64,000 nucleotides of DNA from Streptomyces sp. SN-593 (GTDB lineage: Bacteria; Actinomycetota; Actinomycetes; Streptomycetales; Streptomycetaceae): positions 558,001 through 622,000 of the forward strand of contig NZ_AP018365.1 in the NCBI RefSeq assembly GCF_016756395.1, read 5' to 3'. The position numbers were made by a program, and so were the translations under genes. The stretch's first letter is position 1, and every line of letters starts with the position of its first letter. The notes under the pieces were generated by a model that was not told where the DNA came from, ran no database searches, and saw only the letters and a list, made by a program, of their open reading frames with translations. Shown here one piece after another: positions 1 to 64,000 of the stretch.

Positions 1-295
1 AGTCCCAGTAGCGGGGCCCGGTCGGCCCGTACTCCCCGTCGGACTGCTGGAAGTAGTAGGTGCCGTCCTTGTCGATGTACGAGCCGGCCGGGGTGTCGGT
101 GGGGTGGGCGTAGGTGCCCGTCGTGCCCACGGAGACCGTGAAACCGGTCATGTCCGCGGTCGTGTTCGCGGCGGTGTTCGCGGTCGCCCCGGCCGCCGGG
201 GACGGAGAGGCGGCGGACGCGCCGGCTCCGGCGCCGACCGTGGCCATGGCCGCGGCGAGCAGCGCGACGGCCAGTCTTCTTCGAGCGTGTGGCAT
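1..295 (-). CDS. secreted protein, N-terminal part (runs off left edge)
   Basis: The minus strand reads from an ATG at 293-295 with no stop to the window edge, about 98 residues. It opens with an Arg-rich n-region, a hydrophobic core (LAVALLAAAMATVGAGAGAS) and an Ala-rich cleavage area: a Sec-type signal peptide. The mature part (GFTVSVGTTGTYAHPTD, then SYIDKDGTYYFQQSDGEYG) is rich in Gly, Tyr and Thr, as in extracellular carbohydrate-active proteins, but too little is present to name a family. Two copies of an ATCGAT-core operator-like sequence lie upstream, in keeping with sugar-controlled expression. The frame choice is secure because the competing plus-strand readings are Arg/Gly-rich low complexity. 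A secreted glycosidase is a guess. Confidence 0.7.
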   Translation of the reverse strand, partial: MPHARRRLAVALLAAAMATVGAGAGASAASPSPAAGATANTAANTTADMTGFTVSVGTTGTYAHPTDTPAGSYIDKDGTYYFQQSDGEYGPTGPRYWD

Positions 296-387
296 GCCAG
301 TCCTTCGTCTCGGGAGGTGCCGACGGTCGGGCCCGTCCGCGCGACGGACGGCGGGCGGGTAGGAGGTTGCCCGGAACCCTAGCCATT

Positions 388-401
388 TGGCATCGATAAC
401 A
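388..401. promoter_or_regulatory. operator-like site TGGCATCGATAACA (copy 1)
   Basis: The first of two identical 14-bp sequences in the divergent spacer between the secreted protein (start 295) and the beta-lactamase (start 671). The core ATCGAT is palindromic and the flanks are imperfectly symmetric (TGGC/AACA), the usual shape of LacI-family operators. It lies about 93 bp upstream of the minus-strand start. The rest of the 296-670 spacer shows no gene. Confidence 0.5.
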
Positions 402-522
402 CCAGAGCCTCCGTGCGACGATCTCCCGGATGCTCCGGTCGCGGCGGAAAAACTCCCCACGAACTGCCGGATTGCGGCCGTGGCGCACCTGTTTACGGGG
501 TGAAGCGTCGGCGCCGGAGCCG

Positions 523-536
523 TGGCATCGATAACA
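523..536. promoter_or_regulatory. operator-like site TGGCATCGATAACA (copy 2)
   Basis: An exact repeat of the 388-401 site, in the same orientation and 135 bp away. A pair at this spacing could support repressor-mediated looping. It is 135 bp upstream of the beta-lactamase start and 228 bp upstream of the secreted-protein start, so which gene it serves is not settled by sequence. Confidence 0.5.
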
Positions 537-670
537 TGGGGCGGGGCGGAGGAAGGGATGGGGCGGGCGGAGGAAGGGGCGGGGGCGGCGGGCACGGGTC
601 GGCCGCGACGGCCGAGACACCGGGCGCGGGGTCTTTGACCGGGCAGGGCGGGGCGCCCACAGTGGTGCGC

Positions 671-1615
671 ATGCGTGCGACGGATCACCGGACCCGGCGG
701 GCGGTGGCGGTGCTCGCCGCGACGGCCTCGCTCGCCGCCCTGCTCGCCGGGTGCGGCGGTGCGACGCCGCGGGGCGCGCACGTCGCACCCGCGCGGACCG
801 CCGCCTCCCGCGCGGGCACCGCGGCGGCCTCGGCGTTCGCCGCGCTGGAGCGGAGCCACCACGCGCGCCTCGGGGTGTACGCGCTGGACACAGGCTCGGG
901 CCGGAGCGTCGCCTACCAGGCGGACCGGAGACTCGCGCACTGCTCGACGGTGAAGGTGCTCGCCGCCGCGGCGCTCCTGGAACGCGACAGCGACGCCGAC
1001 CTCGACCGCGTCCTCACCTACCCCGCCTCCGACCTGGTGGCGTACTCGCCGATCACCTCCCGGCACGCCGGCCGGGGCTCGGGCGACGGCATGACGCTGC
1101 GGGCCGTGATCTCGGCCGCGCTGCGGTACAGCGACAACACGGCCGAGAACCTGATGCTCGACCGGCTCGGCGGTCCGGGCGGGTTGCAGCGGGCGGTCCG
1201 CGGCATGGGCGACGCGGTCACCGACACCGACCGCGCCGAACCCGCGCTCAACGACGCCGTCCCCGGGGACACCCGCGACACCAGCACCGCCCGCGCGCTC
1301 GGCACCGACCTGCGCGCGCTCCTGCTCGGCGGCACCCTGACGGCCGGGCGCCGTGCGCTGCTCACCGACCTGATGGCGCGCAACACCACCGGCGGCCCCT
1401 ACGTGCGGGCCGCGGTGCCCCCGGGGTGGAAGGTCGCCGACAAGACCGGCAGCGGCGGCTACGGCACCCGCAACGACATCGCGGTCGTCTGGCCGCCGCA
1501 CGGCGCGCCCGTCGTGGTCAGCGTGCTCACCGACCGCGGGACCCCCGGCGCCGTCTCAGCGGACACCCTCGTCGCGGACGCCGCCTCCGCCGCGCTCGCC
1601 GCCCTCGGGCACTGA
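671..1615 (+). CDS. class A beta-lactamase, lipoprotein
   Basis: A serine beta-lactamase that hydrolyses penicillin-type beta-lactams outside the membrane. From the ATG at 671 (314 aa) all class A motifs are present: S92-T-V-K95 (SxxK, nucleophile and general base), S154-D-N156 (SDN), E190-P-A-L-N194 (the ExxLN of the omega loop, deacylating Glu) and K258-T-G260. The N-terminus carries a lipobox, L-A-G-C28, so the enzyme is probably lipid-anchored rather than freely secreted, as in several actinomycete beta-lactamases. The open frame runs back to 413 and GTG codons sit at 662 and 665, but 671 gives the cleanest signal peptide. No regulator of the BlaR/AmpR type is adjacent, so expression may be constitutive. 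Length is normal for a lipoprotein member of the family. Confidence 0.92.
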
Positions 1616-1682
1616 CCGGCGGCCGCCCGGAATCCGGCGAGCCGTCGCCCTGCCGCGCTGCCGCCTTGCCGCCCGGGCGGTC

Positions 1683-1720
1683 GGTCGGGCGGTCGGGCGG
1701 TCGGGCGGTCGGGCGGTCGC
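1683..1720. repeat. 8-bp tandem repeat GGTCGGGC, four copies plus a partial
   Basis: GGTCGGGC repeats at 1683, 1691, 1699 and 1707 with a partial fifth copy, just after the beta-lactamase gene. It is non-coding. It may have arisen by slippage; no function is evident. Confidence 0.8.
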
Positions 1721-1950
1721 CGGCCCGGTTCCCGGCCGGGGAGAGCGCACGTCCGCGACTCCCGGAGAAGAGCCCGAATTCGGCACCCGGTGCGCATACC
1801 CGGGTACGTCCGGTGATGGCTGAGCGGCCCCTGTGTGATCCCCTCGATATCGCCCACGTCACAAACTAAGCGCCTTAGTACGCCCGGGGGGCCGGGCGGC
1901 GCCGTGTCGGAGCGGCCATGTGGAGACTGTCCGTTTCGTACCCATTTCTC

Positions 1951-1968
1951 CTACGGATTTGTCCGTAG
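1951..1968. promoter_or_regulatory. leader hairpin upstream of the transglycosylase gene
   Basis: CTACGGA-TTTG-TCCGTAG is a perfect 7-bp stem with a 4-nt loop, 72 nt before the ATG at 2041. It lies within a 425-bp spacer (1616-2040) of lower GC than its surroundings. Cell-wall lytic genes in streptomycetes are often controlled in the leader, but I could not match this leader to a known riboswitch class. Whether it acts in the mRNA or as a protein-binding palindrome is open. Confidence 0.4.
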
Positions 1969-2040
1969 AAGCGACCTTTGACCGTTGAATCCGCGACCTC
2001 TAACAATTCACAGGTCCCCAACGGAAGAGGTAAACCCGCA

Positions 2041-2853
2041 ATGCAGTTCCCCACGGTCTCCAAGAAGCTCCCCGGCGTCTCCTCGTTCAACCGGCTGTCG
2101 AAGAAGCACAAGATCACCGCTGCCGGCACCACCGCCGCAGCCGCGGTCCTGCTCGCGGTCGTGGGCGTGGAAGCGACCGCAGGAGCCGGATCGGCGACCG
2201 CGGCGAGCGACGCCACCACCGGGTTCAGCGTCTCCGCCGGTCAGCCGGTCAAGCCGATCAGCGTCCAGTCCAGCCTCGTGTCGCTGACGGCCGCACAGCA
2301 CGCGAAGCAGCAGAAGGTCGACCTGGCCGCCGCGGCCAAGACGCGCGTGGCCGACGCCGCGCACGAGGCCGCCGCCAAGAAGGCCGCCGCCCACGAGGCG
2401 GCCGCGAAGAAGGCGGCGCAGGAGAAGGCCGCGGCGAAGAAGGCAGCCGCCAAGAAGGCCGCCGCCTCGCGCGCCGCGAAGCGCAGCGCGACCAAGGCGA
2501 AGGCCAAGGCCAAGCCCGCCGCGAAGACCTACGCCAACAACCTCGACGGCTGGATACGCCAGTCGCTCGACATCATGCACAAGAAGGGCATCCCCGGCTC
2601 GTACGCGGGCATCCACCGCAACATCATCCGCGAGTCGAGCGGCAACCCGAAGGCGATCAACCTGTGGGACGTCAACGCCCGCAACGGCATCCCCTCGAAG
2701 GGCCTGCTCCAGGTGATCAACCCGACCTTCGACGCCTTCCACGTGTCCGGCACGTCCTGGAACATCTACAACCCGGTCGCCAACATCACCGCGGCCTGCA
2801 ACTACGCGTTCCACAAGTACGGCTCCATGGACAACGTCAACTCCGCGTACTGA
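2041..2853 (+). CDS. secreted lytic transglycosylase-like (SLT domain) protein
   Basis: A predicted murein transglycosylase that would cleave glycan strands of peptidoglycan in the wall. The ATG at 2041 follows a GGAAGAGG ribosome site. Residues about 25-55 form a hydrophobic export signal. Residues 85-162 are a long Ala/Lys/Glu helix with repeated AAKKAA blocks, probably a coiled or wall-spanning linker. Residues 163-270 form a compact SLT-like domain with the catalytic Glu in I-I-R-E198-S-S-G-N-P and the conserved K-G-L-L-Q-V-I-N-P segment. The total of 270 aa is typical for the actinomycete SLT proteins that resemble resuscitation-promoting factors. It stands alone with its own leader and a strong terminator. 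The Lys-rich linker could bind teichoic acid or DNA, but that is a guess. Confidence 0.88.
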   Translation: MQFPTVSKKLPGVSSFNRLSKKHKITAAGTTAAAAVLLAVVGVEATAGAGSATAASDATTGFSVSAGQPVKPISVQSSLVSLTAAQHAKQQKVDLAAAAKTRVADAAHEAAAKKAAAHEAAAKKAAQEKAAAKKAAAKKAAASRAAKRSATKAKAKAKPAAKTYANNLDGWIRQSLDIMHKKGIPGSYAGIHRNIIRESSGNPKAINLWDVNARNGIPSKGLLQVINPTFDAFHVSGTSWNIYNPVANITAACNYAFHKYGSMDNVNSAY

Positions 2854-2903
2854 CGACGCCGCGCCGACCGGTGCCACCGGACACCCGCGCCACCCCGCTT
2901 TCC

Positions 2904-2941
2904 CGAAGGGCGGCGGACCCCACCAGGTCCGCCGCCCTTCG
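2904..2941. terminator. bidirectional terminator hairpin
   Basis: A 16-bp perfect stem (2904-2919 with 2926-2941; core GGGCGGCGGACC / GGTCCGCCGCCC) and a 6-nt loop, placed between the converging transglycosylase and DUF3761 genes. There is no T-run, as is usual in streptomycetes. Confidence 0.85.
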
Positions 2942-2967
2942 CCCTCCCCGGCCCCGGTCCGCGGTTA

Positions 2968-3042
2968 CAGGCCGCGGGTACGGGCCGGCCGGCCGCGGGC
3001 CGCGGGTACGGGTCGCGGGTACGGGCCGCGGGCCGCGGGTGG
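2968..3042. repeat. GCGGGTACGGG-type short repeats
   Basis: CCGCGGGTACGGG-like units recur three times between the terminator and the stop of the DUF3761 gene, with GGGCCGCGGG spacers. It is non-coding low complexity. Confidence 0.6.
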
Positions 3043-3048
3043 ACCGGG

Positions 3049-3585
3049 CTAGTTGTAGAAGACGGCGACCCCGCCGTGGTGGGAGCAGGTCCCCTGGTGG
3101 TGCTGGCTGTAGGAGTACGTGCCGTCGTTGCACTTCGCGGTCGCCCCGCCACCGGGCGCGACCGGTGCCTCCGTGTGGTGGGTCGCGCCCGAGCCGGACC
3201 CCGACGACGTGGCGCGGTGCGTGGTCGGCGCGGCCGACGGCCGGTGGGTCGTGGGGGCCGCCGCGGGGCGGTGGATGACGGCGGGGGTGTCCGTGACGAC
3301 GGGCGCGGCGCTGGTCGTGGCCGGCGTGGTCGGCGGGGTGGTCGGCGGGGTGGTGGCCGGCGCGGTGGGCGTCGGCGAGCCCGCCGAGGGCGTGGGGGAC
3401 GCGGTCGTGGCGGACGCGGTGGTGCTGGGCGGCGCCGGGTTCCCCGTCCCGGAGGCGGCCGGGCCGCAGGCCGCCGCGAGCAGGCAGGCGGCCACCGCGG
3501 CGGCGGCCGCGGCGGCACGGACCGCGGCGCGTCTGCCCTCGCGCGCGGCGCCGTCGGATCGGGTGTCACGGGTGCGGGTGCGCAT
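3049..3585 (-). CDS. DUF3761-type secreted lipoprotein
   Basis: 178 aa. The start at 3585 (MRTRTRD) is chosen because an AGGGGGGAC ribosome site lies directly upstream; an in-frame ATG at 3645 has none. An Ala-rich hydrophobic stretch ends in a lipobox L-A-A-A-C. A Thr/Pro/Ser/Ala-rich linker follows, typical of exported proteins that reach through the wall. The last 30 residues hold a small Cys/His domain (C-N-D-G-T-Y-S-Y-S, then H-H-Q-G-T-C-S-H-H-G-G-V), the DUF3761 signature, whose function is unknown; the paired Cys and clustered His suggest a disulfide or a metal site. It converges with the transglycosylase across a shared terminator. No partner gene is evident. Confidence 0.8.
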   Translation of the reverse strand: MRTRTRDTRSDGAAREGRRAAVRAAAAAAAVAACLLAAACGPAASGTGNPAPPSTTASATTASPTPSAGSPTPTAPATTPPTTPPTTPATTSAAPVVTDTPAVIHRPAAAPTTHRPSAAPTTHRATSSGSGSGATHHTEAPVAPGGGATAKCNDGTYSYSQHHQGTCSHHGGVAVFYN

Positions 3586-3787
3586 GTTCGTCCCCCCTGG
3601 TTCGGTTGCGGAGGGATGAGCGTGCCAGTCCGCTTGGCCGGTCATCGGCGGAGTGACGCAGTTGTGACGTTACGTAGGAGTAGCGGCGGCGCTGTCCCGC
3701 TCCGGGCTCCTGGTCCCGGTCCGCACCGCTCCGTTCCGGCCTCCCTCACGCCGTTCCGCCCGGGAGCGGGGTGGGTAGGCTGCCGGG

Positions 3788-4069
3788 ATGGCCGAGCATC
3801 CCCAGGACGGCGTCGTCGTGTACCACCAGCCCACCTGCGTCTACTGCATGAAGCTGCTGACGCAACTGCGGTTCACGAGACTGCGGTACCGGACGGTGAA
3901 CATCTGGCGCGACCCGGACGCCGCGGCGTTCGTCCGGTCGGTCGCGGACGGCAACGAGACGGTGCCGACGGTCACGGTCGCCGGCCACGCGATGGTCAAC
4001 CCGTCACGCGGACAGCTCCTCGCGGCCGTCAGGGAGCGCGCCCCGCACCTGCTGGCGGGCCGGGGCTGA
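3788..4069 (+). CDS. glutaredoxin-like protein, mycoredoxin type
   Basis: 93 aa with the thioredoxin fold order and a CxxC active site, Q-P-T-C-V-Y-C-M, followed by the cis-Pro region T-V-P-T-V-T-V and N-P-S-R. Mycoredoxins reduce mixed disulfides between proteins and mycothiol, the low-molecular-weight thiol of actinomycetes, in the cytoplasm. Length and the absence of a signal fit that family. The gene stands alone, convergent with the universal stress protein. The substrate cannot be read from sequence. Confidence 0.82.
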   Translation: MAEHPQDGVVVYHQPTCVYCMKLLTQLRFTRLRYRTVNIWRDPDAAAFVRSVADGNETVPTVTVAGHAMVNPSRGQLLAAVRERAPHLLAGRG

Positions 4070-4117
4070 TCGCCGGGCGGACGGTACCCGGCGGGCCCGC
4101 GCGCACGGCCGCCGCGT

Positions 4118-4978
4118 TCAGGCGTGCGGGACCACCGCGACCGGGACCACGGCGCGGTGCAGCACCGCGTGGGACGTCGAGCCGAGGTGGGCCGACAGCC
4201 GGGTGCCGGGCGGGCGGCGTCCGATGACGAGCAGGCCCGCGTCCGCCGACGCCGTCACCAGCTCGCGGTCCGCGTCGCCGGTCACGCTCTCGCCGGCGAT
4301 CCGCACCCGCGGGTACTGCTCGCGCCACGGCGCCAGCGCGGCCGCGAGCGCGCCGGTCTCCCGGGAGCGCAGCGCGGCGTCCGCGTCCGGGCCGCGGCCC
4401 GGACCGCCCCGGCCGTACGGCAGCGGCGCGTTCCAGCCGTGCACGACGCGGAGGGTGCCGGTGCGCCGGGCCGCGGCGTCGAACGCGAAACGCAGCACCC
4501 GGTCGCTCGGCCGGGCCAGGTCCAGCCCGAGCACGACGTCGCCGCCGCCGCGGGCCTCCGAGGTGCGCGCGGTCCGCACCAGCACCACCGGCACGGGCGC
4601 CTGCCCGGCGACGGTGAGCGCGACCGACCCGAGCAGGAAGCCGGCCGCCGCGCCCACCCCGCGCGAGCCCAGCACGAGCAGCGCCGCGTCCTCCGCGGCG
4701 GCGAACAGCACCGGCAGCGCCTGCCCGGCCACCTGGTCGACCGCGATCTCCGCGGCGGGGTGCGCGCGCCTCAGGTCGTCGGCCACGGCGTAGGGCGACC
4801 AGTCGGCGTTCTCCGGGGCGGGGTGCGGGTCGGCGGGGGCGGCCAGGCCGGGCGGCGGCGCGGCGGCGTTCACCACCCGCAGCGGCACCTGCCGCCGTAC
4901 GGCCTCGCGTGCGGCCCAGTCCGCCGCGGCCAGGCTCTCGGGGGAGCCGTCGACTCCGACGGCGACCGTACGGCGCAT
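4118..4978 (-). CDS. universal stress protein, tandem UspA domains
   Basis: 286 aa built of two UspA domains. The first starts at V-A-V-G-V-D-G-S-P-E-S and carries the ATP-loop pattern G-S-R-G-V-G-A-A-A-G-F-L-L-G-S-V. The second starts at V-V-L-G-L-D-L-A-R-P-S and ends I-G-R-R-P-P-G-T-R-L-S-A-H-L-G-S-T-S-H-A-V-L. The Gly and Ser of G-2x-G-9x-G(S/T) nucleotide-binding loops are recognisable, more degenerate in the second half. Such proteins are cytoplasmic and induced by hypoxia or stationary phase in actinomycetes. It is followed on the same strand by the HTH/flavin-type gene, a pairing common in redox-stress clusters. Confidence 0.88.
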   Translation of the reverse strand: MRRTVAVGVDGSPESLAAADWAAREAVRRQVPLRVVNAAAPPPGLAAPADPHPAPENADWSPYAVADDLRRAHPAAEIAVDQVAGQALPVLFAAAEDAALLVLGSRGVGAAAGFLLGSVALTVAGQAPVPVVLVRTARTSEARGGGDVVLGLDLARPSDRVLRFAFDAAARRTGTLRVVHGWNAPLPYGRGGPGRGPDADAALRSRETGALAAALAPWREQYPRVRIAGESVTGDADRELVTASADAGLLVIGRRPPGTRLSAHLGSTSHAVLHRAVVPVAVVPHA

Positions 4979-5086
4979 GGTGTCGCCTCCTTCGGTACGG
5001 CCGTCCCTCCGCCGGGACTCCTGCCCGGTGAGGGCCCGGGCTCTTCCGCCGGGGCGCCTACCCGGCGGGAGCCGGTGTCCCGCGGC

Positions 5087-5767
5087 TCACTGCACGCCGA
5101 TCCGCCGCCCGCTGACCCGGCCGGGGCGGATGCGCACCCACAGCGGCAGGTCGCCCCCGGACCAGGGCTCCACCGCGTGGCGCTCGCTGAGGCGGCGGGC
5201 GACGACCGGATCGTCGACGTGCTCGGCCGTGCCGGTGACCAGGACGCTCCAGCCCTGGCTGACCAGGTCGTCCACCCGGTCCACCTCGAAGGAGACGGCG
5301 GAGCCCGCGGCGGGCGCGGCCACGCTGTCCGGTGCCGTCCGGTAGACGATGGACGGCGGGTCCGAGGCGTGCACGTCGATCGCGTAGTTCACCGGGAAGA
5401 CGCCGGGGCTCGGCTCGATCGGCAGCGCGACGCGGCCCACGCCGCGGCTGCCGAGCCGGTCCCAGCACTCGTGCTCGGTGAGGTGGAGCAGCGCGGGGTG
5501 CTCGGCCGGTCCGCCCTGCCCGGGTGGCACGCCGGTGCGGCCTTCGAGCAGGTCGTCGTAGGAGAGCTGGAGCGCGGCCGCGATCCGGACGAATCCGCCC
5601 GGGTCGAAGTCCACCCCCGCGCCGAGCAGGTGCTGGAGGTACCGCGGTGCCATGCCCGCCTGGGTGGCCAGGGCGCCTTCGCTCAGCCCGAGTTCGAGCC
5701 GGCGCTCGGCCACACGGCGGGCGATGACCCGCGGGTCGGGCCGCGTCACGGGGTCGGTGTCGTACAT
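5087..5767 (-). CDS. HTH plus pyridoxamine-5'-phosphate-oxidase-like (flavin-binding) protein
   Basis: 226 aa. Residues 10-70 form a Xre-type helix-turn-helix (RRVAERRLELGLSEGALA, then M-A-P-R-Y-L-Q-H-L-L). Residues about 90-225 form a split-barrel PNPOx-like domain with the usual start (C-W-D-R-L-G-S-R-G-V-G-R-V-A) and V-N-Y-A-I-D and S-V-L-V-T-G-T-A-E strands. Fusions of this kind occur in actinomycetes beside Usp genes and are thought to act as flavin- or redox-sensing DNA-binding proteins. The start at 5767 is supported by a GGAGGGAGGA ribosome site; the longer open frame upstream is GC-rich noise. The intergenic distance of about 108 bp to the Usp gene leaves operon membership uncertain. 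Confidence 0.82.
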   Translation of the reverse strand: MYDTDPVTRPDPRVIARRVAERRLELGLSEGALATQAGMAPRYLQHLLGAGVDFDPGGFVRIAAALQLSYDDLLEGRTGVPPGQGGPAEHPALLHLTEHECWDRLGSRGVGRVALPIEPSPGVFPVNYAIDVHASDPPSIVYRTAPDSVAAPAAGSAVSFEVDRVDDLVSQGWSVLVTGTAEHVDDPVVARRLSERHAVEPWSGGDLPLWVRIRPGRVSGRRIGVQ

Positions 5768-6072
5768 GCTGTCCTCCCTCCGGCCGCGACGGGCGCGTGG
5801 CGGCGGGAGGACACCGCGTGCGCGGTTCCCGCCCGGACCTGCCACGCCGGCGCCAGGGCTTACTACCAGCCTGGACCACCTGCCCGAATTGCGCCATACG
5901 GGGGATGTGACCCGCCCCTGGCACGCGGGGCGCGGGTGGGCGTTGCGGCGCGCTCGCGGACCGCCTCGCCAGGCGCCCCGTCCGGCGCCCCGATCGCCGC
6001 CCCGCCGACCCGCCCGGGTGTGGCGCCTCGGAGTGCGGGTGTCCCGGGCGCGGGTCCGGCGCGGGGCGGGGT
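5768..6072. other. intergenic stretch without a recognised gene
   Basis: 305 bp between two minus-strand genes. It must hold the promoter of the HTH/PNPOx-like gene and the end of the YunG-like transcript. I see no convincing palindrome or conserved reading frame. Confidence 0.5.
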
Positions 6073-6471
6073 TCAGCTCGGGCCGGGCAGCGGGTCCAGG
6101 TGCGCGGCGACGCGGGAGCGCAGGAGGAGGTAGTCCTCCCAGCGGCGGGGCAGCGGGCCGGGCGGGCGCTCCAGGGCGCGGGGCGCCCCGACGGTCTGGC
6201 CGCGCCGGAACTGCTCGCGGGTCAGGTCGAGTTCGACCCCGCTGCACAGCCGGTTCCACCAGTGGTGACCGCGCTGGACCCCGTCGAGGTGCACCTCGCC
6301 GACCAGCAGCAGGCCGCCGAACACGTCGTGGACGACCAGCGCGGTGATGTCGCAGTGGCCCCATGCGGGGTTGTCGGGCCGCCAGTCGGCCCGGTCGTCG
6401 GGCGAGCAGGTGTCCGCGGCCCAGCTCGCGCGCAGGGCGTGGTCGAGGTCGCGCAGGTTCCAGGGGCTCAT
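6073..6471 (-). CDS. YunG-like conserved protein
   Basis: 132 aa, starting at 6471 after a GGGAGG ribosome site (the open frame extends to 6690 without family-like sequence). It reads as a full-length member of the YunG family: an N-terminal L-R-A-S-W-A-A-D-T-C-S-P motif, then N-P-A-W-G-H-C-D-I-T-A-L-V-V, G-G-L-L-L-V-G-E-V and H-W-W-N-R-L, ending in an E-L-D-L-T-R-E-Q-F signature. The conserved Cys and His invite a hydrolase-like or metal site, but no activity is established for the family. It is a single gene facing the LacI operon. Confidence 0.75.
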   Translation of the reverse strand: MSPWNLRDLDHALRASWAADTCSPDDRADWRPDNPAWGHCDITALVVHDVFGGLLLVGEVHLDGVQRGHHWWNRLCSGVELDLTREQFRRGQTVGAPRALERPPGPLPRRWEDYLLLRSRVAAHLDPLPGPS

Positions 6472-6716
6472 ACCGGCAGCCTCCCAGCACCCACCGACAG
6501 CCGGGCCCGCGGGCACGGCCGGAGCCCGCCCACCCGTGCACGGCGGGCCCGGGCTCGCGGGAGCGCGGCGCGGCGCGGCGCGAGATGACGGTCCGTCGGG
6601 AGGATGACTGGGGCCTCCCTCATGCGTGTGATTCAGCCCACAGCTCATTGACGACCGGTGAAACACCCGCGCAACATGGCGGAAACCCACTTCCCCGGAA
6701 GCGGCCCACCGGGCGC

Positions 6717-6738
6717 GAACTGTAAACGTTTACAGTTC
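6717..6738. promoter_or_regulatory. 22-bp perfect palindrome, LacI operator
   Basis: Two 11-bp arms (GAACTGTAAAC and GTTTACAGTTC) meet at a central CG, the hallmark of LacI/GalR operators. It lies 50 bp upstream of the ATG of the LacI gene at 6788 in an otherwise AT-poor region, so it should control that gene and the ABC genes transcribed with it. Confidence 0.88.
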
Positions 6739-6787
6739 AGTTGCCGCCAGGCTCGGCCCGACCGCAGGCCCAGCGAAAGGACCGAGC

Positions 6788-7813
6788 ATGACGACTTCGG
6801 CCGGACCGCCGACCGTCGAGACCATCGCCGCGAGGGCGGGGGTCTCGATCGCGTCGGTGTCGAGGGTGCTGAACGGCCACGGCGCCCGCCCCAACACGGT
6901 CCGGCGGGTCCAGCAGGCCGCCGCGGAGCTGGGATACGTCCCCAACGGCGTGGCCCGGTCGCTCAAAGGCGGCCGCACCCGGCAGCTCACCTTCGCCATG
7001 CCCGACGTCGGCAACCCGGTGTACGTCTCGATGGTCCGCCAGATACAGGCAATTGCGAAGCCCTCGGGCTACCGGCTGCTGCTGCACTCCACCGACGCGG
7101 TCGCCGCGGACGAGCTGGACGTGGTGCGCAGCCTGGCCGACCGGACCAGCGACGGCCTGATCCTGGTCCCGATCCGCGTCACCGGCGAGCACCTGAAGGT
7201 GCTGTCCGACGCGGCACGGCCGGTGGTCGTCATCGGGTCGCTGCCCGACGGCGCACCGGTGGACAGCGTGCGGGCGGACTCGGTGTCCGGCGCCGTGCTC
7301 GCGATGCGGCACCTGCTGGCCGGCGGCCGGCGGCGGATCGCGTTCGTCAACGGCCCCGACGACACCGTCCCGGGCCGCAACCGCAGCCTCGGCTACCGCA
7401 CCGCGCTGGAGGAGGCCGGGCTCCCCCACGACCCGGCGCTCACCGTGACCACCGAGTTCGGCATAGCCGCCGGCGCCGCCGCCACCCACCGCCTGCTGGA
7501 CGCCGACCCCGCCATCGACAGCGTCTTCTGCGCCAACGACCAGCTCGCGCTGGGCGCGGTGCACGCCGCGCTCGACCGGGGCCTGCGGATACCCGAGGAG
7601 CTGGCGGTGGCCGGCATGGACGACAGCGAACTGGCCCGCGCCGGGCACCCCGCGCTGACCAGCGTGGACCTCGGCTCGGCCGAGCGCGGCCGGCTCGCCG
7701 TCGAGATGCTGCTGGCCCGGCTGGACGGCGGGGACCACGGCGTGCGGTGCGAGACCGTCGCGCCCCGCCTGGTCGTCCGCGGTTCCACCGTCGCGCCGGA
7801 GCGCGCGTCGTGA
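6788..7813 (+). CDS. LacI-family repressor of the adjacent sugar importer
   Basis: 341 aa. The N-terminal HTH is canonical (T-V-E-T-I-A-A-R-A-G-V-S-I-A-S-V-S-R-V-L-N). A hinge (V-P-N-G-V-A-R-S-L) follows, and then a periplasmic-binding-protein-like effector domain with the usual D-G-L-I-L-V-P, F-V-N-G and C-A-N-D-Q-L-A-L-G motifs. The ATG at 6788 follows AAAGGACCG. The stop overlaps the next gene's GTG, so the repressor is translated together with the permeases. Autoregulation is expected from the perfect palindrome just upstream. The inducer is unknown; the downstream ADP-ribosylglycohydrolase and ribokinase genes make a ribosyl compound plausible, by inference only. Confidence 0.93.
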   Translation: MTTSAGPPTVETIAARAGVSIASVSRVLNGHGARPNTVRRVQQAAAELGYVPNGVARSLKGGRTRQLTFAMPDVGNPVYVSMVRQIQAIAKPSGYRLLLHSTDAVAADELDVVRSLADRTSDGLILVPIRVTGEHLKVLSDAARPVVVIGSLPDGAPVDSVRADSVSGAVLAMRHLLAGGRRRIAFVNGPDDTVPGRNRSLGYRTALEEAGLPHDPALTVTTEFGIAAGAAATHRLLDADPAIDSVFCANDQLALGAVHAALDRGLRIPEELAVAGMDDSELARAGHPALTSVDLGSAERGRLAVEMLLARLDGGDHGVRCETVAPRLVVRGSTVAPERAS

Positions 7814-8775
7814 GCGCCGGTGCGGTGCTGCGGCCGCGCCGCGGCCCCAGGCGGGGGGCGGGCAGCGCGCCGCCGCGGTCCACCGCCGCGCGGCGCCGGG
7901 TGCTCGGCCTGGACCGGGACGCCTGGTTCCTCCTGCTGCCGGCGCTGATCCCGGTGCTGGTGCTGAGCGTGGGCCCGCTGCTGTACGGGATCTCGCTCGC
8001 CTTCACCGACGCCCAGTCCGGCGTCACCAGCTCCACGGCGTTCACCGGCGTCGACAACTTCAAGGAGCTGCGGCTCGACTCGCTCTTCTGGCAGTCCTTC
8101 CGGATCGGCCTGCTGTGGGCGGTGTGCGTCACCGTGCTGCAGTTCCTGATGTCGCTGGGGCTGGCGCTGCTGCTCAACCAGAACCTGCGGCTGCGCTGGC
8201 TGGCCCGCACCCTGGCCCTGGTGCCGTGGGCGATGCCCGAGGTGGTGGTCGGCATCATGTGGCGGCTGGTCTACAACCCCGACGCGGGCATCCTCAACAA
8301 CACCCTGCACCACCTGCACCTGACCGACGGCACCACGGACTGGCTGTCCAGCCTGTCGCTGGCGCTGCCCGCGGTGGTCGTGGTGGGCGTGTGGGCGGGC
8401 ATGCCGCAGACCACCGTGGTGCTGCTGGCGGGCCTCCAGAACGTCCCCCTGGAACTGCACGAGGCCGCCAGCCTGGACGGCGCCGGACTGTGGCGCCGGT
8501 TCACCACGGTGACCTGGCCGACCCTCCGGCCGGTGGTCCTGTCGATCACCGCGCTGAACTTCATCTGGAACTTCAACTCCTTCGGCCTGGTCTACGTGCT
8601 GACCAGCGGCGGGCCCGGCGGCAAGACCGAGCTGCCGATGCTCTTCGCCTACGACGAGGCGTTCCGCTACGGCCAGTTCGGCTACGCCGCCGCCATGGGC
8701 CTGGTGATGGTCGCGGTGATCGCCGTGCTGCTGGCCGTGTTCCTGCGCAACCGCCTGAAGGAGGACGAGTCATGA
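7810..8775 (+). CDS. sugar ABC transporter permease, MalF type
   Basis: 321 aa from the GTG at 7810, which overlaps the repressor stop (GTGA). Six membrane segments can be read, starting at W-F-L-L-L-P-A-L-I-P-V-L-V-L. The EAA loop, E-A-A-S-L-D-G-A-G-L-W-R-R-F, that docks the ATPase is intact. Members of this family import mono- and oligosaccharides with a partner permease and a binding lipoprotein, both of which follow. No ATPase gene is in the operon, so the complex probably uses a shared MsiK-type ATPase encoded elsewhere, as is usual in streptomycetes. Confidence 0.93.
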   Translation: MSAGAVLRPRRGPRRGAGSAPPRSTAARRRVLGLDRDAWFLLLPALIPVLVLSVGPLLYGISLAFTDAQSGVTSSTAFTGVDNFKELRLDSLFWQSFRIGLLWAVCVTVLQFLMSLGLALLLNQNLRLRWLARTLALVPWAMPEVVVGIMWRLVYNPDAGILNNTLHHLHLTDGTTDWLSSLSLALPAVVVVGVWAGMPQTTVVLLAGLQNVPLELHEAASLDGAGLWRRFTTVTWPTLRPVVLSITALNFIWNFNSFGLVYVLTSGGPGGKTELPMLFAYDEAFRYGQFGYAAAMGLVMVAVIAVLLAVFLRNRLKEDES

Positions 8776-9704
8776 GCGCGACCGACGCGGCCGGCCCGGC
8801 CGCCGTACCCGCTCCCCCGGCGCCCCCGCGGGCCCCCGCACCGGACGGCTCGCCGGGCGCGGGGCGGCGCACCGCCCGCCGCAGGGCGGGCCGCGCGGGG
8901 CAGTACCTCGCGCTGCTGTGCTACCTGGTCTTCCTGGCCTTCCCGCTGCTGTGGCTGGTCTCGACGGCGTTCAAGTCCCCGCAGGAGCTGGGCTCGGTGC
9001 ACCCGACGTGGCTGCCCCGGCACCCCACGCTCGACAACTTCCGGACCGCCTTCGACGAGCAGCCGCTGCTGCACTCCGCGCTCAACAGCCTGCTGATCGC
9101 CGGGATCTCCGCCGTCGTGTCGGTGGCGGTCGCGGTGCCCGCCGCGTACGCGATGGTGCGGTTCCGCTCGGTCGTCAGCCGGGCCGGCACCGGCTGGATC
9201 CTGGTCAGCCAGATGTTCCCTCTGGTGCTCGTCATCATCCCGCTGTTCATGGTCCTGAAGAACCTGCACCTGATCGACTCCCGGCTCGGCCTCGGCCTGG
9301 TCTACGTGGTGTGGACGCTGCCGTTCGCGCTGTGGATGCTCCAGGGCTACGTCCGGGCGGTGCCGGTCTCGCTGGAGGAGGCCGCCGCGATCGACGGGTG
9401 CAGCCGGGCCCGGGCGCTGCGCAGCGTGGTGCTGCCGCTGCTCACCCCCGGCCTGGTGGCCACGCTGATGTTCTCCTTCGTCACCGCGTGGAACGAGTTC
9501 TTCTTCGGCCTGGTCCTGCTCAAGTCCCCGGAGAAGCAGACGATGTCCGTGATCCTGACCCACTTCCTGGGCGCCGAGGGCGCCGCGGACCTCGGTCCGC
9601 TCGCCGCCGCGTCGGTGCTCGCCACACTGCCCAGCCTGCTGTTCTTCGCGCTGCTGCAAAAGCGCCTGGTCGGCGGCATGATGACCGGGGCGGTGAAGGG
9701 CTGA
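8772..9704 (+). CDS. sugar ABC transporter permease, MalG type
   Basis: 310 aa, starting at an ATG that overlaps the previous stop (ATGA). The first 40 residues are Ala/Pro-rich and probably disordered. Six hydrophobic segments follow, with the EAA motif E-E-A-A-A-I-D-G-C-S-R-A-R-A-L-R and the C-terminal G-G-M-M-T-G-A-V-K-G tail of MalG-type subunits. It pairs with the preceding permease to form the translocation pore in the cytoplasmic membrane. Confidence 0.93.
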   Translation: MSATDAAGPAAVPAPPAPPRAPAPDGSPGAGRRTARRRAGRAGQYLALLCYLVFLAFPLLWLVSTAFKSPQELGSVHPTWLPRHPTLDNFRTAFDEQPLLHSALNSLLIAGISAVVSVAVAVPAAYAMVRFRSVVSRAGTGWILVSQMFPLVLVIIPLFMVLKNLHLIDSRLGLGLVYVVWTLPFALWMLQGYVRAVPVSLEEAAAIDGCSRARALRSVVLPLLTPGLVATLMFSFVTAWNEFFFGLVLLKSPEKQTMSVILTHFLGAEGAADLGPLAAASVLATLPSLLFFALLQKRLVGGMMTGAVKG

Positions 9705-11029
9705 TGCGCCGACGCACCCTCCTGACCGGCGCCGCCGCGGCCGCCGCGGCGGCCGGATCCGGCTCGCTGCTGTCGGCCTGCGGGTCCTCCGCCGGCGGCG
9801 GCGCGCCCCGGCTGGACTTCCTGTCGCTGGCCTGGCAGACGGAGTCCGTCAAGGCCAACAAGGACCTGGTCGCGCAGTGGAACGCGCGGCACCCCGAGGT
9901 GCAGGTCCGCTACGTGCAGGGGAGCTGGGACGACGTCCACGACCAGTTGCTGACGTCCTTCGAGGGCGGCGCGGCCCCCGACATCATCCATGACGAGGGC
10001 GTCGACCTGACCGACTTCGGCTCCGGCGGCTACCTCGCCGACCTCACCGGGCTGCTGCCGGCGGCCCTGAAGAGCCGCATCCCGCAGAGCACCTGGGACA
10101 CCGCGCGGTTCGACGGCGCGCTGTACGGGGTGCCGTTCCTCCAGGAGCCGAAGGTCCTCCTGGCCAACCGCACGCTGCTGGCCGGGGCCGGCGTCCGGCT
10201 GCCGGACGCCGCGCACCCGTGGACCTGGCAGGAGTTCGAGGACATCTGCCGGGAGCTGTCCCACCACGGCGGCGGCTCCGCCGACCGCTACGGCACGGCC
10301 TGGCCGATGAGCTCGCCGGTCAGCCTGACGCTGAACCTGGCGCTGACCGACGGGGGCCGCATCCTCTACAAGGACGCGGGCGGCGACCGTACCGAGGTGC
10401 GCTTCGGCAGCGCCGACTCGGCGTTCGCCGAGCTGGTCCGCCGGCAGGTGGGGACCGACCGCTCCGCGCCCTCCAGCGCGCTGGCGCTCGGCGGCGGCGA
10501 CCTGCTGCCCGGGTTCTTCGCCGGGCGCTACGCGATGCTGCCGCTGGGCTTCTCCTACCGGCAGCAGGTCCAGCAGCAGGCTCCCGCGCACTTCGACTGG
10601 GTCACCCTGCCGCTGCCGGTCGGCCAGGGCGCGCCCGACGGCGGGCGGGCCCAGGGCGTCAGCCCGCAGACCCTCTCGGTGGCGAAGTCCTGCAAGCACC
10701 AGGAGGCGGCGGTGGAGTTCATCGACTTCATGACCCAGACCCCGCACCTGGTACGGCTCGCCCAGGGCGACTGGATGCCGCCCACGGGCACCGCCGCGCT
10801 GCGCGACCCCTCGCTGACCACGACGAAGCTCGGGTGGGACACCGGGATGGCGGTGTCGAAGTACCTCACCGCGTCGCCCGCGCTGAGCATGCGCGGCTAC
10901 CCGGAGTGGTCCGACAAGATCGCCACGCCGGCGCTCCAGCAGTACTACAGCGGCGCGATATCGCTGGACTCGCTGCGCGGCAAGCTCGTCCGCGACGGCA
11001 ACCGCGTCTTCGAGCGGTACCGGGGGTGA
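9704..11029 (+). CDS. sugar-binding lipoprotein of the ABC importer
   Basis: 441 aa. The ATG at 9704 overlaps the permease stop (TGATG). The signal MRRRTLLTG has a twin-arginine look and ends in the lipobox L-L-S-A-C, so the protein is exported and lipid-anchored to the outer face of the membrane. The mature part is a family-1 extracellular solute-binding fold (D-L-V-A-Q-W-N-A-R-H-P-E-V-Q-V, A-A-P-D-I-I-H-D-E-G, S-V-A-K-S-C-K-H-Q-E-A-A). The ligand is not readable from sequence. It is the last gene of the unit, closed by a strong terminator. Confidence 0.92.
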   Translation: MRRRTLLTGAAAAAAAAGSGSLLSACGSSAGGGAPRLDFLSLAWQTESVKANKDLVAQWNARHPEVQVRYVQGSWDDVHDQLLTSFEGGAAPDIIHDEGVDLTDFGSGGYLADLTGLLPAALKSRIPQSTWDTARFDGALYGVPFLQEPKVLLANRTLLAGAGVRLPDAAHPWTWQEFEDICRELSHHGGGSADRYGTAWPMSSPVSLTLNLALTDGGRILYKDAGGDRTEVRFGSADSAFAELVRRQVGTDRSAPSSALALGGGDLLPGFFAGRYAMLPLGFSYRQQVQQQAPAHFDWVTLPLPVGQGAPDGGRAQGVSPQTLSVAKSCKHQEAAVEFIDFMTQTPHLVRLAQGDWMPPTGTAALRDPSLTTTKLGWDTGMAVSKYLTASPALSMRGYPEWSDKIATPALQQYYSGAISLDSLRGKLVRDGNRVFERYRG

Positions 11030-11033
11030 GCGG

Positions 11034-11069
11034 GGTGCGGCGCGCCCGTCGGGACGGGCGCGCCGCACC
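11034..11069 (+). terminator. strong terminator after the ABC operon
   Basis: A 16-bp perfect stem (11034-11049 with 11054-11069; core GCGGCGCGCCCGT / ACGGGCGCGCCGC) with loop CGGG, five bases after the stop of the binding-protein gene. It separates the importer unit from the ADP-ribosylglycohydrolase unit. The following 198 bp (11070-11267) are Pro/Arg-codon-like low complexity with no promoter I can recognise. Confidence 0.88.
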
Positions 11070-11267
11070 GCCCGGCACCCTCCTCCCCTCCGTCCCCGCC
11101 GAAGGAGCCCGCACCGTGTTCCGCGCCCCGCACCCCACCCGTCGCCCCCGCACCGACTCCCGTCCCCGCGCCGCCCGCCCGCCGCCGCGCCGGGGCACCC
11201 CGGCACCCCGGCACCCGCAGCGCACGGCCACGCACCACACGCAGGACTCACCAGGAAACGGCACGGC

Positions 11268-12404
11268 ATGAGCACAACTCCCGCCTCCACCGGCGGCTTC
11301 GACCCCTCCGGTCCCCCGACCGCGGGCCCGTCCGGCACGGCGACCGCACCGCCGTCCGGCGACACCCGCCACCCCCGTCCCGTACCGGGCAGCCCCCGTG
11401 ACCACGCGCGCGGCGCGCTCACCGGGCTGGCCGTCGGCGACGCCCTCGGGGCGCCGGCCGAGAACATGAAGCCGTCCCAGATCCGGCGGCGCTGGGGCCG
11501 GATCGAGGACTTCGTCAGCGAGGACCCGGCCGGTACCGACGACACCGAGTACGCCATCCTGTCCGGCCTGCTGCTCGCCCGGTACGGCGCCGCGCTCACC
11601 ACCGGCGACGTCGAGGCGGCCTGGCACGTGTGGATCGCCGACCGCGACGAGGGGCCGTTCCGCGGTGCCGGGTTCAGCGAGCGCGGCACCCTGGAGAACC
11701 TGCGCCGCGGCCTGGCCTCGCCGATCACCGCGCAGCACCGCCACGCGTGGAGCGACGGCCTGGCGATGCGCGCGGCACCGTACGGCGTCTTCGCGGCGGG
11801 GCGGCCGGCCGAGGCCGCGCGGCTGGTCGCGATCGACGGCACGGTCAGCCACGAGGGCGAGGGGATCTACGGCGGCCAGGCGGTCGCGGCCGGGGTGGCC
11901 GCGGCGATGGCCGGCGGCGACTGCTCCGCGGTGATCACCGCCGCGCTGTCGGTGGTGCCCGAGGACTCCTGGACCGCGCGCTCGCTGCGGCGGGCGGTGA
12001 CCGTGGCCCGGCGGGTACGGCTCGACCCGGCGCTCGGCGTGCTCGACCGCGAGCGCGCGCTGCGCTCGGCCGTGGTGATCGGCGGCTACCCCTGGACCGA
12101 CCTCGCGCCCGAGGCGGTCGGCCTGGCGTTCGGCGCGTTCGCGCTGGCCGACGGCGAGTTCACCCGCTCGGTGCTCACCGCCGTCAACATGGGCCGCGAC
12201 GCCGACACCACCGCGGCGGTCGCCGGAGCGCTCGCCGGCACCCTCGGCGGGTACGGGGCGATCCCCGCGCGGTGGTCGGCCGCGATCAAGCCGGTGACCG
12301 GGAGCTGCCTGCCGGCCATGGCCGGCTACCACGTCCGCGACATCGCCGACCTGCTCGCCCCCGGCGAGCCGCTGCCCGGCCCGGCACAGCGGATCGCGTC
12401 ATGA
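11268..12404 (+). CDS. ADP-ribosylglycohydrolase family protein (paralogue A)
   Basis: 378 aa, DraG/ARH fold, an all-helical hydrolase with two Mg ions that cleaves N- or O-glycosidic bonds to ribose in ADP-ribosylated or other ribosylated substrates. The metal motifs are complete: G-D-A-L-G-A-P-A-E (57-65), T-D-D-T-E (90-94) and G-R-D311-A-D313-T-T near the C-terminus, followed by the family's A-G-A-L-A-G-T-L-G-G. The first 45 residues are a Pro/Ser/Thr-rich tail outside the fold. It is the first gene of a run in which nearly every stop overlaps the next start, so all products should be made together. The true substrate may be a small ribosyl compound rather than a protein, because a ribokinase ends the run; that is inference. 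Confidence 0.88.
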   Translation: MSTTPASTGGFDPSGPPTAGPSGTATAPPSGDTRHPRPVPGSPRDHARGALTGLAVGDALGAPAENMKPSQIRRRWGRIEDFVSEDPAGTDDTEYAILSGLLLARYGAALTTGDVEAAWHVWIADRDEGPFRGAGFSERGTLENLRRGLASPITAQHRHAWSDGLAMRAAPYGVFAAGRPAEAARLVAIDGTVSHEGEGIYGGQAVAAGVAAAMAGGDCSAVITAALSVVPEDSWTARSLRRAVTVARRVRLDPALGVLDRERALRSAVVIGGYPWTDLAPEAVGLAFGAFALADGEFTRSVLTAVNMGRDADTTAAVAGALAGTLGGYGAIPARWSAAIKPVTGSCLPAMAGYHVRDIADLLAPGEPLPGPAQRIAS

Positions 12405-13840
12405 GCGCCGCGACGAGGGCCGGCGGACGAAGCCGTCCCGTCGGCGACGGGCACGACGCGGAGGACGGCGGCCAGGCGCGGGACCGGGTGGCGCGGGAGC
12501 GGGTCGAGGGCCTGCTGCTCGGGCTCGCCGCCGGCGACGCCGCGGGGTGGCCGGCAGCGCGCCACCGCGCCGCGCGGATGCCGGAGTGGACGCGCCGGCT
12601 GACCCGCGAGCTGGACACGTTCGCGGAGCAGAACGCGACCACCACCCTGCCGGTGCCGATCGCCCTCAACCAGCCGCCGGAGCCGCTGCGGCTGGGGCCC
12701 TCGGACGACGCGGAGTGGGCGGCGTTCACCGCCGAGTCGGTGCTGTCCGCGCGCGGCGCGCTCCTCAGCGACCTCAGCCGCGACCGCCGGGTGCGGGCCG
12801 CGGTGGACCTGGCCTGGATGTCGCTGGCCGCCGAGATCTCCACGGCCGCCGCCCGCGCCGCGGAGGTGGAGTCCGCGGTGATCCCGCTGCGCGCCCGCAT
12901 CTCGGTGCGCGCCGGGCTCGGCAACCTCGCCACCGGGCTGCGGCCGCCCGCCACCGGACACGACAACCCGCACTTCTTCGACGACGCGGCGTGCGGACGC
13001 GCCTGCGTGCTCGCCGTGGTGCACCCCGGCGACCCGGCCGCGGCCGCCGACCTGGCGGAGTACGACGCGCGCTACACGCAGGACGGCGACGGCGTGCACG
13101 GCGCCCGGGCGATGGCAGCCGCGGTCGCGCTGGCGCTGGCCGGCGCGTCCGCCGAGGACTGCGTGCGGGCCGCGCTGGCCGAGCTGCCGGACGGCTCGGA
13201 GATCTCCCGCAACGCCGAGCACGCGGTCGCGCTCGCCCGGGCCGCGCGCGCCGCCGAACCCGACGGCCACGCGCGGGCGTTCGGCCTGGTCCCGCTGCTG
13301 GAACACCAGATCGTGGACCACGTCTACAGCTACGGCATCGCCGCCGCGGAGACGGTGCCGGTCGCGCTGGCCCTGGTGCTGGCCGCCGACGGCGCGGTGG
13401 CCGAGGCGGTGCCGGCCACCGCCTGCCTGTCGCGGGTGGCGGACTCCGCGCCCGCGCTGGCCGGCGCGCTGGCCGGCGCGCTCGGCGGCGCCGCCGGGCT
13501 GCCCGTCTCGTGGCGGGACGCGTGCCGGACCCTGCCGGGTTGCGCGCTGCCGCGGCTGGCGGGCACCGACCTGGTGGACCTGGCCGGGCGGCTGGCCGGC
13601 GTCGAACCGGAGACGGGCCCCTACGGGGTGGAGCGGACCGCACCGAACCCGTCGTCGTACGGCGACCCGCAGGCCGCGTTCGGCGCGCCTGCGACCGTAC
13701 CGGCGCCGGCGTCCGGGTCCGTCCCGGCCCCCGCCGCACCCGCACCCGCACCCGCACCCGCACCCGCACCGAACGCCGAGCCCCACGCCCCTGTCACGGA
13801 TGTCACGGAAGGACCCGGAAGCAATGAAACTCACGCTTGA
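12401..13840 (+). CDS. divergent ADP-ribosylglycohydrolase-like protein (paralogue B)
   Basis: 479 aa, overlapping paralogue A's stop by ATGA. The fold-defining segments are recognisable (G-L-L-L-G-L-A-A-G-D-A-A-G at 37-49, then H-F-F-D-D-A, and A-L-A-G-A-L-G-G at the end). The metal ligands have changed: T-D-D-T-E is S-D-D-A-E (101-105) and the C-terminal D-x-D-T/S is R-V-A-D-S-A, so one Asp is lost. It may be inactive or use one metal, perhaps as a structural partner of A, C or D. The last 60 residues are disordered and contain a Pro-Ala repeat coded by six CGCACC units. It has not been assigned a precise subfamily. Confidence 0.75.
   Translation: MSAATRAGGRSRPVGDGHDAEDGGQARDRVARERVEGLLLGLAAGDAAGWPAARHRAARMPEWTRRLTRELDTFAEQNATTTLPVPIALNQPPEPLRLGPSDDAEWAAFTAESVLSARGALLSDLSRDRRVRAAVDLAWMSLAAEISTAAARAAEVESAVIPLRARISVRAGLGNLATGLRPPATGHDNPHFFDDAACGRACVLAVVHPGDPAAAADLAEYDARYTQDGDGVHGARAMAAAVALALAGASAEDCVRAALAELPDGSEISRNAEHAVALARAARAAEPDGHARAFGLVPLLEHQIVDHVYSYGIAAAETVPVALALVLAADGAVAEAVPATACLSRVADSAPALAGALAGALGGAAGLPVSWRDACRTLPGCALPRLAGTDLVDLAGRLAGVEPETGPYGVERTAPNPSSYGDPQAAFGAPATVPAPASGSVPAPAAPAPAPAPAPAPNAEPHAPVTDVTEGPGSNETHA
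13735..13770 (+). repeat. hexanucleotide repeat CGCACC x6 inside paralogue B
   Basis: Six perfect CGCACC units encode an alternating Pro-Ala run in the C-terminal tail of paralogue B. Being a multiple of three, length changes would keep the frame. Confidence 0.9.
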
Positions 13841-14969
13841 GGACCGCATCACCGGCTGCCTGGTCGGCGCCGCTGTCGGCGACGCCCTCGGCGGCCCGGT
13901 CGAGGGCTGGACGCCCGAGCAGATCACGGAGCGGCACGGCGGCCGGGTCCGGGGCATCGTCGGCCCCTTCTACGAGCAGTGGCGCACCGCGCGACCCATC
14001 GCGCCGTACCACAAGGGCGACGGGCACGTCACCGACGACACCCTCATGACGCACGCCCTGGTGCGGGTCTACGCCGAGGTCCGCGACCACCTCGACGCGT
14101 ACAGCGTGGCCGACCACCTCGTGCCCGACCTGATCGGCACGCCGCGGTGGATTCCCGAGATGGAGGCGGAGGCGCTGCCGCTCCAGCGGATCTTCCTCGC
14201 CGAGAAGTGGATCGTGGCCCGGCTGCACTACGGCCACGTGGACCCGCGCGAGGCGGGTGTCGGCAACATCGTCAACTGCGGCGCCGCGATGTACATGGCG
14301 CCGGTGGGCGCGGTCAACGCCGGGAACCCCGCGGCCGCGTACACCGAGGCGCTGGAGGTGGCCGCGCCCCACCAGTCGTCGTACGGGCGGGAGGCCGCCG
14401 GCGTGTTCGCCGCAGCCGTCGCCGCGGCGTTCACGCCGGGGGCCACGGCCGCGTCCGTGGTCGAGGCCGCGCTCGGCCTCGCGAAGGACGGCACCCGGGC
14501 CGCGATAGAGGCGGTGTGCGAGCGGGCCGCCGGCCTCGACGACTGGGAGGCGGCGCTGGTGCCGCTGCGCGAGGCGGTCGCGCCCTTCGACACGGTCGGG
14601 CCGCGCTACCGCGAACCCTCGCTCGGCGCCCGCCGGCCCTCCCGGCTGCACGCCATCGAGGAGCTGCCGGTGGCGCTCGGCATGCTGCTGGTCGCGGGCG
14701 GCGGGTACGAGCGGGCCGTGCTCGGCTCGGTCAACTACGGCCGCGACTGCGACTCCATCGCCACGATGAGCGGCGCCATCGCCGGCGCGCTCGGCGGCAC
14801 CGGTGCGGTCCCCGCCGGGTGGAGCGACGAGGTGGCCCGCGCCAGCCGACTCGACCTGCACACGCCCGCGGCGGAGCTGGCCGCGGTCACCCGCGAGGTC
14901 TTCGACCTCGACACCGCCCGCCGCCGCGCCCACGAAGCGGCCTTCACGGCGCTGGCGGAGGTCCGATGA
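13824..14969 (+). CDS. ADP-ribosylglycohydrolase family protein (paralogue C)
   Basis: 381 aa. The ATG at 13824 (MKLTLEDRITG) is preferred to an in-frame ATG at 13800 because a GGAAG ribosome site precedes it and the family begins at this point; it overlaps paralogue B by 17 bp. Metal motifs are complete: V-G-D-A-L-G-G-P-V-E (18-27), T-D-D-T (70-73) and Y-G-R-D-C-D-S-I-A, followed by G-A-I-A-G-A-L-G-G. A central G-A-M-Y-M-A-P-V-G-A-V-N and H-Q-S-S-Y-G-R-E-A-A segment is typical of bacterial members acting on small substrates. It lacks the disordered tails of A, B and D, so it is the most compact of the four. Confidence 0.9.
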   Translation: MKLTLEDRITGCLVGAAVGDALGGPVEGWTPEQITERHGGRVRGIVGPFYEQWRTARPIAPYHKGDGHVTDDTLMTHALVRVYAEVRDHLDAYSVADHLVPDLIGTPRWIPEMEAEALPLQRIFLAEKWIVARLHYGHVDPREAGVGNIVNCGAAMYMAPVGAVNAGNPAAAYTEALEVAAPHQSSYGREAAGVFAAAVAAAFTPGATAASVVEAALGLAKDGTRAAIEAVCERAAGLDDWEAALVPLREAVAPFDTVGPRYREPSLGARRPSRLHAIEELPVALGMLLVAGGGYERAVLGSVNYGRDCDSIATMSGAIAGALGGTGAVPAGWSDEVARASRLDLHTPAAELAAVTREVFDLDTARRRAHEAAFTALAEVR

Positions 14970-16951
14970 GGCCCGCCTCCCCGGACCCGGCCGGTCCGGC
15001 CGCCCACCCGCACCCGTACGACGCCCCCGAGGCACCGGCCCGCCCCGCCGCCGGACTGCGGCCGGAAGCCGCGGGGCCGTACGAGGGCACCCCCGCGGAC
15101 GGCAGGGGTCCCGCGCGCGAGGACGGGCGCGTCCCGGCCGAGCGGGACGTCCCGGGCACGAGCCCGGCTCCCCCCGCCGGACCGCAGCCGGCCGGAGCGA
15201 CCGCGTACGGCGCCGCGCCGGCAGAGGCAGGCCACCCCGCCGACCGTGAGGCAGCGGCCGCACCGAGCGGCGGACCGGCCCCGCGGCACCGCCTCCCCGC
15301 GCACCCCGCCGCTCCCGGCCTCGCGGATCCCGGCCTCGCGGACCGCCTCGACCCGGCCGCCGAACGGACCGGCTCCGAGCGGACGGGCTCCGAACGGACC
15401 GGCGCCGCGCCGACGGGCGCCGCGTCCGCCGCCGGAGATCCCCTGCGGGTGACCTGGGTTCAGGTGGAGGACCTGGTCGGGCACGAACTGCGGCAGGCCG
15501 GTGAGGACGGGCGGGACGCGGCCGACGTGCGCGCGCGCTGGCTGGCCGCCGGCGGGCACCTCGCGCCGGAGTGGGCCGGGGCGTCGCCCGACCCCGCGGC
15601 CCCCGGGCTGCGCGCCCTCGCGGAGCAGTTGCTCGACGAACTGGCGTCGCTGCCGTCGCCGTTGGCGGAACGGGAGCCGACCGGGACCGCCGGCCTCCGC
15701 GCGGCCGTACCCGCCCCGCCCCGGGCGGCGCCGGTCGAGCGCCCGGACGCGCTGGCCGAGCGGCTGGAGGCGGCCTGGCTGGGCCGGGCGGTGGGCTGCG
15801 TGCTGGGCAAGCCCGTGGAGAAGCTGCCGCTCGACGGCATCCGGGCGATCGCGGTGTCCACCGGGAACTGGCCGCTGCGCGGCTACTTCACCGAGGTGGG
15901 CCTGGACCCGCGGGTCGCCGCCCGCTTCCCGTGGAACCGCCGCAGCCGCCCCACCTCGCTGGCCGAGAACATCGACGGGATGCCCGAGGACGACGACCTC
16001 AACTACCCGCTGCTCGGGCTGATGCTGCTGGAGGCGCACGGCCACGGCTTCGGCACGCGGGACGTGGCGCGGCTGTGGCTGGACGAGCTGCCCGCGGGCC
16101 GCACCTTCACCGCCGAGCGGATCGCGTACCGCAACCTGCTGGCGGGACTGGAGCCGCCGCGCACCGCCGAGTGGCGCAACCCGTTCCGGGAGTGGATCGG
16201 TGCGCTGATCCGGGCGGACGTCTTCGGCTGGACCCGCCCCGGCGACCCGGCCGCCGCGGCGGACGAGGCGCGGCGCGACGCCGTGCTGACCCACACCGCC
16301 AACGGCGTGTACGGGGCGATGTTCGCCGCCGCCGCGGTGGCCCGCGCGGCCGGTGGCGGCACCGACGTGCACGCCTGCCTGGCCGCGGGCCTGGACGTGG
16401 TGCCGCCCGCCTCCCGGCTGGCCGCCGCGGTCCGGCTCGGCATCGGCCTGGCCCGCGCCGAGCCGTCCGGCACCGCCGAGGGCTTCGCCACCGTCGTGGA
16501 CGAGCTGCACCGGCGCTTCCGGGGCCACCACTGGGTGCACGTCCTGCCCAACGTGGCGCTGCTCGCCGCCGCCCTCACCCATGCCGACGGCGACTTCGCC
16601 GGCTCCGTCTGCCGCGTCGTGTCGGGCGGTTGGGACACCGACTCGAACGGCGCGACGGCCGGGTCGGTCACGGGTCTGCTCGCGGGGTCGCCCGCCGCGC
16701 TGCCCGGCGAGTGGACCCGCCCGCTGAGGAACCGGCTGGCCAGCACGGTCGGCGGGTTCGACGGCATCGGCTTCGACGCGCTCGCCCGCCGTACCGCCGC
16801 GCTCGCCGTCCTGCCGACCGGTACGACCGGTACGACCGGGGCGGCCAGTACGACTGATGCGGCCGGTGCGGCCGGTCCGCATCCGCGGGGGCACGACGCT
16901 CCCGCGCACCGCGCCCCCGTCCGGGGCCCGTCCGAGGAGGACGCCCGATGA
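14966..16951 (+). CDS. ADP-ribosylglycohydrolase with long N-terminal extension (paralogue D)
   Basis: 661 aa, starting at the ATG overlapping paralogue C's stop. Residues 1-155 are Pro/Ala/Gly-rich and disordered, ending in three S-E-R-T-G-like repeats. Residues 158-235 form a separate small helical module (V-T-W-V-Q-V-E-D-L-V-G-H-E-L-R-Q-A). The catalytic domain starts near 265 (L-E-A-A-W-L-G-R-A-V-G-C-V-L-G-K-P-V-E) and has M-P-E-D-D-D-L-N-Y in place of T-D-D-T-E and a full G-G-W-D-T-D-S-N-G-A-T-A-G. The helical module resembles the N-terminal piece often seen in this subfamily; its role is unknown. It is translationally coupled to the ribokinase. Confidence 0.87.
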   Translation: MRPASPDPAGPAAHPHPYDAPEAPARPAAGLRPEAAGPYEGTPADGRGPAREDGRVPAERDVPGTSPAPPAGPQPAGATAYGAAPAEAGHPADREAAAAPSGGPAPRHRLPAHPAAPGLADPGLADRLDPAAERTGSERTGSERTGAAPTGAASAAGDPLRVTWVQVEDLVGHELRQAGEDGRDAADVRARWLAAGGHLAPEWAGASPDPAAPGLRALAEQLLDELASLPSPLAEREPTGTAGLRAAVPAPPRAAPVERPDALAERLEAAWLGRAVGCVLGKPVEKLPLDGIRAIAVSTGNWPLRGYFTEVGLDPRVAARFPWNRRSRPTSLAENIDGMPEDDDLNYPLLGLMLLEAHGHGFGTRDVARLWLDELPAGRTFTAERIAYRNLLAGLEPPRTAEWRNPFREWIGALIRADVFGWTRPGDPAAAADEARRDAVLTHTANGVYGAMFAAAAVARAAGGGTDVHACLAAGLDVVPPASRLAAAVRLGIGLARAEPSGTAEGFATVVDELHRRFRGHHWVHVLPNVALLAAALTHADGDFAGSVCRVVSGGWDTDSNGATAGSVTGLLAGSPAALPGEWTRPLRNRLASTVGGFDGIGFDALARRTAALAVLPTGTTGTTGAASTTDAAGAAGPHPRGHDAPAHRAPVRGPSEEDAR

Positions 16952-17946
16952 GCACCGATCCGACCGCTCCGGCGCAGGGCTCCGGCCGCCGCGGCGAGCC
17001 ACCGCCCGGCAGGGCCCGCATCGTGGTGCTGGGCAGCGCCAACATGGACCTGGCGGCCTACACGCGGGTGGCGCCGGCGCGCGGCGAGACCGTCACCGGG
17101 GAGGCGTTCCGCACCGTGGCCGGCGGGAAGGGCGCCAACCAGGCGATCGCGGCCGCGCGGGCGGGCGGCGCGGTGCGGTTCGTCGGCGCGGTGGGCGACG
17201 ACGACTTCGGGCCGCGGCTGCGCGCCGCGCTCGACGGCGCCGGGGTGGACACCGGCCCGCTGCGCACGGTGCCCGGGCCGAGCGGCATCGCCCACATCGT
17301 GGTGGACGGCGAGGGCCACAACGCGATCGTGGTGGTGCCGGGCGCGAACGGCACGGTGACCGGTCTCGCCGACGGCGACGAGGAGGTCATCGCCTCGGCC
17401 GGCGCGCTGCTGCTCCAGCTCGAACTTCCGCTGGCCGGCGTCGTCGCGGGCGCCCGGGCCGCCCGCCGGCACGGCGTCAGGACCGTGCTCACGCCCGCGC
17501 CGGCCCAGCCGCTGCCGGACGAACTCCTCGCGGCGACCGACCTGTTGGTGCCCAACGAGCACGAGGCCGCCGCGCTCAGCGGCTGCTCCGACCCGCGCGC
17601 CGCGGCCCGCGCGCTGCTCGACGCGGTGCCCGAGGTGGTGGTGACGCTGGGCGCGGCGGGCTGCCTGTACGCCACGCGCGGCCGCGAGCCGCTCGCGGTG
17701 CCGGCCCTGCCGGCGAAGGCGGTGGACACCACCGCGGCGGGCGACACCTTCGTGGGCGCGCTCGCGGTCGCGCTCGGCGAGGGGCGGCCGGTGCGGGACG
17801 CGCTGGCGTGGGCGACGGCCGCCTCGGCGCTGTCGGTGGAGCGCGAGGGCGCGTCGTCCTCGATGCCGTCGCGCGCGCGGATCGACGAGCGGGCGGCGCC
17901 CGGCGCCCACGCCGCCGGACGACCGGGGATGCCACCGCCCCGATGA
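16948..17946 (+). CDS. ribokinase-like PfkB carbohydrate kinase
   Basis: 332 aa, ATG overlapping paralogue D's stop. Both PfkB signatures are present: G-G-K-G-A-N-Q-A-I-A-A-A-R near residue 50 and D-T-T-A-A-G-D-T-F-V-G-A with the catalytic Asp in the second. The N-terminal V-V-L-G-S-A-N-M-D-L and substrate-side G-S-A-N-M-D resemble ribokinase rather than fructokinase or adenosine kinase. It would phosphorylate ribose, or a ribose-containing product, to the 5-phosphate in the cytoplasm and feed the pentose phosphate pathway. Its position directly behind four glycohydrolases is the main argument that they release free ribose. Confidence 0.9.
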   Translation: MSTDPTAPAQGSGRRGEPPPGRARIVVLGSANMDLAAYTRVAPARGETVTGEAFRTVAGGKGANQAIAAARAGGAVRFVGAVGDDDFGPRLRAALDGAGVDTGPLRTVPGPSGIAHIVVDGEGHNAIVVVPGANGTVTGLADGDEEVIASAGALLLQLELPLAGVVAGARAARRHGVRTVLTPAPAQPLPDELLAATDLLVPNEHEAAALSGCSDPRAAARALLDAVPEVVVTLGAAGCLYATRGREPLAVPALPAKAVDTTAAGDTFVGALAVALGEGRPVRDALAWATAASALSVEREGASSSMPSRARIDERAAPGAHAAGRPGMPPPR

Positions 17947-18063
17947 ACGGCGGCAGCCGGCCGGACCGCCGCGGAGGGGCCGTACGGCCGGCTGCCCGCG
18001 CACCGCTGACGGCCCGGCCCGCCGACCGACACACCGCGCCCTCCCGGCCCCGGCCCCGGCCCT

Positions 18064-18098
18064 GACCACCGACCACCGACCACCGACCACCGACCACC
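18064..18098. repeat. 7-bp tandem repeat GACCACC x5
   Basis: Five perfect head-to-tail GACCACC units in the 250-bp gap between the ribokinase and the CoA-transferase. It is the only sizeable gap in the 11.3-20.6 kb run and shows no hairpin, so read-through is possible. Confidence 0.9.
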
Positions 18099-18196
18099 GA
18101 CCGAAACCGATGACCGTACGAACCGACGAGCAAGGAACGGCGTCCCGGTGAACCCGCCGGCCGCCGCGGCACGTTGACGAAGCCGAGGTAGCTCCC

Positions 18197-19600
18197 ATGC
18201 AGCACCCCCATACCGGCGAGACCCGCCCCGACGCACAGTTCCCCCACCGCCCCGCGCCCGCCCGGGACGGGGCCCCGGCCACCACCGCTACCGGGACCGC
18301 CGCCCCGGCCACCACCGGGACCGCCGCCGGCTCCACGGCCGAACCGGCCACCGGCGCGGCCGTTCCGCCGCCGCGGCCCGAGCCGTCGGGCGCGGCGCCC
18401 GGTCGCCCGCCGACCGGTGGCCCGTTGGAGGGCATGCGGGTCCTGGACCTGGCCACCCTCTTCGCCGGGCCCGGCGCGGCGACCTTCCTCGGCGACTTCG
18501 GCGCCGACGTGGTCAAGGTGGAGCACCCGCGCAAGCCGGACCCGTCGCGCGGCCACGGCCCGAGCAAGGACGGCGTGGGCCTGTGGTGGAAGCACCTCGG
18601 CCGCAACAAGCGCACCATGACGCTCGACCTGTCCACCCCCGGCGGCCGGGACGTCCTGCTCCGGCTCGTGGCGTCCGCCGACGTCGTCATCGAGAACTTC
18701 CGGCCGGGCACGCTGGAGCGCTGGGGCCTGGGCTGGGAGGAGCTGTCGGCGGCGAACCCCCGGCTGGTGCTGGCCCGGGTGACCGCGTTCGGGCAGTTCG
18801 GGCCGTACTCCGGGCGGCCCGGCTTCGGCACCCTCGCCGAGGCGATGAGCGGGTTCGCGTCGGCGACCGGGGAGCCCGAGGGCCCGCCCACGCTCCCGCC
18901 GTTCGGCCTCGCCGACTCCGTGGCCGCGCTGGCCACCGCGTACGCCGTGATGGCCGCCCTCGCCGGCCGGGACCGCACCGGCACCGGCCAGGTGGTGGAC
19001 ATGGCCATCATCGAGCCGATGCTCGCGGTGCTCGGCCCGCAGCTCGTCTGGTACGACCAGCTCGGCTACGTCCAGCCCCGGATGGGCAACCGCTCCACCA
19101 ACAACGCGCCGCGCAACACCTACCGGACCGCCGACGGAGCGTGGCTCGCGGTGTCCTCCTCCGCGCAGTCGATCGCGGAGCGGGTGATGCGGCTGGTCGG
19201 GCGGCCGGAGCTGGTCGACGAGCCGTGGTTCGCCACCGGCACCGGCCGCGCCGCGCACGCCGACGAGATCGACGCCGCGGTCGGCGGCTGGATAGCCGGC
19301 CACGACCGCGCCGAGGTGGTCGCGGCCTTCGAGGAGGCGCAGGCCGCGGTCGCGCCGATCTACGACGTGCGGGACGTGATGGCCGATCCGCAGTACGGCG
19401 CGCTCGGCACCGTCGCGTCGGTGGAGGACGCGGAGTTGGGGCCGATGCGGATGCAGAACGTGCTGTTCCGCCTGTCCGGCACCCCCGGCGCGATCCGCTG
19501 GACCGGCCGCCCGCACGGTGCCGACACCGACGCGGTGCTGACCGAACTCGGCCTGGACGGGCCGAGGATCGCCGCGCTGCGGGCGGAGGGCGCGCTGTGA
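18197..19600 (+). CDS. class III CoA-transferase (CaiB/BaiF family)
   Basis: 467 aa. The first 75 residues are Ala/Thr/Pro-rich and likely disordered. The family fold begins at P-L-E-G-M-R-V-L-D-L-A-T-L-F-A-G-P. Conserved points include D-F-G-A-D-V-V-K-V-E-H-P, the R-N-K-R-T-M-T-L-D-L motif, the G-F-G-T-L-A-E-A-M-S-G-F and Q-V-V-D-M-A-I-I-E-P-M segment with the catalytic Asp, and N-N-A-P-R-N-T-Y-R-T. Such enzymes move CoA from an acyl-CoA donor to a carboxylic acid. Coupled by GTGA to a CoA lyase, it probably activates a hydroxy-dicarboxylic acid (malate- or citramalate-like) for cleavage. No hydratase gene is present, so an itaconate route would be incomplete. Confidence 0.9.
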   Translation: MQHPHTGETRPDAQFPHRPAPARDGAPATTATGTAAPATTGTAAGSTAEPATGAAVPPPRPEPSGAAPGRPPTGGPLEGMRVLDLATLFAGPGAATFLGDFGADVVKVEHPRKPDPSRGHGPSKDGVGLWWKHLGRNKRTMTLDLSTPGGRDVLLRLVASADVVIENFRPGTLERWGLGWEELSAANPRLVLARVTAFGQFGPYSGRPGFGTLAEAMSGFASATGEPEGPPTLPPFGLADSVAALATAYAVMAALAGRDRTGTGQVVDMAIIEPMLAVLGPQLVWYDQLGYVQPRMGNRSTNNAPRNTYRTADGAWLAVSSSAQSIAERVMRLVGRPELVDEPWFATGTGRAAHADEIDAAVGGWIAGHDRAEVVAAFEEAQAAVAPIYDVRDVMADPQYGALGTVASVEDAELGPMRMQNVLFRLSGTPGAIRWTGRPHGADTDAVLTELGLDGPRIAALRAEGAL

Positions 19601-20619
19601 GCGCCGGAACCCGCGCGGCGCGCTCCCCCGAGGACTCCACCGAACACAACGCCGAGGGCACCGCCGAACACCTCGCCGGGCCCTCCGCCGCCCACGGCCC
19701 CGCCGACGGCCCGACCGCGGCGCAGGACGCGCGCGCCGGTTCCGGGGAGGCCCGCCCCGAGGCCGGCGACGTCTTCCTGACCTGGCTCTACGTCCCGGGG
19801 GACCGGCCCGACGTGGTGGCGAAGGCACTGCGTTCGGGCGCGGACGTCGTCCTGGTCGACCTGGAGGACGCGGTGGCCCCCGCCCGCAAGGAGTACGCGC
19901 GGGCCGCCACCGCCGAGTTGCTCGCCGGCCCGGTGCCGGGACCGGCGCGCGTGCACGTGCGCGTCAACGCCCTGGACGGCCCCTTCCTCACCGCGGACCT
20001 CGCGGCCCTCGCCGGGCTGCCGGGGCTCGGCGGGCTGCGGCTGCCGAAGGTGACCGGGCCCGGCGACGTGGCGTCGGTGCTGGAGCGGTACGCCGACCTG
20101 GCCGGGACGGACGCCGCCGTACCGGGCCTGTACCCGCTGCTGGAGTCGGCGCTCGGCCTGGAGAACGCCTTCGCCATCGCCACCGCCTCCCCCGCGGTGC
20201 GCGGTATCGCACTGGGCGAGGCCGACCTGCGCGCCGACCTCGGCGTGGCCGGGGAGGACGCGCTCGGCTGGCCACGGGTCCGGACCGTGGTGGCCGCCCG
20301 AGCGGCGGGGTTGGCCCCGCCCGCCCAGTCCGTCTACCCCGACGTCCGCGACCTGGAGGGCCTGGACGCGTCCTGCCGCCGCGGCCGCGACCTCGGCTTC
20401 GTCGGCCGCACCGCCATCCATCCCCGCCAGCTCCCGGTCATCGCCCGCGCCTACCTCCCCACCCCCGAGCAGGTGGAGGCCGCCCGCGAGACGGTGGACG
20501 CGGCCGCCGCCTCTCCCGGTGCCCTGGCCCTCCCCGACGGCCGGTTCGTCGATCCCGCGGTGGTGGCCGGCGCCCGCCGCGTCCTCGCCCTCGCCGCCCG
20601 CGCGCAGGCCCGCCCCTGA
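19597..20619 (+). CDS. HpcH/HpaI-family CoA ester lyase (citrate lyase beta-like)
   Basis: 340 aa from a GTG overlapping the CoA-transferase stop. After a disordered 55-residue N-terminus the barrel begins F-L-T-W-L-Y-V-P-G-D-R-P-D. Recognisable are D-V-V-L-V-D-L-E-D-A-V, the R-V-N-A-L-D-G phosphate/CoA segment, L-P-L-L-E-S-A-L-G with the metal-binding Glu, and G-E-A-D-L-R-A-D-L-G with the metal-binding Asp. Members split malyl-, citramalyl- or methylmalyl-CoA to acetyl-CoA and an oxo acid. With the CoA-transferase it makes a two-step acid-cleaving module. The actual acid is unknown. Confidence 0.9.
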   Translation: MSAGTRAARSPEDSTEHNAEGTAEHLAGPSAAHGPADGPTAAQDARAGSGEARPEAGDVFLTWLYVPGDRPDVVAKALRSGADVVLVDLEDAVAPARKEYARAATAELLAGPVPGPARVHVRVNALDGPFLTADLAALAGLPGLGGLRLPKVTGPGDVASVLERYADLAGTDAAVPGLYPLLESALGLENAFAIATASPAVRGIALGEADLRADLGVAGEDALGWPRVRTVVAARAAGLAPPAQSVYPDVRDLEGLDASCRRGRDLGFVGRTAIHPRQLPVIARAYLPTPEQVEAARETVDAAAASPGALALPDGRFVDPAVVAGARRVLALAARAQARP

Positions 20620-20680
20620 GCGCCGACGCCGGCTGACCGCCGACCGCACCCCGGCGCCACCCCGGCGCCACGCCGGCGTG

Positions 20681-20754
20681 CCGACATACTGAGATACCGA
20701 CATACCGCCACGGCGCGCACCGGCACCCGGCGGCACGCACCGGCACCCGGCGGC
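20681..20754. repeat. short direct repeats after the CoA lyase
   Basis: CCGACATAC occurs at 20681 and 20697, and an 18-bp unit beginning GCACCGGCACCCGG occurs at 20717 and again at 20737. A palindrome CACGCCGGCGTG (20669-20680) lies just before and could be part of transcription termination. No gene is seen in 20620-21140. Confidence 0.7.
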
Positions 20755-20952
20755 GCAGGCCGGTACCGGCCGCTACGGGGCCGGACACGGGCCGCCGACT
20801 CCGGAACCTCCGGACGTCGGCGGCCCGTTGCCGTGGTCCGGGGCCCCGCGTCCTCGGCGGCCCCGCGTCCTCAACGGGCGCCCCGACCCGGCCGGTACGC
20901 GTGCAGGCGGGACCGGTCCTCCCGGCGCGGCGGGCTCCGGCCGCACCGGGCG

Positions 20953-20964
20953 TGAAATGATTCA
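20953..20964. promoter_or_regulatory. distal rhamnose operator TGAA-ATGA-TTCA
   Basis: It matches the TGAA-N4-TTCA pattern found at the other rhamnose-linked promoters in this window. It lies about 150 bp upstream of the proximal operator, a spacing that suits a second repressor site. Confidence 0.6.
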
Positions 20965-21065
20965 TCACACCGGCTCCCGGCAGGGGCCGCCGTGTGGCGC
21001 GCGGAACGGGCGCGCGGCGGCGCGGAGGCGTCATACCACCTGCCGTGGACAGGCCGTCGTATGCC

Positions 21066-21094
21066 TTGACAGTGCTCCGGGACGGTCCTATCTT
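21066..21094 (+). promoter_or_regulatory. promoter of the rhamnose operon
   Basis: TTGACA at 21066-21071, a 17-bp spacer and TATCTT at 21089-21094 make a near-consensus housekeeping promoter, rare in this GC-rich DNA. The operator at 21102-21113 covers the expected transcription start. Confidence 0.85.
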
Positions 21095-21101
21095 CATGGC
21101 G

Positions 21102-21113
21102 TGAATCGATTCA
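21102..21113. promoter_or_regulatory. proximal rhamnose operator TGAATCGATTCA
   Basis: A perfect 12-bp palindrome seven bases after the -10 box, placed to block initiation. It has the same TGAA-N4-TTCA form as the sites at the LacI gene (30.7-30.8 kb) and the rhamnosidase gene (45.2-45.3 kb). Confidence 0.85.
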
Positions 21114-21140
21114 TTTCCCACATCCGGCGGAGGGTCTCCC

Positions 21141-22307
21141 ATGCCTGAGCTGTCAGCGGTGAAGGCGGCGCTGAGGGCGCAGGTGATCGAGACCCCGTCC
21201 TGGGGCTACGGCAACTCCGGCACCCGGTTCAAGGTCTTCGCCGAACCGGGCGTGCCCCGCGACCCGTTCGAGAAGCTGGACGACGCCGCGCAGGTGCACG
21301 CCGCCACCGGGGCGGCCCCCGTGGTCTCCCTGCACATCCCGTGGGACGCGGTCGGCGACTACGAAGCGCTGGCCCGGCACGCGAAGGAGCGCGGGCTGCG
21401 GCTCGGCGCGGTGAACGCGAACGTCTTCCAGGACGACGCGTACCGGCTCGGCTCCGTGGCCCATCCCGACCCGAAGGTGCGCCGCCAGGCGGTCGACCAC
21501 CTGCTGGCCTGCGTCGACATCATGGACGCGACCGGCTCGCGCGACCTGAAGCTGTGGTTCGCCGACGGCACCAACTACCCCGGGCAGGACGACATCACCG
21601 GCCGCCAGGACCGCCTGGCCGAGGCCCTCGCCGAGGTGTACGCCCGCCTCGGCGACCAGCAGCGGATCCTGCTGGAGTACAAGCTCTTCGAGCCGTCCTT
21701 CTACACCACCGACCTGCCGGACTGGGGGACGTCCTACGCGCACTGCCTCGCGCTGGGCGAGCGCGCGCAGGTCGTGGTGGACACCGGCCACCACGCGCCG
21801 GGCACCAACATCGAGTTCATCGTCGCGTTCCTGCTGCGCCAGGGGAAGCTGGGCGGCTTCGACTTCAACTCCCGGTTCTACGCCGACGACGACCTGATGG
21901 CGGGCGCCGCCGACCCGTTCCAGCTCTTCCGCATCCTGCACGAGGTGGCCAAGAACGGCGGCTTCGCGGCGGAGACGGGCGTGGCGTTCCTGCTCGACCA
22001 GTGCCACAACATCGAGGGCAAGATCCCCGCGGTCATCCGCTCGGTGATGAACGTCCAGGAGGCCACCGCCAAGGCACTGCTGGTCGACCTCGACGCGCTG
22101 CGTGCCGCGCAGTCGGCGGGCGACGTGCTGGGCGCCAACGCGGTGCTGATGGACGCCTACAACACGGACGTGCGGCCGCTGCTGGCCGAGGTGCGCGAGG
22201 AGCAGGGGCTCGACCCCGACCCGCTGGCGGCCTACCGTGCTTCCGGTCACCAGGAGCGGATCGTCGCGGAGCGCGTGGGCGGCACCCAGGCCGGCTGGGG
22301 CGCGTAA
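21141..22307 (+). CDS. rhaI: L-rhamnose isomerase, RhaI type
   Basis: 388 aa; converts L-rhamnose to L-rhamnulose in the cytoplasm using two divalent metals. The fold is a xylose-isomerase-like TIM barrel. Useful markers are F-G-E-P (here F-A-E-P-G-V-P-R-D-P), V-S-L-H-I-P-W-D, L-K-L-W-F-A-D-G-T-N-Y-P-G-Q-D, L-E-Y-K-L-F-E-P-S-F-Y, V-D-T-G-H-H-A-P-G-T-N-I-E and F-D-F-N-S-R-F-Y-A-D-D-D. These resemble the Pseudomonas/actinomycete RhaI group more than E. coli RhaA. The ATG at 21141 follows GGAGGGTC. It is the first gene of the operon, with kinase and aldolase downstream. Confidence 0.9.
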   Translation: MPELSAVKAALRAQVIETPSWGYGNSGTRFKVFAEPGVPRDPFEKLDDAAQVHAATGAAPVVSLHIPWDAVGDYEALARHAKERGLRLGAVNANVFQDDAYRLGSVAHPDPKVRRQAVDHLLACVDIMDATGSRDLKLWFADGTNYPGQDDITGRQDRLAEALAEVYARLGDQQRILLEYKLFEPSFYTTDLPDWGTSYAHCLALGERAQVVVDTGHHAPGTNIEFIVAFLLRQGKLGGFDFNSRFYADDDLMAGAADPFQLFRILHEVAKNGGFAAETGVAFLLDQCHNIEGKIPAVIRSVMNVQEATAKALLVDLDALRAAQSAGDVLGANAVLMDAYNTDVRPLLAEVREEQGLDPDPLAAYRASGHQERIVAERVGGTQAGWGA

Positions 22308-22559
22308 CCCGGCACGCGGGCAGGCGCGACCCACCGCGCCCGCCCGACCGCCCGATCCGACCGCCCGGCGTACCCGACCTACGCGCCCGACAGACCGGCG
22401 TACCCGACCGACCCGCCCGCCCGACCGGCCCGGACCGCCGAGCCCGGTCCCGACCCCGCCAGGCCCGTACCCGTCGTCCGCATCCGCCCGCCGCGCCGTC
22501 CGCCCCGTCCCCGTCCGACCCGCACGCCACCCGCCGCACACCGAAGGAAGACGACCGTC

Positions 22560-24599
22560 ATGACCCTGCCTCCCGAGGCCGCCGCGCTGCTCGCGCGTTC
22601 CCACCGACTGGGCGCCGACCCCCGCAACACCAACTACGCGGGCGGCAACACCTCCGCGAAGGGCACCTCCCCCGACCCGGTGACCGGTACCGACACCGAG
22701 CTGATGTGGGTCAAGGGCTCGGGGGGCGACCTCGGCACGCTGCGCGAGCCCGGTCTCGCGGTGCTGCGGCTGGACCGCCTGCGCGCGCTCACCGAGGTCT
22801 ACCCGGGTGTGGAGCGCGAGGACGAGATGGTCGCCGCGTTCGACTACTGCCTGCACGGCAAGGGCGGCGCGGCCCCCTCCATCGACACCGCGATGCACGG
22901 CCTGGTGGACGCCGCGCACGTGGACCACCTGCACCCCGACTCCGGTATCGCGCTGGCCTGCGCGGCCGACGGCGAGGCCCTCACGAAGGAGTGCTTCGGC
23001 GACACCGTGGTGTGGGTGCCCTGGCGCCGGCCCGGCTTCCAACTCGGCCTGGACATCGCCGCGGTGAAGGAGGCCAACCCGAAGGCGATCGGCTGCGTGC
23101 TCGGCGGCCACGGCATCACCGCGTGGGGCGCGACGAGCGAGGAGTGCGAGCGCAACTCGCTGCACATCATCCGCACCGCCGAGACCTTCCTCGAACAGCG
23201 CGGCAGGGCCGAGCCGTTCGGCCCCGTGCTCGACGGGTACGACCCGCTGCCGGCCGAGGGGCGCCGGGCCCGCGCGGCCGCGCTCGCGCCGCTGCTGCGC
23301 GGCCTGGCGTCCGCCGACCGCCCGCAGGTCGGCCACTTCACCGACACCCCCGAGGTGCTGGACTTCCTCGCGCGCGCCGAGCACCCGCGGCTGGCCGCCC
23401 TGGGCACCTCCTGCCCGGACCACTTCCTGCGCACCAAGGTCCGCCCGATGGTCCTGGACCTGCCGCCGTCCGCTTCCCTGGACGACGCCAAGGCCCGCCT
23501 GAGGGAACTGCACGCGCAGTACCGCGCGGAGTACGCCGCCTACTACGAGCGGCACGCCGCGCCCGACTCCCCCGCCATGCGCGGCGCCGACCCGGCGATC
23601 GTGCTGGTACCGGGCGTCGGCATGTTCAGCTACGGCAAGGACAAGCAGACCGCGCGCGTGGCGGGCGAGTTCTACGTCAACGCGATCAACGTGATGCGCG
23701 GCGCCGAGGCGGTCTCGACCTACCAGCCGATCGAGGAGTCGGAGAAGTTCCGCATCGAGTACTGGGAGCTGGAGGAGGCCAAGCTGCGCCGGATGCCGGC
23801 ACCGAAGCCGCTGGCCACCCGGATCGCGCTGGTCACCGGCGCCGGCTCGGGCATCGGCAAGGCCATCGCGCACCGGCTGGCGGCCGAGGGCGCCTGCGTG
23901 GTCGTCGCCGACCTCGACGCGGCGGGCGCGGCCGCCGTGGCGGAGGAGTTGGGCGGTCCGGACAAGGCCGTCGCGGTGACGGTGGACGTGACGTCCGAGG
24001 AGCAGATCGCGGACTCCTTCGCACAGGCGCTGCTCGCCTTCGGCGGGGTGGACCTGGTGGTCAACAACGCGGGCATCTCCATCTCCAAACCGCTGCTGGA
24101 GACCACCGCGAAGGACTGGGACCTCCAGCACGACATCATGGCCCGCGGCTCGTTCCTGGTCTCCCGCGAGGCCGCCCGCGTGATGACCGAGCAGGGCCTG
24201 GGCGGCGACATCGTCTACATCGCGTCGAAGAACGCGGTCTTCGCCGGCCCCAACAACATCGCCTACTCGGCGACCAAGGCCGACCAGGCCCACCAGGTGC
24301 GGCTGCTGGCCGCCGAGTTGGGTGAGCACGGCATCCGCGTCAACGGCGTCAACCCCGACGGCGTGGTCCGCGGCTCCGGCATCTTCGCCGGCGGCTGGGG
24401 CGCCCAGCGCGCCGCGGTCTACGGCGTCGAGGAGTCCGAACTCGGCAAGTTCTACGCCCAACGCACCCTGCTGAAGCGGGAGGTGCTGCCCGAGCACGTG
24501 GCGAACGCGGTGTTCGCGCTGACCGGCGGCGACCTCACGCACACCACGGGCCTGCACGTCCCCGTGGACGCGGGCGTCGCGGCGGCGTTCCTGCGCTGA
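22560..24599 (+). CDS. rhaEW: bifunctional rhamnulose-1-phosphate aldolase / lactaldehyde dehydrogenase
   Basis: 679 aa, two domains. The N-terminal 400 residues are a class II aldolase with its metal ligands in H-V-D-H-L-H-P-D-S-G and G-G-H-G-I-T-A-W-G; it splits L-rhamnulose-1-phosphate into DHAP and L-lactaldehyde. From about residue 420 a short-chain dehydrogenase domain follows with the NAD loop V-T-G-A-G-S-G-I-G and the catalytic Y-S-A-T-K; it is expected to oxidise lactaldehyde to L-lactate. The order and size match the RhaEW (YuxG) fusion. It is the only aldolase in the operon. The 250-bp gap before it is Arg/Pro-codon-like low complexity without a hairpin. Confidence 0.92.
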   Translation: MTLPPEAAALLARSHRLGADPRNTNYAGGNTSAKGTSPDPVTGTDTELMWVKGSGGDLGTLREPGLAVLRLDRLRALTEVYPGVEREDEMVAAFDYCLHGKGGAAPSIDTAMHGLVDAAHVDHLHPDSGIALACAADGEALTKECFGDTVVWVPWRRPGFQLGLDIAAVKEANPKAIGCVLGGHGITAWGATSEECERNSLHIIRTAETFLEQRGRAEPFGPVLDGYDPLPAEGRRARAAALAPLLRGLASADRPQVGHFTDTPEVLDFLARAEHPRLAALGTSCPDHFLRTKVRPMVLDLPPSASLDDAKARLRELHAQYRAEYAAYYERHAAPDSPAMRGADPAIVLVPGVGMFSYGKDKQTARVAGEFYVNAINVMRGAEAVSTYQPIEESEKFRIEYWELEEAKLRRMPAPKPLATRIALVTGAGSGIGKAIAHRLAAEGACVVVADLDAAGAAAVAEELGGPDKAVAVTVDVTSEEQIADSFAQALLAFGGVDLVVNNAGISISKPLLETTAKDWDLQHDIMARGSFLVSREAARVMTEQGLGGDIVYIASKNAVFAGPNNIAYSATKADQAHQVRLLAAELGEHGIRVNGVNPDGVVRGSGIFAGGWGAQRAAVYGVEESELGKFYAQRTLLKREVLPEHVANAVFALTGGDLTHTTGLHVPVDAGVAAAFLR

Positions 24600-24804
24600 G
24601 CCGCGCCGGCTCCGGCCGCGCACCGGGCCACCGTGCCGGTGCGCGGCCGGGCCGCTCCCGCCCGTCCCCGACATCCACCCGCACCCGCTCCGTCCCGCGA
24701 CGCCCGCCCGCACCCGCCCCGTCCCGCGACGCCCGCCCGCACCCGCCCGCACCCGCCCGACGTACGGCGCCACGCCGCACCGAGCCGCACCCGAGGTAAC
24801 CGCC

Positions 24805-26289
24805 GTGCCCCGCAGCCCTTCCTCCGCCTTCCCGTCCGCCTTCGCCGCCGCCGACCTCGGAGCCACCAGCGGCCGCGTCATGGTCGGCCGGGTCGGCCCG
24901 GCGAACCTCGACCTGAGCGAGGCGCACCGCTTCCCCAACCGCCCGGTCCAGGCGGGCGGCAGCCTGCACTGGGACGTACTGAGCCTGTACCAGGGGGTGG
25001 TGGACGGGTTGCGGGAGGCGGCGCGCTCCGGCGGCGTCACCTCCGTCGGGGTCGACTCCTGGGCGGTGGACTACGGGCTGCTGGACGCCGACGGCCGGCT
25101 CCTGGGCAACCCCTACCACTACCGCGACGACCGCACGCAGGAGGCCGTGCCCCGGGTGTGGGAGGCGGTGCCGGCCGAGGAGCTGTACCGGACCACCGGA
25201 CTGCAGCACCTGCCGTTCAACACCGTCTTCCAGCTCGGCGCGGCCCGCGGCAGCGCCCAACTGGCCGCCGCCCGGACGCTGTTGCTTGTGCCGGACCTGA
25301 TGGTGCACTGGCTGACCGGCACGGTGGGGGCCGAGTTGACCAACGCCTCCACCACCGCCCTGCTGGACGCGGCGACCGGCACCTGGTCCGGCGAGCTGCT
25401 CGGGCGGCTCGGCATCGACCCCGGGCTGTTCCCGGCGATCCGCCGACCCGGCGACGTGGCGGGCCCGTTGCTGCCGGAGGTGGCCCGCGCGACGGGCCTG
25501 GCCGAGGGCACCCCGGTGGTGACCGTCGCGTCCCACGACACCGCCTCCGCGGTGGCCGCCGTGCCCGCCGACCGGCCCGGGTTCGGCTACGTCTCCTGCG
25601 GCACCTGGTCGCTGGCCGGCCTCGAACTGGACCGGCCGGTCGTCACGGACGCGTCGCGGGCCGCGAACTTCACCAACGAACGCGGCATCGACGGCACGTT
25701 CCGGTTCCTGCGCAACATCATGGGTCTGTGGCTGCTGACGGAGACGCTGCGCACCTGGGCCGGCGAGGGGCTGCCGAGCGACCTCGCTCCCCTGCTGGCC
25801 CGCGCCGCCGAGGCGCCGCCGTTCGCGGCGCTGGTCGACCCCGACGCGCCGGAGTTCCTGGCCCCCGGCGACATGCCGGCGCGGATCACCGCGTACTGCC
25901 GGCGCACCGGCCAGCGGCCGCCGGCCGACCAAGGCGCCATGGTGCGCTGCATCCTGGAGAGCCTGGCCCTGGCGCACCGAGTGGCGCTGCGGACCGCGGC
26001 CGAGCTGTCCGGGCGCGACCTCGACGTGGTGCACCTGGTCGGCGGCGGCAGCCGCAACGACCTGCTGTGCCAGCTCACCGCCGACGCCACCGGGCTGCCG
26101 GTGGTGGCCGGGCCGACCGAGGCGACCGCGCTCGGCAACATCCTGGTGCAGGCCCGCGCCCACGGCCTGGTCGCCGACCACGCCGCCATGCGCCGCCTGG
26201 TGGCCGACACCCAGCACCTGCGGCACTACCGGCCGAGCGGCGATCCACACGCCTGGACGGCCGCGGCCGCCCGGGTCGGCCTGGGCTGA
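24805..26289 (+). CDS. rhaB: rhamnulokinase
   Basis: 494 aa, FGGY sugar-kinase family; phosphorylates L-rhamnulose at C1 with ATP. The start at 24805 is a GTG after CGAGGTAA. The ATP-binding elements are A-D-L-G-A-T-S-G-R-V-M at the N-terminus and C-G-T-W-S-L-A-G and G-G-G-S-R-N-D-L-L-C in the C-terminal half. G-V-D-S-W-A-V-D-Y-G-L is the RhaB-type substrate segment, with the catalytic Asp. T-E-A-T-A-L-G-N-I-L-V-Q-A ends the fold. Gene order isomerase, aldolase, kinase, then Lut is coherent for complete rhamnose breakdown. Confidence 0.93.
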   Translation: MPRSPSSAFPSAFAAADLGATSGRVMVGRVGPANLDLSEAHRFPNRPVQAGGSLHWDVLSLYQGVVDGLREAARSGGVTSVGVDSWAVDYGLLDADGRLLGNPYHYRDDRTQEAVPRVWEAVPAEELYRTTGLQHLPFNTVFQLGAARGSAQLAAARTLLLVPDLMVHWLTGTVGAELTNASTTALLDAATGTWSGELLGRLGIDPGLFPAIRRPGDVAGPLLPEVARATGLAEGTPVVTVASHDTASAVAAVPADRPGFGYVSCGTWSLAGLELDRPVVTDASRAANFTNERGIDGTFRFLRNIMGLWLLTETLRTWAGEGLPSDLAPLLARAAEAPPFAALVDPDAPEFLAPGDMPARITAYCRRTGQRPPADQGAMVRCILESLALAHRVALRTAAELSGRDLDVVHLVGGGSRNDLLCQLTADATGLPVVAGPTEATALGNILVQARAHGLVADHAAMRRLVADTQHLRHYRPSGDPHAWTAAAARVGLG

Positions 26290-26392
26290 CCGCCTTCCCC
26301 GGCCCTCCCCGGCCCTCCCGGCCGGACGCCGCGGAACCGCGGCCGCCCGGCCCCGCCGTACCGCACCGCACCGCACACCCCTAAGGAGCCGC

Positions 26393-27232
26393 ATGCGGGT
26401 CGCTCTCTTCGTCACCTGCGTCAACGACGCGCTGTACCCGGACACCGGTTGGGCCACCGTCAGACTGCTGGAGCGGCTGGGGGTCGAGGTGGACTTCCCC
26501 GAGGCCCAGACGTGTTGCGGCCAGCCCCAGTTCAACACCGGCTACCGGCGGGAGACCGAGCCCCTGGTCCGCCGGATGGCCCGCGCCTTCGACGGCTACG
26601 ACTACGTGGTCACGCCGTCGGGCTCCTGCGCGGCGATGGTGCGCGACAACTACCCGCGGATCGGCGACAAGGCGCTGGCCGAGGGACGCGGCTCCGAACT
26701 CGCCGACGCCGCCGCCTCGTTGCGGGGCCGGATGCTGGAGCTGACGGAGTTCCTGGTGGACGTGCTCCAGGTGACGGACGTGGGCGCGTACTTCCCGCAC
26801 ACCGTCACCTACCACCCCTCCTGCCACGGACTGCGCATGCTCGGCCTCGGCGAACGCCCCCGCAGGCTCCTCCAGGCCGTCAGGGGCCTGGAACTACGGG
26901 AGTTGGAGGGCGCCGAGGAGTGCTGCGGCTTCGGCGGCACCTTCGCCGTCAAGAACCCCGACGTCTCCGTCGCCATGGGCCGGGACAAGGTCCGCCACGC
27001 CCTCGACACCGGCGCCCGCGTGCTGTGCGCCGCGGACAACTCCTGCCTCACGCACCTCGACGGCATCCTGCGCCGCGAGGCCGCACCCCTGCACAGCCTC
27101 CACATCGCCGAGATCCTCGCCTCCACCGAGGAGGAGCCGTTCACACCGCGGCCGGCGCGCGGCGGCGGCACGTCCGCCGGGCCGTCCTCCGCGCGACCCA
27201 CCACTTCCACTGCGGCAAGGAGCCGGTCATGA
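26393..27232 (+). CDS. lutA: L-lactate oxidation subunit LutA (Fe-S oxidoreductase)
   Basis: 279 aa with two CCG domains: C-C-G-Q-P-Q-F-N-T-G and S-C-H-G-L-R-M-L-G in the first half, E-C-C-G-F-G-G-T-F-A and A-A-D-N-S-C-L-T-H-L in the second. These bind the iron-sulfur cofactors in the LutABC complex, which oxidises L-lactate to pyruvate. Sitting behind the rhamnose genes, it would consume the lactate produced by the aldolase/dehydrogenase. The ATG follows AAGGAG. The stop overlaps lutB (ATGA). The last 30 residues are low complexity beyond the usual family end. Confidence 0.92.
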   Translation: MRVALFVTCVNDALYPDTGWATVRLLERLGVEVDFPEAQTCCGQPQFNTGYRRETEPLVRRMARAFDGYDYVVTPSGSCAAMVRDNYPRIGDKALAEGRGSELADAAASLRGRMLELTEFLVDVLQVTDVGAYFPHTVTYHPSCHGLRMLGLGERPRRLLQAVRGLELRELEGAEECCGFGGTFAVKNPDVSVAMGRDKVRHALDTGARVLCAADNSCLTHLDGILRREAAPLHSLHIAEILASTEEEPFTPRPARGGGTSAGPSSARPTTSTAARSRS

Positions 27233-28731
27233 GCCGTACCGACCTGGGGATGCCGACGTTCCCGCAGGCCGCCAGGGTGTCGACGAAGGACGCCGGGCTG
27301 CGCGCCAACCTCACCCACGCCACCCACACCATCCGCGCCAAACGCGCCGCCGCCGTCGCCGAACTCCCCGACTGGCCCCGACTCCGCGCGGCCGGCGCCG
27401 CCGTCAAGGACCACACCCTCCGCCACCTCGACCACTACCTCCTCCAACTCGAACAAGCCGTCACCCAGGCCGGCGGCACCGTCCACTGGGCCACCACCGC
27501 CGAAGAGGCCAACCGCATCACCGCCGACATCATCAAGGCCACCGGCGAAACCGAGGTCGTCAAGGTCAAGTCCATGGCCACCCAGGAAACCGGCCTCAAC
27601 GAAGCCCTCGCCCACCACGGCATCACCGCCTACGAGACCGACCTCGCCGAACTCATCGTCCAACTCGGCGACGACAAACCCAGCCACATCCTCGTCCCCG
27701 CCATCCACAAGAACCGCACCGAGATCCGCGACATCTTCACCCGCACCATGGCCGCCTGGGGCCGCCCCGCCCCCGACGACCTCCACGACACCCCCGCCGA
27801 ACTCGCCGAAGCCGCCCGCCTCCACCTCCGCGAGAAGTTCCTCCGCGCCAAGGTCGCCGTCTCCGGCGCCAACTTCATGATCGCCGAAACCGGCACCCTC
27901 GTCGTCGTCGAATCCGAGGGCAACGGCCGCATGTGCCTCACCCTCCCCGACACCCTCATCTCCATCGTCGGCATCGAGAAGACCATCCCCACCTTCCGCG
28001 ACCTCGACATCCTCCTCCAGACCCTCCCCCGCTCCTCCACCGCCGAACGCATGAACCCCTACACCACCATGTGGACCGGCACCACACCCCACGACGGCCC
28101 CAGGAACTTCCACCTCGTCCTCCTCGACAACGGCCGCACCGACACCCTCGCCGACACCACCGGCCGCCAGGCCCTGCGCTGCATCCGCTGCTCCGCCTGC
28201 CTCAACGTCTGCCCCGTCTACGAACGCGCCGGCGGCCACGCCTACGGCTCCGCCTACCCCGGCCCCATCGGCGCCATCCTCACCCCCCAACTCCGCGGCA
28301 CCAGCACCCCCCTCGACGCCTCCCTCCCCTACGCCTCCACCCTCTGCGGCGCCTGCTACGACGTCTGCCCCGTCGCCATCGACATCCCCGAGATCCTCGT
28401 CCACCTCCGCGAACGCGTCGCCGACCAGAAGGACGGGCACCGTGCGGAGCGGACCGCGATGAAGGCCGCGACCTGGCTGCTGGACCACCCCGCGGCGCTG
28501 TCCGCCACCGAACGCGCCGCCTCCGCCACCCGCCGGCTGCACCCGAACCGGCTGCCCGTGCCCGGGCCCGGCAAGGCGTGGAGCGACGCCCGCGACCTGC
28601 CCGACGTCGCGGCGGAGTCCTTCCGCGCCGGCTGGAAGAAGGCCCGCGGCGCCCGTACGGGTACGGGTACGGGTACGGGTACGGGTACGAACGAGCCGAA
28701 GCACGACAAGGACAAGGACACCCCGCGATGA
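27229..28731 (+). CDS. lutB: L-lactate oxidation subunit LutB (ferredoxin-like)
   Basis: 500 aa. An N-terminal LUD domain (V-K-V-K-S-M-A-T-Q-E-T-G-L-N-E and G-A-N-F-M-I-A-E-T-G-T-L-V) is followed by a two-cluster ferredoxin region with C-I-R-C-S-A-C-L-N-V-C-P and C-G-A-C-Y-D-V-C-P. It should pass electrons between LutA and the acceptor. From 27290 to about 28430 the codons end almost only in C, a bias stronger than in its neighbours, while the last 90 codons return to the local pattern. The C-terminus carries a Thr-Gly run coded by five GTACGG hexamers. It overlaps lutC by ATGA. Confidence 0.92.
   Translation: MSRTDLGMPTFPQAARVSTKDAGLRANLTHATHTIRAKRAAAVAELPDWPRLRAAGAAVKDHTLRHLDHYLLQLEQAVTQAGGTVHWATTAEEANRITADIIKATGETEVVKVKSMATQETGLNEALAHHGITAYETDLAELIVQLGDDKPSHILVPAIHKNRTEIRDIFTRTMAAWGRPAPDDLHDTPAELAEAARLHLREKFLRAKVAVSGANFMIAETGTLVVVESEGNGRMCLTLPDTLISIVGIEKTIPTFRDLDILLQTLPRSSTAERMNPYTTMWTGTTPHDGPRNFHLVLLDNGRTDTLADTTGRQALRCIRCSACLNVCPVYERAGGHAYGSAYPGPIGAILTPQLRGTSTPLDASLPYASTLCGACYDVCPVAIDIPEILVHLRERVADQKDGHRAERTAMKAATWLLDHPAALSATERAASATRRLHPNRLPVPGPGKAWSDARDLPDVAAESFRAGWKKARGARTGTGTGTGTGTNEPKHDKDKDTPR
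28655..28684 (+). repeat. GTACGG hexamer repeat in the lutB 3' end
   Basis: Five perfect GTACGG units and a sixth ending in A encode alternating Thr-Gly. Changes in copy number would keep the frame. Confidence 0.92.
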
Positions 28732-29435
28732 CGCAGCCGGCCCCCTCCACCAGCCCGGGGACGCCCACCAGCCCGGAAACCCCCTCCAGCCGGGACATCA
28801 TCCTCGCCCGTATCCGGGCGGCGCTGTCCGACGTCCCCCGCACCCCCGGACCCCCCGACACCAGCGGCATCCCCCGCGACTACCTCCAGGCCCACGTCCC
28901 CGACGACGACCCCACCGCCCTCACCGACCTCCTCGCCGCCCACCTCACCGACTACCGCGCCCACGTCCACCGCACCACCACCGGCCGGCTCCCCCAGGTT
29001 CTCGCCGAGCTCCTCGCCACCCGCCGCACCCGCACCACCGTCATCCCGCCCGAACTCCCCCGGGAATGGCTGGCCCGCACCACCGGCATCACCCACACCA
29101 CCGACCACCCCCACCTCACCGCCACCCAACTCGACGGCATCGACACCGTGATCACCGGCTGCGCCCTCGCCATCGCCGAAACCGGCACCCTCGTCCTCGA
29201 CGCGGGCCCGGACCAAGGACGACGCATCCTCACCCTCGTCCCCGACCACCATGTCTGCGTGGTCCGCGCCCCTCAGCAGATCGTCGCCTCCGTGCCCCGG
29301 GCCCTCCCCCACCTCGACCCCACCCGCCCCCTCACCTGGATCTCCGGACCCTCCGCCACCAGCGACATCGAACTCAGCCGCGTCGAAGGCGTCCACGGCC
29401 CCCGCACCCTCGACGTCATCCTCGTATCGGCGTGA
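28728..29435 (+). CDS. lutC: L-lactate oxidation subunit LutC (LUD domain)
   Basis: 235 aa, single LUD (lactate utilisation) domain. Family markers are D-I-I-L-A-R-I-R-A-A-L near the start, V-I-T-G-C-A-L-A-I-A-E-T-G-T-L-V-L-D, H-H-V-C-V-V and the C-terminal W-I-S-G-P-S-A-T-S-D-I-E-L-S-R-V-E-G-V-H-G-P. With LutA and LutB it forms the flavin-independent L-lactate dehydrogenase system. The same C-ending codon bias as lutB runs through the gene. It closes the operon, converging on the repressor gene. Confidence 0.93.
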   Translation: MTQPAPSTSPGTPTSPETPSSRDIILARIRAALSDVPRTPGPPDTSGIPRDYLQAHVPDDDPTALTDLLAAHLTDYRAHVHRTTTGRLPQVLAELLATRRTRTTVIPPELPREWLARTTGITHTTDHPHLTATQLDGIDTVITGCALAIAETGTLVLDAGPDQGRRILTLVPDHHVCVVRAPQQIVASVPRALPHLDPTRPLTWISGPSATSDIELSRVEGVHGPRTLDVILVSA

Positions 29436-29517
29436 GCCCTCACGCACCGGCGTGACCGCTCGTGCGCCGGCGTGGACACCCGCGCCCCCGGACCCGGCTC
29501 CGCGTACCCGGAGCCTG

Positions 29518-29547
29518 GGCCCGACCGTCCGGAACGGCGATCGGGCC
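29518..29547. terminator. convergent terminator between lutC and the repressor gene
   Basis: GGCCCGA pairs with TCGGGCC at the base (29518-29524 with 29541-29547) and CCGT pairs with ACGG above it, with a small bulge. It lies between two converging genes and could serve both. Confidence 0.6.
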
Positions 29548-29577
29548 GACGGTGGGGACGGCGGTCGGGACGGCGCG

Positions 29578-30600
29578 TCAGCGCACCGGGAGGCTGGACC
29601 CGCGGACGACCAACTCGGGCAGCAGGACGGCGCGTTGGTGCTGGTGCTGGGCGGCGCGGGGGCCGGTCTCCTCCAGCAGGAGTTCCGCGGCCATCCGGCC
29701 CATCTCGGCGGCCGGCTGCCGTACGGAGGTCAGGGGGACCACGGCGGCCGCGGCGAACTCGATGTCGTCGTAGCCGACGATCGCCAGGTCGCGCGGGACC
29801 GCGATACCGGCGGCGTAGACGACCTGGAGGACGCCGAGGGCGAGCAGGTCGTTCGCGCAGAACACCGCGGTGGGGCGCTGGGCGAGGCCGAGCAGGCGGG
29901 AGGCGGCGTCGCGGCCGGCGGCGACGTCCAGCCGCTGGGCGGGGATCTCCAGCAGCGACTCCGGGCCGAGCCCGGCCTCGGCGAGGGCCTGGAGCATGCC
30001 GGCGCGCCGGTCCTTGACCTGTTGGAGGTGCGGGGGCCCGCTGATGTACGCGATCGTCCGGTGCCCCGCGGACACCAGGTGGCGGCCGGCGAGGGCGCCC
30101 CCGATCGTGTCGTCCACCGACACCGAGCAGCCGTCGTCGGCCTCGCCGGCACCCCGGTCCACCAGCACGAACGGCACGTTCTGCTGCCGCAGCAGGTCGA
30201 GGCTCGCGCCGGTCGGGTCGGCGGGGGTGAGCAGCACCCCGCGCACCCGCTGCTCGGCGAAGAGCGAGACGTACGTCGCCTCCTCGGTGGCGCTCTGGCC
30301 GCTGTTGCAGAGCATCACGCCGAGCCCGGCCTCGCGCGCCGCGGACTCCGCGCCGCGCGCGACGTCCACGAAGAACGGGTTGCCCATGTCGAGGACGAGC
30401 AGCGCCATGATCCGGCTCTGGCCGGCCCGCAGTTGGCGGGCGGACTCGCTGCGGACGTAGCCGAGTTGCTTGATGACGCTCTGCACGCGGTCCCTGGTCT
30501 CCTCGGAGACCAGGTCGGGGCGGTTGATCACGTTGGACACCGTGCCCACCGACACGCCGGCCTGCCGCGCCACGTCCTTGATCCCGACCATTCGCACCAT
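29578..30600 (-). CDS. LacI-family repressor, probable rhamnose regulator
   Basis: 340 aa. HTH at the N-terminus (G-I-K-D-V-A-R-Q-A-G-V-S-V-G-T-V-S-N-V-I-N), hinge Y-V-R-S-E-S-A-R-Q-L-R-A-G-Q, then a sugar-binding core (V-D-D-T-I-G-G-A-L-A-G-R-H-L, F-C-A-N-D-L-L-A-L-G, Y-D-D-I-E-F). The ATG at 30600 follows GAGGAGAAC; a second ATG at 30591 would drop three residues. TGAA-N4-TTCA palindromes stand in its own upstream region and at the rhamnose and rhamnosidase promoters, so it most likely represses all three and itself. The ligand, probably L-rhamnose or rhamnulose, is inferred from gene context. Confidence 0.9.
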   Translation of the reverse strand: MVRMVGIKDVARQAGVSVGTVSNVINRPDLVSEETRDRVQSVIKQLGYVRSESARQLRAGQSRIMALLVLDMGNPFFVDVARGAESAAREAGLGVMLCNSGQSATEEATYVSLFAEQRVRGVLLTPADPTGASLDLLRQQNVPFVLVDRGAGEADDGCSVSVDDTIGGALAGRHLVSAGHRTIAYISGPPHLQQVKDRRAGMLQALAEAGLGPESLLEIPAQRLDVAAGRDAASRLLGLAQRPTAVFCANDLLALGVLQVVYAAGIAVPRDLAIVGYDDIEFAAAAVVPLTSVRQPAAEMGRMAAELLLEETGPRAAQHQHQRAVLLPELVVRGSSLPVR

Positions 30601-30669
30601 GTTCTCCTCAAAGGGGCTCTGCGCGCACCGCCGGACCGCAATGTACTGAACGGGCCGGAGGTTTCCCCA

Positions 30670-30683
30670 TTGAAACAGTTCAC
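30670..30683. promoter_or_regulatory. rhamnose operator at the repressor promoter (near site)
   Basis: TTGAA-ACAG-TTCAC, one mismatch in the outer pair, 70 bp upstream of the repressor start. It fits autoregulation. Confidence 0.7.
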
Positions 30684-30790
30684 TCGGGCCGTCGCGGCAG
30701 CGGGCGGCCGCATCCGGGTCCGGCGCCGGCAGCCGGTCCACGGGGGGCTGACGGGTCCGCGGCAACCTCGCCCGGCGACCCATCGACCGA

Positions 30791-30804
30791 TTGAAACTAT
30801 TCAA
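30791..30804. promoter_or_regulatory. rhamnose operator at the repressor promoter (far site)
   Basis: TTGAA-ACTA-TTCAA with perfect 5-bp arms, 121 bp from the near site. The remaining part of 30601-31149 has no gene. Confidence 0.75.
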
Positions 30805-30921
30805 CCCACGGCCTCGACCCTAGGGCCGGCCTCGACGGACGTCAAGCCTCGCGGCTGGCGTACACCCCCATACCCACTGCAACCGCGCCCCGATCCCGCC
30901 GGGACCCTGCCAGGACCCCGA

Positions 30922-30935
30922 TTTGATGCATTCAA
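30922..30935. promoter_or_regulatory. degenerate rhamnose-operator-like site
   Basis: TTTGATGCATTCAA keeps one full TTCAA arm but has a shifted left arm. It could be a third, weak site or chance. Confidence 0.35.
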
Positions 30936-31149
30936 TTCCGCCGGGCGGGCGGGGTGCGCGAGGGGGCGGGAGCGGGGGCGCGCGGGAGAGCGGGGGCGGG
31001 ACCCGGCGAGCGCCGGCGGGCCGCCGAGGAGCCGCGCGGGCACGGGAGGACGCGGGCACGGGAGGACGCGGGTCCGGTGGTCGCAGGGGCCGGGCGCACC
31101 CGGGCACGGCCCGGCGCCATCCGGGCGCGGACCACCCTCGGCCGCCGGG

Positions 31150-31740
31150 TCAGCGCGCCCCGTCCGCCGGCTTCCGGGCACGCACGCCGTCGAGTTGGAG
31201 CGCGAGGTGCCGGCGCCAGTCCGACGTCAGGCTCGGCCGGAAGTACATCGTGGACATCAGCCCGGTGGCCAGGACGGGGAAGTCCGCGAAGGTCAGGTCG
31301 TCCCTGACCGCACCGGCGGCGATCGCGCGCTCGATGACGCGGCTGCCGATCTCGCGGAACTCGGCCTTCTGGTCGTCGATGTCGCCCCACGGGCGCTGCT
31401 CGGACCCCAGGAGCGCGAGCTGGAAGGCCGAGTCGCCCTCGGCGGCTTCGAGGTAGCCCCGGAGCAGCGCCTCGAACGCCTCACCGGGGTCGGCGGTCCG
31501 CTCCGCCGCCCGCGCCATCTCGGTGAGCTGCTCGAAACGGCGGGTGACGATGGCGGTCAGCAGCGCTTCCTTGGTCGGGAAGTGCCGATAGAGGGTGCCG
31601 AGGCCCAGACCGCAGTGCTGCGCGATCTCGTCCATCTGCGCCTCGCGCCCCTGGCGCGCGAACAGCTCGCCGGCCGACGTCAGGATCTTCTCGCGGTTGC
31701 GGCGGGCGTCGGCGCGCAGGGGTCGGTCCGTCTCGCTCAT
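31150..31740 (-). CDS. TetR-family regulator
   Basis: 196 aa. HTH region R-R-N-R-E-K-I-L-T-S-A-G-E-L-F-A-R-Q-G, then I-A-Q-H-C-G-L-G-L-G-T-L-Y-R-H-F-P-T-K-E-A-L-L, the TetR consensus. The C-terminal ligand domain has no recognised subfamily signature beyond a common W-G-D-I-D-D-Q-K-A-E-F segment. The start at 31740 (MSETDRP) is taken because the HTH lies at the usual distance; its ribosome site is weak. It is divergent from a PEBP-family gene, with an inverted repeat between them. Confidence 0.9.
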   Translation of the reverse strand: MSETDRPLRADARRNREKILTSAGELFARQGREAQMDEIAQHCGLGLGTLYRHFPTKEALLTAIVTRRFEQLTEMARAAERTADPGEAFEALLRGYLEAAEGDSAFQLALLGSEQRPWGDIDDQKAEFREIGSRVIERAIAAGAVRDDLTFADFPVLATGLMSTMYFRPSLTSDWRRHLALQLDGVRARKPADGAR

Positions 31741-31750
31741 CTCGGGCCCG

Positions 31751-31803
31751 ACCCTACACGACGACGACCTAACCTGAACCGGAGTTCCGCTTCCGTGTAG
31801 GGT
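31751..31803. promoter_or_regulatory. divergent control region with nested inverted repeats
   Basis: ACCCTACACG (31751-31760) is repeated inverted as CGTGTAGGGT (31794-31803). Inside lies AACCGGAGTTCCGCTT (31777-31792), itself a 12-of-16 palindrome of the size TetR dimers bind. The region separates the TetR and PEBP-family genes. Confidence 0.6.
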
Positions 31804-31899
31804 GTGGAGCTGTCGGGACGTCCGCGGCCGTGCACACCCTCGCCGCCGTCCCGCGCCCGTCCGCCTGCCTCGTTCACCACCTTGGGAGCCACGAACACG

Positions 31900-32463
31900 A
31901 TGCCCGCGAACCCCCTTGGCCTGGCCCTCCGCAACAAGCGCGTCGGCCCCGGGAAGCTGGTCTGGGCCCGCCCGGAGCTGCGCGCCCCCGAGAGCTTCAC
32001 CCTCAGCAGCCCCGACTTCGCCGACGGGGGCCCGCTGCCGGAGCGCTACGACGGCCGGCTCCGCGGCCACAACACCTCCCCCGCGCTCCGGTGGACCGCG
32101 CCGCCGGACGCGACGGCCGAACTCGTCCTCGTCGCCGAGGACGCGGACTCACCCTTCGGCAGTCCCAACACGCACGGGCTGGCGGCCGGCATCGACCCGG
32201 CGCTCGGCGGCCTCCAGGTCGACGGCCTGACGGAGGCGGGCGCGGTCCCCGGGATCGTCCTCGGCAAGGCCGGACCGCACCGGGGCTGGTTCGGCCCGAT
32301 GCCGATCCGCTCGCACGGCCCGCACCGCTACGTCTTCCAGGTGTTCGCGGTGGACCGCCGCCTCGGCCTGCCCGCGAAGTTCAAGCTCGCCGACCTGCTC
32401 GGCGCCCTCCCCGGCCACGTGATCGCCCGGGCCACCCTGACGTCCACCCGCGAAAAGCCCTGA
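31900..32463 (+). CDS. PEBP (YbhB/YbcL, Raf-kinase-inhibitor-like) family protein
   Basis: 187 aa from the ATG at 31900 (an in-frame ATG at 31804 adds only low complexity). The phosphatidylethanolamine-binding fold is marked by S-P-A-L-R-W-T-A-P-P-D-A, V-A-E-D-A-D-S-P-F-G-S-P-N-T-H-G, the G-P-H-R-Y-V-F-Q-V-F-A-V-D motif and a C-terminal A-R-A-T-L. The cavity His and the D-x-D are present. Bacterial members are cytoplasmic or periplasmic and mostly of unknown role. Divergent placement suggests control by the TetR regulator. Confidence 0.88.
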   Translation: MPANPLGLALRNKRVGPGKLVWARPELRAPESFTLSSPDFADGGPLPERYDGRLRGHNTSPALRWTAPPDATAELVLVAEDADSPFGSPNTHGLAAGIDPALGGLQVDGLTEAGAVPGIVLGKAGPHRGWFGPMPIRSHGPHRYVFQVFAVDRRLGLPAKFKLADLLGALPGHVIARATLTSTREKP

Positions 32464-32563
32464 CCCCGGCACGCCCCCTCACTGCACCCCCCGGACCAGG
32501 CGCTCGCTTTGGCCGACCGGGGCCCAGGACAGCTACACCCCCAGCGGCAGCGCTCCCTCACCC

Positions 32564-32580
32564 CAGAATGGTTCATTCTG
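32564..32580 (+). terminator. small hairpin after the PEBP gene
   Basis: CAGAATG-GTT-CATTCTG is a perfect 7-bp stem 100 bp after the stop, just outside the left end of the insertion element. Confidence 0.45.
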
Positions 32581-32635
32581 CCGGCCTTGCCCAATCGGAA
32601 GTTGGACAGGGCCGACAGAATTTCCAATGACCACT

Positions 32636-32654
32636 TAGTACTCCAGCTGTAGAT
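32636..32654. repeat. left terminal inverted repeat of the IS element
   Basis: TAGTACTCCAGCTGTAGAT, complementary over all 19 bases to 34607-34625. Confidence 0.93.
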
Positions 32655-32659
32655 AGCGA

Positions 32660-33976
32660 TCATGCTTTGCTCGCGGCTTGACGACTGTAGTGGCTGGCCC
32701 GAGAACGAGCTTGATGGCGCCGCCGCCAGTGGGACCAGCGGAGCCAGTGGTTCGCCTCGTGAACAGTGCGGCCCATCAGGGCGTTTAAGAGTCGCTGGAT
32801 TTCGTTGCAGGTCAGCGGGATCAGGTCGTCGGGGCCTGGGCGGAGACGGTGTTCGTCGGCGCGGACGACGGCCAGGAAGGCGTGGGCGAGCATGGCGAGG
32901 GTGACCCAGCGGGACCAGGACCTATATCGGCGGAGCTGATGCTCGTCCAGTCCGGCCAGACCCTTTCCAGACTGGAACGTCTCTTCGACGCGCCACCGGG
33001 ATCCCGCGACCCGCACCAGGACTGTCAGGGGTACCGGCTCGGGCGCGTAGCAGCGGTAGTAGGCGAGTTCGCCGGTGGTGCGGTTGCGGCGGATCAGCAG
33101 GTGGCGGTGGCCTGGCGCTGTGTCGGGTAGGTCGATGTGAGCCCAGTCGTAGAAGCAGTGCCCTTTTGCTCCGGCTCCGGCGGACAGCTTCTGCCAGGCC
33201 CGCTTGGGGAGCTTCTTGGCCAGGATGTCCGCGCGGAACTTCCCGGCCCCGGTGGTGACCTCGTCAGTGCGGGCCACTGCGAGCACGTAGCCGGTGGCAC
33301 GGTCCTCCAGGGAGGCCCGCAGTGTGGGGTTGCCGCCGTAGACCTCGTCCCCGGCGACCCAGGGGACGTGGTGGCCGGACTCCAGAAAGCGGCTGATCAT
33401 GCGGGCGGCCAATTCGAGCTTGGTGGCGAACGCGGCGTCCGGCTCCAGTCCGGCGGCCTGGCAGCGGTCGGGCTGGTCAGTCCACGAGCGCGGGATGTAG
33501 AGCTCGCGGTCCAGCGCGGCGTGTCCGTGCCGCCCTGCGTAGGCGAGGTAGACAGCGACCTGGGCGTTTTCGATCCTGCCCGCAGTTCCGGTGTACTGGC
33601 GCTGGACGCCGACCGTGTGAACCCCCTTCTTCACGTCGCCGGTCTCGTCGACCACGAGTACCGCCTCGTCGTCGTGCAGGTGCTCGACCACGTAGTCGCG
33701 CAGGTCGTCGCGGACGGCCTCGGCGTCCCACTTGGCACGGCTGAGCAGGTGCTGCATGGCGTCGGGGGTGGCCTCGCCGGCCCATTCGGCGATGGTCCAG
33801 CAGTTCTTCCGGGGCAGGTCCGCCAGCAGACCAAGGACCAGGCGCCGTATTCGGCGTCGGGGCTCGACGCGCGCGAACCGGCCAGCGATGCGGTCCATCA
33901 GGCCCTCGAACGCTTCCTGCCAGCGGTCAACGTCTACGCTGTGACCTGCGGCCAACGCGTGATCGTTTGTCTTCAC
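32660..33976 (-). CDS. IS701-family DDE transposase
   Basis: 438 aa, full length for the family. The catalytic acids can be placed: D in V-L-V-V-D-E-T-G-D-V-K-K-G, D in W-V-A-G-D-E-V-Y-G-G-N and E in W-R-V-E-E-T-F-Q-S-G-K-G. The stretch G-K-G-L-A-G-L-D-E-H-Q-L-R-R-Y is the typical IS701/IS4-group signature. The start is a GTG at 33976 and the stop lies six bases from the left inverted repeat. The reading frame is intact, so the element may be active. Confidence 0.93.
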   Translation of the reverse strand: MKTNDHALAAGHSVDVDRWQEAFEGLMDRIAGRFARVEPRRRIRRLVLGLLADLPRKNCWTIAEWAGEATPDAMQHLLSRAKWDAEAVRDDLRDYVVEHLHDDEAVLVVDETGDVKKGVHTVGVQRQYTGTAGRIENAQVAVYLAYAGRHGHAALDRELYIPRSWTDQPDRCQAAGLEPDAAFATKLELAARMISRFLESGHHVPWVAGDEVYGGNPTLRASLEDRATGYVLAVARTDEVTTGAGKFRADILAKKLPKRAWQKLSAGAGAKGHCFYDWAHIDLPDTAPGHRHLLIRRNRTTGELAYYRCYAPEPVPLTVLVRVAGSRWRVEETFQSGKGLAGLDEHQLRRYRSWSRWVTLAMLAHAFLAVVRADEHRLRPGPDDLIPLTCNEIQRLLNALMGRTVHEANHWLRWSHWRRRHQARSRASHYSRQAASKA

Positions 33977-34043
33977 ACACCGATGATCAACGGTAGCCGC
34001 GCCTGCCAGTTCCAGCAGGGGAGATCCTCGTCGAGGAGGCGCG

Positions 34044-34586
34044 ATGCTGGGGCTGCTGGGCTTCTACGACGAGCTGGACGACCGCCCCGGCCAGCCGAGC
34101 GGATCGATCCGCGACGCCGTCCGGCCCGTAGGCGAGCCGGACGAGGCGGACCTGGTGGTCTACCTGGACACCGGCCACGTCCTGATCGACGTCATGGAAG
34201 GGGGCCAGGACGTCATCACCGGCAGCGCCCACCGGCACTCCCCGGGATGCTCGTCACTGGTGACCGACGGCACCTGGTTGTGGCGCCTGGACTTCCCGCA
34301 CTACCTCGAAACCCACCACGTTTCGCTGCCCGAGACGTTCCTCGAACACGTCCGCAGCCTGGACTACCTGATGCCCAGCGTCAGCGTCGCGCAGTTCGCT
34401 CCGCACTACGACGAGACCATGCCCCTGGTCGGTTGGGCCTCGGCTGTCCCGTGGCGATCGACGGCGACCACACTCATACCTGGACCACGAGTAGTGACCA
34501 GCAAAGCCCAGTTCGACGCGGCGATGCTGTCCCAGGACCGGCCACACGGCAGTTGGGGCAAGCGGCGCAAGCCACGGAGCGCGTAG
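34044..34586 (+). CDS. unknown passenger protein inside the IS element
   Basis: 180 aa, with a strong GAGGAGG ribosome site five bases before the ATG, so it is likely translated. It is divergent from the transposase and lies within the terminal repeats. No signal or membrane segment is visible. The central part (D-E-A-D-L-V-V-Y-L-D-T-G-H-V-L-I-D-V-M-E-G-G-Q-D, W-L-W-R-L-D-F-P-H-Y-L-E-T-H) looks like a compact globular fold; the last 20 residues are basic. I do not recognise a family. It could be a regulator of transposition or an unrelated cargo. Confidence 0.75.
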   Translation: MLGLLGFYDELDDRPGQPSGSIRDAVRPVGEPDEADLVVYLDTGHVLIDVMEGGQDVITGSAHRHSPGCSSLVTDGTWLWRLDFPHYLETHHVSLPETFLEHVRSLDYLMPSVSVAQFAPHYDETMPLVGWASAVPWRSTATTLIPGPRVVTSKAQFDAAMLSQDRPHGSWGKRRKPRSA

Positions 34587-34606
34587 ACACCAGCAGCTCA
34601 AGAGCG

Positions 34607-34625
34607 ATCTACAGCTGGAGTACTA
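34607..34625. repeat. right terminal inverted repeat of the IS element
   Basis: ATCTACAGCTGGAGTACTA, the exact complement of the left end. It begins 21 bp beyond the stop of the passenger gene, so that gene is inside the element. Confidence 0.93.
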
Positions 34626-34699
34626 GGCCGGCCGTGAAATGCCACCAATCAAGCGATCCCGGGATTCGCAAATCCGGATGTCTCATCCCATGGAAATCC

Positions 34700-35062
34700 C
34701 TACCACTCCCTCAGAGCGTAGGCCATGATTCGATCGCCGACCACAGGATCAGTCACTCCACTAAGGATGGTCGTCATCATCAGATCCCGGTCTCGAAGTT
34801 CGTCATCAGACAAGGCCTCACGAGCAGTCTCCAGATAAACATCCAGGATCTCTCCGCCGACGCTCACCTGAATGTACCGCTCTATGATCGATTCTCCGGA
34901 GCGGGCGACCTGGATTCTACAGGCGGCCCAGCCCTGTCCCTCCCTGATCGGACCAGCGGAGACGTCGGAATCTTCAGCCAGCAAATATTCCAAAAGGTGA
35001 CGCAAGCACTCCAGAGCAGTCTTGCCACCCGAACGCCCGAGGGCGCCACACTCAAATGCCAT
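34700..35062 (-). CDS. unknown small protein, immunity-like by context
   Basis: 120 aa, start at 35062 after AGGGGTAGGC. It has an acidic, helix-rich composition (L-E-T-A-R-E-A-L-S-D-D-E-L) and no recognised domain. GC content is visibly lower than in the core genes. Seven bases before it, a minus-strand frame ends at 35069, and that frame is cut off by an integrase remnant. The same arrangement, immunity gene behind a truncated toxin tail and opposed to an integrase remnant, recurs at 35581 and 37430. On that basis I read it as an orphan immunity gene; sequence alone does not prove it. Confidence 0.6.
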   Translation of the reverse strand: MAFECGALGRSGGKTALECLRHLLEYLLAEDSDVSAGPIREGQGWAACRIQVARSGESIIERYIQVSVGGEILDVYLETAREALSDDELRDRDLMMTTILSGVTDPVVGDRIMAYALREW

Positions 35063-35068
35063 GGCTGC

Positions 35069-35107
35069 CTACCCCTGATACTCAGCCGCCGTCGAAAACT
35101 TAGTTGA
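35069..35107 (-). pseudogene. possible last codons of a displaced toxin
   Basis: The minus strand reads VSTKFSTAAEYQG and then a stop just before the gene at 35062. Upstream it meets the integrase remnant at about 35108. A 13-codon tail is too short to identify; the call rests on the parallel layout at 35838-36070 and 37812. Confidence 0.3.
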
Positions 35108-35435
35108 CACGGACGGAACCTGGTCTTCACCACACCCACCGGCTGCCCACTCGACCCCGGCAGCGTCACCCAGCACTTCCGCACCCTCCTCGGCCACGCC
35201 GGACTCCGCCGCACCCGTTTTGACGACCTGCGCCACACCTGCGCCGCCTGCTCCTCGAACAGGACGTCGAAGTCGTCATCATCAAGGAACTCCTCGGCCA
35301 CGCACACGTCGCCGTCACCGTCGAGGTCTACGCCCACGTCCGATTCCGCCTCCACACCAAGCCATCGGAGCCCTCGGCCAGGCACTCAACGGCGGCGATG
35401 ACAATCCACCCCTCGCCGCAACGACCGCCCAGTAA
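35108..35435 (+). pseudogene. tyrosine-integrase C-terminal remnant, frameshifted
   Basis: Across frames it reads L-V-F-T-T-P-T-G, then L-R-R-T-R-F-D-D-L-R-H-T-C-A, then (after a one-base loss) L-L-L-E-Q-D-V-E-V-V-I-I-K-E-L-L-G-H-A-H-V-A-V-T and Y-A-H-V-R-F-R-L-H, then a second frameshift. It is closely similar to the C-terminus of the integrase at 36.1-37.3 kb. The catalytic H of HxLRH has become D, and the N-terminal two thirds are missing, so it is dead. A terminator hairpin follows. Confidence 0.88.
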
Positions 35436-35456
35436 CCCCAACAACCCGAGCAGCAA

Positions 35457-35490
35457 GGAGCCCCGCACCGCCACCACGGTACGGGGCTCC
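35457..35490. terminator. terminator after the integrase remnant
   Basis: GGAGCCCCGCACCG pairs with CGGTACGGGGCTCC with one mismatch, 6-nt loop. It lies between the integrase remnant and the minus-strand immunity-like gene. Confidence 0.8.
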
Positions 35491-35503
35491 TCCGTCCACC
35501 GCC

Positions 35504-35540
35504 GTTGCCGTCAGCGCTGCCGTCAACCCTCCAGCGGCCC
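35504..35540. repeat. post-integrase repeat (copy 1)
   Basis: GTTGCCGTCA, five bases, GCCGTCA, then AGCGGCCC. The same order is found after the second integrase (37340-37378). A GCCGTCA-type pair next to a tyrosine-integrase stop is commonly part of the arm-type or attachment region of integrative elements. Confidence 0.7.
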
Positions 35541-35580
35541 CAGCGGAGACGCATCCGGCGGAGCCCTTCCAATCAACTTC

Positions 35581-35841
35581 TCACTCTTCTTCGTCGACCA
35601 AGCCGAAGTCCTCAGGGAAAATCATCAACGCCTGCCTCCGCTCAGGTGAACGTTCGTCTGCGGCCAACGAGCGAACAATACTGACAACGACTTCCCGATC
35701 CGTATCAGGCAATTCTTCAAGCGTGGCCATCACGTCCTCGAAGGCCGTTGAGGCGAAATCCGCGTCGACTGCTTCTTCGTCGCTTAGGTCGATCGAGACG
35801 ACCAGATTAACGAGTGCCTTAACAATCACGCGATCGATCAT
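35581..35841 (-). CDS. small acidic protein, immunity-like for the adjacent nuclease-type toxin tail
   Basis: 86 aa, strongly acidic (D-L-S-D-E-E-A-V-D-A-D-F and a D-E-E-E end), all-helical look, the composition common in immunity proteins of nuclease toxins. Its ATG overlaps the stop of the toxin tail upstream (ATGA), the standard toxin-immunity coupling. GC content is low for the window. No family is recognised. The matching toxin is broken, so this gene may now only protect against incoming relatives. Confidence 0.72.
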   Translation of the reverse strand: MIDRVIVKALVNLVVSIDLSDEEAVDADFASTAFEDVMATLEELPDTDREVVVSIVRSLAADERSPERRQALMIFPEDFGLVDEEE

Positions 35842-36070
35842 GGCTTCACCACCCGAACATCGATATTATTGATCCCCAGTCGCGCGAACATCCTGGTCGC
35901 GCGACTATAGGCTCGCTGGTTCGCCACCTCCCATAGCCCGTGTAGCCATTCTGCTCTAGGGCCATGGACTGATTAATCAAAGTCCTCTAGGTCTTAGCTA
36001 CTGTGGCAACAGCATACTTGCGGTCAATCAAGATCCCGTTCTCTTCATCAAACCCGTCGAATTTCACCTG
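35838..36070 (-). pseudogene. truncated restriction-nuclease-fold toxin tip (polymorphic toxin C-terminus)
   Basis: The minus strand reads V-K-F-D-G-F-D-E-E-N-G-I-L-I-D-R-K, a PD-(D/E)xK-like core of the kind seen in Rhs/CdiA nuclease tips. It continues K-T-stop-R-T-L-I-N-Q-S-M-A-L-E-Q-N-G and, after a one-base shift, L-W-E-V-A-N-Q-R-A-Y and G-I-N-N-I-D-V-R-V-V-K-P to the stop at 35838. One nonsense codon (probably CAG to TAG) and one frameshift kill it. Upstream it stops dead at the integrase N-terminus near 36071. The stop overlaps the immunity-like gene. Confidence 0.72.
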
Positions 36071-36072
36071 GC

Positions 36073-37338
36073 GAGTGCGGCGACGGCACGGTCTACCAGC
36101 GCAAGGACGGCCGCTGGGAGGCCGCCGGATACGTCCTCGCCGCAGGCGACACCCGCAAGCGCATCCACGTCTACTCCACCACGCGGAAGGACGCGCTGGC
36201 CCAGCTGACCGAGAAGATCGCCACCAGCAACCGCGGCATTCCCGCCGCCACCGCCCAGGGCAGTGTCGCGGCCTTTCTCACCTACTGGCTGGAGAGCGTC
36301 GCCGTCCACCGGCTCCGCGAGAACACCCACACCCGCTACACCGCCGTCGTCCGCCTCTACGTCATCCCCGGCCTGGGCCGGAAGAAGCTAGCCAAGCTCA
36401 CCGCCAAGGAAGTCCGCACCTGGCTCGACCAGCTCCGCACCACCTGCCAGTGCTGCGCACGCGGCCTCGATTGCGCGCGTGACCAGCCCCAGTGCTGCGC
36501 GGCGGGGACATGCTGCCACAAGCGGCTGTCGCCGCTGACGCTCGCCTACATCCACTCCGTCCTCAAATCCGCCCTGGAGCACGCCGTCCGCGAAGAGGAG
36601 ATCCCCCGCAACGTCGCTCGAAACGTCCGCATGGGCACACCCCGACCCCGCCGCTTCGAACCCCTCACCGCTGAGGAAGCCCGCGCGCTCCTGACCGCGA
36701 CCGACGGGCACCGGTTGAGCGCGTTGTTCGAACTCGCCCTGCACACCGGGCTCCGCAAGGGCGAACTCCTCGGCCTGCGCTGGGAGGACCTCGACCTGGC
36801 CAGCGGAACCGCCAGCATCCGCCGCACCCTCCAACGCACCAACAGCGCCGGCCTGACCGCCCTGCCCACCAAGACCCAGAGCTCGGAGAGGCGCATCGCC
36901 CTGCCCACCGAGTGCCTGCGCTCCCTCGAACAGCACCGCGACCGGCAGGTCCAGGAACGCCACACGGCGGGCGTCGGCTGGAAGGCCAGCGGCTACGTCT
37001 TCACCCGGCCCGACGGCAGCCCAATCGAGGGAGCCACCCTCACCCGGCACTTCGACGCCTTGCTCCGCCGGGCAAGGCTCCGCCGCATCCGGTTCCACGA
37101 CCTCCGGCACTCGGCGGCGACGCTCCTCCTAGAGCAAGGCGTCGAATTCGTCGTCATCAAGGAACTCCTCGGCCACGCCCACATCGGCGTGACCGCGACG
37201 GTGTATGCCCACGTCCGACTCCGCCTCCAACGCGACGCCATCGATCTCCTCGGCAACGCCCTCCGCGAGCCCGCCCAGCCGACCACTCGACCCGACGACG
37301 GCGACGCGCCACCGTTTTGTGAAGCACTCGTCCGCTGA
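36073..37338 (+). CDS. tyrosine site-specific integrase, 5' end lost
   Basis: The frame reads from about G-D-G-T-V-Y-Q-R-K-D-G-R-W through the whole integrase: a core-binding domain, a Cys-rich insertion (C-Q-C-C-A-R-G-L-D-C, then C-C-A-A-G-T-C-C-H-K) typical of actinomycete integrases, and a catalytic domain with R in H-T-G-L-R-K-G-E-L, H-D-L-R-H-S and the nucleophile Tyr in V-T-A-T-V-Y-A-H-V. No ATG or GTG start is found before 36631 in this frame, because the first codons are replaced by the toxin tail that reads the other way. It may be silent or use an upstream start within the junction. The 3' part is intact. Confidence 0.85.
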   Translation, partial: ECGDGTVYQRKDGRWEAAGYVLAAGDTRKRIHVYSTTRKDALAQLTEKIATSNRGIPAATAQGSVAAFLTYWLESVAVHRLRENTHTRYTAVVRLYVIPGLGRKKLAKLTAKEVRTWLDQLRTTCQCCARGLDCARDQPQCCAAGTCCHKRLSPLTLAYIHSVLKSALEHAVREEEIPRNVARNVRMGTPRPRRFEPLTAEEARALLTATDGHRLSALFELALHTGLRKGELLGLRWEDLDLASGTASIRRTLQRTNSAGLTALPTKTQSSERRIALPTECLRSLEQHRDRQVQERHTAGVGWKASGYVFTRPDGSPIEGATLTRHFDALLRRARLRRIRFHDLRHSAATLLLEQGVEFVVIKELLGHAHIGVTATVYAHVRLRLQRDAIDLLGNALREPAQPTTRPDDGDAPPFCEALVR

Positions 37339-37339
37339 C

Positions 37340-37378
37340 GTTGCCGTCAACTACTGCCGTCAGACACCACAGCGGCCC
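37340..37378. repeat. post-integrase repeat (copy 2)
   Basis: GTTGCCGTCA, six bases, GCCGTCA and AGCGGCCC directly behind the integrase stop, matching 35504-35540. Confidence 0.7.
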
Positions 37379-37405
37379 ACCGGAAACCAGATCCCGGTGG
37401 GCCGC
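37372..37405. terminator. terminator after the integrase
   Basis: GCGGCCCACCGG pairs perfectly with CCGGTGGGCCGC across a 10-nt loop, between the converging integrase and immunity-like genes. Confidence 0.88.
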
Positions 37406-37429
37406 GGTGCGCTTCCCCTCCACGGGGTG

Positions 37430-37810
37430 TTAACCGGGGCCTGGGTTGGGGTCGCCTTCGGAGGAGGAGCCAAACCCCAGGCACCCAACCACTTTGAGCG
37501 GTTGTGGATCCAGGTAGAGGGGAAATAGGTATCCGGCTCGTTCGCGATCATCCACGTAGGCCACAAGAAGTCCCTGCTCGCCCTTTTCGGCAAGACTCGC
37601 AAGGCATTCATCAACCCCGACAATCGGCTTACCACGCCGCTGCAGGCTTCTCACCCTCCCACGAAGGACACCCCGAAGCCTCGACGCCGGAAGGGGCTCG
37701 AGCCAGATCTCGAAAGGCGCTCCAGAAATCAATGCGTTCTTGGCCTGAATGTCGGCTTCGGAGCCGGAATCGAATGCGGCGATCAGTTCACTCGCGGAAA
37801 CTTCGTTCAT
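37430..37810 (-). CDS. probable immunity protein for the ART-type toxin
   Basis: 126 aa, starting one base after the toxin stop (37812). Acidic and compact (S-A-S-E-L-I-A-A-F-D-S-G, G-V-D-E-C-L-A-S-L-A-E-K-G-E-Q-G), with no recognised family. Strict coupling to a toxin gene, size and lower GC are those of immunity genes. It probably binds and blocks the ADP-ribosyltransferase-like tip in the cytoplasm. Confidence 0.75.
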   Translation of the reverse strand: MNEVSASELIAAFDSGSEADIQAKNALISGAPFEIWLEPLPASRLRGVLRGRVRSLQRRGKPIVGVDECLASLAEKGEQGLLVAYVDDRERAGYLFPLYLDPQPLKVVGCLGFGSSSEGDPNPGPG

Positions 37811-37811
37811 C

Positions 37812-39935
37812 TCATTGCCTTCTGACGGGCGACCAGGTCTCCCCGAAGTCGGTACTTATATCGTCGGCTAGGACTTCGCCAGAGATGAGATGTTCGTCTT
37901 CAAAGAACCTCTCATACTGAGTCCCGTGGATCTGAATGACTCTTGACGGATCTATGCCTTCCACCCTGACGCGTAGCATCACACCTTCCCCAACATAGTC
38001 GTCCCCCAAATTCTCAGCGCCGAACTGGGCAACTTCGGGGTCGTCCGACCAAGAAGTGTAGATGGTATCAGTCGCATTCCCATCTGAGTGGGCATCGATG
38101 TCCGTGCTGGTTCCACGGGGCACCGCACGGCCTTCCGCAGCGGCGTCATATTCATGGTGCCCCTTAGCGAGTCCACGGTACAAATAGCCATCGTTGAGAT
38201 CGCAAATACCGCCATCAGTATTGTGAACCAAAACCGGGGTGGTCCCGGCCAGCACATAGTACGTGTGGAGTTCGTTGACGGTGAGGTTGTACATGTCGAC
38301 GGTGCCGGGGTGGGCGGCCTTGCCGGCGAGGCGGACGTGGGTGTCGGTGGCCGTTTCGAGGGCGTGGCCGGGGGTGAGTTCGGCCGCGGGCAACCACTTG
38401 CGGACGGTGTCGTCCCAGAACGGATGTTGCGAGGTGGTGTGCAGGACACTGGCGCGGCCCTTGCCGGTGTCGATCGTCAGGTCGACGAGGTCGTCGTCGT
38501 GGTTGATCCAGGTGGCGGTGACCTTTTCGGCCTTCTTGTGCTTGCCCGTGTCGGGATCCGCCGCCTCGACCTGCTCGCCGGGCTTGATCTTCCCGATGGG
38601 TTCGGTCTTCCCGCCGCCCATGAGGACTTGGGTGTCCGGGCTGAAACTGCAGCCGCCGGGGGCCTTCTTGCCGATGCCGAGATCCGGCATCACCTTGTCC
38701 GTCACCCAGGCGAGCAGCAGGGCTCCGACCAGGGTTCCCAGCACCTGGGCCGAGTGGCCGTCCCGCGCCTGCTTGTAGGCGTCTTTCAGGCTGGCCAGTG
38801 AGTCCTTCGTGTCCTTCACGGCCGCTTCACAGTGAACCCCGTCTGCGCAGGCCACCATGTCGTTAAAGGTGTCGAAGGCGCTTTTTTCGGCTTTACCGTC
38901 GAAAAAGTCCTTGATCCCACCCATGACGGACTTACCGGCGCTGCCGGTGAACATGTCGAGCCACTTGCTCAGCCCGGAGGTCTTCTGCCGCTTGCCGCTG
39001 AGGACCGCCTGGGGTGTCGGGCTTCCGTGGTCGCAACTGGAGCCGGCGCTCTTGTACGCACCGCAGTAGCTGGACAGGTCCTCGTCCGCCTGGCAGTAGC
39101 CGTCGCACACGATTCCCGAGCCGCCCACATGTGACGAGTCGTTCATCAGGCCGTCCGGGTCGGCGCCGGTGACGGGGTTGCCCGCCGCGTAGGAGTAGCC
39201 GTTGACCTGCTGCGGGTCGGTCAATTCGAGGACGGGGTCCAGCGAGACGAATCGACCGGTGGTGGGATCGTAGTCGCGGGCTCCGAGATGGGTGAGGCCG
39301 GTGATGTCGCTCTCGATGCCGCCGACGAAACCGTGGTCGCCGGTCCATTTGGCGGGCGCGCTGCCCCGTACATTGCCGAACGGGTCACTGCGGCGGTAGG
39401 TGACGGCTTGTGTGGTGGCGTCGATCTGGGTGGTGGCGGTGTTGTGCGCGTCGGTCAGTACCCACTTGAGGGAGCCGTCGGAGCCGCGGACCGCGATGTT
39501 CTGGCCGAGCCACGCGTAGTAGCGGGTCGCGCTGGTGCTGGTGGTGCCGTTGTCCAGGTGGACCTCGGTGTCGCCGAGGTAGAGGGCGGTGCCGTCGGCG
39601 TCCCTGGAGAGGATGCGGTTGCCGTCGGGGTCGTAGAGGTAGCTCTCACCGGTGCCGTCGGCTGCCTGCTCGGAGTCGAGCTGCCCCTGGTCGTTCCAGG
39701 TGAGGTCCTCCGTGGTGCCGTTCAGGTCGCGGGTGAGCGTGTTGCCTGCGGCATCGTAGGTGTAGCTGTCCGTGGTGGTGCTGGTCGGCGTCGTCGTGGT
39801 CGAACTGGTGAGGGTGTGCGGCTGGGTGCCGTTCGGAGAGCCGGCCGATGCGCCGTAGCCGTAGGTCGTGGTGGTGTCGGCGGCCCCGGAAGCGGGCGCA
39901 CCGCACGCCCACCTCGCCGTGGCCTGTCCCGCTCC
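37812..39935 (-). CDS. truncated Rhs/YD-repeat protein with Hint domain and ADP-ribosyltransferase-like toxin tip
   Basis: One frame, closed upstream by a stop at 39936-39938, so the large N-terminal part of a normal Rhs protein is missing. It reads YD repeats (S-Y-T-Y-D-A-A-G-N-T, E-S-Y-L-Y-D-P-D-G-N-R), the Rhs core end (L-G-A-R-D-Y-D-P-T-T-G-R-F and Y-S-Y-A-A-G-N-P-V-T-G-A-D-P-D-G-L), and a Hint autoprotease from C-S-F-S-P-D-T-Q-V-L to V-L-V-H-N (His-Asn at 38220-38225). About 135 residues of toxin follow: L-Y-R-G-L, I-Y-T-S-W-S-D-D-P-E-V-A and F-F-E-D-E-H-L-I-S-G-E-V, the R / S-T-S / E layout of ADP-ribosyltransferases. GC content drops at the Hint-toxin border. An ORF start is available at the TTG 39224, but delivery functions are gone. 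Confidence 0.85.
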   Translation of the reverse strand, partial: GAGQATARWACGAPASGAADTTTTYGYGASAGSPNGTQPHTLTSSTTTTPTSTTTDSYTYDAAGNTLTRDLNGTTEDLTWNDQGQLDSEQAADGTGESYLYDPDGNRILSRDADGTALYLGDTEVHLDNGTTSTSATRYYAWLGQNIAVRGSDGSLKWVLTDAHNTATTQIDATTQAVTYRRSDPFGNVRGSAPAKWTGDHGFVGGIESDITGLTHLGARDYDPTTGRFVSLDPVLELTDPQQVNGYSYAAGNPVTGADPDGLMNDSSHVGGSGIVCDGYCQADEDLSSYCGAYKSAGSSCDHGSPTPQAVLSGKRQKTSGLSKWLDMFTGSAGKSVMGGIKDFFDGKAEKSAFDTFNDMVACADGVHCEAAVKDTKDSLASLKDAYKQARDGHSAQVLGTLVGALLLAWVTDKVMPDLGIGKKAPGGCSFSPDTQVLMGGGKTEPIGKIKPGEQVEAADPDTGKHKKAEKVTATWINHDDDLVDLTIDTGKGRASVLHTTSQHPFWDDTVRKWLPAAELTPGHALETATDTHVRLAGKAAHPGTVDMYNLTVNELHTYYVLAGTTPVLVHNTDGGICDLNDGYLYRGLAKGHHEYDAAAEGRAVPRGTSTDIDAHSDGNATDTIYTSWSDDPEVAQFGAENLGDDYVGEGVMLRVRVEGIDPSRVIQIHGTQYERFFEDEHLISGEVLADDISTDFGETWSPVRRQ

Positions 39936-40113
39936 TCAGTGGAGCCCGCATCGGCCCTGTCCTCGTACGCCACTGCCCCCGCGCCCACCGCCCCCAGCAC
40001 GGCAACCCCTACCGGGTCCCGCACCTCCGTCGGCCGAGCCGGTCGGGAACCGCCGTCACCACCGCCGTCGACGGTACAGACCGCTCGGGGGATTTTGGCA
40101 GTTCGAGACCACG

Positions 40114-40368
40114 TCAGGCAGCCTCGTCGCGCGGAGTGAGGCCGATGCTCAAGTCGGCTCCAAGGGCACGGGCCAGACGGCGCAGCATCGGAAGGGTAGG
40201 TACCGTTCCGCCGGCCTCGAAGCGGGAGACCTGTGGCTGTTTCATCCCGCACCGCTCAGCCAGTTCGGCCTGGGACAAACCCAGTTCGGTGCGCCGGTCG
40301 TGGACGAGTCTGCCCAGCTCGCGGGCGAGCGCTGTGGAGGCGTCGTGTACGGCTCCTCCCGCGTTCAC
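40114..40368 (-). CDS. XRE-family HTH protein, HigA-like
   Basis: 84 aa. A single HTH (R-T-E-L-G-L-S-Q-A-E-L-A-E-R-C-G-M-K-Q-P-Q-V-S-R-F-E) with a short N-terminal helix and a C-terminal D-L-S-I-G-L-T-P tail, as in antitoxins of the HigA type. It is intact and overlaps by four bases the end of a second, broken HTH gene. No intact toxin gene is left nearby. It may act as an orphan antitoxin or regulator. Confidence 0.85.
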   Translation of the reverse strand: MNAGGAVHDASTALARELGRLVHDRRTELGLSQAELAERCGMKQPQVSRFEAGGTVPTLPMLRRLARALGADLSIGLTPRDEAA

Positions 40369-40702
40369 GCGGCCGGGGTGACGATGGTGACGGTGGGCTC
40401 ATCCTCAGGGGTGAGGTGCATGTCGACGGTGAGGTCCAGGGCTCGGGCCAGACGCATGATGACGGCGACGGACGGCAGTTCCGTGGCAGTCTCGATGCCT
40501 TCGATCTCATCGGTGGTGGTGTGGAGGCGCTCGGCCAGGTCGGCCTCGCTCAGCCCGAGTGCTTGCGCCGGTCGTAGACGGCCTTGCCCAGCGTCATGGC
40601 CAGACTGGCTTCTTCGTAGACGCGGTCGTACTCGGGGTCGGTGTCGAGGTGTTCGCCGAGCAGCCGGCGGTGGCGGCGGGTCCTCCATTCGCTGTGATTC
40701 AT
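40365..40702 (-). pseudogene. second HigA-like HTH gene, frameshifted
   Basis: An ATG at 40702 reads M-N-H-S-E-W-R-T-R-R to K-A-V-Y-D-R-R and then hits a stop; one base over, the sequence continues Q-A-L-G-L-S-E-A-D-L-A-E-R-L and R-L-A-R-A-L-D-L-T-V-D-M-H-L to 40365. A one-base loss near 40565 explains it. The ATG overlaps the stop of the toxin remnant upstream, the usual toxin-antitoxin order. A sequencing error is possible. Confidence 0.8.
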
Positions 40703-40940
40703 CGGTTCTCCTTGGGGTCGCGGCTGTAGAGGTCGTGTTCAGCGGCTGCCTGGTGCTTGGCTTCGCACAGCCCCTGAGCGGCGTGCGCGCGGTCCGCTTC
40801 GGCCTGCTCGCGCATCTTGGTCTTACGAAACACGGTGAGCATCACCGAGGCGGAAGCGCAGCTCGCGAAGCTAGCCGCCCAGGTGATGGGAGTGTGGTTC
40901 GTCGAGCGTGGTGGGATGCTCGGCGAGCAGGCTGGCTATT
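40699..40940 (-). pseudogene. HigB/RelE-type toxin remnant
   Basis: The minus strand reads I-A-S-L-L-A-E-H-P-T-T-L-D-E-P-H-S-H-H-L-G-G, a stop, L-R-E-L-R-F-R-L-G, and after a deletion L-T-V-F-R-K-T-K-M-R-E-Q-A-E-A-D-R and E-H-D-L-Y-S-R. These are the middle and end of a phage-derived HigB (Gp49-like) toxin. The nonsense codon, deletion and missing N-terminus show that it is dead. Confidence 0.75.
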
Positions 40941-41763
40941 CGGGTTCCCACTCGGCGAGGCGGTCGAGGATCTCGTGGTCGCCGTCGAGGGCGAGGGCGT
41001 CCAGCGGGGTGCGGCCGTAGAAGGTCAGGACCAGCTCCGCCGCCGTGCCCCGGGCAGCGACGTCCGCGGCGTCGGGGGCGGCCGCATACGATTCCGCGGC
41101 GTCCGGAGCCGTCGCGTCCGGCGCGGCGGCGCGGTCCACGGGGAGGCGTTCCGCCCGCGCGCCCTCCGCGGAGAGCCGCAACCGCCAGGAACGCCCCTCG
41201 GCCGCGTGGAAGTCGACCACGGCGGGGTCGTGCGGCCACGCGACCGTCGTCGCGCAGCAGGTGAACAGGAACTCCTCCACCCCGTCGAGCGCGACGTCCC
41301 GCGGCAGCGACGGCCGGGCGCCCACCGCGATCCGGGCGTCGTACGTGTGCAGCGCGATCTCCTGGAGCTGGTGGCGGGCGACTCCGCCGGCGGTACGGGG
41401 CGACTGCGACGTCCCCCACCACGTCCAGCAGCCGCGGTCCGGGCCCGCCTCCCGCAGGGCGCCGACGAGTTGCCGGGTGGACGCGGCGAGCCACGCCGCC
41501 ACCGCCGGGCGCTCCCACTCCGCGGTCGGCGAGTCCGCTGGCGCGGGGCCGGCCGCGCGCGCGTCCGCGGGCCCCGCGGCCACGGTGGCACCCCAGGTCC
41601 GGCGCCCCTCCCCCACGTGCCGTACCAGGTCGAGCAGCGTCCACCCGGGGCAGGTCGGCACCTCCGCGTCGAGCCGGGGCGCGTCCGCCACCACGGCGCG
41701 GAACGCGTCCGCCCGCTCCTCGATCAGCCGCAACAGGTCGGGAAACTCCAGCTCTCTGTGCAC
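40936..41763 (-). CDS. maleylpyruvate-isomerase-family, mycothiol-dependent-type protein
   Basis: 275 aa from a GTG at 41763. The N-terminal DinB-like four-helix bundle carries the family pattern V-P-T-C-P-G-W-T-L-L-D-L-V-R-H-V-G-E and a distal H-Q-L-Q-E-I-A-L-H-T-Y-D-A-R, whose His residues form the metal site. Members use mycothiol in isomerase, transferase or detoxification reactions; the substrate here is unknown. An Ala/Asp/Pro-rich insertion lies near residue 220. It borders the toxin-antitoxin remnant, so the island's right edge is at about 40.94 kb. Confidence 0.85.
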   Translation of the reverse strand: MHRELEFPDLLRLIEERADAFRAVVADAPRLDAEVPTCPGWTLLDLVRHVGEGRRTWGATVAAGPADARAAGPAPADSPTAEWERPAVAAWLAASTRQLVGALREAGPDRGCWTWWGTSQSPRTAGGVARHQLQEIALHTYDARIAVGARPSLPRDVALDGVEEFLFTCCATTVAWPHDPAVVDFHAAEGRSWRLRLSAEGARAERLPVDRAAAPDATAPDAAESYAAAPDAADVAARGTAAELVLTFYGRTPLDALALDGDHEILDRLAEWEPE

Positions 41764-41850
41764 CCGGGCTGTCTACCACCGCCACCGCCCGCCCGAACAG
41801 CGGTTTTCCCCGCCGCCCCGGCACGACGGCCCCCTTGCCCGGCTCCGGAC

Positions 41851-41890
41851 CGCCCCGACCCGCCCCGACCCGCCCCGACCCGCCCCGGCG
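41851..41890. repeat. 10-bp tandem repeat CGCCCCGACC
   Basis: Three perfect copies and one partial in the gap after the rhamnosidase terminator. Non-coding. Confidence 0.85.
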
Positions 41891-41929
41891 GCAACCGCCG
41901 CTCCGCCCGGCCCGCCCCCGGCACCACGG

Positions 41930-41966
41930 CCGCTCCCGGCCCCATCCCCCATGGGGCCGGGAGCGG
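41930..41966 (-). terminator. terminator of the rhamnosidase gene
   Basis: A 16-bp perfect stem (CCGCTCCCGGCCCCAT with ATGGGGCCGGGAGCGG) and a C5 loop, three bases after the stop codon. Confidence 0.92.
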
Positions 41967-41969
41967 GTC

Positions 41970-44900
41970 TCACACCAGCGGCGCCTCCCCGTACGGCGTG
42001 AACTGCACCGGCCCGATCAGCCCGTACGGCTGCGGCGCCATCGTGCCGTACACCGCCGGGTCGGACACCCGCAGGCGGTTGCCGAGCGTGGTCGCCACCT
42101 CCACCTCGATGGTGTTGGCGCCGCGCCGCAGGTACCCGCCGAGGTCGACCACGGGGTGGATGTGGTCGACGGGGGCGAGCCGGTGGCCGTTGACGGTCAC
42201 CCGGCAGGTGTCGTACACCGTGCCCAGGCTGAGGTAGGCGCCGTAGCCGCCGCTCCAGGGGCCGTCGAGCTGGACGGTCGTGCGGTAGGTGCCGATCCCG
42301 GAGGCGTCGGCGATGTCCGGCAGGGTGGGCCAGGCGGCCAGCGCGTCGAGGGAGAGGCTGTGGCGGACGACCGAGGTCGTGGTGGCCGTGGCTCCGGGCT
42401 GCCAGTCCTCGACGTCGAGCTCCCACCGCGTCAGCGTAGTGGGCTGCGGTATCCCGCTCAGCGTGCTGTGCGTCGTTCCGCCCTTGGACAGCGTGGTGGT
42501 GTACCTGCCGTCGGCGGTCGCGCGGACCACCAGTCGCCCGTCCACGAAGAGCGCTTCCTGCGCGTCGGTGGTGACCGCGTGCGCGTCCTTGGCGTTGCGG
42601 TCGCCGAACAGCCCGGGGGCCCCGACCGCGACCACCATCGTCTCGCCCGGCTGGAGGGTGACGCGGAAGGTCACCGAGCCGTCCTTCCCCTCGGTGTACC
42701 GGCCGATCCGGGTGATCTCGCCGGTCCACAGGTCCAGCAGGTAGGGCACGTCGCCGGAGCGCTGCCGCGGCAGCGTCACGTCGTGGTCGATCGCCGCGAC
42801 CGGCGGCTTGACGGTCTCGGCGTGCTTGCCGTTGCAGAAGTAGTAGTAGTCCACGCCGCCCGCGTACCGGTGGGCGTTGAGCAGCGTGGAGCCGGTGGAG
42901 TACGAGACGTACGGCGTGACGCCCAGGTCGTCGAGCGCGGTGGGGATCTGCGTGAGGTCGCTGAGCACCCGCACCCGCGGCTGCGCCAGGAGCTGCGCCA
43001 TGACCGCGGCCAGCCGGGCGTTCTGGCCGCCGGGGTCGACGCCGGGGATGCTCGGGGCGGACCAGTCACCGAGCAGGATGATCGGCAGGCCCGCCTTGGT
43101 GAAGGCGAGGAACTTCTCGGCGGTGGCGACCGACAGCGTGATGTCCATGCCGGAGAAGCGGTCGCCCTCGACGAAGATCGCCTGGTACGCCGGGCCGTTC
43201 GCGGCCAGCTTGCCGCCGGTGACCTTGGCCGAGGGCAGGCTGAGCAGCGGTTCGCTGATGAAGGAGTGGTTCCAGCCGAGGGTGATGCCCGTCGCGGTGA
43301 ACCAGGACGTGCCGATGCCGGTGTCCACGTAGCCGGTCTGCCGGAAGACCGCCACGTCGATGCGCGGCTTCCCGGTCTGGAGCACCTTGTGGATCCGCGA
43401 GAGGTAGCCGGACATGTCGGTGATGTGGCGCCAGGTGGGCTGCCGCGGCCCCCACGCCTCGGCGTAGCCGACGGCCCCCTTGTACGGCGTGAAGGCCGCG
43501 TAGCCGGGCCACTGGACGCCGGGCAGCTCAGCGTAGGAGAAGCCGTGGATCACCGTCTGGTTGACCCCGGCGGCGTAGGCGCCGCCCATGGTGAGCAGGA
43601 ACTTCTGCCAGGTGGTGTTGTAGGCGCCGCCGGTGTACGCGCCCGACTCGCAGGACAGGATGGTGGTGCCCGCCATGTCCCGGCCGCCGGTCATGCTGCG
43701 GTAGTCGTCCAGGTTGTGGAAGCCCAGCGACTCGCCCTCGGGGATGTCGAGGATCGCGGAGGTGTACGTGGCGTCGGTCTGGAGGCCGTACGGCTGGGCG
43801 CGCAGCTTCAGGCCGAGCGCGTTGGCCCACTTCTTGACGGCCGTGGCGTGTTGCGCGTTGTAGAGGTCGGACAGGGTCTGCCAGTAGTCGTGCTGGATCT
43901 CGCGGGTCAGCCGGGGCTCGAAGGAATACGCCTGGTTGCCGCCGCTGACCAGCAGGGTCGGCAGGTAGGGCAGCAGCGCGTAGCCGCGCCGCCGGGAGAA
44001 CTCCGCCAGGACCTGCGGCGTCCACAGCAGCGACTTGCTCTCCAGCTCGATGGAGTCCTCGAACAGGGCGCCGCCGGCTTTGGAGATGAGCCGGCGCACC
44101 GGCTTGGTCAGCAGGTCCGACTCCCAGAAGTCGGTGATCGCGCGGGTTCCGACGGTGCTGAAGTGGTCGACCACGTAGGCGGCGGGCACCGTGTGCGGAC
44201 CGGCCTCCGGGGTCTGGCCCACGCCGCGCTGCCAGTACGCGAACAGCAGCCAGGTGCCGTCGGCGGGCGCGGTCCAGGAGATCTGCGCGCCGACGCCGGC
44301 GTCGGTGGACCTCCACGTGCGGGACCCGGTGACGCGGCCGGTCAGGTCGGTCACCGAGCCGGCGTCCAGACCCGTCAGCTTGGTGGTGCTGTAGGCGGTG
44401 TCCACCCGCACGGCCTGCACGGCCACGAGGGTCTGCCGGGTGACGGTGCTCGCGGCGGCGGCCAGCGGGGCCGGCACGGCGCCCTGGTACGTCGCACCCG
44501 CGGCCACGGACACGAAGCCGTGGGCGAGTTCCTGGAGCGCGCCCTCGCTGTCCGGGGTGATGGTGGGGACGGCGGCGGGCCAGGCGGGGCCGATGGTGAT
44601 GTCGACGGTCAGGCCGCGCTTGTCGGCCTGCTCCAGCGCCGCTTCCATGCCGGCGATCCACGACGGGCTGCCCCAGCCGTGGTGGGCGGTGTCGAGCACG
44701 GAGGTGTCGTCCACGCTGTGGTGCACCGCGGAGATCTCGACGCCGCCGAAGCCCGCGTCGGCGATCTGGTCGATCTCCCGGCGCAGTTCGGCGGTCTCGA
44801 CCAGGCCGTCCGGCCACCACCAGCGGAACTTCGGCTGGAGCGGGCGGTCGGGGGCCGCCAGCCAGCCCGCCGCGGCCGAAGCGCCCCCCGAGTGCTTCGC

Positions 44901-45146
44901 GGTCGCCGCGACGGCGTGCGCGTTCGCGTTCGCCGACGGGCTGGCCTGTGCGGCTCCGGCCGCCGCGCCCCAGGACAGGGCGGTCATCGCGCCCGTCGCC
45001 GCGCCGGCCTGGAGGACCCTCCGCCGTGTGAGCCGGTCCGCGCCCGCCCGCTCCGGCTGCTCCTGCCGCTCCGGTCGCGCCGCGCGCTCCGGCTGCTCCT
45101 GCCGCTCCGGTCGCGCCGCGCGCTCCGGCTGCTCCTCAACGCCCAT
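41970..45146 (-). CDS. GH106-type alpha-L-rhamnosidase, Tat-exported
   Basis: 1058 aa. The mature start K-F-R-W-W-W-P-D-G-L-V and I-A-D-A-G-F-G-G-V-E-I-S are the GH106 opening. A long (alpha/beta)8 catalytic region follows (D-F-W-E-S-D-L, A-E-F-S-R-R-R-G-Y-A-L-L-P-Y-L-P, S-C-E-S-G-A-Y) and C-terminal beta domains end in N-T-I-E-V-E-V-A-T-T-L-G-N-R-L-R-V. It would remove terminal L-rhamnose from plant or microbial glycans outside the cell. Export is by Tat (L-T-R-R-R-V-L-Q-A-G-A-A). The 35 residues before the Tat motif are an E-Q-P-E-R repeat from a 36-bp tandem repeat, unusual for a signal peptide. TGAA-N4-TTCA operators upstream tie it to the rhamnose regulon. Confidence 0.9.
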   Translation of the reverse strand: MGVEEQPERAARPERQEQPERAARPERQEQPERAGADRLTRRRVLQAGAATGAMTALSWGAAAGAAQASPSANANAHAVAATAKHSGGASAAAGWLAAPDRPLQPKFRWWWPDGLVETAELRREIDQIADAGFGGVEISAVHHSVDDTSVLDTAHHGWGSPSWIAGMEAALEQADKRGLTVDITIGPAWPAAVPTITPDSEGALQELAHGFVSVAAGATYQGAVPAPLAAAASTVTRQTLVAVQAVRVDTAYSTTKLTGLDAGSVTDLTGRVTGSRTWRSTDAGVGAQISWTAPADGTWLLFAYWQRGVGQTPEAGPHTVPAAYVVDHFSTVGTRAITDFWESDLLTKPVRRLISKAGGALFEDSIELESKSLLWTPQVLAEFSRRRGYALLPYLPTLLVSGGNQAYSFEPRLTREIQHDYWQTLSDLYNAQHATAVKKWANALGLKLRAQPYGLQTDATYTSAILDIPEGESLGFHNLDDYRSMTGGRDMAGTTILSCESGAYTGGAYNTTWQKFLLTMGGAYAAGVNQTVIHGFSYAELPGVQWPGYAAFTPYKGAVGYAEAWGPRQPTWRHITDMSGYLSRIHKVLQTGKPRIDVAVFRQTGYVDTGIGTSWFTATGITLGWNHSFISEPLLSLPSAKVTGGKLAANGPAYQAIFVEGDRFSGMDITLSVATAEKFLAFTKAGLPIILLGDWSAPSIPGVDPGGQNARLAAVMAQLLAQPRVRVLSDLTQIPTALDDLGVTPYVSYSTGSTLLNAHRYAGGVDYYYFCNGKHAETVKPPVAAIDHDVTLPRQRSGDVPYLLDLWTGEITRIGRYTEGKDGSVTFRVTLQPGETMVVAVGAPGLFGDRNAKDAHAVTTDAQEALFVDGRLVVRATADGRYTTTLSKGGTTHSTLSGIPQPTTLTRWELDVEDWQPGATATTTSVVRHSLSLDALAAWPTLPDIADASGIGTYRTTVQLDGPWSGGYGAYLSLGTVYDTCRVTVNGHRLAPVDHIHPVVDLGGYLRRGANTIEVEVATTLGNRLRVSDPAVYGTMAPQPYGLIGPVQFTPYGEAPLV
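45051..45136 (-). repeat. 36-bp tandem repeat coding the N-terminal E-Q-P-E-R repeats
   Basis: Two full 36-bp units (45051-45086, 45087-45122) and a partial third, within the 5' end of the rhamnosidase gene. In-frame copy changes would lengthen or shorten the segment before the Tat motif. Confidence 0.92.
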
Positions 45147-45178
45147 GACTGCCTGTCTCCCTTGCGGCCCGACCTCGA

Positions 45179-45190
45179 TGAATCGATTAA
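45179..45190. promoter_or_regulatory. rhamnose operator-like site TGAATCGATTAA
   Basis: Differs by one base from the operator at the rhamnose promoter (21102-21113). It lies 33 bp upstream of the rhamnosidase start. Confidence 0.75.
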
Positions 45191-45284
45191 ATCAAGGCTG
45201 GACGCTATGGCGGCGCCCGGTCGGCGTCAATCCCCTGAGCAGCCTGAATGTCCGTCAGAACGGAGCTTCCTCGACGGGATTCGC

Positions 45285-45300
45285 ATTGAAACCCTTCAAT
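45285..45300. promoter_or_regulatory. rhamnose operator ATTGAA-ACCC-TTCAAT
   Basis: Perfect 6-bp arms, 106 bp from the near site and 139 bp upstream of the rhamnosidase start. The rest of 45147-45570 carries no recognised gene. Confidence 0.82.
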
Positions 45301-45570
45301 TCGTGACGGCTGCGACGGGTGGGGCGCGGAGGACGTCCGGCGGCCCGGGCCGCGGGCACAGGAGCCGCACGGAGGGCTCACAGACAACGGGCGGCCGGGC
45401 CGGCCGGTCGGCTTCGGGCGCCGGGGGGCGGCGCGGGTGGAACAACGGCACGGGTGGAACTACGGCACGAGCGGACCAGCGTGAGGGCGGACCGGCGTGA
45501 GGGCGGAGGGACGGCCGCCGGCGCCCCGACGACGCCCGGCCCAACGGCGCCCGGCCCAACGGCGCCCGTA

Positions 45571-46073
45571 TCAGCGGCCGACCCGTCGCGCGGTCACCAC
45601 CGCGGCCAGAGGAGCGAGCGCGAACAGCCCGAACATCCAGCGCGCGGTACCGCTCAGGCCGCCCGCACCCTCACCGCCGGAGAAGCCGATGGCATTGGCG
45701 ATGGTCCCGGCGAGCGCCGACCCGAACGCGGTGGCGGCGAGTTGGATCGTGGTGACCGAGGATCCGGCGAGGTCCTGGTCCGCCTCCGGCGTCAACCGCA
45801 GGACGAGTGTGAGCAGATGGGGCCATGCCATGCCGATCCCCCACCCCAGCAGGAGCAGCGCGGCGCCCACCGCGGCCACGGCCGCCACTGCGCCCGAGTG
45901 CGCCGGACCGGCGAGGAACAGCCCCACGGGACCGGCCAGGGAGAAGACCGGCCCCGCGCCGATGATCGTTCCACCGCGGTGGGACATGCCGCTGCACGCG
46001 ATCGAGCCGAGCGTCCAGCCGGCGGCCAGCACCGCGCCGAGGTACCCGGCGGCGAGCGGCCCGAGCCCGGCGC
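45571..46073 (-). pseudogene. MFS transporter, C-terminal fragment
   Basis: About 165 residues with five hydrophobic segments (L-F-L-A-G-P-A-H, A-L-L-L-L-G-W-G-I-G-M-A-W, A-T-A-F-G-S-A-L-A-G-T-I-A-N-A-I-G-F), ending in a normal basic tail. It matches the last third of a drug-efflux MFS protein. The frame enters at the junction near 46073 without a start codon or N-terminal helices. Confidence 0.82.
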
Positions 46074-46430
46074 ATGCCGCCCGACGCGCTCGCCTCGCTG
46101 CTCGCCGACTGCGGGGACGATCCGCGGCGGCGGGATGCCTTCATGACCGCGCTGTTCGACCCGCCGCGGGCCGCCGTCGGCGACGCGCTCGACGGCGCCA
46201 TCGCGCGCGGGGACCTGCGCGACGACGTCGACCGCGACCTGCTGCTCGACCTGCTCGCCTCACTCGTCCACTACCGCGCGTTGTTCGGTCACGCCGTGAC
46301 GAGTGACGACGAGGTGGAGCAGGCCGTGCACACCCTGCTGCGCGGGGTCGCCGTCGACTATCCGGGGCTGGTGGAGGTCAGCCGCAGGAAGGACGGGGAC
46401 CCGCGCATCCACCATCGCCACGCGGGGTGA
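46074..46430 (+). pseudogene. TetR regulator, C-terminal fragment
   Basis: 118 residues that resemble only the ligand-binding end of a TetR protein (F-M-T-A-L-F-D-P-P-R-A-A-V-G-D-A-L, then D-L-R-D-D-V-D-R-D-L-L-L-D-L-L-A-S-L-V-H-Y-R). The HTH is missing. It points away from the MFS fragment, so one deletion removed the start of both divergent genes. Confidence 0.78.
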
Positions 46431-46499
46431 GGGCGGGGCCGGGCACGGCGCCTCGGGCGGCCGGCCCGCGCCCGCACGGGCTTCTTCCGGGGACGGCCC

Positions 46500-46904
46500 T
46501 CAGTCCCACACCACGGACCACACCGTCGCGCCCGGCGGCACCTCCGGGACGTCGCGGTAGGTGTCCACCAGTTGCGGGATCACCCCGCTGGCCTCGAACC
46601 CCTCGGTCCACGCGGCGCAGACGTGCTCCTCGGCCGTGGTGCAGACGGCGACGGCCTCACCGGCGAGTTCGCCCATATCCACGGTGTCCGGGTGCAGTTG
46701 GACGCGGACCCAGGCGACGTCCGGCCGCTGCTCGACGGCGCGAAGGCGCGCGAACAGTACGGCGAGGACCGGCCTCCCGTAGCCCCACTGGTTCGGCGCG
46801 ATGCACTCCTCGTCCTCGTTGCCGTCGAAGAACTCGTCCAGGGTGACGAGCGGCATCACGCCGTCGTCGCCGGCGCGGCGGATCACTTCCTGAGGGGAGA
46901 TCAT
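46500..46904 (-). CDS. unknown conserved-looking protein
   Basis: 134 aa, starting at 46904 (MISPQEVIRRAG). No signal or membrane segment. Acidic, with a globular pattern (V-T-L-D-E-F-F-D-G-N-E-D-E-E-C-I-A-P-N-Q-W-G-Y) and an aromatic end (W-S-V-V-W-D). I do not recognise a family. Coding bias and a clean start make it likely real. Confidence 0.65.
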   Translation of the reverse strand: MISPQEVIRRAGDDGVMPLVTLDEFFDGNEDEECIAPNQWGYGRPVLAVLFARLRAVEQRPDVAWVRVQLHPDTVDMGELAGEAVAVCTTAEEHVCAAWTEGFEASGVIPQLVDTYRDVPEVPPGATVWSVVWD

Positions 46905-47219
46905 GCCCACGGATCCTCGCACGCCCGACCGACACCCACGGCTCCCCGTCCCCCGCCGAAGCACTTCCCGAGCCGCCCGCCGCCTCGGACGCCGCGCGTC
47001 ACGGAAGCCGGCGGAGAGCCGAGGAACGCGCCCATCACCATGCGCAGCGCGTCCGGCCCCACGCCGTCGACCGCGTCCGGACGGCGGCCCCCGCGCAGGT
47101 GCGCGACAACCTGACGTGACGTCAACTGGTGGAACTTCTGCCCTCCAGCGCCCGACCGGCGTGCGGCCCCGGAGCCGTGACCGTGCGCCCGGGGGGCGGA
47201 GGGACCCCGGGGGCCGGCC
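46905..47219. other. intergenic stretch without a supported gene
   Basis: 315 bp between two unknown minus-strand genes. A minus-strand frame reads protein-like for about 40 codons (G-P-D-A-L-R-M-V-M-G-A-F-L-G-S) but has no start, so it could be a gene remnant. Confidence 0.4.
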
Positions 47220-47600
47220 TCAGGCTCCGTCAGGCTCGGCCTGCCGGAGGTCCGCGGCGCACCCGGGCAGGGAGTACCCCTCGTCCTCCTGCCACGGGAC
47301 GTCGAAGTCGTCCAGGTGCACGCGCCACTCCGCCCCCGGCAGGGCCCGGCGCAACTCGCTGACGGACGCCAGCACATGGCCGATCACCGGAAACACGTGC
47401 TCGGGATCGAGCGGCATCTTGGTGGACCCGGCGACGATCGCGTCCGACTCGCCGGCCGCCATCTCGTACAGGTAGAGGCTCTCCTCGTCCGGGTACGGGA
47501 AGGACGCCATGTGGTCGGTGACGACGCGGTCCACCGCGACGGCCTCGGCCGACGTGAGGGCCGTCGCCCGGCGCGCGGAGTAGTAGAGGGAAACGCTCAT
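47220..47600 (-). CDS. unknown small protein
   Basis: 126 aa from the ATG at 47600. It begins S-V-S-L-Y-Y-S-A-R-R and contains Y-P-D-E-E-S-L-Y-L-Y-E-M and E-W-R-V-H-L-D-D-F-D-V-P-W. Cytoplasmic, acidic, no known domain seen. It lies in the same orientation as the unknown gene at 46500 but 315 bp away. Confidence 0.65.
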   Translation of the reverse strand: MSVSLYYSARRATALTSAEAVAVDRVVTDHMASFPYPDEESLYLYEMAAGESDAIVAGSTKMPLDPEHVFPVIGHVLASVSELRRALPGAEWRVHLDDFDVPWQEDEGYSLPGCAADLRQAEPDGA

Positions 47601-47696
47601 GCCCCGAGCCTACTGAGCAGGTAGGACAGCACCCCGACCAGCGTGGGCGGGGTTGCGGAAACCGGTGAAGCCCTCAAGCCTGAACCCGCGTGCCGC

Positions 47697-48563
47697 TCAC
47701 GACTCGGGGCCCTGCGACGGGCCGGGCGCCGCCTGCTCCTCCCGCAGCGCCCGCAGGAACGCCAGCGACTCCGCCGGGGTCAGGGCCGTGTCCCGCAGCA
47801 CGTCGTACGCGAGGCGCAGCGGTTCGACCTCTTCCGGGTCCTCGGTCAGGTGGCCGCTCCAACTGCCCTGCGTGTACGCCACGGTGGGCGCGTCACGGAA
47901 GTAGACCAGTTCCAGGCAGGCGCGGATGGGGTGCGGCCCGCTGCCGAACGGCACCACCTGCACGCAGACGCCCGGCCGTTGGGCCGCCTCGACCAGGTGC
48001 TCCAGTTGCCCGGCCCACGTCTTCGGGTCCCGCGCCCCGCGCCTCAGCACGGCCTCGTCGATCAACGCCCGGTAGTGCAGCGGGTCCCGACCGGTCAGTC
48101 GCTCCTGCCGGTCGATCCGGCCCGAGACCTCCGCCGCCAACCGCTCCTCCCCCACGTGCGCCGTCTGCAATTGCTCCCGCGCGTAGGCACGGGTCTGGAG
48201 CAGATCGGGAACGGCGGCGACCGCGTACTCCTGGATGCTCACCGCCTCCCGCTCCAGCGGCTCGATCCCCGGCAGCAGCCGGTCCTTCGTCTCCCGCCTC
48301 GCCAGGTGCCACAACCTCACCAGCAGGTCCCCGGTGCCGTAGACCCGGTCCAGCGCGGCGGCCGCCTCCACCGTCCCGAGCCGCTGCCCCCGCTCCAACC
48401 GGTGCAGGTACGACTGCTCGTAGAGGCAGAGCTTCGCGAGCTCCACCAGCGTCAACCCCGACTGCCGCCGCCGGGAGGCCAGTTCCCGCGCGTACCACTC
48501 CCGCGCCGACAGAAACGTCCGACCGACGACGCCCCTGCTGCTCGTACCGCCCCCGTCGCCCAT
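47697..48563 (-). CDS. HTH regulator with DUF5753 domain
   Basis: 288 aa. The Xre-type HTH is at R-R-R-Q-S-G-L-T-L-V-E-L-A-K-L-C-L-Y-E-Q-S-Y-L-H-R-L-E-R-G. The C-terminal 180 residues are the DUF5753 domain (Y-A-V-A-A-V-P-D-L-L-Q-T-R-A-Y-A, R-I-D-R-Q-E-R-L, L-H-Y-R-A-L-I-D-E-A-V-L). In streptomycetes these proteins usually sit beside a small DUF397 protein and influence development or antibiotic production. No DUF397 gene is found next to it here. Confidence 0.9.
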   Translation of the reverse strand: MGDGGGTSSRGVVGRTFLSAREWYARELASRRRQSGLTLVELAKLCLYEQSYLHRLERGQRLGTVEAAAALDRVYGTGDLLVRLWHLARRETKDRLLPGIEPLEREAVSIQEYAVAAVPDLLQTRAYAREQLQTAHVGEERLAAEVSGRIDRQERLTGRDPLHYRALIDEAVLRRGARDPKTWAGQLEHLVEAAQRPGVCVQVVPFGSGPHPIRACLELVYFRDAPTVAYTQGSWSGHLTEDPEEVEPLRLAYDVLRDTALTPAESLAFLRALREEQAAPGPSQGPES

Positions 48564-48683
48564 ACCTGTTCCCCTTCCACCGTGCCGTTCGACTTGCTCT
48601 AGGCAACCGGGCCGTCACGCAGAGCGCTATCGTTGGCGAAGCGGGCACAGTTAAGAGCGTTAAGCACAGGGTGAGGCACGGAC

Positions 48684-50060
48684 ATGGACGACCGGCAGCC
48701 GAACGACGGCCTCAAGCGGCTGTACGCCGCCACGGGTTGGACGCTGCGGCAGTTCGCCCAGGAGGTCAACAAGGTCGCCACGGAGCGCGGGAGGCCCACG
48801 CGCTACCAACCACCCTCCGTGCACCAGTGGCTGGACGGCCACATGCCCAAGGAGGCTGCCCGCCCCCTCGTTCTGGAGGCCCTGGCCCGCCGCCTCCAAC
48901 GCCCGGTCACCCACGCGGAAGCGGGCTTCCCCGCGCCGGCGTCCGCGCCCGCCTCTGCGCACGACAGCCGCGATGCCAGTACCGTGGAGGGTCTACTCGA
49001 CCTGGGCAGGCAGGACATGGATCCCTCACGCCGCAACATCCTCGGAGCCTCGCTCTTCTCCGTAGCCCTCGCCGTTCCCGGCTGGCAGGACGTGGTGGGC
49101 CGGATGGAATCGACGGGGTCCGGTCAGGCGCAGCGGATCGGAATGGCCGACGTCGATTCGGTGGTCGCCATGACCGAGCGGCTTTCGGACCTGGACGACG
49201 AGTTCGGCGGTCGGTACGCGCGCCCGATGGCCGCTGCGTTCCTGGTGAACATCGTCGCCCCCTACCTGAAGGCGACTGCACCCGAGAACGTGCGCAGGGC
49301 CATGATGTCCGCCGCTTCGTTCCTCTGTTACCTGACCGGCTGGATGGCCGTGGACGAGGGACTGCACGGCACTGCCCAGCAGTACTACACCAGGGGCCTA
49401 AAGCTTGCCGGTGCCAGCCACGACCACCTGACCTACTGCCACATCATGCGCGGCATGTCCGTCCAGTCGGTGGACTTGGGGCACGGCCCGACAGCCGTGA
49501 AGTGGGCGGAAGCCGCGAGCGAGGCGTCACCCGCGGCGGGGCCGAGGATGGCCGCCTTCATGTCCGGCCAACAGGCCCACTCCTACGCCGTGGCGGGCGA
49601 GCGCCACAACGCGCTCAACAGCATCCGCAGGACCGAGGTGTCGATGAGCCGGGCGGAGAGTCAGTCCCGGACCTTCGGCGGATACAGCCCCGCCACGCTC
49701 GCCTACCACACCGCACAGGTCAGGTACGCACTCGGCGACGTGGCAGGCAGTGTCGAATCGCTGCAACTCCACTTCCGCCTACGCGAGCCCGCGAACGAGT
49801 CGCACCGCAGCGGCATGCGGTTCACCTCGATGCTGGCCAAGCGGCAACTGGCCCTCGGGCACCTGGACGCAGCGTGCGCCACCTGGAACGAGGTCCTCGA
49901 CGACTATCCGTCGATCCAGTCCGGACGGGTGGACGAGCACCTCAGGGAAATGGCCCGGTCCCTCCGCCCCCACACCAAGAACGCGACCGCCCGCCACCTC
50001 TACGAAAGGGCCCGCGTCGTCGCCCCCGCCCTCTTCGACGCGCAGAGGCCCACCACCTGA
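48684..50060 (+). CDS. HTH/tetratricopeptide-type regulator, NsdA-like
   Basis: 458 aa. The N-terminus is a short HTH-like region (L-Y-A-A-T-G-W-T-L-R-Q-F-A-Q-E-V-N-K, then P-P-S-V-H-Q-W-L-D-G-H-M-P). Residues 130-450 are helical repeats of the TPR kind (A-A-S-F-L-C-Y-L-T-G-W-M-A, Y-Y-T-R-G-L-K-L-A-G-A, H-S-Y-A-V-A-G-E-R-H-N-A-L). This resembles the NsdA group that represses sporulation and antibiotic genes in Streptomyces. It is divergent from the DUF5753 regulator, and both promoters lie in 48564-48683. Confidence 0.82.
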   Translation: MDDRQPNDGLKRLYAATGWTLRQFAQEVNKVATERGRPTRYQPPSVHQWLDGHMPKEAARPLVLEALARRLQRPVTHAEAGFPAPASAPASAHDSRDASTVEGLLDLGRQDMDPSRRNILGASLFSVALAVPGWQDVVGRMESTGSGQAQRIGMADVDSVVAMTERLSDLDDEFGGRYARPMAAAFLVNIVAPYLKATAPENVRRAMMSAASFLCYLTGWMAVDEGLHGTAQQYYTRGLKLAGASHDHLTYCHIMRGMSVQSVDLGHGPTAVKWAEAASEASPAAGPRMAAFMSGQQAHSYAVAGERHNALNSIRRTEVSMSRAESQSRTFGGYSPATLAYHTAQVRYALGDVAGSVESLQLHFRLREPANESHRSGMRFTSMLAKRQLALGHLDAACATWNEVLDDYPSIQSGRVDEHLREMARSLRPHTKNATARHLYERARVVAPALFDAQRPTT

Positions 50061-50142
50061 CCGACCTCGCCCCGGGTTCCCGCAACGGCATTCCGTGTCC
50101 CCGGGCTCCGTCGACCACGGGCATCGCCGTGGAATCAGTACG

Positions 50143-50790
50143 GTGGTGGGCGTGTGTGACGTACGAGTGGTATTGATCGGGGGCACGTCGAACGTCGGAA
50201 AGTCGACCGTCGCCCAAGTGGTGGCGGAGAGGCTCGGGTTCACGTGCCTGAGCACCGACGGCCTGGCCCGGCACCCCGGGCGGCCCTGGAGGACCCCGGA
50301 CTGGGAGGTGCCCGCACACGTCGCCGAGCACTACGCATCGCTCACGGTGGACGAACTGATCGCGTCCGTCCTCGACCACTACGAACGACTGTGGCCCCGC
50401 ATCGAGGAGTTGGTCACGACCCGTGCGGCCGAGGACCGCGGCGCTCGGGGGCTGGTGCTGGAGGGATCGGCACTCTGGCCCGTTCGGGTCGCGGGACTGC
50501 GGGTCCCGCAGACCGCCGCCGTCTGGCTCACCGCCGACGACTCCGTGGTGCGCGCCCGCGTCCACGCGGCGGGTCGCTACCAAACGGCCAGCGAGGAGGA
50601 ACGGGTTCTGATGGACAAGTTCCTGGCCCGCACGCAGCGCTATCAGGCCCTCATGATCGATGCCCTCGACGGGCTGCGCATGGATCGCGTCGAAGCGGGC
50701 GGCGAACGGTCCACCGCGGAACTGGCCGACGCCGTAATCGCGACGGCCGACGCGCAGACCACGGTGGGTCGGTCTTCCACCGGTCGGTGA
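50143..50790 (+). CDS. P-loop kinase-like protein
   Basis: 215 aa from a GTG at 50143 (GTGs at 50146 and 50152 are alternatives). Walker A is clear: L-I-G-G-T-S-N-V-G-K-S-T. An L-S-T-D-G-L-A-R-H-P segment and a V-L-E-G-S-A-L-W-P strand follow, with an Arg-rich lid (R-A-R-V-H-A-A-G-R-Y). This is the layout of small-molecule kinases such as 2-phosphoglycerate kinase-like or gluconate-kinase-like proteins. The substrate is not identifiable. Confidence 0.78.
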   Translation: MVGVCDVRVVLIGGTSNVGKSTVAQVVAERLGFTCLSTDGLARHPGRPWRTPDWEVPAHVAEHYASLTVDELIASVLDHYERLWPRIEELVTTRAAEDRGARGLVLEGSALWPVRVAGLRVPQTAAVWLTADDSVVRARVHAAGRYQTASEEERVLMDKFLARTQRYQALMIDALDGLRMDRVEAGGERSTAELADAVIATADAQTTVGRSSTGR

Positions 50791-50906
50791 CCGCGCATGC
50801 CGACGCGGGCGGGGCCCACCGTGATCGGTTCAGGTCGGTCACCGAAGACGGCGCTCAGGGGACCCGCCGCACGGACAGAGCGTCAGCACCGCGGCGTGCG
50901 CCCGGC

Positions 50907-51275
50907 TCAGCCGCGGTCGTGGAGGGTCACCTGGTATCCGTCGGGGTCCGCGAACGTGAAGGTGCGGCCGAACGGCCCGTCCACGGGCGCCGCGACGATC
51001 GTCGTGCCGGCGGCGGCGAGCGCGTCGTGGATGTCCTGCGCGTCGGGGGCGTGCAGCCACAGCGCCATCCCCTGGCCCGGCTGCGCCAGCGCGTCCAGGT
51101 CGACGCCCGCGACCACGTCGCGGACGGCGAACGCGACCGGCTTGGTGTCGAACACGACGGCGTGCGGCGGCCCCGCGTCGGAGCGCTTCAGCCCCAGGTA
51201 CCGCTCGTAGAACGCGGCGGAGCGCTCCAGGTCGCGCACCTGTAGGGAAACGAAGTCGGGTCCGGTGACGGCCAT
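50907..51275 (-). CDS. VOC-family (glyoxalase/bleomycin-resistance-like) protein
   Basis: 122 aa, one complete VOC module of paired beta-alpha-beta-beta-beta units: F-V-S-L-Q-V-R-D-L-E-R-S-A-A-F-Y and G-R-T-F-T-F-A-D-P-D-G-Y-Q-V-T-L. Such proteins bind metal and act as dioxygenases, isomerases or drug-binding proteins. Divergent from a MarR regulator with twin operators between them, so it is probably induced by a compound that MarR senses. Confidence 0.9.
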   Translation of the reverse strand: MAVTGPDFVSLQVRDLERSAAFYERYLGLKRSDAGPPHAVVFDTKPVAFAVRDVVAGVDLDALAQPGQGMALWLHAPDAQDIHDALAAAGTTIVAAPVDGPFGRTFTFADPDGYQVTLHDRG

Positions 51276-51294
51276 GATCCTTACCTCCTCATAG

Positions 51295-51312
51295 ATGTCA
51301 GTCTTCTGACAT
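51295..51312. promoter_or_regulatory. MarR operator 1, ATGTCAG-TCTT-CTGACAT
   Basis: Perfect 7-bp arms. It lies 20 bp upstream of the VOC gene start. Confidence 0.9.
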
Positions 51313-51321
51313 ACCCAACGT

Positions 51322-51339
51322 ATGTCAGACTGCTGACAT
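51322..51339. promoter_or_regulatory. MarR operator 2, ATGTCAG-ACTG-CTGACAT
   Basis: Same arms as operator 1, centres 27 bp apart. It overlaps the MarR start codon (51338), so binding should also block its own gene. Confidence 0.9.
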
Positions 51340-51787
51340 GAGTCAAGGCGAGCCCGGGATCGAGCTGGACACTTCGCTGGGGTACATGCTGAAAGCGGCC
51401 TCCAGCGCCCTGCACTCCGCCCTGGAGGCGGTGCTGAGCCCGCTCGGCATGACGATCACGCACTACTCGTGCCTGGAACTGCTGTCCCAGCGCCCCGGGC
51501 TGTCGAACTCCGAGCTCGCCCGAGGCACCTTCGTCACCCGGCAGTCGATGAACGTGCTCCTGAAGGCCCTCGAACAGCAGGGGCTCGTCACCCGCGCGGC
51601 ACGGGCGCCGGTGGGCAGGGCCCTGCCCACCGAACTCACCGCCGACGGGCGCCGCCAACTCGAAACGGCCAGCGCCGCCGTGCGCCGCGTCGAGCAGGCC
51701 ATGCTGGCCGACCTGGACACCGGCGAACAGGACCAGATGCGGCGCCTGCTCACCACGTGCATCGCCTCCCTGACCGGGCGCGACTAG
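51338..51787 (+). CDS. MarR-family regulator
   Basis: 149 aa. Winged HTH with S-P-L-G-M-T-I-T-H-Y-S-C-L-E-L-L, the recognition region L-S-N-S-E-L-A-R-G-T-F-V-T-R-Q-S-M-N-V-L-L and the wing G-L-V-T-R-A-A-R-A-P-V-G-R-A. Two identical-arm palindromes lie at its start and toward the VOC gene, so it should repress both. Inducer unknown. Confidence 0.92.
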   Translation: MSQGEPGIELDTSLGYMLKAASSALHSALEAVLSPLGMTITHYSCLELLSQRPGLSNSELARGTFVTRQSMNVLLKALEQQGLVTRAARAPVGRALPTELTADGRRQLETASAAVRRVEQAMLADLDTGEQDQMRRLLTTCIASLTGRD

Positions 51788-51922
51788 GGCCTGTCCGGTG
51801 GATCCCTCCGGGCTCACGGCGCCCGGCACGATCCGCCGGACAGGCCCCAGCATCCGCAGTCCCACCCGGCCGCGCACCACCCCCGCCGACGGTTCGCCGT
51901 CCACCGATCAAGGAACCCGCCG

Positions 51923-52822
51923 ATGCCGAGTCCTCCGTCCGTCGCGATCACCGAGTTCCCCGTCCCCGACCGGGCCGCCGGACCCTACGGCATCACCGCC
52001 GGACCGGACGGAGCACTGTGGTTCACGCTGGTCCACCGGGGAGGGATCGGCCGCATCGCCACCGACGGCACCCTCACCGTCCACCCGCTCGAACCGGCCT
52101 CCGGCGGGCCGTCGGTCATCACGGCGGGGCCCGACGGCGCGCTGTGGTTCACCGAGTTCCGCGGCCACCGGATCGGCCGCATCACCACGACCGGCGACCG
52201 CACGTCGTTCCGGCCCCCGACGCCGGACTGCGGCCCCTACGGCATCACCGCCGGCCCCGACGACGCGCCGTGGTTCACCGAGGCCGGAGCCGACCGGATC
52301 GGCCGCATCACCCCCGCCGGGCAGATCACGGAGTTCCCCCTCCCGCTCGCGGGCGCCTTCCCGTCAGCCATCGCCGCCGGCCCGGACGACCGGCTGTGGT
52401 TCACGATGAACCAGGCGAACGCGATCGGCGCCCTCGGACGCGGCGGCGACGTCACCGTGCACCCGCTGCCCACCCCGGGCGGCGCTCCGGTCGGCATCAC
52501 GGCCGGCGCCGACGGAGCCTGCTGGTTCACCGAGATCGGCGCCGGCCGGATCGGGCGGATCACGCCGGACGGGACGATCGACGAGTTCGCCCTGCCCGAC
52601 CCCGCGGCACGCCCGCACGCCATCACGGCCGGCACCGACGGAGCCTGCTGGTTCACCGAGTGGGGAGCCGACCGCGTCGGCCGGATCACGCCCGACGGCC
52701 GGATCGACGAGCACGACCTCCCGGGCCCGGGGTCGGAACCACACGGCATCGTGCAAGGGCCCGACGGCGCGCTGTGGACCGCTCTGGAGATCGGGACGAT
52801 CGCCCGCCTCACGACACGCTGA
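51923..52822 (+). CDS. virginiamycin B lyase-like (streptogramin B resistance)
   Basis: 299 aa, a seven-bladed beta-propeller with repeats of the form G-I-T-A-G-P-D-G-A-L-W-F-T. Vgb enzymes linearise streptogramin B antibiotics by an elimination that needs Mg, not by hydrolysis. H232 and H274 lie 42 residues apart, the same spacing as the two catalytic histidines of Vgb, and E289 sits near the expected Glu. Length agrees with the family. It follows the MarR gene at 135 bp in the same direction. Many propellers with this repeat have other roles, so resistance is likely but not certain. Confidence 0.85.
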   Translation: MPSPPSVAITEFPVPDRAAGPYGITAGPDGALWFTLVHRGGIGRIATDGTLTVHPLEPASGGPSVITAGPDGALWFTEFRGHRIGRITTTGDRTSFRPPTPDCGPYGITAGPDDAPWFTEAGADRIGRITPAGQITEFPLPLAGAFPSAIAAGPDDRLWFTMNQANAIGALGRGGDVTVHPLPTPGGAPVGITAGADGACWFTEIGAGRIGRITPDGTIDEFALPDPAARPHAITAGTDGACWFTEWGADRVGRITPDGRIDEHDLPGPGSEPHGIVQGPDGALWTALEIGTIARLTTR

Positions 52823-52976
52823 GCCGCCCCTCGGCGCTCCGAGCCCGGGCCCCGGCACTCCGTCCGCCGGATTCCCGGCGAACTGGCGAACCCCCGAACC
52901 CGCGGACCTCCGCGCACGCCTCGGCGGCGCACTCCGCCACCAACCCCCGCCACCCGCCCGCGACGCGGGCGAAAAG

Positions 52977-53012
52977 CGTGGGCGGAGCCGCCTGACATCG
53001 GCCCCGCCCACG
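52977..53012 (+). terminator. terminator hairpin after the Vgb-like gene
   Basis: CGTGGGCGGAGCCG pairs with CGGCCCCGCCCACG with one mismatch and an 8-nt loop, about 155 bp after the stop. Confidence 0.75.
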
Positions 53013-53108
53013 GGTCCCTGCGGCCGGCACGCATCCCGCGCACGCCCGACCGCCGCCGCCGGAGCGGCCCTCGCCGCCACCACGGCGGCGACCGAGGCAG
53101 CCCCGAGG

Positions 53109-53122
53109 TGACAACGTTGTCA
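53109..53122. promoter_or_regulatory. furanoside operator O1, TGACAACGTTGTCA
   Basis: A perfect 14-bp palindrome with the CAACGTTG core, 526 bp upstream of the GtaA-like start. A TATACG box follows at 53126. The rest of 52823-53647 carries no recognised gene. Confidence 0.8.
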
Positions 53123-53351
53123 GACTATACGCCGTCCGCGCCGCCCGTGGATACCCCTCAGGAGCCCCGCATCCCGAGTCAGGCTCGCCCCGGGGGAGGC
53201 GGCATACGCCGGCAGAGGGGCGTCGGCCCGGCCCTGTCCACGCGACCGTGCGCATCGGTCCCCCCGCCGGCCCGCACGGCCCGTACGGCCCGTACGGCCC
53301 GCCGGGGAGCGCTCCCCCGGGCCCGTCCGCCGGCATCCCGGGCCGATCGGT

Positions 53352-53369
53352 TTTACTCACGTTGTAAAG
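53352..53369. promoter_or_regulatory. furanoside operator O2, right arm GTTGTAAA
   Basis: TTTACTCACGTTGTAAAG keeps a perfect right arm and a shifted left TTTAC, so it is weaker than O1. Confidence 0.6.
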
Positions 53370-53526
53370 CCCACCGCGGGCCGCCCCGAACGGACTCCGC
53401 CGCACGTCGCGGGCCTGCGGTGGGACAGGAGGGACGCCTGTTCAACGGCCGGACCGCGGAGGCCACTTCTGCGCGGGGTATGGACAGGCCCCACGCCAAG
53501 TGCTGTCATGCCGGTTGGCGCCAGCC

Positions 53527-53541
53527 TTTCCAACGTTGAAG
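53527..53541. promoter_or_regulatory. furanoside operator O3, core CAACGTTG
   Basis: TTTCCAACGTTGAAG, core palindrome perfect, 107 bp before the GTG of the GtaA-like gene. Confidence 0.7.
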
Positions 53542-53647
53542 AACCCGAAGATCCCGGGCAACGGGCCCCCACGGCCCCTGCTCCCCCCTGCGCGTGTCCC
53601 GCACTTCCGTCCCCCCTCCGCGCCCTTCTTCGCAGAAACGGATCACC

Positions 53648-56266
53648 GTGACATCCGACGACACCCGCTCCCCCCACCCCGGTCGCCGCGAACTGCTCAA
53701 GTGGAGCGGCGCGTTGACCGCGGCCGCCGCGACCGGAGGGTGGTTCGCCGCGGGCCCGGCCGCCGCCGCGTCCGCCGGCGCCACGCCCGCGGCGGCACCG
53801 CTCGACGCGCACGCCGCGGCCGCGGCCGCCTCCACGTTCGCGCCGCTGCGGCCGCCGGCGGTCCCGCTCGCGGTCCGCTCGCCCTACCTGTCCACCTGGG
53901 TGGCCGCCGACAACCTCGCGGGGACCTGGTCCAGCTTCTGGAACGGCCACGTCACCGCGCTGTGCGGCCTCGCCCGGATCGACGGCACCGGCTACGTCTT
54001 CGCCGGCTCGCCCAACCTGCCCGCCGGCCCGGCGCTGACCACGATGCAGCAGCTCTCCCTCCAACTCACCGCCACCCGCTCGATCTACCAGGTGAGCGGC
54101 GGCGGGGTGACACTGACCGTCACGTTCTTCTCCCCCGTCGACCTCGGCAACCTCCAGCGGCAGTCCGTGCCGCTGTCGTACGTGACGGTGCAGGCGCAGA
54201 GCAACGACGGGAAGGCGCACGCGGTGGACGTGCACCTGGACGTGTCCGGCGAGTGGGTACACGGCGACACCTCGACGCAGATCACCTGGGCGCAGCAGCA
54301 GGCCGGCTCGATGACGGTGCTCACCGCGCAGCCGGCGGCGCCGGGCGTGCTCCAGGAGCACGGCGACCAGGCGTCGTGGGGGCAGTTGGTGTTCGCCGCG
54401 ACCGGCTCGGGGCTGACCTGGCAGATCGGGCAGGACACGGTGGTGCGCGCCGCGTCGGCCGGCGGCGGCCGGCTGGCCGGGACGGTGGACGGCGCACAGC
54501 CGCGGGCGATCAGCGACCGCTGGCCGGTGCTGGGGCTGAACCGCGACTTCGGCACCGTCAGCCCGGGTACCGCGTCGGCGGAGTTCACGGTGACGCTCGG
54601 GCATGTGCGGACCCCGGCGGTGAGTTACCTCGGCACGCAGTTGCAGCCGTGGTGGACGCACTACTGGTCGTCGTGGACGGACATGGTGCAGTGGTTCGAC
54701 GCCGACCACGCGGCGGCGCTGTCGGCGATGACGGCGCTGGAGCAGCGCATCCACGACGACGCGGTCGCCGCGGCCGGGGGCGGGACCACCGGGGACCACT
54801 ACGCGGCGGTGTGCGCGCTGGCGCTGCGGCAGGCGGTGGCGGGCACCGAGCTGGTGGACCGGGGCGGCAGCCCGTGGGCGTTCCTGAAGGAGATCTCCTC
54901 CGACGGCAACATGTCCACGATCGACGTGACGTATCCGGCCTTCCCGGCGTACCTGTACCTGTCCCCCGCCTACCTCCGGCTGCTGCTGGAGCCGCTGCTC
55001 GACTACGCCGAGCACGGCGGCTGGCCGAAGGGGTTCGCCGAGCACGACCTCGGTTCGTCGTACCCCAACGCGGCCGGGCACAACGACGGCAACGAGGAGG
55101 ACATGCCGGTCGAGGAGTCGGCGGACATCCTGGTCATGGCGGCGGCGGTGGTCCAGCGGCTGTCCGCGGCGGACGCGGCGTCGTTCGCCACCACCCACTA
55201 CACGATCCTGCGGCAGTGGGCGGAGTACCTGGTGTCCAACGCGCTGGACCCGGGGTACCAGAACCAGACCGACGACTTCACCGGCTTCATCGCGCACAGC
55301 GCGAACCTCGCGCTCAAGGGCATCGTCGGGATCGGCGCGATGGGCGTGGTGGCGCGGGCGGCGGGCAACGGCGCCGACGCCGCGCGGTACGCGACGCTCT
55401 CGCGCAGCTACATCAGCCAGTGGACGACGCTCGCGGCGGACTCCTCGGGCAAGCACCTCAAGCTCGCCTACGACCAGGACGGCACCTGGAGCCTGAAGTA
55501 CAACGGCTTCGCCGACAAGCTGCTCGGCCTGGACCTGGTGCCGACCGGGACCGCGGCGGCGGAGGCGTCCTGGTACGCGGCGAACGCGGGCGCGTACGGG
55601 GTGGTCCTGGACCCGCGCAACGACTACACCAAGGCCGACTGGGAGGTGTGGACCGCGGCGTGGCTGTCCGACCACGGCCCCACCCGTGACGCGCTGGTGA
55701 ACGGGGTGTACGGGTACGCGGGCGCCACGCCGCAGCGGGTGCCGTTCAGCGACTGGTACACGGTGGCGAGCGCGGCGCAGCGCGGCTTCCAGGATCGGCC
55801 GGTGGTCGGCGGGATGTTCGCGCTGGCCCTGCGGCCGGCGTCCTCGACCGTGGTGTGGTGCCGCATCCAGAACCGGAACTCCGGGAAGGTGCTGGCCGTC
55901 TCGGGGATGTCGCTGGCGGACTCGGCCGAGGTCACGCAGTACACCGACAACGGCACCGCGGACCACGTGTGGACGCTGCTGGACAACGGCGGCGGCACGG
56001 TGCGGATCGTCAACCGCAACAGCGGGAAGGTGCTGGCCGTCCACGACCAGAGCCTGGACGACGGGGCGCACGTCCAGCAGTACCAGGACAACGGGACCCC
56101 GGACCACGTCTGGCGGATCGTCGACAACGGGGACGGCTGGTCGAAGATCGTCAACGTCCGCTCGGGCAGGCTGCTCGCCGTGGACGGCGCCTCCACCGCC
56201 GACAGCGCGCAGGTCACGCAGTGGAACGACAACGGGACCACCGACCACCTGTGGCGCATGATCTGA
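53648..56266 (+). CDS. GtaA-like six-hairpin enzyme with ricin-type lectin repeats
   Basis: 872 aa from a GTG at 53648. Tat signal G-R-R-E-L-L-K-W, then a beta-sandwich region (DUF5127/DUF4965-like) and a six-helical-hairpin domain (A-F-P-A-Y-L-Y-L-S-P-A-Y-L, A-E-H-D-L-G-S-S-Y-P-N, D-M-P-V-E-E-S-A-D). This architecture was named from fungal glutaminase A, but related bacterial proteins lie in glycoside loci and may be glycosidases. Residues from about 737 are three ricin-type beta-trefoil repeats (I-Q-N-R-N-S-G-K-V-L-A-V, Q-Y-T-D-N-G-T-A-D-H-V-W), a carbohydrate-binding module shared with the next gene. Activity is inferred. Confidence 0.85.
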   Translation: MTSDDTRSPHPGRRELLKWSGALTAAAATGGWFAAGPAAAASAGATPAAAPLDAHAAAAAASTFAPLRPPAVPLAVRSPYLSTWVAADNLAGTWSSFWNGHVTALCGLARIDGTGYVFAGSPNLPAGPALTTMQQLSLQLTATRSIYQVSGGGVTLTVTFFSPVDLGNLQRQSVPLSYVTVQAQSNDGKAHAVDVHLDVSGEWVHGDTSTQITWAQQQAGSMTVLTAQPAAPGVLQEHGDQASWGQLVFAATGSGLTWQIGQDTVVRAASAGGGRLAGTVDGAQPRAISDRWPVLGLNRDFGTVSPGTASAEFTVTLGHVRTPAVSYLGTQLQPWWTHYWSSWTDMVQWFDADHAAALSAMTALEQRIHDDAVAAAGGGTTGDHYAAVCALALRQAVAGTELVDRGGSPWAFLKEISSDGNMSTIDVTYPAFPAYLYLSPAYLRLLLEPLLDYAEHGGWPKGFAEHDLGSSYPNAAGHNDGNEEDMPVEESADILVMAAAVVQRLSAADAASFATTHYTILRQWAEYLVSNALDPGYQNQTDDFTGFIAHSANLALKGIVGIGAMGVVARAAGNGADAARYATLSRSYISQWTTLAADSSGKHLKLAYDQDGTWSLKYNGFADKLLGLDLVPTGTAAAEASWYAANAGAYGVVLDPRNDYTKADWEVWTAAWLSDHGPTRDALVNGVYGYAGATPQRVPFSDWYTVASAAQRGFQDRPVVGGMFALALRPASSTVVWCRIQNRNSGKVLAVSGMSLADSAEVTQYTDNGTADHVWTLLDNGGGTVRIVNRNSGKVLAVHDQSLDDGAHVQQYQDNGTPDHVWRIVDNGDGWSKIVNVRSGRLLAVDGASTADSAQVTQWNDNGTTDHLWRMI

Positions 56267-56315
56267 CCCGCGCCGCAGCCCCATCCCCCCACTTCCCCGA
56301 GCAGGGAGCACGTCC

Positions 56316-59192
56316 ATGGATCGTCGTACCTTCCTTCGAGGCGGCGCCGCCGCCCTCGGCACCGTGGCGTTCGCCGGCCGCATGGTCACCTCCTCCTGGG
56401 CCGCCGGCGGCGGCCCGGGGGTGGTGCTGGTCGGCGACACGTCCGGCGGCGGCCTGTACCACCCGTATCCGGCGGGGCTGACCCGCACCCCGTTCCTGAA
56501 GCTGCCCACGGGCAGTGTCACCGCGTCGGGCTGGCTGGCGCAGCAACTCGCCCTGGAGGTCGACGGGATCGCCGGCCGCTACGACGAGGTGTCGCACTTC
56601 CTGGACACCTCGACCACCGGCTGGTTCCACCCGTCGCAGGTCGGCTGGGAGGAAGTGCCGTACTGGGTCCGGGGGTTGACCTCGCTCGCCGGGGTGACCG
56701 GGGACGCGGGCCTGCGCGCGAAGGCCGACACGTGGGTGAACGGGGTACTGGCGACGGGGCAGTCGGACGGCTTCTTCGGACCGACGTCGCTGCGCACCTC
56801 GCTCGGCGGCGGGCCGGACTTCTGGCCGTTCATGCCGATGCTCCAGGCGCTGTGCACCTACCAGGAGTACACCGGTGACAGCCGGATCGTGCCGTTCCTG
56901 ACGAAGTTCTTCGGCTACCAGAACACGTTCGGCGCCTCGGCGTTCAACCAGAGCTGGGGTTCGGTGCGGTGGGCGACGACGCTGCACGCGCTGCACTGGC
57001 TGTTCGCCCGGACCGGGAGCAGCGCGCTGCTGGGGCTGGCGGACAAGATCCACCAGTACGGCGCGAACTACGTGGACAACCTGCCGTCGCTGCACAACGT
57101 GAACCTGGCGCAGGGCTTCACCGAGCCGGCCTTCGCCGCGCTGCGCGGGAACGCGGCGCTGACCCAGGCGACCTACCAGGACTACGCGACGATCCAGGGC
57201 ACCTACGGGCAGTTCAGCGGCGGCGGGTTCGCCGGCGACGAGAACGCCCGCCCCGGGTACGGCGATCCGCGGCAGGGCTTCGAGACCTGCGGGATCGTGG
57301 AGTACATGCAGAGCTTCGAGTCGATGGTGCGGATGACCGGCGACCCGAGCTGGGCCGACGGCACCGAGACGCTGGCGTTCAACTCGCTGCCGGCCTCGAT
57401 GGAGCCGGGCCACACCTCGCTGCACTACGCCACCGCGGCGAACCAGGTGCAGTTGGACGACTACGACAAGACGCTGCACCAGTTCGACAACACCTTCTCG
57501 ATGCAGGCGTACCTGCTGGGCGTCGACAAGTACCGCTGCTGCCCGCACAACTACGGCCAGGGGTGGGCGTACTTCACCGAGAACGCGTGGCTGGCGACGG
57601 CGGACAACGGGCTGGCCGCGGTGCTGTACGCGCCGACGAAGGTGACCGCGAAGGTCGGCTCGGCGGGCACCGCGGTGACCGTCACCGAGACCACGAACTA
57701 CCCGTTCACCGACAGCGTCTCGCTGGTGCTGGCGCTGTCCGGCAGCGTGGCCTTCCCGCTCTACCTCAGGGTCCCGGCCTGGTGCGGCAAGCCGTCGGTG
57801 AAGGTCAACGGGACCTCGGTGGGCGCGTCGGGCGGCGCGGGCTTCGTGGCGGTGAACCGCACCTGGAAGAACGGCGACACGGTCGCCGTCTCGTTCCCGA
57901 TGGAGGTCGCCACCACCACCTGGACGCAGAACCACGACGCGCTGTCGGTGCACCGCGGCCCGCTGACGTACTCGCTGCGGATCGGCCAGAACTTCCTGCG
58001 GACCGGTGACACGTCCTCGCACTGGGCGGAGTACGAGGTCTTCCCGACCTCGGCGTGGAACTACGGCCTGGTGCCCGGCACGTTCACGGCCACCACCACC
58101 GGGGCGAGCGGCAACCCGTTCACCCCGGAGGGCACGCCGGTGGCGATGACCGCGCAGGCCCGGCCGATCCCCAACTGGCAGGCGGACACGCAGGACGTGG
58201 TGTCCACGCTCCAGCCGAGCCCGGTGGCGACGTCGGAGCCGGCCGCCACGGTGACGCTGATCCCGATGGGCGCGGCCGCGCTGCGGATCACCTCCTTCCC
58301 CACCGTCGGTTCCGGCGGCCGCGAGTGGCAGCTCCCGGCCACCCCGTCGGCCTCCTGGTGCTGGTCGGGCGACACCGTGAACGCCCTCAACAGCGCCTAC
58401 ACGCCCAGCAGTTCCTACGACCAGTCGCACCCGCGGTTCACCTGGTGGGACCACACGGGCACCAGCGAGTGGGTGCAGTACGGCTACGCCGCGCCGGTGA
58501 CGGTCTCGGGAGCGTCGGTCTACTGGTACGACGACACCGGGCACGGCCAGTGCCGGGTGCCGGCCTCCTGGCACGTGGAGTACCAGGCCGGGGACGGGTC
58601 GTGGCGGCAGGTGTCGGGCGCGGGCGCGTACGGCACGGCGGTGAACGGCTTCAACGCGGTGTCGTTCACGCCGGTGACGACCAAGGCGGTGCGGGTGGTG
58701 GCGCAGCTCGCGCCGGGGGTGTCGGCGGGCATCCTGCAATGGGACGTGACGGCGCGTCAGGCGGCGGTGGCGGCCGGCACCTGGTACCGGGTGCAGAACA
58801 AGAACAGCGGCAAGGTGCTCGGGGTGGACGGCATGTCGACGGCCGACAGCGCGAACGTCGTGCAGTTCACGGACAACGGGACCGCGGACCACGACTGGCA
58901 GTTCACCTCGGCGGGCGACAACCGCTTCACCGTGAAGAACCGCAACAGCGGGCTGCTGCTGGCCGTCGCGGGCGCCTCGCAGGCCGACAGCGCGCAGGTG
59001 CAGCAGTACCACGACAACGGGACGGCCGACCACTACTGGCACCTGGTCGACAACGGTGACGGCTGGTTCCGGATCCGCAACGGCAACAGCGGCCTGGTGC
59101 TGGGCGTCGACGGCATGTCCACCGCCGACAGCGCGAGGGTCGTCCAGTTCGAGGACAGCAGGACCGACGACCACCTGTGGCGCTTCCTGTAG
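56316..59192 (+). CDS. GH127 beta-L-arabinofuranosidase-like enzyme with ricin-type lectin repeats
   Basis: 958 aa, Tat-type start M-D-R-R-T-F-L-R-G-G. The alpha/alpha-barrel of GH127 is complete, and its zinc-cysteine site can be read: E323-T-C325 (matching the E-x-C of HypBA1) and C408-C409 in Y-R-C-C-P-H-N, one of which is the catalytic nucleophile. A galactose-binding-like domain and a C-terminal trefoil (V-Q-N-K-N-S-G-K-V-L-G-V, Q-F-T-D-N-G-T-A-D-H-D-W) follow. It would release L-arabinofuranose outside the cell, taken up by the importer encoded next. It lies 49 bp after the GtaA-like gene. Confidence 0.9.
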   Translation: MDRRTFLRGGAAALGTVAFAGRMVTSSWAAGGGPGVVLVGDTSGGGLYHPYPAGLTRTPFLKLPTGSVTASGWLAQQLALEVDGIAGRYDEVSHFLDTSTTGWFHPSQVGWEEVPYWVRGLTSLAGVTGDAGLRAKADTWVNGVLATGQSDGFFGPTSLRTSLGGGPDFWPFMPMLQALCTYQEYTGDSRIVPFLTKFFGYQNTFGASAFNQSWGSVRWATTLHALHWLFARTGSSALLGLADKIHQYGANYVDNLPSLHNVNLAQGFTEPAFAALRGNAALTQATYQDYATIQGTYGQFSGGGFAGDENARPGYGDPRQGFETCGIVEYMQSFESMVRMTGDPSWADGTETLAFNSLPASMEPGHTSLHYATAANQVQLDDYDKTLHQFDNTFSMQAYLLGVDKYRCCPHNYGQGWAYFTENAWLATADNGLAAVLYAPTKVTAKVGSAGTAVTVTETTNYPFTDSVSLVLALSGSVAFPLYLRVPAWCGKPSVKVNGTSVGASGGAGFVAVNRTWKNGDTVAVSFPMEVATTTWTQNHDALSVHRGPLTYSLRIGQNFLRTGDTSSHWAEYEVFPTSAWNYGLVPGTFTATTTGASGNPFTPEGTPVAMTAQARPIPNWQADTQDVVSTLQPSPVATSEPAATVTLIPMGAAALRITSFPTVGSGGREWQLPATPSASWCWSGDTVNALNSAYTPSSSYDQSHPRFTWWDHTGTSEWVQYGYAAPVTVSGASVYWYDDTGHGQCRVPASWHVEYQAGDGSWRQVSGAGAYGTAVNGFNAVSFTPVTTKAVRVVAQLAPGVSAGILQWDVTARQAAVAAGTWYRVQNKNSGKVLGVDGMSTADSANVVQFTDNGTADHDWQFTSAGDNRFTVKNRNSGLLLAVAGASQADSAQVQQYHDNGTADHYWHLVDNGDGWFRIRNGNSGLVLGVDGMSTADSARVVQFEDSRTDDHLWRFL

Positions 59193-59285
59193 GAGCGGCC
59201 GCGCGGGGCGAGAGGGGGAGCGCCGGCGGCGGAGGCACCACCGCCGGCGCCCGTCAGTGGATCGCACTACGGCGGCGCGCCGGGG

Positions 59286-59301
59286 CGTACAACGATGTAA
59301 A
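59286..59301. promoter_or_regulatory. furanoside operator O4
   Basis: CGTACAACGATGTAAA, near-palindrome centred at 59293/59294, in the spacer before the importer genes. Confidence 0.7.
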
Positions 59302-59391
59302 GCCGGGCAGGGAAATGACAGCACGGCAGCGGGACCGTGTCCACCCCGCGCGGCAAAGAAGCCCGGGTTCAGGCGGAGTCGTACCGGACTC

Positions 59392-59420
59392 TTGACACGT
59401 GGACGTCAATCCCCCAGGGT
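59392..59420 (+). promoter_or_regulatory. candidate promoter of the importer operon
   Basis: TTGACA at 59392-59397 and CAGGGT at 59415-59420 at 17 bp spacing. The -10 is weak. Operator O5 follows directly. Confidence 0.5.
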
Positions 59421-59422
59421 CC

Positions 59423-59438
59423 TCTACATCGTTGTAAA
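59423..59438. promoter_or_regulatory. furanoside operator O5
   Basis: TCTACATCGTTGTAAA, centre at 59430/59431, 137 bp from O4, just downstream of the candidate promoter. Its placement suits repression of the importer operon. Confidence 0.75.
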
Positions 59439-59539
59439 GGACGGGTCCGGACACCGCTGGTGCCGGCCCCGTCCCCATGCAGCGCGTCCGCGCTTTGCCC
59501 CCATTCTTCTTCCCGCATCGACGAGGATGTGATCGGCGC

Positions 59540-60652
59540 ATGAACGTCTCCTTCCGGGCCAGGACCGCCGCCGCGGTACTCACCGCCGGCCTGTGCCTGG
59601 CCGCGAGCGCCTGCACCAACTCCGGCAACGACTCTTCCGGTTCGGACAAGGCCGCGGCCACGGACAACACCGCGGCCGCCCAGCAGACCGCCTCGCCCAC
59701 GGCCGGCGCCGACGGCCCCGCCTGCACCTACCAGACCTACGGCGGCGGCGTCCCGAAGCTGGACATCACCGACGGCAAGACCATCGTCGGGTTCTCCCAG
59801 TCCGAGTCGACGAGCAACCCCTTCCGCGCCACCGAGACCAAGAGCATCGAGGCGGAGGCCAAGGCCAAGGGCGTCAAGCTGATCGAGCGGAACGCCAACG
59901 CGGACGTCAACGCGCAGAACTCGCAGATCGAGGACATGATCGCGCAGGGCGCCAAGGTGCTGATCGTGGCGCCGGAGAACTCCGACGGGCTCGGCCCGGC
60001 GCTCGCGCAGGCCAAGTCGAAGAAGATCCCGGTGCTCACCATCGACCGGACCGTCACCGGCACCGCCTGCGGCGACTTCGTCGCGTTCATCGGCTCGGAC
60101 TTCTACGGGCAGGCCCAGATCGCCGCCGACGACCTCGGCACGGCGACCGGCGGCACCGCCCACGTCGCGGTCCTCACCGGGACGCCGGGCAACAACGTCT
60201 CGACCGACCGGACCAAGGGCTTCGACGACGAGGTCAAGAAGAAGTACCCGAACATCAAGGTCGTCGCCTCGCAGACCGCCAACTTCACCCAGACCGACGG
60301 CCAGAAGGTGATGGAGCAGCTCCTCCAGGCCCACTCGGACATCAACGCGGTCTACGCGGAGAACGACGAGATGGCGCTCGGCGCGCTCCAGGCGATCAAG
60401 TCCGCCGGCAAGACCCCGGGCAAGGACATCAAGGTCGTCTCCATCGACGGCACCCAGCAGGCGGTCCAGGACGTGGCGTCCGGCGCGCTGGTGGCCGACA
60501 TCGAGACCAACCCGCGGTTCGGCCCGCTGGCGATCCAGTCGCTGGTGGACTTCTACGGCACCGCGGGGGTGTCCGCGAACGTCATCATCAAGGACGGGCA
60601 CTTCACCGCGGACAACGCCAAGCAGGCGCTCTCCCAGGGCCTGGTGTACTGA
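59540..60652 (+). CDS. furanose-binding lipoprotein, YtfQ type
   Basis: 370 aa. Lipobox L-A-A-S-A-C at residues 15-20. The mature protein is a type-I periplasmic-binding fold with YtfQ-like markers: G-F-S-Q-S-E-S-T-S-N-P-F-R, I-V-A-P-E-N-S-D-G-L-G, G-T-P-G-N-N-V-S-T-D-R, F-T-Q-T-D-G-Q-K-V-M-E and Y-A-E-N-D-E-M-A-L-G-A. YtfQ of E. coli binds galactofuranose; here, with arabinofuranosidase-type enzymes upstream, L-arabinofuranose or another furanose is likely. Expression should follow the CAACGTTG-core operators. Confidence 0.9.
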   Translation: MNVSFRARTAAAVLTAGLCLAASACTNSGNDSSGSDKAAATDNTAAAQQTASPTAGADGPACTYQTYGGGVPKLDITDGKTIVGFSQSESTSNPFRATETKSIEAEAKAKGVKLIERNANADVNAQNSQIEDMIAQGAKVLIVAPENSDGLGPALAQAKSKKIPVLTIDRTVTGTACGDFVAFIGSDFYGQAQIAADDLGTATGGTAHVAVLTGTPGNNVSTDRTKGFDDEVKKKYPNIKVVASQTANFTQTDGQKVMEQLLQAHSDINAVYAENDEMALGALQAIKSAGKTPGKDIKVVSIDGTQQAVQDVASGALVADIETNPRFGPLAIQSLVDFYGTAGVSANVIIKDGHFTADNAKQALSQGLVY

Positions 60653-60762
60653 CGCCCGCGCGGTCCCGGCCGGGGCCGGACCGGGCCTCCCCACGGCCCG
60701 GCCCCGCCGCGCACCGCCCCCACCCGCAGCACCGCGCACAACTCCGCAAGAGGAGGAAGACG

Positions 60763-62469
60763 TTGGTCCAGCAGGACCCGGACCCCCGCAGCGACGCCGT
60801 CCTGGAGGTGGCGGGGGTGGACAAGAGCTTCGCGGGCGTCCACGCCCTGCGCGAGGTGGACTTCACCCTGCGGCCCGCCGAGGTGCACGCCCTGATCGGC
60901 GAGAACGGCGCGGGCAAGTCCACCCTCATCAAGGTGATGACCGGCGTGCACCGTCCCGACGCCGGCACCGTACGACTCGCCGGGCGGGCACGGGAATTCC
61001 GCCACCCGCTGGAGGCCCAGGCCGCCGGCATCTCCACGATCTACCAGGAGGTCAACCTCGTCCCGCTGATGTCGGTGGCCCGCAACCTGTTCCTGGGCCG
61101 CGAGCCGCGCCGCTTCGGGCTGGTCGACCACGGCCGGATGAACCGCGAGGCGTCCGAGGTGCTGGGCCGGTTCGGCGTGCGGGTGGACGTCACCCGCCCG
61201 CTGCGCACCCTCGGGCTCGGCGCCCAGCAGATGGTCGCGCTGGCCCGGGCGGTGCAGATCGACGCCCGCGTGGTGATCATGGACGAGCCGACCTCCTCCC
61301 TGGAGCCGAAGGAGGTCGAGACCCTCTTCTCGGTGATCCGCGGCCTGAAGGAGCAGGGCATCGCGGTGGTCTACGTCAGCCACCGGCTCGACGAGCTGTA
61401 CGCCGTCTGCGACCAGGTCACCGTCATGCGCGACGGCCGCGTGGTGCACACCGGGCCGATCGCCGGCCTCGAACGCCTCAAGCTGGTGTCCCTGATGCTG
61501 GGCCGGGAGATGTCCGCGGTCCGGGACAAGGGCACCACCGCCTTCGACTCCGACGGCCACGAGCGGCAGGACGGCCAACCCGCCCTGCGCGCCCAGGATC
61601 TGACGGTACGCCACCGACTGCACGGCGTCTCGCTCGACGTGCACCCGGGCGAGGTCGTCGGCTTGGGCGGTCTGCTGGGCGCCGGACGCAGCGAGACCGC
61701 CAAGGCGATCATCGGGGCGCTCGCCACCGAGCAGGGCACGGTCGAGGTCGAGGGCAGCACGCTGCACCGGCGCAGCCCGGCCGCCGCGATCCGCGCGGGC
61801 GTGGTGATGCTGCCGGAGGACCGCAAGGCCGAGGGGGTGATCCCGAACCTGTCGGTGCGGGAGAACATCTCGCTGGCCGCGCTGCCCCGGCTCTCGCGGG
61901 CCGGCCTGGTCTCGCAGGCCAAGCAGGACGAGATCGTCACGTTCTTCATGGAGCGGCTGCGGATCAAGGCGTCCGGGCCGGACCAGAAGGTCGGCGACCT
62001 GTCCGGCGGCAACCAGCAGAAGGTGCTGCTGGCCCGCTGGCTGTGCCTCAACCCGAAGGTGCTGCTGCTCGACGAGCCGACCCGCGGCATCGACGTCGGC
62101 GCGAAGGCCGAGGTGCAGGGCCTGGTCGACGAGTTGGCCCGGGACGGCCTGGGGGTGCTGCTGATCTCCTCGGACCTGGAGGAGCTGATCGAGGGCTCGG
62201 ACCGGGTGGTGATCCTCAAGGACGGCCGTGTCGTCGGCCACCTCGCGGGCGACGACGTCACCGAGGACGGCCTGCTGGACGCGCTCGCCACCGCCCCGGA
62301 GGCATCCGCGCCGCCCGGCCCCGACGCCGCGGACACCTCGGACGCCGCAGCCGTCGCGGACGCACCGGACGCCGCGGACGCCCCGGACGCGACCGCCGAA
62401 CCCGACGAACCCGCGGACCCGGCAGCGCCGGCGGATCCCGCGCACCCCGCCAAGGAGACGCACGCATGA
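60763..62469 (+). CDS. furanose ABC transporter ATPase, two ABC domains (YtfR type)
   Basis: 568 aa from a TTG at 60763, chosen because AGGAGGA lies six bases before it. Domain 1 has Walker A G-E-N-G-A-G-K-S-T and Walker B V-V-I-M-D-E-P-T; its signature is degenerate (L-G-A-Q-Q). Domain 2 has a modified Walker A (G-L-L-G-A-G-R-S-E) and a good signature L-S-G-G-N-Q-Q-K-V. This asymmetry is normal for the sugar-importing CUT2 family. The last 65 residues are an Ala/Asp/Pro-rich tail not seen in the family. Confidence 0.92.
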   Translation: MVQQDPDPRSDAVLEVAGVDKSFAGVHALREVDFTLRPAEVHALIGENGAGKSTLIKVMTGVHRPDAGTVRLAGRAREFRHPLEAQAAGISTIYQEVNLVPLMSVARNLFLGREPRRFGLVDHGRMNREASEVLGRFGVRVDVTRPLRTLGLGAQQMVALARAVQIDARVVIMDEPTSSLEPKEVETLFSVIRGLKEQGIAVVYVSHRLDELYAVCDQVTVMRDGRVVHTGPIAGLERLKLVSLMLGREMSAVRDKGTTAFDSDGHERQDGQPALRAQDLTVRHRLHGVSLDVHPGEVVGLGGLLGAGRSETAKAIIGALATEQGTVEVEGSTLHRRSPAAAIRAGVVMLPEDRKAEGVIPNLSVRENISLAALPRLSRAGLVSQAKQDEIVTFFMERLRIKASGPDQKVGDLSGGNQQKVLLARWLCLNPKVLLLDEPTRGIDVGAKAEVQGLVDELARDGLGVLLISSDLEELIEGSDRVVILKDGRVVGHLAGDDVTEDGLLDALATAPEASAPPGPDAADTSDAAAVADAPDAADAPDATAEPDEPADPAAPADPAHPAKETHA

Positions 62470-63431
62470 CCTCCCTCACCTGGCCGGGCGCGGCCCTGGA
62501 CCGCGGCCGGCTGCTGCGGCTGCTCCAGGAGTACGGCGTGTACGCCGCGCTGGTCGTCCTGTTCGCCGTCGCGGTCGGCCTCGACAGCTCCTTCCTGTCG
62601 ACCGGCAACATCCGGGTCCAGCTCTACCAGGTCGCCCCCACGCTCCTGGTCGCGCTCGGCATGTCCCTGGTGATCGGTACCGAGGGCATCGACCTGTCGG
62701 TGGGCGCCACGATCGCGCTCGCCGCCTCGGTGGTGCCGCTGTACGCCGGCTACGGCCTGTTCGCCGCACTCGCGATGGCACTGCTGCTGGGCGCGGCCAC
62801 CGGCGCGGTCGGCGGCGCCATGGTCGCCTTCGCCCGGGTCCAGCCGATCGTGGCGACGCTGTCGCTGATGATCGGCGTCCGCGGCCTCGCCGAGATCGTC
62901 AACGGCAACTCGGCCAAGCCGATCACCCAGTCGGGTCTGCTCGACCTCGGCTCGCGCACCCTCGGCGGCGTCCCCGACATGGCCTGGATCGCCGGGGTCT
63001 GCGCGCTGCTGACCGGGCTGCTGGTGCGCCGCACCACCTTCGGCCGGCAACTCGTCGCGATCGGCGACAACCGGCAGGCGAGCCGGCTGTCGGGCCTGCC
63101 GGTGCGGCGGGTGCTGATCACCGTCTACGTGCTGTCGGGCGTGCTCGCCGCGCTCGCCGGCGTGCTGATCGTCGGCCACGGCGCGGAGGCCGACCCGGCC
63201 AACCAGGGCCTGAACATGGAACTGGACGCCATCACCGCGGTCGTGGTCGGCGGCACCCCGCTGTCCGGCGGCCGGGTGCGGGTGCTGGGCACCGTCGCCG
63301 GCGCGCTGTTCATGCAGCTCATCACCGCCGTGCTCACCCAGCACAACGTGCACACCTCCTACACCCAGATCGTCGAGGCCGCCATCATCTGCTTCGCGGT
63401 GTACGCCTCCCAGGAGCGAGGGACCCGATGA
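62466..63431 (+). CDS. furanose ABC transporter permease 1 (YtfT/RbsC type)
   Basis: 321 aa, ATG overlapping the ATPase stop. About eight to ten membrane segments, with the family's G-I-D-L-S-V-G-A-T-I-A-L near residue 75 and V-V-V-G-G-T-P-L-S-G-G-R near the end. It forms the pore with the following permease. Confidence 0.92.
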   Translation: MTSLTWPGAALDRGRLLRLLQEYGVYAALVVLFAVAVGLDSSFLSTGNIRVQLYQVAPTLLVALGMSLVIGTEGIDLSVGATIALAASVVPLYAGYGLFAALAMALLLGAATGAVGGAMVAFARVQPIVATLSLMIGVRGLAEIVNGNSAKPITQSGLLDLGSRTLGGVPDMAWIAGVCALLTGLLVRRTTFGRQLVAIGDNRQASRLSGLPVRRVLITVYVLSGVLAALAGVLIVGHGAEADPANQGLNMELDAITAVVVGGTPLSGGRVRVLGTVAGALFMQLITAVLTQHNVHTSYTQIVEAAIICFAVYASQERGTR

Positions 63432-64000
63432 CTTCCACCGCCCTCCAGCCGACCCCGGCGCCGCCGGCCGCGTCCGACGGGCAGGCCGCGCGGGTCCCGG
63501 TCCGCGAGCGGATCGCCTCCCAGGTGCAGCGGCACGGCGCGCTGGCCGTCCTGGTCCTCGTGGTCGCCATCGCCTCCGCGACCTCCTCGACCTTCCCGAC
63601 CTGGAACAACATCAGCAGCATCCTCGGCAGCAACGCCTTCGTGTGGCTGCTGGCGCTCGGCATGACCTTCGTCATCATCACCGGCGGGATCGACCTGTCG
63701 GTCGGCTCGATGTTCGCGCTCGGCGGGGTGCTGGGCGCCTACGGCTCGCGGCACGGCACCTGGCTGGCGATCCTGCTGCCGCTGGCGGTCGGCGCGGCCT
63801 GGGGCACCGTGCAGGGCCTGCTGATCGCGTACGCGCGCATGGCGCCGTTCATCGTCTCGCTCGTCGGCCTGCTGGGCCTGCGCGGGCTGTTGCAGGCCGT
63901 CACCAGCGAGGGCGCGACCACCTACCTGGTCCCGGCCCACTCGTGGTTCCGGCACCTGGGCGCGGGCACCTGGACACCGGTGCTCGTCGTGGCGGCGCTC
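63428..64000 (+). CDS. furanose ABC transporter permease 2, partial (right edge)
   Basis: 191 residues in the window; ATG overlaps the previous stop. Markers: V-I-I-T-G-G-I-D-L-S-V-G-S-M-F-A-L and a run of hydrophobic segments. Two permeases with one ATPase and one binding protein is the YtfQRT-YjfF arrangement. The gene continues beyond the window. Confidence 0.92.
   Translation, partial: MTSTALQPTPAPPAASDGQAARVPVRERIASQVQRHGALAVLVLVVAIASATSSTFPTWNNISSILGSNAFVWLLALGMTFVIITGGIDLSVGSMFALGGVLGAYGSRHGTWLAILLPLAVGAAWGTVQGLLIAYARMAPFIVSLVGLLGLRGLLQAVTSEGATTYLVPAHSWFRHLGAGTWTPVLVVAAL

Follow-up and report, generated by a model that had tools for sequence, protein, structure and literature searches.

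Galactofuranose is a sugar of fungal cell walls, in which mannan is the polymer that carries it. It is found in moulds such as Aspergillus and is absent from mammals, according to one study (PMC4560423). GafA/YtfQ-type proteins bind both galactofuranose and L-arabinofuranose, and an Arg/Asp salt-bridge pair has a role in furanose binding proteins (PMC10191376). In Streptomyces, the GH2 beta-D-galactofuranosidases JHA19 ORF1110 and JHA26 ORF0643 have been described; the regulator of these enzymes is not given in their papers, and neither 'regulator' nor 'repressor' occurs in the available part of PMC4560423. A Streptomyces relative of GtaA showed no glutaminase activity and weak beta-galactosidase activity (PMC9668830). 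Among open-licence PMC papers, we found no LacI protein described as governing galactofuranose use in actinomycetes, nor the operator TTTnCAWCGWTGnAAA and its galactofuranose regulon.

In the window, which is the whole analysed stretch of 64,000 nucleotides from Streptomyces sp. SN-593, a putative galactofuranose-scavenging locus would start at 53.6 kb and end about 3 kb beyond the right edge, with all of its genes on the + strand. It begins with a gene for a GtaA-like secreted protein with a ricin-type lectin domain (53594..56266; PF14200), which carries the GtaA domain set PF16335 (E 1e-135), PF17168 and PF16334 and probably starts, by inspection, at GTG 53648. The AlphaFold2 model of GtaA, built on a 9-sequence alignment, had a mean pLDDT of 52.5 and was too poor for a fold search. 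The following gene encodes a GH127-like secreted protein, also with a ricin-type lectin domain (56316..59192; PF14200), which matches the catalytic PF07944 at 101 bits and the middle domain PF20736 at 75 bits; its sole NCBIfam match, to aceric acid hydrolase, scores 80.6 bits, far under the cut-off of 950. Then come the importer genes for a sugar-binding protein (59540..60652), an ATPase (60799..62469, start approximate), permease 1 (62511..63431, start approximate) and permease 2 (63428..64000, cut by the window edge and ending at C1:622444). A LacI repressor gene (C1:622542-623567) follows permease 2 beyond the window and is itself followed by a gene for an aldose 1-epimerase (about C1:623873-625057).

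The best NCBIfam models for three of the four importer subunits, the binding protein, the ATPase and permease 2, are YtfQ, YtfR and YjfF, respectively, all below their curated cut-offs (YtfQ 182/510, YtfR 581/850 and YjfF 194/363 bits), as is the match to YtfT (157/535 bits), and the AraG and AraH models score next to these galactofuranose models. In the PDB, the binding protein is matched best by 2ioy, a periplasmic sugar-binding protein other than YtfQ; an alignment of the binding protein with 6hbd shows both residues of the Arg/Asp pair present. These nearest named families and the residue pair count in favour of galactofuranose as the imported sugar.

The original prediction described five CAACGTTG-core operators, O1-O3 before the GtaA-like gene and O4-O5 before the importer. 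Their positions bear out this arrangement, and all five sites exist. The core, however, was wrong as written, since O4 and O5 each have one altered half (CAACGATG and CATCGTTG) and O2 is imperfect, so that exact copies are found only in O1 and O3; nor do the sites make up a single set, O1 belonging to another operator class. O1 (53109-53122; TGACAACGTTGTCA) has 0 mismatches to TGACAWCGWTGTCA, which defines a second, mannan-type class. O3 (53527-53542; TTTCCAACGTTGAAGA), O4 (59286-59301; CGTACAACGATGTAAA) and O5 (59423-59438; TCTACATCGTTGTAAA) belong to the importer-LacI class and match TTTnCAWCGWTGnAAA. O2 (53351-53369; TTTTACTCACGTTGTAAAG) does so less surely, as an imperfect palindrome with a single good half, ACGTTGTAAA; it is a candidate site on the evidence of half-site conservation. 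The two window copies of CAACGTTG compare with 0.39 expected, and 7 of 100 shuffles reach as many, whereas three window sites lie within 3 mismatches of TTTACAACGTTGTAAA and 100 shuffles give none.

Cross-species alignment reveals conserved islands at O4, O5, the -35 box, O3 and half of O2. The O4 core is identical across three species, O3 is kept in two relatives, and the O2 half-site is unchanged in three species while the sequence around it has diverged. In the two closest relatives (L102 and L103), O1 likewise precedes GtaA. Several operators sit just within the longest reading frame of their gene, and the true starts are therefore assumed to lie further in. A putative importer promoter, TTGACA-17-CAGGGT (59392..59420, + strand), is assigned from its position before O5 and its conserved -35 box; a generic sigma-70 scan called no promoter, this one included. 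O5 begins 2 bp past it and is expected to lie over the transcription start.

In keeping with the original claim, no LacI helix-turn-helix match occurs between 53 and 64 kb, and the gene suspected past the right edge exists: a LacI-family gene starts 542 bp beyond the window. The window's own two LacI genes, near 6.8 and 30.5 kb, were rejected as regulators; their recognition helices differ and neither has an adjacent site of either pattern. The importer LacI has an N-terminal helix-turn-helix domain (PF00356, 62.2 bits against a cut-off of 27) and a C-terminal sensor domain like periplasmic binding proteins (PF13377, 125 bits), and scores too low for any of the named NCBIfam LacI models, CytR coming closest (188 bits against a cut-off of 436). 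Its gene, the importer and the operators travel together across genera, with the recognition helix [VIA]KTVSNVVN in 80 of 80 loci. Of 71 related loci, 67 have an operator in the 700 bp that precede the importer, against 1 for the reversed-pattern control; the other four have none within this distance, and 58 have two or more. The pattern occurs 125 times in 49 kb there, compared with 33 times in 1,355 kb elsewhere. Two loci of the same genus, L121 and L115, have no site near the importer or LacI. Helical phasing of operator pairs was set aside: over 17 clusters at 90% LacI identity the Rayleigh values looked low, but a spacing of 179 bp recurs, and once such repeats are reduced to about one count each, the best of the periods between 10 and 11.5 reaches p about 0.05.

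A scan of the 8.97 Mb genome with the consensus found the motif far above chance: 10 places come within 3 mismatches of TTTACAACGTTGTAAA, and the reversed pattern yields 0. Eight of them accompany the importer, GtaA genes or further glycoside hydrolases of this class; the two that do not are C1:7956260, of the TGAC class, and C1:2082300, a TTTnC-class site with no carbohydrate gene near. Across the genus, sites that differ from TTACAWCGWTGTAA by at most 1 mismatch occur in 13 of the 29 genomes that have a LacI relative at E <= 1e-60 and in none of the 6 that lack one; this co-occurrence is suggestive but weak, since the operator has drifted in many relatives. The predicted regulon extends to at least four loci distant from the window, TTTnC-class operators being found at a second GtaA-like gene (GtaA2) with a divergent GH2, at a PA14-GH2 protein (L046), at an MGH1-like hydrolase and at a GH43. 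The PA14-GH2 protein is a homologue of a solved beta-D-galactofuranosidase and matches beta-D-galactofuranosidase 2 (9j6n, E 6.7e-156). With this operator and the nearest importer families, the regulon's designation as 'furanoside' is well supported; of the earlier reading as a whole, the nearby repressor and the furanoside stand, and the one five-site set does not.

The class to which O1 belongs has 6 exact copies of TGACAWCGWTGTCA in the genome and 0 of the reversed control, about 0.009 copies being expected from the window's base composition. TGAC-class sites occur at six GH92 genes, a GH76 and a GH130, and one also precedes a different LacI gene (L140, C1:7762004-7763026), whose own TGAC-class operator is found beside the gene in 30 of 30 fetched loci. 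The two operator classes pair with two recognition helices: in the operators the main difference is a single base in each half-site (G versus T), in the helices Arg versus Asn at one position. O1 is predicted to be an operator of this second LacI and not of the importer LacI. We take SsManR, the mannose/mannobiose regulator of Streptomyces sp. SirexAA-E (Ohashi et al. 2021), to be a possible counterpart of L140 and the TGACAWCGWTGTCA class. In relatives the TTTnC class is found at GH76 and GH92 genes too, so that a clean division between the two regulons does not hold throughout.

We consider it probable that the LacI of the importer operon represses galactofuranose scavenging locally and that the GtaA-GH127 pair is also under the mannan repressor through O1. 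In the absence of inducer, the importer LacI would be bound at its TTTnCAWCGWTGnAAA operators, including those of at least four distant loci, the GtaA2/GH2 pair, PA14-GH2, the MGH1-like hydrolase and GH43. At O5, which overlaps the expected transcript start, it would block the importer, and O4, 137 bp upstream of O5, would strengthen repression; O3, and probably O2, would serve the GtaA-GH127 promoter. Imported galactofuranose freed from glycans, or its product, is the expected ligand of the sensor domain and would relieve repression, and the adjoining aldose 1-epimerase may help to feed the sugar into catabolism. If O1 is bound by the second LacI, whose operators mark alpha-mannan genes, the GtaA-GH127 pair would take its input from two sources, mannan and galactofuranose, which are the two components of fungal galactomannan. 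A wider programme for fungal galactomannan, in which GtaA-like proteins are galactofuranosidases and this promoter reads the mannan repressor at O1 and the galactofuranose repressor at O2/O3, is a tentative proposal that we hold to be possible.

Chance matches have next to no credibility as the source of these sites: by itself, CAACGTTG comes close to chance in the window, but the genome-wide and cross-species enrichment over reversed-pattern and shuffle controls and the conserved islands speak against it. For O4 and O5 the operator counts in related loci and the islands at these two sites already tell against chance. Another of the 36 LacI proteins matched in the genome might bind real sites in place of the neighbouring one, and paralogues in relatives (L254 and L269) do carry TTACAACGTTGGAA-like sites next to the genes that encode them; this is very improbable given the joint conservation of LacI gene, importer and operators across genera, the identical helix in all 80 loci, and the different own site, TTGCATCGATGCAA, of the nearest paralogue in the genome (L024). 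It is also rather improbable that the importer LacI alone binds all five sites, with the difference at O1 being ordinary operator degeneracy. O1 and O3 do share CAACGTTG upstream of the same gene, but O1 fits without mismatch a separate class found at alpha-mannan genes and another LacI gene, and 96% of TTTnC-class half-sites have T where O1 has G.

The same regulon and repressor could serve L-arabinofuranose from arabinan or arabinogalactan, which we regard as unlikely. Both GH127, by its Pfam name, and GH43 include arabinofuranosidases, GafA/YtfQ-type proteins bind either sugar, as noted above, and the AraG and AraH scores stand beside the galactofuranose ones. Against this are the match of the PA14-GH2 member to a beta-D-galactofuranosidase, the YtfQ, YtfR and YjfF models as best for three of four subunits, and, in relatives, the presence of the operator at GH76 and GH92 genes, whose products act on mannan, a pattern that fits fungal galactomannan.

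With galactofuranose as the sugar, the regulon joins a known beta-galactofuranosidase type with proteins of unknown substrate, the GtaA-like, GH127-like and MGH1-like ones. It suggests galactofuranosides as targets of the GtaA-like 'glutaminases' and offers a concrete substrate to try for a family whose name is doubtful. Since galactofuranose is in moulds and not in mammals, its enzymes and sensors would be useful reagents. The near-identical operator codes are a natural setting in which to study how cross-talk between LacI paralogues is prevented; if the pairing is true, a single substitution could separate or merge the mannan and galactofuranose regulons, as the codes differ mainly by one base and the helices by one residue.

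The locus shares with the E. coli YtfQ-YtfR-YtfT-YjfF importer one binding protein, one double ATPase and two permeases, and differs in permease 1, which is closer to ribose and arabinose permeases. The PA14-GH2 protein has the layout of JHA26 ORF0643. Like local LacI/GalR sugar repressors of the CytR, RbsR and GalR type, the importer LacI combines the helix-turn-helix with Peripla_BP_3, is encoded in a sugar operon and would act through a palindromic, CG-centred operator predicted to lie over the promoter start.

The 8.97 Mb genome carries 36 matches to the LacI HTH domain, one of which begins just beyond the right edge of the window (C1:558001-622000). This is where the original prediction had placed the repressor of the region, which contains a GtaA-like gene, a GH127-like gene and a sugar ABC importer running past that edge. 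The gene (C1:622542-623567), termed here importer LacI, encodes 341 aa with LacI HTH and Peripla_BP_3 domains and lies in the order YjfF-like permease, LacI, aldose 1-epimerase; its closest named relative among those listed is from Actinacidiphila yanglinensis (96% identity). A possible streptogramin resistance gene, of the Virginiamycin B lyase family (window 51923-52822, plus strand; PF24684, E 1e-139), lies shortly before the GtaA region. A secreted GH106-type alpha-L-rhamnosidase (window 41970-45146, minus strand; PF17132) and a LacI gene near 30.5 kb form a separate sugar locus.

All five operators proposed upstream of the GtaA-like gene (O1-O3) and the importer (O4-O5) are present, but the core that they were said to share, CAACGTTG, is contained only in O1 and O3. 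Mismatches to TTTACAWCGWTGTAAA number one in O5, two in O4, three in O3 and four in O1, and in O2 one half is good and the other is shifted. The full motif occurs at three sites in the window versus none in 100 shuffles, and genome-wide at 10 places versus none for the reversed pattern, with 20 versus 0 for a looser 14-mer; a chance origin is excluded for the full motif.

Relatives of importer LacI were searched in named genomes and the best 80 of 400 retained, of which 71 loci were usable (binding-protein gene detectable, at least 350 bp upstream) and nine were dropped. Within 700 bp upstream of the importer in these 71 loci, at least one operator was found in 67 and at least two in 58, with a reversed-pattern site in only one. 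Upstream sequence totalling 49 kb held 125 sites and the remaining 1,355 kb held 33; when the upstream sequence was resampled at order 1, sites averaged 0.06 and never exceeded 2. The species are related and the loci are therefore not independent, the two-site loci and the window falling into 17 clusters at 90% LacI identity. Among 20 loci read from the genus of the window, 17 yielded a binding-protein gene, and in 16 of these a site stands no more than about 700 bp ahead of it. When the three closest species are aligned, O4, TTGACA and O5 stand out as invariant islands, as do one half of O2, ACGTTGTAAA, and O3 except at a few flanking positions; O1 is found in all three, the aligner having placed the window's copy in other columns. 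In the Streptomyces clade, LacI is ~75% identical to that of the window and the importer binding protein only ~50-55%, so that, judged from these sequences, the repressor appears better conserved than its own operon.

The importer promoter consists of TTGACA (59392-59397), a 17 bp spacer and CAGGGT (59415-59420), and O5 starts at 59423, so that it would cover the start site, the classic position for a repressor. A -35 box (at least 5/6 match) lies near the proximal operator in 44 of 68 upstream regions, versus 6 of 68 with 45 bp reversed. Spacings of paired operators among the related loci include groups of 166-169 and 178-180 bp with none between, which differ by about one helical turn; this is suggestive of looping, though statistically weak.

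O1 is a perfect TGACAWCGWTGTCA, of which six exact copies exist in this genome; this sequence is present in 30 of 35 genus genomes and never in reverse. With one mismatch it occurs at 16 places: seven at six GH92 genes, one each at a GH76 gene and a GH130 gene, one before a second LacI gene (L140), O1 itself, and five at a lectin-domain protein, a PAP2-domain protein, within the PA14-GH2 reading frame or without a clear target. Several sites of this TGAC class lie just within the longest reading frame, and true starts are thus assumed to be further in. All 35 genus genomes contain relatives of L140 LacI, whose gene diverges from a ROK gene, and an TGACAACGTTGTCC site stands at an equal distance (within 1 bp) in 30 of 30 fetched L140 loci. 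Its recognition helix reads GLKTVSRVVN, that of importer LacI [VIA]KTVSNVVN in 80 of 80 loci (best 80 of 400), and T occupies 96% of half-sites of the importer LacI (TTTnC) class at the position where the TGAC class has G; presumably the Arg/Asn helix position contacts this base, as in LacI structures. Because of the distribution of TGAC-class sites, the site at L140 itself and the differing helices, O1 is most likely a site of the L140 regulator. An exact TGACATCGATGTCA between the PA14 and GH2 domains of the PA14-GH2 frame (L046:5146; C1:8039146) is either a chance match or an intragenic operator. The closest LacI paralogue encoded by this genome shares 43% identity and has two exact TTGCATCGATGCAA palindromes (L068:4023 and 5315; C1:4500023 and 4501315) and a divergent GH2 gene at its flanks; TTGCATCGATGCAA would represent a third, related operator code.

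The TTTnC class extends to other places in this genome: two sites mark a second GtaA-like gene that has a GH2 gene divergent from it, two more mark an MGH1-like hydrolase, and others the PA14-GH2 gene and a GH43 gene. The site at C1:2082300 has no carbohydrate gene nearby. In relatives, sites of this class recur at GtaA2/GH2, MGH1-like and GH43 genes, and additionally at GH76, GH92, GH65, GH31 and GH3 genes. As for the sugar, A. fumigatus galactomannan is a substrate of the JHA26 PA14 enzyme (PMC5391426), and JHA19 ORF1110 liberates galactose from it (PMC4560423). The best match of the PA14-GH2 protein among solved structures is beta-D-galactofuranosidase 2 (9j6n), likewise matched by a homologue adjoining an importer. 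The binding protein retains an Arg/Asp pair tied to furanose binding in PMC10191376; L-arabinofuranose is a possible alternative to the predicted galactofuranose. In PMC9668830, a glycosidase probe labelled a DUF4964/5127/4965 protein, and its Streptomyces relative had no glutaminase but weak beta-galactosidase activity, which fits GtaA being a glycosidase of unspecified substrate. The nearest named families of the importer subunits are YtfQ, YtfR and YjfF, all below cut-offs.

The L140 regulator may already be described as SsManR in a 2021 paper on mannose in Streptomyces sp. SirexAA-E. That paper is cited in PMC10766802, and the available text of PMC12772271, also on SirexAA-E, does not mention galactofuranose. 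A LacI repressor within a sugar operon is of an already known kind. The open-licence literature searched yielded nothing on the galactofuranose regulon in actinomycetes, its reach or its overlap with a mannan code.
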